Of a stretch of 25,713 nucleotides of DNA, positions 1-25,713 are shown piece after piece (position 1 is the stretch's first letter; each line of letters begins with the position of its first letter). The notes below the pieces were generated by a model. The model saw only the letters and a list, made by a program, of their open reading frames with translations, did not search any database and was not told the origin of the DNA. Origin of the DNA: a virus; IMG/VR virus record IMGVR_UViG_3300028548_001923, positions 1-25,713 of that record; one strand, given 5' to 3'. Made by a program: the position numbers and the translations under genes.

Positions 1-160
1 TCTGCCGCAGTATTTCCACCCAACGTAGCTTTGCAAGCTCAGTAGCTAGTATCTCTTTTTCTCCTTGAGACATGTTAGCAAAATCTAAGTCTACCATCGC
101 TTCATCACACATTAATTCAAACTTATCTTCGATATTTCCCTCAGTCTCAGGCACACTCAT
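1..160 (-). CDS. Partial small acidic phage protein (5' end only)
   Basis: An open frame starts at an ATG at 160 and runs leftward out of the window; 53 residues are visible. They begin MSVPETEGNIEDKFELMCDE and end in a helical, Leu/Glu-rich stretch (LATELAKLRWVEILRQ). A GGAGAA ribosome-binding site lies about 6 bases upstream, which supports this start. The visible part is acidic, has no membrane segment and has no motif I recognise. It is the most distal gene seen in the leftward unit that begins near 1736, just after the tRNA-like element. The function cannot be given because most of the protein may be missing. Confidence 0.6.
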   Translation of the reverse strand, partial: MSVPETEGNIEDKFELMCDEAMVDLDFANMSQGEKEILATELAKLRWVEILRQ

Positions 161-196
161 TTTGGTTCTCCACAAAAGGATCAATGTAAATAAGGT

Positions 197-306
197 GAGG
201 GGAGGGGGAATTGAACCCCCTGCTTGGCACACTTGAAACGTCCGCTTTCGCAGCCCTATGCCATGCCTTATTCAAGTTATACAGCATTCGCTTAACCAAA
301 CCCCTC
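197..306 (-). ncRNA. Atypical tRNA-like RNA (acceptor and T-arm, no normal anticodon arm)
   Basis: On the minus strand a 5' GAGGGG (301-306) pairs with a 3' CCCCTC (197-202). That 3' strand directly follows a perfect tRNA T-arm: GGGGG stem, TTCAATT loop, CCCCC stem (204-220). Discriminator A and CC follow, but the last A of CCA is absent. The body is about 110 nt, longer than any standard tRNA. I checked every 5-bp stem with a 7-nt loop in the body and found no anticodon arm. A 7-bp helix closes the middle instead (271-277 with 231-237, ACTTGAA/TTCAAGT). TTGG/CCAA (296-299 with 224-227) could extend it toward the acceptor stem. Inside is a short hairpin, CTGC-GAAA-GCGG. The layout recalls a reduced tmRNA more than a tRNA, but conserved tmRNA D-loop bases are not seen. 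A degenerate class II tRNA or a copied host tRNA end are alternatives. Confidence 0.45.
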
Positions 307-318
307 AGAAGAATTGAA

Positions 319-348
319 CCATTAGCATATACGTCCAGCACCCGTCAA
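319..348 (-). promoter_or_regulatory. Candidate sigma70 promoter for the tRNA-like RNA
   Basis: On the minus strand TTGACG (343-348) and TAATGG (319-324) are separated by 18 bases. The predicted start near 312 lies only a few bases before the tRNA-like element's 5' end at 306. The -10 element is weak (three of six consensus positions), so this is a tentative call. If real, the RNA and the gene starting at 160 could be expressed apart from the upstream leftward genes. Confidence 0.3.
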
Positions 349-376
349 GTGTTTTTTTAATCTGTACAGGATAGAG

Positions 377-453
377 TGGCGCACTCGGCAGGACTCGAAC
401 CTGCAACCTACAGATTAGAAGTCTGTTGTTCTATCCAGTTGAACTACGAGTGC
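377..453 (-). tRNA. tRNA-Arg (UCU)
   Basis: This is a complete cloverleaf on the minus strand. The acceptor is GCACTCG/CGAGTGC, the D-arm stem is GTTC/GAAC, and the anticodon arm is ACAGA-CTTCTAA-TCTGT with anticodon TCT. The T-arm is GCAGG-TTCGAGT-CCTGC, followed by discriminator G and an encoded CCA (377-379). It reads AGA codons, which are common in the genes of this AT-leaning phage, so it probably supplements a scarce host tRNA. Its first 23 nt are also the 3' end of the upstream 72-codon gene. It should be released from the leftward transcript by host RNase P. Confidence 0.95.
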
Positions 454-649
454 TTGACAAGTCTTCTTCATTGTCTACAATTTCTGTAACAACCCAACGA
501 CCTCTATCAGCTACATGGGGAAACCGCTTAATCCAGCTTCTAGGATAGTTTCCTAATTCAGTTTCATAGAACCATTCCCACTGCAACACTTTGCCATCTT
601 GCCTTTTTGACACTTCTGGCTTTGGTCTCCGGGCTATACGTTTACGCAT
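431..649 (-). CDS. Small basic hypothetical protein overlapping tRNA-Arg
   Basis: A 72-aa protein with a strongly basic N-terminus (MRKRIARRPKPEVSKRQ) and a Trp/Tyr/Phe-rich middle (QWEWFYETEL). No family is recognised. The basic start suggests nucleic-acid contact, but that is inference. Its ATG overlaps the end of the upstream nuclease gene by 8 bases, as in a translationally coupled operon. Its last codons and TAG stop lie inside the 5' acceptor and D-arm of tRNA-Arg, so cutting out the tRNA would remove the stop codon and the end of this message. The C-terminal tail (DLSSTRSSTG) is low complexity, as expected if it is dictated by tRNA sequence. Confidence 0.65.
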   Translation of the reverse strand: MRKRIARRPKPEVSKRQDGKVLQWEWFYETELGNYPRSWIKRFPHVADRGRWVVTEIVDNEEDLSSTRSSTG

Positions 650-944
650 GTTTTACTGCTCCCGTTTCAATATTATAGTACACAAGCTCAACACCTAATC
701 TCTTTTGTAAGGGTGTAAGTTGTCTGTGTATCATTGTACCGGGTCTCCAGTTAGCCCTCTTAGAGCGGAACGACATGCTTTTTACTTCTACTAACTTCTT
801 ATCCAGTGTCTCAGGGTGTATGGCAACAATATCAACAGGTCCAGTGTTGTTTGTTTCATTATACACAAAGTAGCCCTTATCTACATAATATCTCATAACC
901 CCTAGTTTAGACTGTATGGCCTTCTTCTGCTTCCTATTCATCAT
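642..944 (-). CDS. Small PD-(D/E)XK nuclease, Holliday-junction-resolvase-like
   Basis: A 100-aa protein with the short core of the PD-(D/E)XK fold. An N-terminal helix with basic residues comes first, then GPVDIVAI (Asp38) and KLVEVKS (Glu53-x-Lys55), the usual metal-binding D...ExK arrangement, and then a basic strand (SFRSKRANWRPG). Size and spacing resemble archaeal Hjc and phage VRR-NUC-type nucleases; a junction resolvase or small nicking enzyme is the likely role. Two ATGs stand in a row; the first is used here. It follows the GcrA-like gene by two bases and overlaps the next gene by 8. T7-type endonuclease I is encoded separately at 8033, so the two nucleases probably have different substrates or timing. 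Confidence 0.7.
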   Translation of the reverse strand: MMNRKQKKAIQSKLGVMRYYVDKGYFVYNETNNTGPVDIVAIHPETLDKKLVEVKSMSFRSKRANWRPGTMIHRQLTPLQKRLGVELVYYNIETGAVKHA

Positions 945-946
945 GT

Positions 947-1360
947 TTATGCGCCCCCAGTGTGGTAAGTGTGTTGTGTGGTACTGAACTTATAGTTCTC
1001 ACTTTTTTTACAGGGTTCACATATATACAGGTTCTTTTCAAGAAGCATCTCTTTTCTACAGGATAAACATTTTCTTTTCCTGAAATGCTCCTGTTTAATT
1101 TTTTTACGTTCAATATGCAGGGGCTTAACTATTACTATGTTTTCTAGGGCTTTAACCTGTTCCTTTATAATATCTTGTTTATCTACAAGATACTTATTTC
1201 TATTCCAGATACCAATGACTATATTTTTTGTCATTTCTCTTTTGTTTACCATAAGAAACTCTGAGCCTAGTTCCTTTGTTATCTGTCGGGCAGACAGACC
1301 ATCCTTGTATCTCAGGTCAAGAACCTTCTTTACAAACTCCTTGGAGTGTACAGCGGCCAT
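947..1360 (-). CDS. GcrA-like transcription regulator with a C-terminal zinc ribbon
   Basis: A 137-aa protein whose first 60 residues resemble GcrA, the alphaproteobacterial cell-cycle regulator. The pattern is hydrophobic helix, Asp-Gly-Leu-Ser-Ala-Arg-Gln-Ile helix-turn-helix (20-32), then KNIVIGIWNRNKYL, matching the GcrA TRNAVIGKxHRL segment. In the host GcrA binds sigma70 and promoters carrying CcrM-methylated GANTC. The C-terminal half has CxxC at 98-101 and CxxC at 114-117, a plausible zinc ribbon, embedded in many Lys and Arg residues. Classic GcrA also ends in a Cys-containing domain, but of different spacing. Its start overlaps the stop of the preceding gene (TAATG). It may redirect host sigma70 polymerase; that role is inferred. 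Alternative: a generic phage HTH/zinc protein. Confidence 0.65.
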   Translation of the reverse strand: MAAVHSKEFVKKVLDLRYKDGLSARQITKELGSEFLMVNKREMTKNIVIGIWNRNKYLVDKQDIIKEQVKALENIVIVKPLHIERKKIKQEHFRKRKCLSCRKEMLLEKNLYICEPCKKSENYKFSTTQHTYHTGGA

Positions 1361-1713
1361 TAATCTAGTAACCCATCAAGGTTTAAAAAGGAATCGCCAG
1401 CCAGCCCAATAGGTTGTTCTATCTCAGCATAAATATGTTTTATACTATCTACAGTTATAGAGTTTAAAGTTTCGATATTAATATTTCTATAGCCCTCAGA
1501 CTTAAGATCATACACGGGCAACATGGAAGTGTTTGTGTTACAATTTACACCCTTCTTAAGATGTTTCTTTACATTAAGGCGTGCGTTCATTTTACGTACT
1601 GTACCATCCTGTTTAACAAACTCTGCTGTAAAGATTTTATTCTGAACAGTTGCCTCGACAACCCGCCTCATCGTTTCGGGGTTTGACAATCTCGGAGAGT
1701 AAATTGTAATCAT
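1360..1713 (-). CDS. SH3-type beta-barrel small phage protein
   Basis: A 117-aa soluble protein, the first gene of the leftward unit. Its core (IFTAEFVKQDGTVRKMNARL, then VKKHLKKG and LPVYDLKSEGYRNINIETL) matches a small protein family common in marine phages and usually labelled an SH3 beta-barrel fold protein of unknown function. The segment has alternating hydrophobic strands and a Lys/Arg-rich turn, compatible with nucleic-acid binding. It starts at 1713, about 23 bases after the predicted transcription start, with a weak GGGA ribosome site. Its position right after an early promoter suggests early expression. The family match is from memory of the sequence pattern; no function is claimed. 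Confidence 0.65.
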   Translation of the reverse strand: MITIYSPRLSNPETMRRVVEATVQNKIFTAEFVKQDGTVRKMNARLNVKKHLKKGVNCNTNTSMLPVYDLKSEGYRNINIETLNSITVDSIKHIYAEIEQPIGLAGDSFLNLDGLLD

Positions 1714-1742
1714 GGGATTTCCCGTTTATTGCTAAGGGTATT

Positions 1743-1771
1743 AGCCTAACACAAAAGTTTTTTAGCGTCAA
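1743..1771 (-). promoter_or_regulatory. Leftward sigma70-type promoter
   Basis: On the minus strand TTGACG (1766-1771) and TAGGCT (1743-1748) are separated by exactly 17 bases. Transcription would begin near 1736 and read the gene starting at 1713. The -35 matches five of six consensus bases; the -10 is weak. It lies back to back with the rightward promoter, so the two -35 boxes are only about 14 bases apart and polymerases could interfere with each other. Confidence 0.5.
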
Positions 1772-1784
1772 GCGAAAGTTTCTG

Positions 1785-1813
1785 TTGACACAACAAATAT
1801 GCCGTGATATGAG
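1785..1813 (+). promoter_or_regulatory. Rightward sigma70-type promoter of the replication operon
   Basis: A perfect TTGACA (1785-1790), a 17-base spacer and TATGAG (1808-1813, four of six) give a predicted start near 1820, about 34 bases before the primase ATG. No operator palindrome or GANTC site is visible in the 140-base divergent region (1714-1853), which is AT-rich. Apart from the two promoters and a small palindrome GGGATTTCCC at 1715-1724, I see nothing else in it. Confidence 0.65.
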
Positions 1814-1853
1814 ATATGGTTATCGTCTCCCGGAACTCTAGAGATATATTAAT

Positions 1854-2645
1854 ATGAATAATATAATTAAAGATTATATATATGCTATAGATATACCTAT
1901 AGGGACTTCTGTTAGATTAGATTGTCCATTGTGTAGTGGAACTAAAACCTTATCCGTTACTGGTTTTATAGACAGTATAAAGTATTATTGTTTTCATGCT
2001 GACTGTACAAAGGGGGGTGTTATTAAAGAGGGGCTAACAGAGACATCATTTACAATAGTGGAAGACATATTAAAGCCTGTTTTATCTGCGGGGTTAAATG
2101 CTGAAAAACAGGGTTGGAGAAAGTATGATTGTCCTGCTACCTTTACTAGATACCTATTACAAAATGGATGTACTCACGCACTAGAGAATAATCTAGCAGA
2201 CATACGCTATGATTATAGAAGGGATAGGGCAGTATTTGTAATAAAAGAAAACAATAAGATAGTTGATGCTGCGGGTAGGTTTATAGGAAGCGGTGATTTC
2301 TCTGGACCTAAGTGGTATAGGTATGCTGACAGTGGCATACCCTTTTCTTGTGGTACTTCTAACCATGCAGTTGTTGTAGAAGACTGCGCGTCCGCTTGTT
2401 CTGTATCATCTTTTGCAACGGGCGTTGCTCTCTTGGGAACGAGCCTGTCTGAGACGGCTATTGACATTCTTTCAGATTTCAGTATGGTGACGGTTGCGTT
2501 GGATAAAGACGCTACAACTAAGTCCATTGATATGGTTTCAAGACTGAAGTGGGAGATTGATAATGTAAATATGGTTGTACTAGAAAGAGATCTAAAGAGG
2601 TTGGATGTTGAAGATTCAAAAAGGGTTTTAGGTATAGATGATTGA
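1854..2645 (+). CDS. T7-like DNA primase (zinc ribbon plus TOPRIM), separate from the helicase
   Basis: A 263-aa primase that should make RNA primers on the lagging strand. The N-terminal zinc ribbon has Cys24 and Cys27 (CPLC) and Cys46 and Cys51 (CFHADC, with His48 as another possible ligand). An RNA-polymerase-type middle region follows (RYDYRRDRAVFVI...AAGRFIGSG). The TOPRIM domain has the metal-binding Glu176 in VVVEDCASA and Asp217/Asp219 in ALDKDA. Length equals the primase half of T7 gp4, and the frame ends where the T7 linker would begin. The helicase is the next gene, overlapping by 8 bases, so the fused T7 protein exists here as two subunits. The ribosome-binding site is weak (AGAGAT), although this is the first gene of the operon. 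Confidence 0.88.
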   Translation: MNNIIKDYIYAIDIPIGTSVRLDCPLCSGTKTLSVTGFIDSIKYYCFHADCTKGGVIKEGLTETSFTIVEDILKPVLSAGLNAEKQGWRKYDCPATFTRYLLQNGCTHALENNLADIRYDYRRDRAVFVIKENNKIVDAAGRFIGSGDFSGPKWYRYADSGIPFSCGTSNHAVVVEDCASACSVSSFATGVALLGTSLSETAIDILSDFSMVTVALDKDATTKSIDMVSRLKWEIDNVNMVVLERDLKRLDVEDSKRVLGIDD

Positions 2646-3828
2646 CAGATCGGTACTTGTTGCGTGTCTGAGTAAAGAAAATTATAACCGAGTAGCCAGC
2701 TTAATAAAGAAAGAATACTTCCCAAAAGAAGTAGCAACAATAATTGAAACACTGTCACACCTACATAAAAATTATGAGGGTGATCTTACTGTAGATGATT
2801 TGTCACTTGGACACCAAGCCAAGTACCCTGCTTTACCTGAAGCCACTGCTGAAAAGGTAGGCAGAGAGATTGACAAGCTACGGCTAACAAAAGTAAATAC
2901 CGAACTAGTAGCTGATGTCTTACATGCTTTTTGGAAAAGAACAAAAGCAAAGGAGATAGGAGAACAGGCTCTTGGAATATTTGTTGGTAAATCTAGTGAT
3001 ACTAATTCTCTTTTCAATTCTGTAGAAGAGCTAAAGAATAATGACATAAAACAGTCACAGACTTACTCTGTTTTAAAAGAGGGTATTGAAACTTCTCTTG
3101 AGGAGTTCGAGCGCGACCCTGAGTTTAGTTTCCCCACGCAGCTAAGAGATTATGTACCGGGCATTGACAGACAAAACTTTGGTGTAATCTTTGCAAGACC
3201 TGAAGTAGGTAAAACATCCTTTGCAGCTTGGTTAGCAGGTTGGTATGTTAAGAATAAGTTTAGGGTTGCCTACTGGGGTAATGAAGAGCCTGTTAGGAAG
3301 ACTAGGATGCGGGTGGCTAAATCCATTACAGAAATGTCCAAGCTGGAAGTACTTACTAATAAAGAGAAGTTTATAACAGAATATAAAGAACTTGCTCTAC
3401 CCTACATAAACTTTATGGATTGTGTTGGCACCTCTGTACAAGAGATAGAGGACTACTGTATGCGCAATGAAGTTGACATTGTAATAATAGATCAGCTAGA
3501 CAAAATTAGGATTGATGGAGAGTTCTCTCGCGGCGATGAGCGACTAAAGGAGCTATACTGTAGGTCCAGAGAGCTTGCAAAGAGAAACAATGTAGCGGTC
3601 TGGGCCATATCACAGGCTTCTTATGAGGCCCACGGTAGAGAGACTATTGACTACTCTATGTTGGACGGATCAAAAACAGGTAAGGCTGGTGAGGCTGATA
3701 TCATTATTGGTATAGGCATAGCAGAACATGAAGAGTTCAGAACTATTAAGTTCTCAAAGAATAAGATTAATGGTTGGCACGGCTCTGTAGTCCTGCGTAG
3801 AGATGGCGATAGGGATATTTTCTCATGA
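2638..3828 (+). CDS. DnaB/T7 gp4-type replicative helicase
   Basis: A 396-aa RecA-fold (SF4) helicase expected to form a hexamer and unwind DNA ahead of the fork. The N-terminal 140 residues are helical and may contact the primase, like the DnaB N-terminal domain or T7 linker. Walker A is ARPEVGKTS (Gly191-Lys192-Thr193) with alanine in place of the first glycine, a common phage variant. The glutamate-containing strand is AYWGNEEP, Walker B is VDIVIIDQLD (Asp285), and the sensor WAISQAS carries Gln326. A C-terminal SKNKING segment fits the DNA-binding loop/arginine region. It overlaps the primase gene by 8 bases and the exonuclease gene by 4 (ATGA), so translation of the three is probably coupled. 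Confidence 0.9.
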   Translation: MIDRSVLVACLSKENYNRVASLIKKEYFPKEVATIIETLSHLHKNYEGDLTVDDLSLGHQAKYPALPEATAEKVGREIDKLRLTKVNTELVADVLHAFWKRTKAKEIGEQALGIFVGKSSDTNSLFNSVEELKNNDIKQSQTYSVLKEGIETSLEEFERDPEFSFPTQLRDYVPGIDRQNFGVIFARPEVGKTSFAAWLAGWYVKNKFRVAYWGNEEPVRKTRMRVAKSITEMSKLEVLTNKEKFITEYKELALPYINFMDCVGTSVQEIEDYCMRNEVDIVIIDQLDKIRIDGEFSRGDERLKELYCRSRELAKRNNVAVWAISQASYEAHGRETIDYSMLDGSKTGKAGEADIIIGIGIAEHEEFRTIKFSKNKINGWHGSVVLRRDGDRDIFS

Positions 3829-4409
3829 TTACAACCATTGATATAGAAACTACAATGAACTTTAATTCAAAGACTGTATCATCTCCCTTCTTTGGCAATC
3901 AGATAGTGTTTGTTGGAGCGGTGGGTGTAATACCCGGATCATACTCTGAGGAGATAGAGGTATGGCTACACCATGATGCTATACCTGCAACAAAAGGTGG
4001 TGTAGAGAAGCTACAGTCTACTTTAAATAATACAAGCTGTCTTGTAGGACACAACTTAAAATTTGATTTACAGTGGTTAAGAGCATGTGGCTTTACCTAT
4101 GATGGTCCGCTGTTTGATACAATGATAGCTGAGTACCTTCTTGCTCGCGGCAATAAGATCAGTCTTAGCCTTGCTGCTTGCTGTACTAGGAGAGGGCTTT
4201 CAGAAAAGAGAAGCGATCTCACCGCAGAGTACATAAAGAACAAAGTATCCTATGAGAGTATGCCACCCCATGTAGTTAATCAGTACTGTATGAATGATGT
4301 TAGAATAACAAAACAATTAGCCGACATACAGATAGAGGAGTTTGGCAGACCTTGGAGTCATTATATTACCAGCCTACTTGAAGGAGTCCCCCATGCAAAA
4401 TGTGCTTGA
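3825..4409 (+). CDS. Stand-alone DnaQ/PolA-type 3'-5' exonuclease (proofreading)
   Basis: A 194-aa DEDDy exonuclease. Exo I is DIETT (Asp6, Glu8), Exo II is GHNLKFDLQWL (Asp81) and Exo III is Tyr154-x3-Asp158 (YCMND); all catalytic residues are present. In T7 and HMO-2011-like phages this domain is the N-terminus of the DNA polymerase. Here it stops with TGA at 4409, and the polymerase begins in a different frame at 4393. The two proteins probably associate for proofreading. The end (WSHYITSLLEGVPHAKCA) lies at the natural exo/polymerase domain border, so the exonuclease domain is complete and not truncated. Its ATG overlaps the helicase stop. Confidence 0.88.
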   Translation: MITTIDIETTMNFNSKTVSSPFFGNQIVFVGAVGVIPGSYSEEIEVWLHHDAIPATKGGVEKLQSTLNNTSCLVGHNLKFDLQWLRACGFTYDGPLFDTMIAEYLLARGNKISLSLAACCTRRGLSEKRSDLTAEYIKNKVSYESMPPHVVNQYCMNDVRITKQLADIQIEEFGRPWSHYITSLLEGVPHAKCA

Positions 4410-5952
4410 TCTGTCAATGGGTATGCTAGACGCTCTTATTGATATAGAGAGCGCAGGTATTAAGATTTCTAATGAAAAGCTTTCCAAGATTAAACTGCAG
4501 TATCAGAACGAATATAATAGTTTGTACAACGATCTTATGGCTATTGCGGAACGTGTTATGGGTGATAGCCCTATTAACCTTGACAGCCCTGATGATCGTA
4601 GCATACTACTATATTCCCGCAAAGTAGGGGACAAGGCTACTTGGAAAAGTACTTTTAATATTGGTACTGAGATCAGGAACAACACCAAGAAGCAAAAGAA
4701 TAAAACTAAAATGCACAGATCAGCCTTTGGTGCGCTTGTTAAAGAGCTAGCACCCGTGGTATATAAAACATCTGGTATGTCCTGCTCACACTGTAATGGT
4801 AGAGGCTCCTTTTACTACACAATAAAATCAGGTGAGAGAAGCAAGAACAAAAAGAACTGTAGCCGCTGTAACGGGGTGGGTATCCTGTATAGGAATCTTA
4901 AGGAACCAGCCGGTCTTAGGATAATACCCAGAGGGCCAGAAGACACTGCTGCTGGTGGCTTCAAGACAGACAAAGACACTTTAGTACAAATAAGACTGGA
5001 TTTAGAAGGTGATGCGAGGGAGTTTGTGGACAAATACATGAGATATTCCATGATCAGAACCTATCTGAATACCTTCGTGGATAGCTTGGAGAAGTATCAA
5101 GATGATAGGGGTTATATTCATCCTCAGTTTAATCAGTGCGTCACTGCTACTGGAAGATTGTCGTCAAGTAGACCAAACTTTCAAAATATGCCGCGCGGAA
5201 ACACATTCCCTGCAAGAGAGGCAATTGTTTCTAGGCATAGTGGTGGCTACATTCTAGAGGGAGACTATTCTCAGCTAGAGTTCAGGGTCGCAGGGTTCCT
5301 GTCAAAAGACCCCGTGATCTATGAAGAGGTCACTGCCGGGTATGACGTACACTCATACACAGCGAGCATCATGGGAGTGTCTAGGCAGGATGCCAAGGCG
5401 CATACCTTCAAGCCCCTGTACGGGGGTGTGCTTGGCACTAACAGAGAGATGGCTTACTATTCAGCCTTTAGAAATAAGTATCAGGCTGTATCTAAGTGGC
5501 ATGAAAGACTTCAAGATGAGGCTGTTAATACAAAGAAGGTTGTACTACCTTCTGGCAGAGAGTACTCCTTTCCCTACGCAAAGTATACAAGAAGGGGTAC
5601 TGCGGTCGGTGCTACAGCTATTAAAAACTATCCCGTTCAAGGATTTGCAACGGCTGACCTATTGCCATTAGCCCTTATACGGCTACATAAGAGCTTAAAG
5701 GCAGTTACCAAACCTAAGCTCTTGAGTAAGATAATAAACACAGTACACGATTCTATTGTCATGGATGTTCATCCTGACGAAAAAGATCAGATGATTAATT
5801 TAATGAAGGAGTCTATGCTATGTATACCTAAAGAATGTCACGCGAAGTTTGGTGTTGACTTTGATATGCCTATTGATATAGAATTAAAGATCGGCCATGA
5901 TTGGCTAAACCTACAGGAGATCAAATTAGATGAGCGCAGTAATGAAGATTGA
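4393..5952 (+). CDS. polA: Family A DNA polymerase with DnaJ-like zinc insertion
   Basis: A 519-aa polymerase lacking its own exonuclease domain. The frame is open from an ATG at 4342, but 4393 is chosen because AAGGAG lies 7 bases before it and the domain starts there (VLDLSMGMLDALIDIE). After the thumb region comes a zinc module with CSHCNGRG (Cys131, Cys134) and CSRCNGVG (Cys156, Cys159), the CxxCxGxG repeat of the DnaJ central domain as reported for HMO-2011 polymerase. Motif A is GDYSQLEFRV (Asp291). The O-helix is RQDAKAHTFKPLYGG with Arg331, Lys335, Phe339 and Tyr343. Motif C is VHDS (His452, Asp453). Phe339 corresponds to E. coli Phe762. It overlaps the exonuclease gene by 17 bases and the next gene by 23. 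There is no sign of loss of activity. Confidence 0.92.
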   Translation: MQNVLDLSMGMLDALIDIESAGIKISNEKLSKIKLQYQNEYNSLYNDLMAIAERVMGDSPINLDSPDDRSILLYSRKVGDKATWKSTFNIGTEIRNNTKKQKNKTKMHRSAFGALVKELAPVVYKTSGMSCSHCNGRGSFYYTIKSGERSKNKKNCSRCNGVGILYRNLKEPAGLRIIPRGPEDTAAGGFKTDKDTLVQIRLDLEGDAREFVDKYMRYSMIRTYLNTFVDSLEKYQDDRGYIHPQFNQCVTATGRLSSSRPNFQNMPRGNTFPAREAIVSRHSGGYILEGDYSQLEFRVAGFLSKDPVIYEEVTAGYDVHSYTASIMGVSRQDAKAHTFKPLYGGVLGTNREMAYYSAFRNKYQAVSKWHERLQDEAVNTKKVVLPSGREYSFPYAKYTRRGTAVGATAIKNYPVQGFATADLLPLALIRLHKSLKAVTKPKLLSKIINTVHDSIVMDVHPDEKDQMINLMKESMLCIPKECHAKFGVDFDMPIDIELKIGHDWLNLQEIKLDERSNED

Positions 5953-6760
5953 AGAGTTTAACGAAGATAACCTAGCAAAAATGGCAGCTATGATTGGTCA
6001 GACAGATCATAGTAAGGCTGCTGTAGGACTGCCCCGGCTAGCCATTGAACAGCAAAACGAAACTAAAGAGGGGGATGTTCTACCCAAGGGTTCTTTCCGA
6101 TTGCGTATGGGTGATCAGTCTATATATGCTAAAGAGATTGAAGCCCGCCTGTTCATTCGCTACTACTCTTATGATCTGTGGAACAATGATAACCCTGAAC
6201 TATCCGTTCGTACCGTGCTAGCTCCATCGCTTAGTGATGACTTCCCTGATACGAGCGGTGGTAATAAGTGTGGTAAGCTCTCTAAGGATGAGGTAGCTAG
6301 CCTATCTTCTAACTCTATTGAACACGCAAAGCAGAAGAGTATTAAATGTACTCAGGTTATCTATGGTGTCATTACTTCTGCTGAAGGCGCTAAGACTGTT
6401 GATGGTGAAGGCGTGGATATTAAAGATACTCCCTTTATCTGGGCAGCACGAGGCTCTGCTTTCATGCCTGTTGCAAACCATATCCGAGAGGTTCCCTCTA
6501 ACAAGATTATGTTTGCACAGAAAGCAAAGATTAATACTAAGCGTAACGTGAATGGTAGTGTTATCTACTACTCACCTGTTTTTGATAAGCCGAAATCTGT
6601 TAAGGTTGGAGAGAAGGACATTGAACTTCTTAACGGGTTTATGGAAGACATTGAAAAGTGGAATACTAAAGTAGTTAAAGAGTATTCTGAACGTAAGGAA
6701 ACTGTGCTGGCTCGTGATGAACTAGACGTGGCAAACGAGCTAGAGTCAGTCGCAGTCTGA
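5930..6760 (+). CDS. Hypothetical replication protein, candidate ssDNA-binding protein
   Basis: A 276-aa soluble protein with no motif I can name securely. It sits between polymerase and recombination-type exonuclease and is predicted to be beta-rich in the middle (GSFRLRMGDQSIYAKEIEARLFIRYYSYDLW; later IYYSPVFDKP). Its C-terminal tail has repeated acidic residues (LARDELDVANELES). Position, size and acidic tail resemble phage ssDNA-binding proteins such as T7 gp2.5, for which no other candidate is visible, but this is inference. A Cys pair (Cys114 region and KCTQV) is not arranged as a zinc site. AGGAG lies about 10 bases before the ATG at 5930; Met5 is a possible alternative start. The gene overlaps the polymerase gene by 23 bases. 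Confidence 0.6.
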   Translation: MSAVMKIEEFNEDNLAKMAAMIGQTDHSKAAVGLPRLAIEQQNETKEGDVLPKGSFRLRMGDQSIYAKEIEARLFIRYYSYDLWNNDNPELSVRTVLAPSLSDDFPDTSGGNKCGKLSKDEVASLSSNSIEHAKQKSIKCTQVIYGVITSAEGAKTVDGEGVDIKDTPFIWAARGSAFMPVANHIREVPSNKIMFAQKAKINTKRNVNGSVIYYSPVFDKPKSVKVGEKDIELLNGFMEDIEKWNTKVVKEYSERKETVLARDELDVANELESVAV

Positions 6761-7650
6761 TGACTTCAATGCTGCTACATAAAGTACAGCATTTCCTTGA
6801 GAAAGCGTCGAGGGGTGAAGGCGAAGGTCTTCCCCCTCATCTCATTGATGAGTTTAAGGAGATGTGCGGCGCTGCTATCCAAAGGCAGTTTGACAGGAAG
6901 TCTGAATACCGTGTACGTATGTCCGGTGTCGGTAAGCCCCTGTGCCAACAAAAGATGTCAATCCGTGAGGACAGGGAAGAAGATGTAGACTATACTCTTG
7001 TTATGAAATTTCTGTTTGGTGATATCATAGAAGCTATAGCTGTTACTGTGCTTAAAGCTTCAGGTGTAGCTATACAGGGAGAACAAGAAGCAGTTAACCT
7101 TGACATTGGTGGCACAAATCTAAGAGGTACTTACGATGTAAAGATAAACAATAAGATATATGACATAAAGAGCGCAGCGCCCGGATCTTTCTCTATGAAG
7201 TTTGCTGCTAACCGAGGCTACAATAACATTAAGAAGGATGATGTGTTCGGCTATGTTCCACAAGGGTATCTGTACTCAGAAGCTGCTGGCTGTAGCTTTG
7301 GTGGGTGGATAGCTATTAATAAATCTACTGGTGAGTGGGCTGTTTGTGAAGCCCCCTTAATTCAGGATGAAGATAGAAAAGAAGCCTTGGCACTAGCAGA
7401 TAGTAACATACGAGAAGTGCTAAACAATCCAACCATTGACAAATGTTTTACAGATTCTATAGAGACTTATAAAGATAAGGAAACGGGTTCTGTTAAGAAA
7501 ACAGGAAACCGCCTTATGGACAGAACGTGTGGTTACTGTGGATTTAAGAAGTACTGTTGGCCTGACGCGGCTTACAAGATGTCAGCAACATCCAAGGCTA
7601 AGACAAAGCCTAGAGTATGGTATACAAAGCACGTAAAGGATGAAGTGTAA
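6760..7650 (+). CDS. Cas4/RecB-like PD-(D/E)XK nuclease with Fe-S cysteines
   Basis: A 296-aa nuclease. Core motifs are a helix with Glu91 (FGDIIEAI), GTYDVK (Asp126), YDIKSA (Asp135-x-Lys137) and the QGYLYS helix (Gln168). One early cysteine (Cys62 in PLCQQK) and a C-terminal CGYCGFKKYC (Cys257, Cys260, Cys266) reproduce the four-cysteine pattern that holds a 4Fe-4S cluster in Cas4 and AddB. In this position T7 has the gp6 5'-3' exonuclease, so the likely role is end resection, recombination or degradation of host DNA for nucleotide recycling. No CRISPR genes or repeats are nearby, so a CRISPR adaptation role is not implied. It starts on the stop codon of the preceding gene (TGATG). Confidence 0.82.
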   Translation: MTSMLLHKVQHFLEKASRGEGEGLPPHLIDEFKEMCGAAIQRQFDRKSEYRVRMSGVGKPLCQQKMSIREDREEDVDYTLVMKFLFGDIIEAIAVTVLKASGVAIQGEQEAVNLDIGGTNLRGTYDVKINNKIYDIKSAAPGSFSMKFAANRGYNNIKKDDVFGYVPQGYLYSEAAGCSFGGWIAINKSTGEWAVCEAPLIQDEDRKEALALADSNIREVLNNPTIDKCFTDSIETYKDKETGSVKKTGNRLMDRTCGYCGFKKYCWPDAAYKMSATSKAKTKPRVWYTKHVKDEV

Positions 7651-8036
7651 TGCCTCTGTTTGTGACTAACAGGGTAACAGACTTTGAAACCATGCACAAT
7701 CCAGCGGCGGTTTTTGTATACTTTGATACGGTTAAGGGGGATTGTTTTGGTGCAGATAATACCGTTATTAAGTCTCTTAGTGATAACAATAAACAGCAAA
7801 TAATATATAGAAAGAATATGTCTTTTGAAGGGGCTTTCTCAAAAGAAGAGTTTAATACTATTGGCAGAAATAGTATATCTTCTAACTTTGATTCCCTTCG
7901 TTCACACATAAAAAAGGGAAGACTTGTTGTGTTTCCTGTAGTGCCTTTCTCATTAGCAAAGAGCTTATCTAGTAAACTAGCATCTGAGTATATGGACAAG
8001 AGATTTATGGAGTTGGTAAATACCACAGTAGCATGA
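7650..8036 (+). CDS. Hypothetical protein between two nuclease genes
   Basis: A 128-aa soluble protein that I do not recognise. It has alternating hydrophobic strands at the start (AAVFVYFDTVKGDCF) and near the end (KGRLVVFPVVPFS), separated by a polar Ser/Asn-rich region, and finishes in an amphipathic helix. There is no signal peptide, membrane segment or metal motif. It is joined to its neighbours by a TAATG at the start and an ATGA at the end, so it is almost certainly made together with the Cas4-like nuclease and endonuclease I. A role as a partner of either enzyme is possible but not shown. Confidence 0.6.
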   Translation: MPLFVTNRVTDFETMHNPAAVFVYFDTVKGDCFGADNTVIKSLSDNNKQQIIYRKNMSFEGAFSKEEFNTIGRNSISSNFDSLRSHIKKGRLVVFPVVPFSLAKSLSSKLASEYMDKRFMELVNTTVA

Positions 8037-8392
8037 GATTTAGATCAAAATTTGAAGCCGAGGTTGCTATGTCTTTAAACCGGAGGGGTGTTGATTTTGA
8101 GTTCGAGCCTGATAAAATTCCTTATCAGCGTGAACCCAGTGTATACATACCTGACTTTTATATACCAAGTAAGGACATGTACATTGAAGTTAAGGGTAGA
8201 TTGATACAACAAGATAGAGTTAAGCACCTTCTTGTTAAAAAACAAAACCCTGACTTTGAGGTTAAGTTCTTTTTTGCTAACGGCAATAAGAAGATATATA
8301 AAGGGTCAAAGACTAGCCACGCTGATTGGGCGGAACGTCACGGATTTGAGTGGGCAGATAAAAAATTACCTGCGGAGTGGTTTGATGACTGA
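8033..8392 (+). CDS. T7-type endonuclease I (Holliday junction resolvase)
   Basis: A 119-aa homologue of T7 gp3, the structure-specific enzyme that cuts four-way junctions and branched DNA as a domain-swapped dimer. All catalytic residues can be placed: Glu8 (T7 Glu20), Glu23 in FEFE (Glu35), Asp41 in PDFYIP (Asp55), and Glu52-x-Lys54 in IEVKG (Glu65, Lys67). The C-terminal half also follows T7 closely (HLLVKKQNPDFEVKFFF, YKGSKTSHADWAERHG, ADKKLPAEWF). It is somewhat shorter than T7 gp3 (149 aa) mainly at the ends. It likely resolves branched replication and recombination intermediates before packaging and helps degrade host DNA. Confidence 0.93.
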   Translation: MRFRSKFEAEVAMSLNRRGVDFEFEPDKIPYQREPSVYIPDFYIPSKDMYIEVKGRLIQQDRVKHLLVKKQNPDFEVKFFFANGNKKIYKGSKTSHADWAERHGFEWADKKLPAEWFDD

Positions 8393-8780
8393 TGATGATG
8401 ACGGTTTTATTTTTACTATTGGTAACGAGCTAAGTGATGAAGACTCTTTAATAGATGAGGCTATGAGAAATAGGATATCCGAGGAAACATTTTTTCTCTC
8501 CCCTGACAGGCTTTATATAGTTTTTGATCCCGTGTCCGTTGACAAGGTGACAGTTCGTGCCTATGATACCTCTGACGCTGGCGAGGTCAATGCTGCTCAC
8601 ATCCTTCAGCAGGGAATGCTTAGTCTTCTTGAGTCAGACTACGATTACCTGATGCAGCTAGGGCATGAGGCTACTTTAAATAGCATAGAAGAAGAACAGT
8701 CTAAAGAGAACCGCAAGAAAGTGTCTGTTGATGATCTTTACGACAATGTAATAAGAGTTAAATTTAGCGAGGATAACTGA
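8385..8780 (+). CDS. Acidic hypothetical protein
   Basis: A 131-aa protein beginning MTDDDDGFIFTIGNELSDED. The frame extends upstream to 8232, but that part is endonuclease I read in another frame. The ATG at 8385 is preferred because GGAG lies about 7 bases before it and the 8-base overlap fits the operon. The protein is strongly acidic at the N-terminus, has a strand-rich middle (LYIVFDPVSVDKVTVRAYD) and a long helix (NAAHILQQGMLSLLESDYDYL). No family is recognised. It resembles uncharacterised proteins found in replication modules of marine phages. A DNA-mimic role is imaginable from the acidity but is not supported further. Confidence 0.6.
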   Translation: MTDDDDGFIFTIGNELSDEDSLIDEAMRNRISEETFFLSPDRLYIVFDPVSVDKVTVRAYDTSDAGEVNAAHILQQGMLSLLESDYDYLMQLGHEATLNSIEEEQSKENRKKVSVDDLYDNVIRVKFSEDN

Positions 8781-9055
8781 TGCCCGACGAAATAAAATAC
8801 CTTAAACAAAGTGGTGTACTTAACGAACTGAAGGAAGCTGTTAATAGCCCTTCCCACTACACAAAAACGGGTACAGAGACTATTGATATACTCAAAGAGT
8901 CTCTTACAGAAGAAGAATTTAGCGGGTATTTAAAAGGAAACATCTTAAAGTATGTTTGCCGGTATAAGCACAAGGGGATGCCTCTCCAAGACCTGATGAA
9001 ATCTCAATGGTATCTAGACAGGTTAATTAAGGAACAAAGAAGCAATGGCAAGTAA
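8780..9055 (+). CDS. DUF3310 protein (T7 gp1.7 nucleotide-kinase-like core)
   Basis: A 91-aa protein whose residues 22-84 form a DUF3310 domain: NSPSHYTKTG, then IDILKESLTEEEFSGYLKGN, ILKYVCRYKHKG and DLMKSQWYLDRLI. The same pattern (PSHY...EAIEVI...FKGYCFGNILKYRLR) makes up the C-terminal half of T7 gp1.7, a nucleotide kinase acting on dTMP and dGMP. The gene lies directly before ribonucleotide reductase, supporting a role in deoxynucleotide supply. It is shorter than gp1.7 and lacks its Cys-rich N-terminus, so kinase activity cannot be assumed. It starts on the preceding TGA and overlaps the RNR start by 11 bases. Confidence 0.8.
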   Translation: MPDEIKYLKQSGVLNELKEAVNSPSHYTKTGTETIDILKESLTEEEFSGYLKGNILKYVCRYKHKGMPLQDLMKSQWYLDRLIKEQRSNGK

Positions 9056-10961
9056 TTATTTTCCAACAGATTACCAAGAATTTATCCACCTGTCCCGCTA
9101 CGCTAGGTGGTTAGGTGACAGACGGGAAGCTTGGCCTGAAACAGTGGCTAGGTACTTTAATTTTATGGAGTCTCATTTAAAAGAGAACCACAATCACGTA
9201 ATCCCTAACAGGAAAGAACTAGAAGAAGCTGTACTTAGCCTTCAGATAATGCCTTCTATGAGAGCTTTGATGACTTCAGGGCTAGCTCTAGAACGGGATA
9301 ACACTTCTGGGTATAACTGTTCTTACGTGCCTATTGACTCTCCTCGTTCCTTCGATGAGATATTGTACGTACTTATGTGTGGTACAGGGGTGGGATTCTC
9401 TGCAGAGCGCCAATATACAGATAAACTCCCTGTTGTTAATGAACAGTTTGAAGATACCGAAACAACTATCATTGTACAGGATAGTAAGGCTGGGTGGGCT
9501 AGGGCGCTGCGAGAGCTAATCGCGTGCCTCTACGCTGGTCATGTGCCAGAATGGGACTTATCGCGCCTACGCCCTGCTGGAGCGCGTTTAAAGACGTTTG
9601 GGGGTAGGTCGTCTGGCCCCGCCCCTCTTGATGACTTGTTGAAGTTTACCGTGACCCTATTTAAATCTGCTGCCGGTAGAAAGTTATCTACAATAGAATG
9701 TCACGATCTTGTTTGTAAGATTGCAAGTGTTATTGTTGTGGGGGGTGTTAGGAGATCCGCTCTTATATCCCTATCTGATCTTAACTCTAACAGGATGCGC
9801 GTGGCTAAGTCAGGGGAGTGGTTTAGAGAATATCCGTACAGAGGGTTAGCTAATAACTCTGCAGTGTATGAGAATCGTCCTGATATGAATACGTTTCTAA
9901 AAGAATGGTACTCACTATATGAGTCAAAGTCTGGAGAGAGGGGTATATTTAATCGTGGGTCAGCACAGAATAAAGTGGCTGGTATTGGTCGTCGTGATCC
10001 TGATCATGTATTTGGAACTAACCCTTGCTCAGAGATTATTTTACGACCCTATCAATTCTGTAATCTTACAGAAGTAGTTGTTAGGGCTGAAGACACTCTT
10101 TCAAGCCTTGCAAAAAAGGTAGGGTTAGCAACGCAGCTTGGAACTTATCAAGCGTCGTTAACAGACTTTAAATATCTTAGAAAGATATGGAAGGACAATA
10201 CAGAAGAAGAGCGATTGCTTGGTGTTAGTCTTACAGGCATTTTAGATAACCACGTATTATCAACAGTGGATGATACTCTACCCGCTGTCTTAATTGGGTT
10301 AAAAGAAATAGCAGTTAAGAGCAATGCTAAACTAGCCAAGGAGATTGGCATAAACCAGTCTACGGCTATTACCTGTGTAAAGCCTTCCGGCACAGTTTCT
10401 CAGTTAGTGGATAGTGCCTCTGGTATTCACCCCCGTCATAGTGAGTACTATGTACGTACTGTTCGTGGAGACAATAAAGATCCACTAACTCAGTTTATGA
10501 TACAATGTGGTATTCCTAGCGAACCTGCTATAGGTAATGAAGATAATATGACAGTGTTTTCCTTTCCTGTAAAAGCGCCAAAGGGTGCACTTACAAGGGA
10601 AAACCTTACTGCAATTAATCATCTTGAGCTTTGGAAAATATATGCAGAGTGTTGGTGTGAGCATAAGCCCTCTATCACTGTCTCTGTAAAAGAAGAGGAG
10701 TGGTTAGAGGTAGGCTCTTGGGTATATGAAAACTTTGATCAAATCTCCGGCGTTTCTTTTCTGCCCTATTCGGATCACACATACCAGCAAGCACCCTATA
10801 CGGAGTGTAGTCAGGAAAATTATAATGACCTATTGACAAAGATGCCCGATCTGATAAATTGGGATGACTTGAGAAAGATGGAAGTAGAAGACACCACCAC
10901 CGGCTCTCAGGAGCTAAGTTGCACAGGTGATGTTTGTGAAGTTGTTGATATAGGAGTTTAA
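9045..10961 (+). CDS. nrdJ: Class II (B12-dependent) ribonucleoside-triphosphate reductase
   Basis: A 638-aa monomeric adenosylcobalamin-dependent reductase that turns ribonucleoside triphosphates into deoxy forms. All the redox and radical residues known from Lactobacillus leichmannii RTPR are present with matching spacing. Cys92 (YNCSYVPID) matches Cys119, Cys328 and Glu330 (NPCSEI) match Cys408 and Glu410, Cys339 (FCNLTEV) matches Cys419, and the C-terminal pair Cys626/Cys631 (CTGDVC) matches Cys731/Cys736. The enzyme is about 100 residues shorter than L. leichmannii RTPR, with all catalytic parts kept. Use of B12 means the host must make or import cobalamin. No cobalamin riboswitch is present: the gene is fused into the operon by an 11-base overlap. 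Confidence 0.95.
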   Translation: MASNYFPTDYQEFIHLSRYARWLGDRREAWPETVARYFNFMESHLKENHNHVIPNRKELEEAVLSLQIMPSMRALMTSGLALERDNTSGYNCSYVPIDSPRSFDEILYVLMCGTGVGFSAERQYTDKLPVVNEQFEDTETTIIVQDSKAGWARALRELIACLYAGHVPEWDLSRLRPAGARLKTFGGRSSGPAPLDDLLKFTVTLFKSAAGRKLSTIECHDLVCKIASVIVVGGVRRSALISLSDLNSNRMRVAKSGEWFREYPYRGLANNSAVYENRPDMNTFLKEWYSLYESKSGERGIFNRGSAQNKVAGIGRRDPDHVFGTNPCSEIILRPYQFCNLTEVVVRAEDTLSSLAKKVGLATQLGTYQASLTDFKYLRKIWKDNTEEERLLGVSLTGILDNHVLSTVDDTLPAVLIGLKEIAVKSNAKLAKEIGINQSTAITCVKPSGTVSQLVDSASGIHPRHSEYYVRTVRGDNKDPLTQFMIQCGIPSEPAIGNEDNMTVFSFPVKAPKGALTRENLTAINHLELWKIYAECWCEHKPSITVSVKEEEWLEVGSWVYENFDQISGVSFLPYSDHTYQQAPYTECSQENYNDLLTKMPDLINWDDLRKMEVEDTTTGSQELSCTGDVCEVVDIGV

Positions 10962-10964
10962 GAT

Positions 10965-11291
10965 ATGAATAAGATTGTTCTATCAGTAGTGGGTATTGCT
11001 GCCTTCACTATGACCGTTGCTGCAGCAGCTATACCTAGTGACTGTGGTTATGATTCTGATGGTAATTTTCGTCTAGGGAATGGACAGGTAGCTTCCCACT
11101 CTACATGGGAACATGCTGCGGCGTGTGCTCATAAAGGTATTCTGCCACCCATTGTCGCAGAACGTCTAGGGCGTTGGGGTACTCTAGGAGAAAGGGTTGA
11201 GGCTAATTACCTTCGCTCAGTGAACACCCGAATCCAAGAGGAGAAGAGAAAAAGAGAAGTTGAAGTACAACCTCTTCCTCTTATTAAATAA
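10965..11291 (+). CDS. Small secreted/periplasmic hypothetical protein
   Basis: A 108-aa protein with a Sec signal peptide: MNKIVLSVVGIAAFTMTVAAAA, with likely cleavage near residue 22. The mature part has two cysteines (Cys27, Cys54) that could form a disulfide, an AHKGILPPIVAERLGRWG segment and a Lys/Arg/Glu-rich helix at the end. AGGAG lies about 8 bases before the ATG. No family is recognised. An exported protein is odd inside a replication and nucleotide operon. If expressed early it could act in the periplasm during takeover, for example against superinfection, but that is a guess. Confidence 0.65.
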   Translation: MNKIVLSVVGIAAFTMTVAAAAIPSDCGYDSDGNFRLGNGQVASHSTWEHAAACAHKGILPPIVAERLGRWGTLGERVEANYLRSVNTRIQEEKRKREVEVQPLPLIK

Positions 11292-11761
11292 TGATACACG
11301 AAGTTCAGATAACCGGGGACATGCGCCGACTAGCTGAACGCAAGGCTACTATCTTGGGGGAGCTAAATAACTCTATAGAGAGGGGCGCGGGTTCTCAGTC
11401 TGGATACTTGGGGGAGATGATAGTTGTAAGCGTTCTGGGTGGCTCTCACGAAAACACCTTCGACTACGATGTTGCTCTTGAAGACGGAACAACAATTGAT
11501 GTAAAAACTAAAAGAGTATCTTCTCCCCCAAAAGATTACTATGCTTGCTCAGTTGCTAAGTTTAATGCCAAACAGAAGTGTGACTCGTATGCTTTTGTCA
11601 GAATTATGAATAATATGTCTGTTGGCTGGTACTTAGGAAAGATAGACAAAGATAAGTTCTTCAGCCTCTCCACTGAACATGTACGAGGTGAAACTGATCC
11701 AGATAACGGTTTTGTTTTTAGAGCAGACTGTTACAACTTGCCAATAGCCCTGCTAGAGTAA
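11291..11761 (+). CDS. PD-(D/E)XK restriction-endonuclease-like protein
   Basis: A 156-aa protein with the sequence hallmarks of the restriction-endonuclease fold. An early helix has Glu42 (GYLGEMIV), followed by FDYDVALEDG (Asp58/Asp60) and then IDVKTK (Asp70-x-Lys72), the D...(D/E)xK core. Strands and a Trp-rich tail (GWYLGKIDKDKFF) follow. Proteins of this shape occur widely in phage replication modules, and some act as nucleases on host or branched DNA; the substrate here is unknown. It starts on the stop of the secreted protein gene (TAATG) and is followed four bases later by the last gene of the operon. Confidence 0.65.
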   Translation: MIHEVQITGDMRRLAERKATILGELNNSIERGAGSQSGYLGEMIVVSVLGGSHENTFDYDVALEDGTTIDVKTKRVSSPPKDYYACSVAKFNAKQKCDSYAFVRIMNNMSVGWYLGKIDKDKFFSLSTEHVRGETDPDNGFVFRADCYNLPIALLE

Positions 11762-11765
11762 GACA

Positions 11766-11993
11766 ATGACTAAAAAACCTGACGCCCTTTTATATAAGAT
11801 GTCCGTTTCTATTACAACGGGTGGTCACATAGCCTTGGATTTTGAGGGACCGCCTTCAGCTAAAGATATTGAAAGTATTTTTGATAGCTGGAATCCTGAC
11901 TTTGAACACACAAAAAAAATAGTCTCGCTGGTAAATTACCTACGAGACTATAGTGATCAACAGTACAGGGACTTAAAAGGAGTTATTTACTAG
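11766..11993 (+). CDS. Last gene of the rightward operon, hypothetical
   Basis: A 75-aa soluble protein (MTKKPDALLYKMSVSITTGGHIALDFEGPP) with an N-terminal strand pair and two C-terminal helices (IESIFDSWNPDFEHTKKIV, LVNYLRDYSDQQYRDLKG). No family is recognised. Its 3' end holds the hairpin of the leftward terminator (11920-11950), which therefore encodes part of the second helix. Its stop codon overlaps the opposing lipoprotein gene by 11 bases. The ribosome site is poor (GAGTAAGA), so translation may depend on coupling. Confidence 0.6.
   Translation: MTKKPDALLYKMSVSITTGGHIALDFEGPPSAKDIESIFDSWNPDFEHTKKIVSLVNYLRDYSDQQYRDLKGVIY
11912..11950 (-). terminator. Intrinsic terminator of the leftward late operon
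   Basis: On the minus strand TAGTCTCG pairs perfectly with CGAGACTA (11943-11950 with 11920-11927). The 15-base loop contains a possible inner GGT/ACC stem, and eight T residues follow directly (11912-11919). It lies about 33 bases after the stop of the last leftward gene (11983). It is wholly inside the opposing 75-codon gene. Confidence 0.85.
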
Positions 11994-12384
11994 GGGTTTT
12001 TACAACCTCTTTTGGCGTTACCGCCTTTTCATAGTAGATAATCAATTCCTTTTGCTGTTGAATAAACCTTTTTAGTTCCGACATATTCAAGGCAAGTGTT
12101 TCGTAGTCTCTTACACTTATTGCGTAGAATAAAAAGTCACCATTTTCTTTTGAGAATCTTTCTTTAAATTCTTGAAAGTTATTCTCATTGACAACATAGA
12201 AGTATAGCCCATTCATGTCCACAGGTCGCGGACGATTTTGAATGGGTATTTTTCTTTCTACTTCTACCGTCTTAACCTCTAACGGCATGATCTTTTTAAA
12301 GGTACTACAACCACTACTTAATAGTAGGAGCGGGGGCAGCACCAGAAATAATTTCCAGTGACCTAAGCAATTTCTTAGTTCCAT
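11983..12384 (-). CDS. Outer-membrane lipoprotein, candidate o-spanin (Rz1-like)
   Basis: A 133-aa lipoprotein. The signal is a hydrophobic stretch LFLVLPPLLLL ending in a lipobox-like LSSGC, with lipidation expected at Cys26. The mature part has EVKTVEVERKIPIQNRPRPVD, a globular segment (LYFYVVNENNFQEFKERF) and a long helix (MSELKRFIQQQKELIIYYEKAV). It begins inside the upstream coiled-coil membrane gene in another frame, with 71 bases of overlap, the arrangement typical of Rz/Rz1 spanin pairs that fuse inner and outer membranes at lysis. It is longer than classic Rz1. The globular segment and helix match a protein common in marine phages without proven function. Its last codons carry the rightward terminators. 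Confidence 0.68.
   Translation of the reverse strand: MELRNCLGHWKLFLVLPPLLLLSSGCSTFKKIMPLEVKTVEVERKIPIQNRPRPVDMNGLYFYVVNENNFQEFKERFSKENGDFLFYAISVRDYETLALNMSELKRFIQQQKELIIYYEKAVTPKEVVKTPSK
11992..12013 (+). terminator. First candidate terminator of the rightward operon
   Basis: AGGGGTT (11992-11998) pairs with AACCTCT (12004-12010), with one G-U pair and a 5-base loop, and is followed by TTT. It begins inside the stop codon of the last rightward gene. The T-run is short, so it may work only with the second hairpin just downstream. It overlaps the 3' end of the leftward lipoprotein gene. Confidence 0.5.
12014..12029 (+). terminator. Second candidate hairpin-T element of the rightward operon
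   Basis: GGCG-TTAC-CGCC (12014-12025) followed by TTTT. The stem is short but all G-C. Tandem placement after the first hairpin suggests the two act together to stop rightward transcripts. Confidence 0.4.
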
Positions 12385-12715
12385 TGTTTATTTTCTTTTC
12401 TACTAATTTAGGTTTCTTAAGGCTAAGAGCCGCCAGATTATGCTTTCTTAATTTATTTATAAGAACATCTCTATAACTATTAGCCTTATCTAGTCTGGCG
12501 TTAAGATCTTTGGTCAACGCGGCAAACTTTTCCCTGTCTTCTATCATCGTGTTGATGGTTTGGTCCTGTAGTTTTTTGGCTACTTTAAGTTTTGCGCCAT
12601 TCTCTGTAAGCACTTGGATACGTTCTTGTGTATCTTTATAGTAGTAGTAAGCACCATATCCTGCACTCCCTACAAACCCAAGGACTAATATTAAAAGATA
12701 TACCTTTAGCATCAC
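12314..12715 (-). CDS. Membrane-anchored coiled-coil protein, candidate i-spanin (Rz-like)
   Basis: A 133-aa protein with an N-terminal membrane anchor (residues about 4-24, VYLLILVLGFVGSAGYGAYY) and a periplasmic coiled coil (about 27-100, DTQERIQVLTENGAKLKVAKK and onward). A basic, Pro-ending tail follows (KKINNGTKKLLRSLE...PAPTIK). This topology is that of inner-membrane spanins. The lipoprotein gene starting within its 3' end supports the pairing. The spanin complex would act last in lysis, after holin and endolysin. It overlaps the upstream EF-hand gene by 4 bases. Confidence 0.72.
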   Translation of the reverse strand: MMLKVYLLILVLGFVGSAGYGAYYYYKDTQERIQVLTENGAKLKVAKKLQDQTINTMIEDREKFAALTKDLNARLDKANSYRDVLINKLRKHNLAALSLKKPKLVEKKINNGTKKLLRSLEIISGAAPAPTIK

Positions 12716-13029
12716 TTACCCTTTGACATATAAGCTGTCATCCCCATGTAAGCGCCACAAACGGAAGCCATTCCTATATAGAATAACCCAAATAGATCGG
12801 CTAATGCTTTAATCCGAGTATCTGGAAATATAGGCAGGAATACGAGAGCAGTAAAGATTAGCATAGATACCATAGCCACCCATGCCATTTTCTTCTGGGC
12901 GTCCATCTTATCTCGTTTTTCAATTGCTTCAAGAGTTTTAATCTCCTGATCGCTAACGATACCATCCCCGTCTAGGTCTAGCTCGTTAAACTCACTATCC
13001 TGTTGTAGTGTTTTCTGTTCATCTGCCAT
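12712..13029 (-). CDS. EF-hand membrane protein in the lysis cluster (holin candidate)
   Basis: A 105-aa protein with one canonical 12-residue EF-hand loop: Asp18, Asp20, Asp22, Gly23, Val25 and Glu29 (DLDGDGIVSDQE). After a charged helix come two membrane segments (about 50-68 and 78-100). The Ca2+-binding residues are complete. The short length, two membrane spans and position upstream of the spanin pair suggest a holin or lysis regulator. The EF-hand would be cytoplasmic if both ends are inside, so a calcium signal could matter. Related EF-hand/two-helix proteins occur in other marine phages, with unknown role. The start at 13029 has a GGGGGAA sequence just upstream. Confidence 0.7.
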   Translation of the reverse strand: MADEQKTLQQDSEFNELDLDGDGIVSDQEIKTLEAIEKRDKMDAQKKMAWVAMVSMLIFTALVFLPIFPDTRIKALADLFGLFYIGMASVCGAYMGMTAYMSKGK

Positions 13030-13043
13030 AGGGTTCCCCCTTT

Positions 13044-13217
13044 TTATTGTTTAAGTTTGTTTTTAGCTTTTATAATGTTCATACCAAACAGATTGATTGT
13101 GGTAAGGATACCCTGTACCGTTTTGTTGTCTGATTCATTGGGGGTAATGGCTGCAAAGATGGAAAACCCTCCAAACACTGCAAGGGCTAACACTACGATT
13201 GTAATAATAAATTCCAC
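13044..13217 (-). CDS. Small GTG-start membrane protein
   Basis: A 57-aa protein starting at GTG (13217) that is easy to overlook. AAGGAGAT sits about 5 bases before the GTG, overlapping the end of the 1392-aa gene. The N-terminus is a membrane span (VEFIITIVVLALAVFGGFSIFAAI), followed by TPNESDNKTVQG, an amphipathic stretch (ILTTINLFGMNIIK) and a basic tail (KAKNKLKQ). It fills what would otherwise be a 190-base gap between the ejection protein and the EF-hand gene. One membrane span plus basic tail and its place in the lysis cluster make it a possible pinholin, antiholin or small envelope protein. No family is recognised. Confidence 0.68.
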   Translation of the reverse strand: MEFIITIVVLALAVFGGFSIFAAITPNESDNKTVQGILTTINLFGMNIIKAKNKLKQ

Positions 13218-13219
13218 GT

Positions 13220-16200
13220 CTATCTCCTTAAGTTATCTAATTCAAGTTCACGAATTTGGGTTTTAGTATTTTCCTTGGTCTTCATATTTTCGTGGTAGCC
13301 AAGCCCATTGATTAAGGCCGTAAACAGATTCGGATCATACTTTCTGATAGTATCACCCTCTGTTTCAATAATATCAATTACAACATCAACCATCTTGGGA
13401 TCGTTAAGTATTCTTGATAGGGCTTGAGCCTTTTTCTTTCTAAAGCTAAGAAGGGCAACTTCTGTTGCCACATACTTAGGGCTAATGACGCCACGCGCTA
13501 CACTGTAGGTACGAGACAGCAGTGACTCAATTGACAGCCCCTTTGGAGCCGTCACGGAGATACCTGCATCCTTCAGCCGCGCTGCGTTATCCCTGTTCTG
13601 AACCATCAGGAACTGAGCCATTCTAGTTAGAGCAGTAAACTTATCATCTCCTATAACCCCTCTAACTCTTTCAGACACATCTTTGTCTAAAACAAGGGAG
13701 TACAAAGACTCATGGTCAAAGTCGCGCAGCATTTGACCTTCTCTTGCCTCTCGCATTCTGCCGTATGAGGCGCGAGAGATAGATTCTATTGTGAGGTCTG
13801 ATACTAGCTCTTTCACTTCTTTTTCATCAACACCCATTTCCTTGGCTATCTTTGGAAAAAGGTCATCCATTCTGCTCTGACCCTGCGGATTCAGTATGAA
13901 GAACCTTAAGAAGCGGTCGTAGTCATTTACTTCACTAGCGCCCTGCTGTTCCGCACCAAACTTACCCATGTTTTTTAAGAAGTTTTCTCTTAGACTAACC
14001 TGACGCGATACAGCGTCGGCTGCTCTTTTAACTTCTTTTTCTACAACACCTTCAGCATTTTTCAGTATTTCTTTTCCACCAAAGAAGGTATCGACGGCTA
14101 TATTATACTGGACAACCCTGTCCAGATCAATAAGCCCTTCTTCTTCCAGCCTCCTAAGAGCGGGGCTACGGATGAACTTGCCCCCAACTGATCTAGCCCG
14201 TGCGGCTAACCGCCCTTCTACTAACTTCTCAGCATCTCCTAGTTTACCTTGAGAGGGTATTAGATCTCCCGCATCCAGCATAGTCTTTGAGTCAACGATA
14301 TTTCTTGCAAGAAGATCATTCATTAAATTACGAACGATGGTGATATCCTCACCGATAAGCTCATACGTTCCTTTTTCCTCTGAAAACGTACCAAACGTCT
14401 TTTTTATATGGTTTACAACATCAGCCCCTACTTGGCTATCGCCTGAAACAATTTTATCCATATCAATCCATTTAACGGGATCAACTTTATAGGATTTAGT
14501 ATTAGTGTTATAGTGATCCACATTATAGCCTATTGGATTACCGTCTATATCTCTGTACCGCACAATAACATTGTCAATATAATTTTTCTTTGCATCCCTA
14601 ATGGCTATGCCCGCTGGGCCATCTTCAGGAACCTGATTAATTATTGTTCTGGACAGGTTATTCATTTTCATAGAGAGTTCTCTGTTGCTTATTTGCTTGG
14701 CTTTTCTAGAGAATTCAGAGGAGTAAAACTGAATGTCGCTTACAGTTGCAGTAATCTTAAGGTCGGGTAGCCCTAGCTCTTCCGACATTATTTTAGCAAT
14801 TTTAAATACATCAAAGTCGTTAAGCTCATCTCCCACTTCACCCTTATACTGCTCGTTAAAGAAGGTCTTTATCTGACTATAGTTTAAGTCCTCTATAGCA
14901 GCAATAGCATCTTCTGTTTCCCCGGCGTCCCTCAATGACTGTTTAAACTCTGTTACGATAGCATCCTTTAGCTCTGGGCTAGACTCAAGGGCCTTTATTA
15001 CGCTTGTTTGACCCTCCTCGTTTGAAAAAGCCTCCAGACGCGCCGCATTGTTTAATTTTTTGCCCATAAGAACCTGCTGTATTCTGGCCTTTCTGGTTCT
15101 GGCAATTACATCGTCGGCTGTTCCATATAGATCATCTAACCAATCTGTAATATCAATAGCATCACCATACTGAGAGAGGGCTTCAAACCTAGCGTTTGCT
15201 TTGGCGGTGATATCCGCTTTAATGTTTCTCGCATATTGGGCTAGATTATTAGCAGCCTCTTCAGCATTTAGCTGATATTTTTTAGGATTAAGATAGGCAT
15301 TAAGAAAACCAACCAGATTAGTCTCTACTTCAGTAGCAGCCTGATCCGCTGTGTCAATCTGACGAGAAGCCACTCTTCCAAGGTTAGGAATTGCCCCCTC
15401 TTTAAGTATCCTGCCCGCCTCATCCTTTGGATAGGTAACATCATCCAATAAGCGAGCTTTCATAAGCTGCTCTATCAATCTAGTAAGGGTTTCCTTATCC
15501 TCTATGCTTTTTGTGACCATAGGATCAGCAACTAAATCAAGAATCTCTTGGACAAGACCGTCTATCTGCTGCCTATCCTGCCCTAACTGTTCTGTCTGTC
15601 TAGCCGATACAGTCTGCATGGATTTAACGAAGGAGTTGAACCTGCTGTTCTGAACCCCTGCATCTCCTGCAGCACCGGCTAATTGATCTACCAACCCTCT
15701 AAGCTCTTCAAATTGTTTTTCTATGTTTCTTTCATTGCCCAGAAGGATTTCTAAATTCTTATCTATCCCCTTTATGCCTTTAGCCATGTCTAGTTTATTA
15801 TAGCTACTAGTTATGGCATCTCGCATCATCATAAGAGGAATGATTCCAGTAGCCTTACCCATAGTCACTTCTAAAAGTTCCGGGTCTACCCCAGCGGCTC
15901 CAAGGTCAACTCTAATATCATTAAGCAACTTTAGCTGCGAATAAACGCCTTCTCTGTCCTCTTGAGGCAAGGCTCTAATAAAAGTAGCAAAGTCATTCAT
16001 TGCTTTTTGTTCTTGTTTGGTAAGATTAGAGATCTTAGGAATAATTCCTTTTTGAGCAAGCGCTCTGACCTGATCATCATTCAAGGCCCCTACAAAACTG
16101 CCTAAGCTAACAATCAAAGAGCCTACACCTTTGCCCGCACCGCTAGCAAACTTATACATTGAAGTAAATGCAATAGAGGAACCAAATCCTCCACCAAGCG

Positions 16201-17398
16201 CTCCGAACAAAGCCCCAAAGTCTTCGCCATACATATTGCCCCCTATCGTTGCGCCAAGAACAGCCCCTACTTCTGTAGCGGGTATTTCCAGTAGCTCTTT
16301 AGGAATGGAGTTTACACGATTGCTTCTAGCTACGGATAGCGCAGCAGATTCACGGGCGATTAATGCTTTATCCTTTGAGCTTTTTGCAAGGGATAATTTC
16401 TCTTTGGCACTGCTTATAGCAGCATTATTCTTTACAAGAGTCTTATAAATAGGCTTCTGCTTCATAGTGAGGACAGAACCAACTCTCTTGCCATACATAG
16501 CCCTACGCATACCAGATAGTCCTAAATAGCTAGCCAGAGAGAAGGTAGCGTCATTCATCATTTTCAGGGTGGCTTCTCTTATGTCATCGTCGGTAGCCTG
16601 TAAGATATCCTTTCCCATAATCTTTTCTGCTCTTGCAACTACCTTCTTACTGCCTCGCGTAAGAAATTTAATACCCGCAGCAGTGCCACCAACAATTTCT
16701 GGAACAGCCCGTACTGCTTGTTCTGCTAGAGAAGCCTCTGGACGCCAATACGCGGTAATTTCGTCCGCTTCTCGTGCAGATATCGTCCCTGCCTGTCCGG
16801 CCAACCTGTCAATAACCCCTTTAACAAACTCTCCCTCATTCTTTAGCTCTGGAGAATCTTTGAAAACTTTATAAGCTGTAGATAGATAGCTTTCAAACCA
16901 ATTGTCTTTTTTTCTTAGCTTAGTGTAGTATTTTACGTATTTTTCTTTATCATAAGTCTTTTGAGGTTTTGTAAGCAAAGTTTCAGTAGCAACCGTTCCT
17001 GAATCTAGACCAAGGGGAACAGCAATAGTATTAGCCACACCAACGATATTATCTACAAAGAACTTACCGATAGAAAAAGTTGTGCGGGCCAAACCAAGAG
17101 TGTTCTCTTCACCCGGAAGTCTTTCAACGGCCTGTTCAATGTCTTCAGATCTTCTTCTAAGCTGGTTTTGATTTACTAACGATGGTGTGCCGCCCGTTTC
17201 TGCCGCCTGTTTACCAAAAGATCTAAGAAGCCCCTGAGCGATATCCGCCACATCTCTTGCGTCTTCACTAGTAGTGGTCTTTTCAATATTCTGTACTATT
17301 TTATCTTGATTTCCAATAGGATTAAAAACTTCTGTGTTATCATTATCGTCTGTTTCGACGGAAGGTACCGTATTTGGATTGTATACTTCGATTCCCAT
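13220..17398 (-). CDS. Giant (1392 aa) virion protein, probable DNA-ejection/internal core protein
   Basis: A 1392-aa mostly helical protein, by far the largest in the window. The N-terminal 60 residues are low complexity and polar. Residues about 372-437 are Gly/Ala-rich and hydrophobic (EVGAVLGATIGGNMYGEDFG and GALFGALGGGFGSSIAF), able to insert into or cross a membrane. Long helical stretches follow, and the C-terminus is basic (RKKKAQALSRIL). Size and position at the end of the structural genes match the large internal virion proteins of T7-like phages (gp16), which leave the capsid and build a conduit through the envelope. The gp16 lytic transglycosylase motif is not seen. Assignment to ejection is inference. 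Its stop overlaps the ribosome site of the next gene. Confidence 0.65.
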   Translation of the reverse strand: MGIEVYNPNTVPSVETDDNDNTEVFNPIGNQDKIVQNIEKTTTSEDARDVADIAQGLLRSFGKQAAETGGTPSLVNQNQLRRRSEDIEQAVERLPGEENTLGLARTTFSIGKFFVDNIVGVANTIAVPLGLDSGTVATETLLTKPQKTYDKEKYVKYYTKLRKKDNWFESYLSTAYKVFKDSPELKNEGEFVKGVIDRLAGQAGTISAREADEITAYWRPEASLAEQAVRAVPEIVGGTAAGIKFLTRGSKKVVARAEKIMGKDILQATDDDIREATLKMMNDATFSLASYLGLSGMRRAMYGKRVGSVLTMKQKPIYKTLVKNNAAISSAKEKLSLAKSSKDKALIARESAALSVARSNRVNSIPKELLEIPATEVGAVLGATIGGNMYGEDFGALFGALGGGFGSSIAFTSMYKFASGAGKGVGSLIVSLGSFVGALNDDQVRALAQKGIIPKISNLTKQEQKAMNDFATFIRALPQEDREGVYSQLKLLNDIRVDLGAAGVDPELLEVTMGKATGIIPLMMMRDAITSSYNKLDMAKGIKGIDKNLEILLGNERNIEKQFEELRGLVDQLAGAAGDAGVQNSRFNSFVKSMQTVSARQTEQLGQDRQQIDGLVQEILDLVADPMVTKSIEDKETLTRLIEQLMKARLLDDVTYPKDEAGRILKEGAIPNLGRVASRQIDTADQAATEVETNLVGFLNAYLNPKKYQLNAEEAANNLAQYARNIKADITAKANARFEALSQYGDAIDITDWLDDLYGTADDVIARTRKARIQQVLMGKKLNNAARLEAFSNEEGQTSVIKALESSPELKDAIVTEFKQSLRDAGETEDAIAAIEDLNYSQIKTFFNEQYKGEVGDELNDFDVFKIAKIMSEELGLPDLKITATVSDIQFYSSEFSRKAKQISNRELSMKMNNLSRTIINQVPEDGPAGIAIRDAKKNYIDNVIVRYRDIDGNPIGYNVDHYNTNTKSYKVDPVKWIDMDKIVSGDSQVGADVVNHIKKTFGTFSEEKGTYELIGEDITIVRNLMNDLLARNIVDSKTMLDAGDLIPSQGKLGDAEKLVEGRLAARARSVGGKFIRSPALRRLEEEGLIDLDRVVQYNIAVDTFFGGKEILKNAEGVVEKEVKRAADAVSRQVSLRENFLKNMGKFGAEQQGASEVNDYDRFLRFFILNPQGQSRMDDLFPKIAKEMGVDEKEVKELVSDLTIESISRASYGRMREAREGQMLRDFDHESLYSLVLDKDVSERVRGVIGDDKFTALTRMAQFLMVQNRDNAARLKDAGISVTAPKGLSIESLLSRTYSVARGVISPKYVATEVALLSFRKKKAQALSRILNDPKMVDVVIDIIETEGDTIRKYDPNLFTALINGLGYHENMKTKENTKTQIRELELDNLRR

Positions 17399-17401
17399 GG
17401 G

Positions 17402-19735
17402 TTAACCCCCCATTCCAAATAGCTTGCCAATTTCTTTGACAAATTTTGACCGGCCCATTCTTTCATCTAAATCATCTCGGCTTCCGGCGGGCAATCCATT
17501 CGGTGCTGCTGATGCTTTTGGAGCAGTAGCGGCAGACGTGTTATTCGTTAATTCTGGCCCTTCTGATAGACTTACAACTACCTCTCTTTTTTCGTTAATA
17601 ATTGTAGTTAAAACCCTTGTCTCAATCTTGCCCGTAATAAGGTTAAAAACCATGGGCATTCTCTGTATAGCAGCCTTATTAATTCTCTCGCGTTCTTCAA
17701 TGTGCGCTTTGTTATTAGGTTCACCAAATTTGTTAACCGCGTTCGTTAGTAGATCCATCACATCCGCATTTACTACAAATTTTCTGTTAAGTATTTTACC
17801 GGGGCTTATAGTACTGTTATCTGAGGAACTAAGAACTTTTTCTATTCCGTCCGCGTATGCTCCCGCGTTGAAAATAGAGCCGTTTTTTACCTCGGATATC
17901 TTAGCTGCTGCAGCTACAATAGCAGTGGGATTGTTAGTTCTTATATTATCGGGCGATTCAACATTTGCCTGATTGGCAACGCTATTTGCCTGATCGTCAA
18001 AGTTATCTTGAGTTAAACCGGAATCAAATAAGCTAGCCGCATTTATAACAGAAGTGTACATATCCGCATTTAAGTCATTTCTGTCTAATATTCCATATAT
18101 TTCAGCTTTAGTAATTGATGAAGTAATTAAACCTTTTATAAATTTTACATTTTGTAGTCTGGATTCTACGGTACCAGCTCTAGTTCTAAACATTTTCAAC
18201 GCACGATCAATATCGGTGTCTGATATAGTACGACCACCTGTACCCCCTTGCAAAATTCCTGTAATCTGATAAGCAAATGTAAGTTCTAACATTTCAAGTT
18301 TTGCAGCAGCAAGAGATTTTATATTGTTTTCGCTTTTTTTGTTCTTTTGATAGTTAACATTTGCTGATAAAAGGTTGCCCTTAGCCACTTCCATCATAAG
18401 CAAAGCTTTTTTACTGACGCTATCAATCGTTTTTCCGCCCTCGCCCTTCATGCGGCTTCTACCGTAGCCCCTATCTCTCAATATACTGCTTAAAACCTCA
18501 CCACCGTCTTTAATAAACTGTGGAACAGTCATTCTCATAACTTGTGCAGTTTGAATCCAACTACCACCAGCCGTTGATTCATTGATCCCAATAATAATTG
18601 CGTCTGCAACTTTAAGGGCTGCTTTAGCTACTTCCCCCACCTCCTTTATCGTGGAAATTCGTTTAGCTACTTGCCCCTTATTAATAGTCGAAAATGTTTT
18701 AGGTTGAGGCTCCGCACCATCTAAATGCTTGCCAGCCATTCGCCTACCAAAAATAGAAACAAACTGCCTAAAACCCGCTACATCTATTGTATTTGGCTTT
18801 TCTGGGTCTGTCGATAAAAATCCGTTGTTTGGATCCTGCAAATATGCTAGCGCTGCTGTTTTTTGTCTGCTATTAGGGCCAGTAGACGCGGAGATAGCAC
18901 TCATTAAATTTGGATTAGCAGCGGCATTAATATAAATTTGATTTGTTATCCTGTCTGTACCTGCGTCCTTTAAAGATTTAAACATAGCTCTTTGTGCGTC
19001 AACATCTGTTACACCTAAATTTACATTTGCAAATGCTAAACTTGCGGCTTTAACATTTTTATATTTAGTAGTGTTATCTACTAATTTACCCGCTTCTAAT
19101 GAAGAACTGTTTACGTTTGGGGGGGGAGGGGTGTCGCGCATTGAGGCCGGGTCTCTACTAAATTGTCTAGCAAGACTGTCTAGTTCTGGTGATTTTGTCA
19201 TTTTAAGAACATGTTTAAGGTACGAAAAAGGGACATTCTGGGGAAGTTCTCCCCTGTAGTCTTTCCCAAAGGAATTTGCCTGAGAAAATACTCCCTGACC
19301 TCTTCTTACAATAGAAAGTGCTTCAAAAACTCGCGCCCTTAACATATCTCCTGTGTTTGCATCATTCAACGCCCGTTTGAAACCGTCAGGATTGGCCTGT
19401 GTCGCGGTAAAAAGATTTTGAGCTTCTTGATCTGCATCGGTGTCCCTTCTGTATTCAAAGTTAACGGGCTTTTTATCACCACCACCACCACCAAAAGAGT
19501 TAAATTTTCCTCTTCGAGTGCCAGCCCGATTAATGTTCGCCACATTGGTAGCTCTGGTGTCCGCTCGTTTTGCAAGCTCATACTGTGTTTGACGCTGAAA
19601 CTCAAGATCTTCCTGTCTCTGATCTCTTGCTTCGTCTCTTAGATCTTTTGCAGCCCCAGCCGCATCGTATTTATCAATTTGCTTTCCAATGGAGTCTAGC
19701 GCCCCTGTAGCAAAAGACATAAAAGGCGATACCAT
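17402..19735 (-). CDS. 777-aa virion protein, probable internal core protein
   Basis: A 777-aa mainly helical protein with no recognised domain. The N-terminus has a charged helix (KQIDKYDAAGAAKDLRDEAR and on, about 18-60), then a poly-Gly hinge (FNSFGGGGGDKKP, near residue 80) encoded by a run of CCA repeats on the plus strand. The rest is Ala/Asn/Asp-rich and helical, ending in SAAPNGLPAGSRDDLDERMG. Placed directly upstream of the 1392-aa protein and three bases from it, it corresponds in position and size to T7 gp15, partner of gp16 in the ejection core. This is by position, not by sequence. An alternative is a tail-associated structural protein. Confidence 0.6.
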   Translation of the reverse strand: MVSPFMSFATGALDSIGKQIDKYDAAGAAKDLRDEARDQRQEDLEFQRQTQYELAKRADTRATNVANINRAGTRRGKFNSFGGGGGDKKPVNFEYRRDTDADQEAQNLFTATQANPDGFKRALNDANTGDMLRARVFEALSIVRRGQGVFSQANSFGKDYRGELPQNVPFSYLKHVLKMTKSPELDSLARQFSRDPASMRDTPPPPNVNSSSLEAGKLVDNTTKYKNVKAASLAFANVNLGVTDVDAQRAMFKSLKDAGTDRITNQIYINAAANPNLMSAISASTGPNSRQKTAALAYLQDPNNGFLSTDPEKPNTIDVAGFRQFVSIFGRRMAGKHLDGAEPQPKTFSTINKGQVAKRISTIKEVGEVAKAALKVADAIIIGINESTAGGSWIQTAQVMRMTVPQFIKDGGEVLSSILRDRGYGRSRMKGEGGKTIDSVSKKALLMMEVAKGNLLSANVNYQKNKKSENNIKSLAAAKLEMLELTFAYQITGILQGGTGGRTISDTDIDRALKMFRTRAGTVESRLQNVKFIKGLITSSITKAEIYGILDRNDLNADMYTSVINAASLFDSGLTQDNFDDQANSVANQANVESPDNIRTNNPTAIVAAAAKISEVKNGSIFNAGAYADGIEKVLSSSDNSTISPGKILNRKFVVNADVMDLLTNAVNKFGEPNNKAHIEERERINKAAIQRMPMVFNLITGKIETRVLTTIINEKREVVVSLSEGPELTNNTSAATAPKASAAPNGLPAGSRDDLDERMGRSKFVKEIGKLFGMGG

Positions 19736-20379
19736 TATACTAATTCCTCTTCCTGCATTTCCATAAAGTTAGAGTCTTCAATCATAGGGACTTCTTTTTC
19801 TTCAGAAAACTCATCCATAGGCTCTTCTCCCTCTTCATCAATTTCTCCGTCTAACAAAAGATCTGTTGCATACATAATTTTATTGTACATGTCCGGTCTA
19901 TTTTGTTTCATTATAGCCATAACTTTTTCTTCAGGAATACGGTCATTTTCTTTTTGTTCTTCAGGGTCAACATTAAATATGGTTGCAGGTATACTATTTT
20001 CTAATGCCAGACCCATAAAGTGCATAGTTACAGGCATTTTTAATATTTCAGACATGTCTGGAGTCCAGTACCCTTCTGTAAATCCTGTAAAAGTAACAGT
20101 ATTGGTAATGGCCTCAATAGGGACACCAGCCAGCATTAATCTCAAAAAATTCTCTTCTACTTCCGGCTTTTCAACGCGGCTAACAATCCACTCCATAGCC
20201 TCTTCCGGGTTAGAATACTCAGCGGGTTTTTCCCACCGCCACGTATCAGGAGCGTCCGTTAGAGAATGGCCCGGTGGAGGCGCATTAAATTTATCAAGCG
20301 CATCTATGCTGCCCTTTTCTGGTAGCCGAGATTTCTCTATTTCAGGATCGCGATAATACGGGTCAGGGTTTAAAGCCAT
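19735..20379 (-). CDS. Acidic virion-cluster protein, hypothetical
   Basis: A 214-aa protein. The N-terminal part is Pro-rich (MALNPDPYYRDPEIEKSRLP, FNAPPPGHSL), the middle is a helical domain (EEAMEWIVSRVEKPEVEENF; GLALENSIPATIFNVD) and the C-terminal 50 residues are extremely acidic (DGEIDEEGEEPMDEFSEEKE). No membrane segment is present. The pattern of a folded core plus acidic tail resembles structural or assembly proteins seen beside internal virion proteins in marine podoviruses, but no specific family is named. It shares one base with the next gene (ATG over TA). A scaffold-like or chaperone role for ejection proteins is possible. Confidence 0.55.
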   Translation of the reverse strand: MALNPDPYYRDPEIEKSRLPEKGSIDALDKFNAPPPGHSLTDAPDTWRWEKPAEYSNPEEAMEWIVSRVEKPEVEENFLRLMLAGVPIEAITNTVTFTGFTEGYWTPDMSEILKMPVTMHFMGLALENSIPATIFNVDPEEQKENDRIPEEKVMAIMKQNRPDMYNKIMYATDLLLDGEIDEEGEEPMDEFSEEKEVPMIEDSNFMEMQEEELV

Positions 20380-20389
20380 TGTTTTTCCT

Positions 20390-21100
20390 TTATGCTACCT
20401 TCGTTGTTCTGTCTGAAGATATCTTTAGCTGGTTTAGTGCACCCGGACCGGGGAGGTCAATGGTCTGCCCCCGTGGCCCTGATGGACTTTGTAAGTTTGC
20501 TAGTGCGTCTCGACCCGCAGCCATGTTCTGGTTCTTTAAATAATCTGCGCCACTTTGCGCCCTACTAGATTGTGCAATCACTGCTTCTGTAGCTTTTCTT
20601 GCTCCTGTCATTTGATTGGCTCTTCCCGTTCCCGGTGTTCCCGATTTAGCCTGACCGGAGGTTCTTTTCCCGCCCCCTTCTTTATCCTTACCCGCCGCCG
20701 CCGCAGCAAACTCTTGTACAAACTTAAGAGCTTTTGGGGTTATACCCAAGTATTTAGCAATATTAAATACATAGTCTTGTGCCATTTTAAATGGTGAGCG
20801 CTCGTCTTCTTCTTCGAGAAACGTAGCATCTGCAAAAGCACCTAAATCAGTATCGCTTCCCCAATCACCGGGTTCATAACCGCTATATGGATTATCTGCT
20901 GGAGAACTATCTGGAATTGTAAGAAAAGAGTAATCTATATTGCCGTACCCTGAATAGTCTTCATCTATCATGTCCCCTCCCCCTGAATAGTCTTCATCTA
21001 TCCTTGCAGACATGCCCCCTCCCCCAGTATAAGAGTAATCTCCGTAGTCTTCCTCAGTATAACCCCAATCATCAAATTCCTCGTATAGATGTTTTGTCAT
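20390..21100 (-). CDS. Low-complexity Asp/Tyr/Gly-repeat protein, hypothetical virion component
   Basis: A 236-aa protein of mostly disordered sequence. Residues 10-55 contain degenerate repeats of the type IDEDYSGGGDM/IDEDYSGYGN, backed by a 22-base perfect DNA repeat. The middle has a short helical domain (FKMAQDYVFNIAKYLGITP, about 100-125). The rest is Gly/Ser/Ala-rich with scattered Lys/Arg (GGGKRTSGQAKSGTPGTGRA), so the charge changes from acidic to basic along the protein. No family is recognised. It starts on the stop codon of the 557-aa gene and is probably co-made with it. A flexible virion or tail linker is a reasonable guess. Confidence 0.55.
   Translation of the reverse strand: MTKHLYEEFDDWGYTEEDYGDYSYTGGGGMSARIDEDYSGGGDMIDEDYSGYGNIDYSFLTIPDSSPADNPYSGYEPGDWGSDTDLGAFADATFLEEEDERSPFKMAQDYVFNIAKYLGITPKALKFVQEFAAAAAGKDKEGGGKRTSGQAKSGTPGTGRANQMTGARKATEAVIAQSSRAQSGADYLKNQNMAAGRDALANLQSPSGPRGQTIDLPGPGALNQLKISSDRTTKVA
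20948..21002 (-). repeat. 22-bp direct repeat, 33-bp period, coding
   Basis: CCCTGAATAGTCTTCATCTATC (plus-strand sense) occurs perfectly at 20948-20969 and 20981-21002, giving a 33-base (11-codon) period. It encodes the repeated Asp-Glu-Asp-Tyr-Ser-Gly unit. A weaker third copy can be seen just to the right. The perfect identity suggests recent slippage. Confidence 0.8.
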
Positions 21101-22773
21101 TATTTAGCTCCCAACACGCCAAAGACGCCTTTAATAACTGTGTTACCTAAAGAGCTATAAAATTGATTCTCTTGATCTATTTCATATTGCTCTGCATTAA
21201 AATCTTGCTGTTGTGCAAGTATGGCTACACTGTGCGCTCTCTGCGCTGCATTTTCAGTAATCTGTACCATCCAACTAGCCTCGTCTCTATACCGCTGCCA
21301 CAACTTATCTAGATTGGCTTGTGTGGTTCCTAGCAAGTTAAGAGCATTTGTTCTGTTTACTTCATTTTGCTGTGATGTATTCTGTGTGTTTATCTGTCTG
21401 CGCCACGCAGTATTTGCTTGAGATATTTGCGCCTCGTTGGTAACATTAAACCTTTCCCGCGCATCATTTACCTTTGCGTAATATCTATCAGAAGCGTTGG
21501 TCTGGTCAGTATTAAATTGATCCATAGCTGCTGTACGGCTAGAGTTAGCATTTTGAACTTGTGTCTCTAACTCAGTAAAAAACTGATCCACCTGAATCTG
21601 GGACTTAGCATTAAATTGCCTAGAAGCATTTTCCTGTGCCTGATCCGTGAAAAGTTTTTGATATTGAGACTGCAAGTCAATTGTTTTTAGCTGCTGGTCA
21701 TTTGTAAGGTTCTGCGTGTCCATCTGTAAAAAAGTACGGGCGTTATTAACCGCTGCTTGAGTTCGCACATCAAGGTTAGCTTTGTCCATTGCCGCATAGG
21801 TAACGGCATTCTGTAGTGCGGCTTGTTGTTTATTATTTAAATTCTGTATTTGAATAGCTGCGTACTTGTTAGCATCCGCTGCCGCAATCGGAATACCTGA
21901 CTCCATTAAGGATTGTGTAATAGCTGCAGCGGCCATAGAGGATGATCCTAGCCCCCTCTGAGCCATCATCGCCCCTACATTACGTACAGCCGGTGCTGCC
22001 CATGCTGGAGTAGGCTTACCTTCCTCAAATGATTTAAATAGTTCTCCTATTTGAAACTGTACAGTAGCTCGTTCATCCAGTTCCCCTGTTTGAGCCTGTA
22101 CTATAGCTTCTTGAGACACCGCGCCTATAACATCACCTATAAGCGACTGTGTAGAGGGCTGTCCCTGTGCAGCAGCAAATTCAGGAGTACCTTCTTCTAC
22201 AAAAGATTGATACGTAGCTGCTGCTGTACGTTCTGGGATAGGCAACTCTAACCCCGTTGTAGGGGCCTGTACTACATTTGAAGGTACGGGCGCTACAGTA
22301 GAGTATGGACTACTGAGATCACCTTCCTGTATAGTATAAGGACTAAAGGGTATTTCTGTACCCGGAACAAGAGAAGGTGCGGGATTTTTCTGTACACCTG
22401 ACTGTTGGGCAACTTCGCCTATAATATTTCCTTGAAGGTTTTGCGGCGTAAATTGAGAAGCTTGCACCTGATCTACAAGTGTTTCCTGCTGTGGGTTGGG
22501 AGGCGGCGTGGGTTCATTAAAGCTACCTGACTTCTGCCAGCCCGGACCCATTTCTTTGACGGGGCCAGCTTGGTAATGCTGACCTGTAGAGGGGTTGTAA
22601 TAGTCATAAGTTACTGCTGACACTGGCTCGCCACTACCAAAGTCTACAAAGCCGGGGGGTAAATCCGTTACAGATGTATAAGTGTCTGCCGGAGCCTCGT
22701 CGACATAGCCGGGATCCCCCGGATATATTCTCTGCGGACCGCTACCCGCTGTGTATACACTATTTTCAACCAT
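21100..22773 (-). CDS. Gln/Asn/Ala-rich helical virion protein
   Basis: A 557-aa protein in two parts. Residues 1-130 are Pro/Gly/Tyr-rich and disordered (GSGPQRIYPGDPGYVDEAPA; PTPPPNPQQE). From about 230 on it is a long helical region rich in Gln, Asn and Ala (AAVRNVGAMMAQRGLGSSSM; NLNNKQQAALQNAVTYAAMD), ending in a short hydrophobic tail (GNTVIKGVFGVLGAK). The Met/Ala segment around AVRNVGAMMAQRGLG recurs in internal virion proteins of several marine podoviruses, which is the main ground for calling this a T7 gp14-like core protein. With the 777- and 1392-aa proteins it would complete a three-part ejection set. Low confidence in the exact equivalence. Confidence 0.6.
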   Translation of the reverse strand: MVENSVYTAGSGPQRIYPGDPGYVDEAPADTYTSVTDLPPGFVDFGSGEPVSAVTYDYYNPSTGQHYQAGPVKEMGPGWQKSGSFNEPTPPPNPQQETLVDQVQASQFTPQNLQGNIIGEVAQQSGVQKNPAPSLVPGTEIPFSPYTIQEGDLSSPYSTVAPVPSNVVQAPTTGLELPIPERTAAATYQSFVEEGTPEFAAAQGQPSTQSLIGDVIGAVSQEAIVQAQTGELDERATVQFQIGELFKSFEEGKPTPAWAAPAVRNVGAMMAQRGLGSSSMAAAAITQSLMESGIPIAAADANKYAAIQIQNLNNKQQAALQNAVTYAAMDKANLDVRTQAAVNNARTFLQMDTQNLTNDQQLKTIDLQSQYQKLFTDQAQENASRQFNAKSQIQVDQFFTELETQVQNANSSRTAAMDQFNTDQTNASDRYYAKVNDARERFNVTNEAQISQANTAWRRQINTQNTSQQNEVNRTNALNLLGTTQANLDKLWQRYRDEASWMVQITENAAQRAHSVAILAQQQDFNAEQYEIDQENQFYSSLGNTVIKGVFGVLGAK

Positions 22774-22776
22774 GTC

Positions 22777-22965
22777 TTATTCCTTATCCATATCCCTAAA
22801 CAAGTCTTGAGCCTGTTCATTACTTTCATATTCTGCTACTTTTTGGGTGGAAACTAAGAGGTGTGCCTCAAGCTCCGCACATTTTGACATAGCACTATCT
22901 CTTTGACGCACCAGTATTTTTATAAGGTTTTCCGTAAAAATATTATTTGTCATCTTCTTTATCAT
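22777..22965 (-). CDS. Small coiled-coil hypothetical protein
   Basis: A 62-aa protein, helical throughout (IKILVRQRDSAMSKCAELEA, then STQKVAEYESNEQAQDLF). No membrane span is visible. Its start overlaps the holin candidate by 23 bases. Two starts are possible: ATG at 22965, three bases after GGAG, and ATG at 22953 (58 aa). The spacing of neither is ideal. The function is unknown; co-expression with the holin candidate suggests a lysis or virion accessory role. Confidence 0.5.
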   Translation of the reverse strand: MIKKMTNNIFTENLIKILVRQRDSAMSKCAELEAHLLVSTQKVAEYESNEQAQDLFRDMDKE

Positions 22966-23140
22966 TGGCTCCTTTAAACATAGACCACAGCCTAAAAATT
23001 AAAAGCACAGAGCCACCAACCAGCATAAATATTTGTAGACTCTGTTCTACATGTTGCAGCCATATAGGCGTTGATACAAAGCTAGTGGCTAAAGTGGCAT
23101 CCACTATGTTTTTAAGATTCTCAGGGTTTTTATGATCCAT
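22943..23140 (-). CDS. Class II holin candidate (single membrane span)
   Basis: A 65-aa protein with an amphipathic N-terminal helix (NLKNIVDATLATSF), one membrane segment (about 35-54, SLQIFMLVGGSVLLIFRLW) and a charged tail (KGANDKEDDK). Length, single central span and charged C-terminus resemble the T7 holin gp17.5 (67 aa). A holin forms the inner-membrane lesion that times lysis. An almost perfect sigma70 promoter lies directly before it, which would set its timing separately from the other late genes. The ATG has only AAGG at 11 bases as a ribosome site. Alternative: another small membrane protein. Confidence 0.65.
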   Translation of the reverse strand: MDHKNPENLKNIVDATLATSFVSTPIWLQHVEQSLQIFMLVGGSVLLIFRLWSMFKGANDKEDDK

Positions 23141-23145
23141 GTTTA

Positions 23146-23173
23146 ATTATACCTTGTTTTATTAAAAAGTCAA
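23146..23173 (-). promoter_or_regulatory. Strong sigma70-type promoter inside the late operon
   Basis: On the minus strand TTGACT (23168-23173), a 16-base AT-rich spacer and a perfect TATAAT (23146-23151). The predicted start, seven bases after the -10, is at 23138-23140, which is the ATG of the holin candidate. Transcripts would therefore be leaderless or nearly so for that gene, and normal for the genes downstream. Confidence 0.7.
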
Positions 23174-23176
23174 GTT

Positions 23177-23692
23177 CTATTTGCTTTTTAGTAGAGGATT
23201 GTCTAATGCTCTTTGTAGCGTTTTATTTAGTCTATCCTCTAAAGTTTCTAACTTTTCATCCACTGAGTTAATCTTAACGTCAAACCGTTTACTAGCGGAG
23301 GAGGCTATCTCTCTTAGGGTACTCTCCGCTTGTCGCATAGCTGCCCTAGTCTCTACATCCAATGTCCTGCTTCTTTTGTCTACAGAGGATATTGCACTTT
23401 CTAAGGATGCAGCATCAGCCCTAGTATCCTGTCTTATGTCCCGTGCAATATCCTGTATCTCTGCTACACGTACCATAGCCGCTTCCGTATCTTTACGGAT
23501 GAGATCAAGCCTTTTATCAAAACCCGTTAAGTCAGGAGCTTTATATGAAGCAATCTTTTTTTTCATAGACGTGTAATCTTTATACACTTCAAAGGCTCCG
23601 TACAGCCCGCCAATTAATGTTGATAAACTTAAAATTACGGCAACCATCTTGCCGCCCTTAAATTTTACCCCTCCAAATTCTACTTCAGCCAT
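23177..23692 (-). CDS. Membrane-anchored long coiled-coil protein
   Basis: A 171-aa protein. A short N-terminus (MAEVEFGGVKFKGG) leads into one membrane span (about 15-35, KMVAVILSLSTLIGGLYGAF), followed by some 130 residues of charged heptad-like helix (SSVDKRSRTLDVETRAAMRQ and similar). The same layout, including the EVEF-G-VK-GGK start, is seen in an uncharacterised protein of many marine tailed phages. Near the holin candidate it might be an envelope protein or a second spanin-like subunit. No enzyme motif. Its stop lies just upstream of the late internal promoter. Confidence 0.6.
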   Translation of the reverse strand: MAEVEFGGVKFKGGKMVAVILSLSTLIGGLYGAFEVYKDYTSMKKKIASYKAPDLTGFDKRLDLIRKDTEAAMVRVAEIQDIARDIRQDTRADAASLESAISSVDKRSRTLDVETRAAMRQAESTLREIASSASKRFDVKINSVDEKLETLEDRLNKTLQRALDNPLLKSK

Positions 23693-23695
23693 TGG

Positions 23696-24946
23696 CTATT
23701 TCCACTGTAATTGAATAAAAGCATCATGTGTTCCATTAGATTGACCAAACAATGTGTAGTCTGTTAAAGGATTAGCCATACTCCTATTGTCCTGTATAGT
23801 TGTACGGGGGAAGAATCCTTGAGTATCCTGTATAGCCACCCCTGTATTTATTTTACCGGCTATAATATTCATAATGACTAGTGTTGTGGTTTGATTAGCC
23901 GCACTGTATCTTTGGCTAGGGGCTATTTTCTTTACAACTCTTTGAGCGGCTGCTTTTACTTTCTGTTGTCTTGTTTGGGGACGGGGGGTAGCTGCTACTT
24001 CCACCTCTACTTCTGGTTCTACTTCCGCCTCTACTTCTGGTTCTACTTCCACCTCTACTTCTGGTTCTACTTCCACCTCTACTTCCGGTTCAACCCGTGT
24101 TTCCATTTCCGGTTCTGGCTGTTGCACTTCTAGTTCAGCCTCTACTGCTGCTTCCGCCTGCGCTTCCTGCTGCATTTGTTCAGGCTGCTGTTGAGGGGAA
24201 ACAATCATTTCAATAGAGGGTGGTGGTGGTGGTGCAGGGCCTTCAGTTTCTATTGAAGCCATCTGCATCCCCATAGGAGAGGTAGAGGGTGAAGGCATAG
24301 GCTCAATTTCAGCTTGCGGTGGCGGTGGTGGAGGAGGAGCAGTAGCAATCTCCATATCAATTAGTATTAGCTGGTCTGTTATTTGTTGCTCAATTAAACC
24401 TTGATAGGCAAAAGTTAAACTGGGGTTAGAGAAGACAGGTCCATACATACCTGAGTGATATCCAGCATCTATTCCATATAGTGAAAAACTACCCGTTAGC
24501 ACACCAAAAGTATTTGATGCAATATTATCAGTAAATGTGTAATCTTTTAAACCGTCAAAATCTAATTCAATCTCTCTGGTATACTTCCAAGCTACATCAC
24601 TACCATCAAACAAGGTAATACCTAAATTGACTATATCTCTGCAGTCACTAGCCTGTGTTATACTGGTACAGGTATCTAAATAAGCATTACTTGAATGGCT
24701 ATCAACTGTTACAGCGCTGTTTATACTGAAACCACTTTGGACTTCTGCTTCTGTAAGAGGAACAGTAAAAGTACTTGTATATGTTCCTCCTCCATTTGCG
24801 ACATTTCCCGTACCACCAGTAGAATTAGTTGAATTACTTTTTGTAAATTGAGACAGGTTAGGCAATACGTTTTCAGTTGTAACCGTTTCGGCAGCAACAG
24901 GTGCTACAAAAGCCAAGAGAAAAAACAAGAGCCATGTCAATCCCAT
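23696..24946 (-). CDS. Exported protein with Pro-rich and EPEVEVEV-repeat stalk
   Basis: A 416-aa protein with a clear Sec signal peptide (MGLTWLLFFLLAFVAPVAA, cleavage near residue 19). A Ser/Thr/Asn-rich, strand-rich domain spans about 20-200 and holds two cysteines. Two poly-Pro runs follow, then a Gln/Glu-rich segment and an acidic repeat stalk of PEVEVEVE units (about 286-317). A basic segment (RQQKVKAAAQRVVKKI) precedes a C-terminal domain of about 70 residues. Pro/Glu stalks like this span the periplasm in TonB and related proteins, so the molecule may bridge envelope layers; this is inference. It overlaps the exported 185-aa gene by 10 bases. The family also occurs in other marine phages, with no function known to me. 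Confidence 0.6.
   Translation of the reverse strand: MGLTWLLFFLLAFVAPVAAETVTTENVLPNLSQFTKSNSTNSTGGTGNVANGGGTYTSTFTVPLTEAEVQSGFSINSAVTVDSHSSNAYLDTCTSITQASDCRDIVNLGITLFDGSDVAWKYTREIELDFDGLKDYTFTDNIASNTFGVLTGSFSLYGIDAGYHSGMYGPVFSNPSLTFAYQGLIEQQITDQLILIDMEIATAPPPPPPPQAEIEPMPSPSTSPMGMQMASIETEGPAPPPPPSIEMIVSPQQQPEQMQQEAQAEAAVEAELEVQQPEPEMETRVEPEVEVEVEPEVEVEVEPEVEAEVEPEVEVEVAATPRPQTRQQKVKAAAQRVVKKIAPSQRYSAANQTTTLVIMNIIAGKINTGVAIQDTQGFFPRTTIQDNRSMANPLTDYTLFGQSNGTHDAFIQLQWK
23995..24090 (-). repeat. Four tandem 24-bp coding repeats
   Basis: The plus-strand unit is CTACTTCCACCTCTACTTCTGGTT, four contiguous copies differing only at one or two bases (a G in copy 2, a C in copy 4). Each unit encodes eight residues of the type EPEVEVEV. 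The near-identity of copies points to recent slippage and likely length variation between relatives. Confidence 0.9.
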
Positions 24947-25494
24947 GTTGGTTCCGGTTCCACGTAAGCATCCATCTCTCGCTTATTATCTTCTGCCCTC
25001 TTCTTTTGTTCTTTTGTGGCTAGTTGTAATATTATCATAGAGCCTTTGGGAGACATGTAAGGATTTTTTAACCATTCTGCTTTAGCAGCATCACCAATCT
25101 TTCCAAGAAAAGGGCAGGGACTTCCAGCCATCCACAAAGAATCAAAAACTCTTACATCTTGACACAGAAGGCTAATACCTGCTACTTTTAGTCCCATTCC
25201 ATATACACTACGGGCTAGCTTAATTCTTTCACAGTTAATATCTCTGCTAGTTGTTCCACCAGAGATACCAAAGATACCCGTTTGTAAAGCTCCACTAGTA
25301 CCTACTTGACATATATCAGAATTGTTAACTACTATAGAAGGGCTATTAGCTGTAGGTGGGGTTTTGTCCACTACTGTAGAAGAGGATACCGTTGCAGAAG
25401 TAACAGTGTCTGCAGCATTGGCGCGAGGAACACAGATAACCGTTAGTACAACTAAACAAAGCCATATTGTAAGTGATCGTTCCATCATTGCCAT
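24937..25494 (-). CDS. Exported four-cysteine hypothetical protein
   Basis: A 185-aa protein with a Sec signal (IWLCLVVLTVICVPRANA, cleavage near residue 27). The mature part has a Ser/Thr-rich linker and then a compact domain with four cysteines (62, 88, 111, 127) that could form two disulfides. The motifs are DICQVGTSGALQTGIFG, RDINCERIKLARSVYGMGLK and AGSPCPFLGKIGDAAKAEWL. This domain looks like an uncharacterised family found beside similar exported genes in marine tailed phages. The charged C-terminus ends in YVEPEPTWD. It starts on the stop codon of the preceding gene (TAATG) and overlaps the repeat-stalk gene by 10 bases; the pair is probably made and exported together. Confidence 0.6.
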   Translation of the reverse strand: MAMMERSLTIWLCLVVLTVICVPRANAADTVTSATVSSSTVVDKTPPTANSPSIVVNNSDICQVGTSGALQTGIFGISGGTTSRDINCERIKLARSVYGMGLKVAGISLLCQDVRVFDSLWMAGSPCPFLGKIGDAAKAEWLKNPYMSPKGSMIILQLATKEQKKRAEDNKREMDAYVEPEPTWD

Positions 25495-25713
25495 TATCCC
25501 AGATTAGGCCAGTCATAGAGAATGCCAGTCTTGTTTCCTTCCGCATCCCAAGACAGAAACAATGCAGCAACGGCGGCAGTGTCAGCCGCGCCGTCTATCG
25601 CACTTTCCATTGCCGTTGCTTTGGTGCGGATGGCATCACGCCATGTTGAGATGTTGCTCGGGATCGCGGTGGTTTTTTCGGATTTACGAACCACGGCCCA
25701 ATCTGTCTGCGCC
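25494..25713 (-). CDS. Partial tail-fibre-assembly-like protein (3' end only)
   Basis: The last 72 codons of a leftward gene whose start is outside the window. An in-frame GTG exists at 25694, but the frame stays open to the edge and the residues before it (AQTDWAV) fit the protein. The pattern TDWAVVRKSEK, STWRDAIRTKATAMESAIDG, YDWPNLG resembles the C-terminal region of tail fibre assembly chaperones and related tail proteins, which typically have a TDW-x-VxR motif, a Trp-Arg-x-x-(I/L)R helix and a Trp-Pro end. This identification is from pattern memory. Base composition is richer in G and C than in the neighbouring genes, which may reflect exchange of a host-range module. Confidence 0.5.
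   Translation of the reverse strand, partial: AQTDWAVVRKSEKTTAIPSNISTWRDAIRTKATAMESAIDGAADTAAVAALFLSWDAEGNKTGILYDWPNLG

Follow-up and report, generated by a model that had tools for sequence, protein, structure and literature searches.

A putative leftward terminator on the antisense strand of the opposing operon's last gene in an uncultured phage

Comparison of the convergent early/late junction of an uncultured phage with related loci indicates that the leftward virion and lysis operon very probably ends at a strong, one-way intrinsic terminator that is under selection and lies antisense within the gene that closes the rightward operon. Rightward transcripts, by the same reading, have no conserved intrinsic stop.

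The junction and the anatomy of the leftward terminator

The window analysed is a 25.7 kb fragment (25,713 nt) of an uncultured marine phage (IMGVR_UViG_3300028548_001923). Its DNA polymerase ORF (4342-5952) contains a DnaJ-like CxxCxGxG insertion (CSHCNGRG...CSRCNGVG), and the cultured polymerases nearest to it are those of Pelagibacter phage HTVC033P and the Roseobacter CRP phages. A DNA polymerase with an inserted DnaJ-like zinc motif has been described for the HMO-2011 group (PMC9038755), and the presence of this motif indicates that the window phage is related to that group. A tRNA-Arg gene (anticodon TCT) near the left end of the window (377-453, minus strand) was the sole match in an Rfam search. 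On the virion side, the gene at 23696-24946 contains a long Glu-Val-Pro repeat stretch (EVEVEVEPEVEVEVEPE).

The rightward genes, which end at 11993, serve replication and nucleotide metabolism; the leftward genes, for virion and lysis functions, end at 11983. The initial annotation had described convergent operons overlapping by 11 bases, which the ORF coordinates confirm; in relatives the coding regions overlap by 8 or 11 bases. The features of the junction are:

11766-11993, plus strand: 75-aa gene, last of the rightward operon and host of the putative embedded antisense terminator (ORF list, 53 related loci)
11912-11919, minus strand: T8 run (A8 on the plus strand) completing the putative leftward terminator (sequence; invariant in 12 distinct versions)
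11919-11951, minus strand: stem-loop of the putative leftward intrinsic terminator, inside the 75-aa gene (-17.2 kcal/mol, z -4.3)
11983-11993, no strand assigned: tail-to-tail overlap of both coding regions, 11 bases (ORF list)
11983-12384, minus strand: o-spanin lipoprotein (Rz1-like), 133 aa, last of the leftward operon (PHROG 812 Rz-like spanin, E 3.5e-10)

A 156-aa ORF (11291-11761) immediately precedes the 75-aa gene, and in it DYDVALEDGTTIDVKTK resembles the PD-(D/E)XK nuclease core; Pfam and PHROG searches with this ORF gave no match. In the lysis cassette, a 105-aa protein (12712-13029) has an EF-hand-like DLDGDGIVSD motif, below the Pfam cut-off, and a weak match to a holin family (PHROG 3427).

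On the minus strand, positions 11951-11919 form a perfect stem of 9-10 bp, followed by a 1x1 mismatch, four more pairs and a 3-base loop. The T8 run (11919-11912) abuts the stem, the outermost pair of the 10-bp version using its first T. A leftward terminator with T8 inside the rightward gene had been claimed, and is found here; the 8-bp stem given for it needs correction to the structure above. None of 200 shuffles was as stable as this hairpin, and the U run follows directly after the stem. Among hairpin-plus-T candidates on both strands of the whole window, the site ranks first (score 38.05). Its D score is +27 to +34; the formula is reportedly that of d'Aubenton-Carafa, with a usual threshold of zero. 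The score of the site was reached by none of 2000 synonymous recodings of the 75-aa gene (best 37.1) and by none of 2000 codon-permuted versions (best 36.7). The closest recodings come within about 1 point, so the 75-aa protein sequence itself permits a fairly good hairpin.

Like an intrinsic (Rho-independent) terminator, the site has a stable hairpin followed by U8 shortly past the last stop codon of the operon. In the proposed mechanism, RNA polymerase, most likely that of the host because no phage RNA polymerase was seen in the 25.7 kb fragment, would pass the o-spanin stop at 11983 and transcribe about 33 more bases, whereupon the hairpin would form. Leftward transcription would then cease within U8, near 11912 and some 70 bases beyond the o-spanin stop. 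A hairpin starting 33 bases past this stop should be clear of the terminating ribosome. If the leftward terminator works, the geometry implies an antisense overlap of at least 82 nt (11912-11993), and the late mRNA would have as its 3' tail the complement of the final 82 or more bases of the 75-aa gene. On the plus strand, the palindrome is followed by AGTGATC and has no T run, so that the pair of T runs, one on each strand, that marks a bidirectional terminator is absent. Lacking a T run and lying in translated sequence, the plus-strand palindrome should not stop rightward transcription.

Conservation of the leftward element

A search for the 75-aa family yielded 53 viral contigs, with 36 distinct complete ORFs and 12 distinct terminator sequences. 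The leftward terminator was present in all 53 contigs carrying the gene, a set that is biased when taken alone because one of the two peptide patterns used sits in the terminator. A search for relatives through the o-spanin is independent of the 75-aa gene and free of this bias. All scanned complete relatives found in this way that have the 75-aa gene carried the same hairpin at an unchanged position relative to the o-spanin stop (-33 to -63), and no hairpin was found at this position in o-spanin relatives with a different neighbour gene. A DNA pattern for the terminator returned 52 stretches, every one on a contig already in the 75-aa family.

Across the 12 terminator versions the T8 run is always present, the seven outer stem pairs are invariant, and the next pair is always a standard one. 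Covariation in the stem is modest, with two pairs changed on both sides and no clear excess over shuffles. One is an inner pair that flips from G-C to C-G in L132-L134, accompanying an Arg to Gly change, and that is mismatched in 3 of the 12 versions; the other is a G-C to A-U change. Disruption of the stems in relatives with the same gene order had been named in the initial annotation as a refutation; the leftward stem persists in them, and neither rightward one does.

Support for the putative leftward terminator comes from frozen codons and not from covariation. The codons ACA AAA AAA ATA GTC and GAC TAT are identical in all 36 distinct ORFs, and every other degenerate residue of the gene varies among them. 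The AAA AAA that encodes the T8 run is fixed throughout, whereas AAA and AAG alternate elsewhere in the gene. Compared with three close relatives, synonymous divergence was 0.00 in the 14 terminator codons versus 0.55-0.78 elsewhere. Among 14 representatives, the terminator block ranked lowest of 61 sliding blocks for synonymous divergence (0.23 versus up to 0.81). The earlier claim that the protein segment here is also constrained at the nucleotide level is thus borne out by zero synonymous divergence and frozen codons.

Conservation of the block could instead reflect the protein, with TKKIVSLVxYLxDY being a functional helix and the hairpin a by-product. This peptide is invariant across all relatives and is modelled within a long helix, and fair hairpins remain possible in recoded versions. 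Protein constraint does not freeze synonymous sites, which are undiverged here and almost saturated elsewhere in the gene, nor does it account for AAA AAA being kept at the T8 run in all ORFs. We consider a purely protein-level explanation very improbable. The preferred reading is that selection would maintain the terminator at the nucleotide level within coding sequence, and in place despite exchange of the gene that it serves.

That exchange is seen directly, as the last leftward gene varies between an o-spanin, a 61-aa ORF and a holin while the leftward terminator is unmoved. In L124-L129, the extra 61-aa ORF separates the o-spanin from the junction. L130 and L131 lack spanin genes at this place, and a 3TM holin (PF11351, PHROG 3427) is last. 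Throughout L124-L131, the terminator persists, and 8 bases are shared between the 75-aa gene and whichever leftward gene comes last. The lysis cassette at the junction of these loci is exchanged among a spanin pair, a spanin pair plus the 61-aa ORF, and the 3TM holin. The ribonucleotide reductase of their rightward operon is also of another class: a class I small subunit is encoded close to the junction, as against the B12-dependent enzyme of the window.

A further alternative, favoured by an inverted repeat that is near-perfect on either strand and conserved as DNA, is that the palindrome serves as an operator bound by a protein, or as a hairpin shielding the 3' end of a message that is terminated at another site. 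The conserved block, however, has T8 on one side only, correctly placed for a leftward U-tract, and it keeps a constant distance from the leftward stop codon though the leftward gene differs. Such a role for the palindrome, in place of termination, is extremely unlikely.

Outside the terminator, the 75-aa gene has a pN/pS of 0.42, which argues that the ORF is a real gene. No match to its product was found in Pfam and PHROG or by tblastn against cultured phages, and no relative was found in the bacterial genomes searched. An AlphaFold model (pLDDT 72) has two strands and two helices; it gave one structural match, to an uncharacterised protein of an uncultured virus, and no convincing match in the PDB. 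Profile alignment with HTVC033P gp33 covered 36 columns (hhalign probability 41%), which is suggestive of a possible distant homologue, short of established homology. Tentatively, the 75-aa gene might be a boundary element, its TKKIVSLVxYLxDY region largely dictated by the antisense terminator, that stays at the junction as an insulator while flanking genes are exchanged; we regard this as a possibility with the balance against it.

Rightward transcription

Three candidate rightward elements lie beyond the end of the 75-aa coding region or at its last bases:

11992-12010, plus strand: first rightward hairpin-T element of the initial annotation; weak, not conserved (-6.5 kcal/mol)
12014-12025, plus strand: second rightward hairpin-T element of the initial annotation; weak, not conserved (-5.7 kcal/mol)
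12205-12248, plus strand: stronger candidate for a rightward terminator, midway through the o-spanin gene (second-best hairpin-plus-T site of the window)

The first two, which had been placed in the lipoprotein gene, exist as drawn; their proposed function is not upheld, as both are weak and not conserved. A symmetrical arrangement, in which the terminator of either operon is concealed within the final gene of the opposing one (the rightward terminator at 11992-12025) and the complementary message tails tune stability, draws on these two small hairpins and the T4 that follows. Their D scores are -39 to -19, under the usual zero line, and their T runs derive from the lysine-rich o-spanin C-terminus. 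On one score, 58% of synonymous recodings were equally good (P 0.58); on a length-normalised score the second hairpin was unusual, with 0 of 250 recodings as good. On these two small hairpins, the additive terminator score and the D score disagree. Somewhat better hairpins occur near the same place in L090 and L135, and some cultured relatives have two crossed terminators. The hairpins at 11992-12025 are absent or different in most relatives, so that a stable hairpin with a U run, conserved together with the gene order, is not found there. With both rightward stems failing conservation, the claimed symmetry is not supported, and we judge the symmetrical arrangement unlikely.

The candidate at 12205-12248 (-15.3 kcal/mol, T5, D +3.4) was equalled by none of 300 synonymous recodings; it was found in the lineage of the window only, and not in relatives. 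In 23 representatives, the interval between the junction and +330 was searched for rightward terminators against a null of synonymous recodings; significant sites came only from the window (12205-12248) and from the L082/L083 lineage, which has a different one (+275 to +307), with L090 and L135 marginal. No conserved rightward terminator was found in this interval among the 23 representatives, and most lineages had none at all. On the preferred reading of a one-way leftward terminator, rightward transcripts probably end at lineage-specific hairpins deeper in the lysis genes, through the action of Rho, or through encounters with polymerases moving leftward.

Cultured relatives and known systems

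At the corresponding junction, cultured phages related to the window carry strong terminators, a point in favour of the leftward reading, and differ in their arrangement. HMO-2011, CRP-1 and CRP-345 have a single hairpin with flanking A and T runs in the intergenic gap, CRP-2 and CRP-207 resemble them, with a hairpin at a gap of some 30 bases, and the record of Lentibacter phage ICBM2 annotates a bidirectional terminator at its convergent junction. The bidirectional terminators of HMO-2011, CRP-1, CRP-345 and ICBM2 lie at the same early/late junction as the element in the window and would do the same job for the leftward operon. Hairpins of the HMO-2011 type occupy or adjoin the gap, are flanked on each side by A and T runs and serve both directions, whereas the window has a T run on one side and no gap.

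CRP-3, CRP-212 and HTVC033P have two crossed, strong, one-way terminators. As in the window, their leftward terminator overlaps or is upstream of the end of the rightward transcript; in contrast to the family of the window, in which none is conserved, they have a strong rightward terminator nearby. The leftward terminators of CRP-3 (L189, 5683-5708) and CRP-212 (L190, 5796-5821) overlap or lie inside the last codons of the rightward gene, that of CRP-212 being inside them. From their sequences, CRP-3 and CRP-212 appear to be a second case of the embedded-terminator layout. In HTVC033P, the annotated ORF gp34 (L188, 6064-6234), which is preceded by gp33, covers both crossed terminators and has its stop past the rightward one, which makes it probable that gp34 does not represent a genuine gene.

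Convergent transcripts whose 3' UTRs overlap, excludons, and termination that depends on collision have been described in bacteria (PMC7154746, PMC13082048), and a case of overlapping convergent transcripts has been described in Rickettsia (PMC3027695). Like these systems, the window has a hairpin near the junction and an expected antisense overlap; theirs rest on RNA data, whereas that of the window is predicted from sequence conservation. Overlapping convergent transcripts and hairpin-positioned collisions being known in bacteria, the general kind of arrangement is not new. Our literature searches returned convergent 3' overlap as a known theme and no report of this element. What appears to be unusual here is the depth of codon-level conservation within a gene, together with the retention of the element as the genes around it change.

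The junction offers a clear case of the same bases encoding a transcription stop signal on one strand and a protein on the other, both visibly under selection. The related phages provide a natural comparison series, from a shared hairpin in the gap, through crossed hairpins, to an embedded hairpin. In compact phage genomes, scans restricted to intergenic gaps can miss the terminators of late operons.
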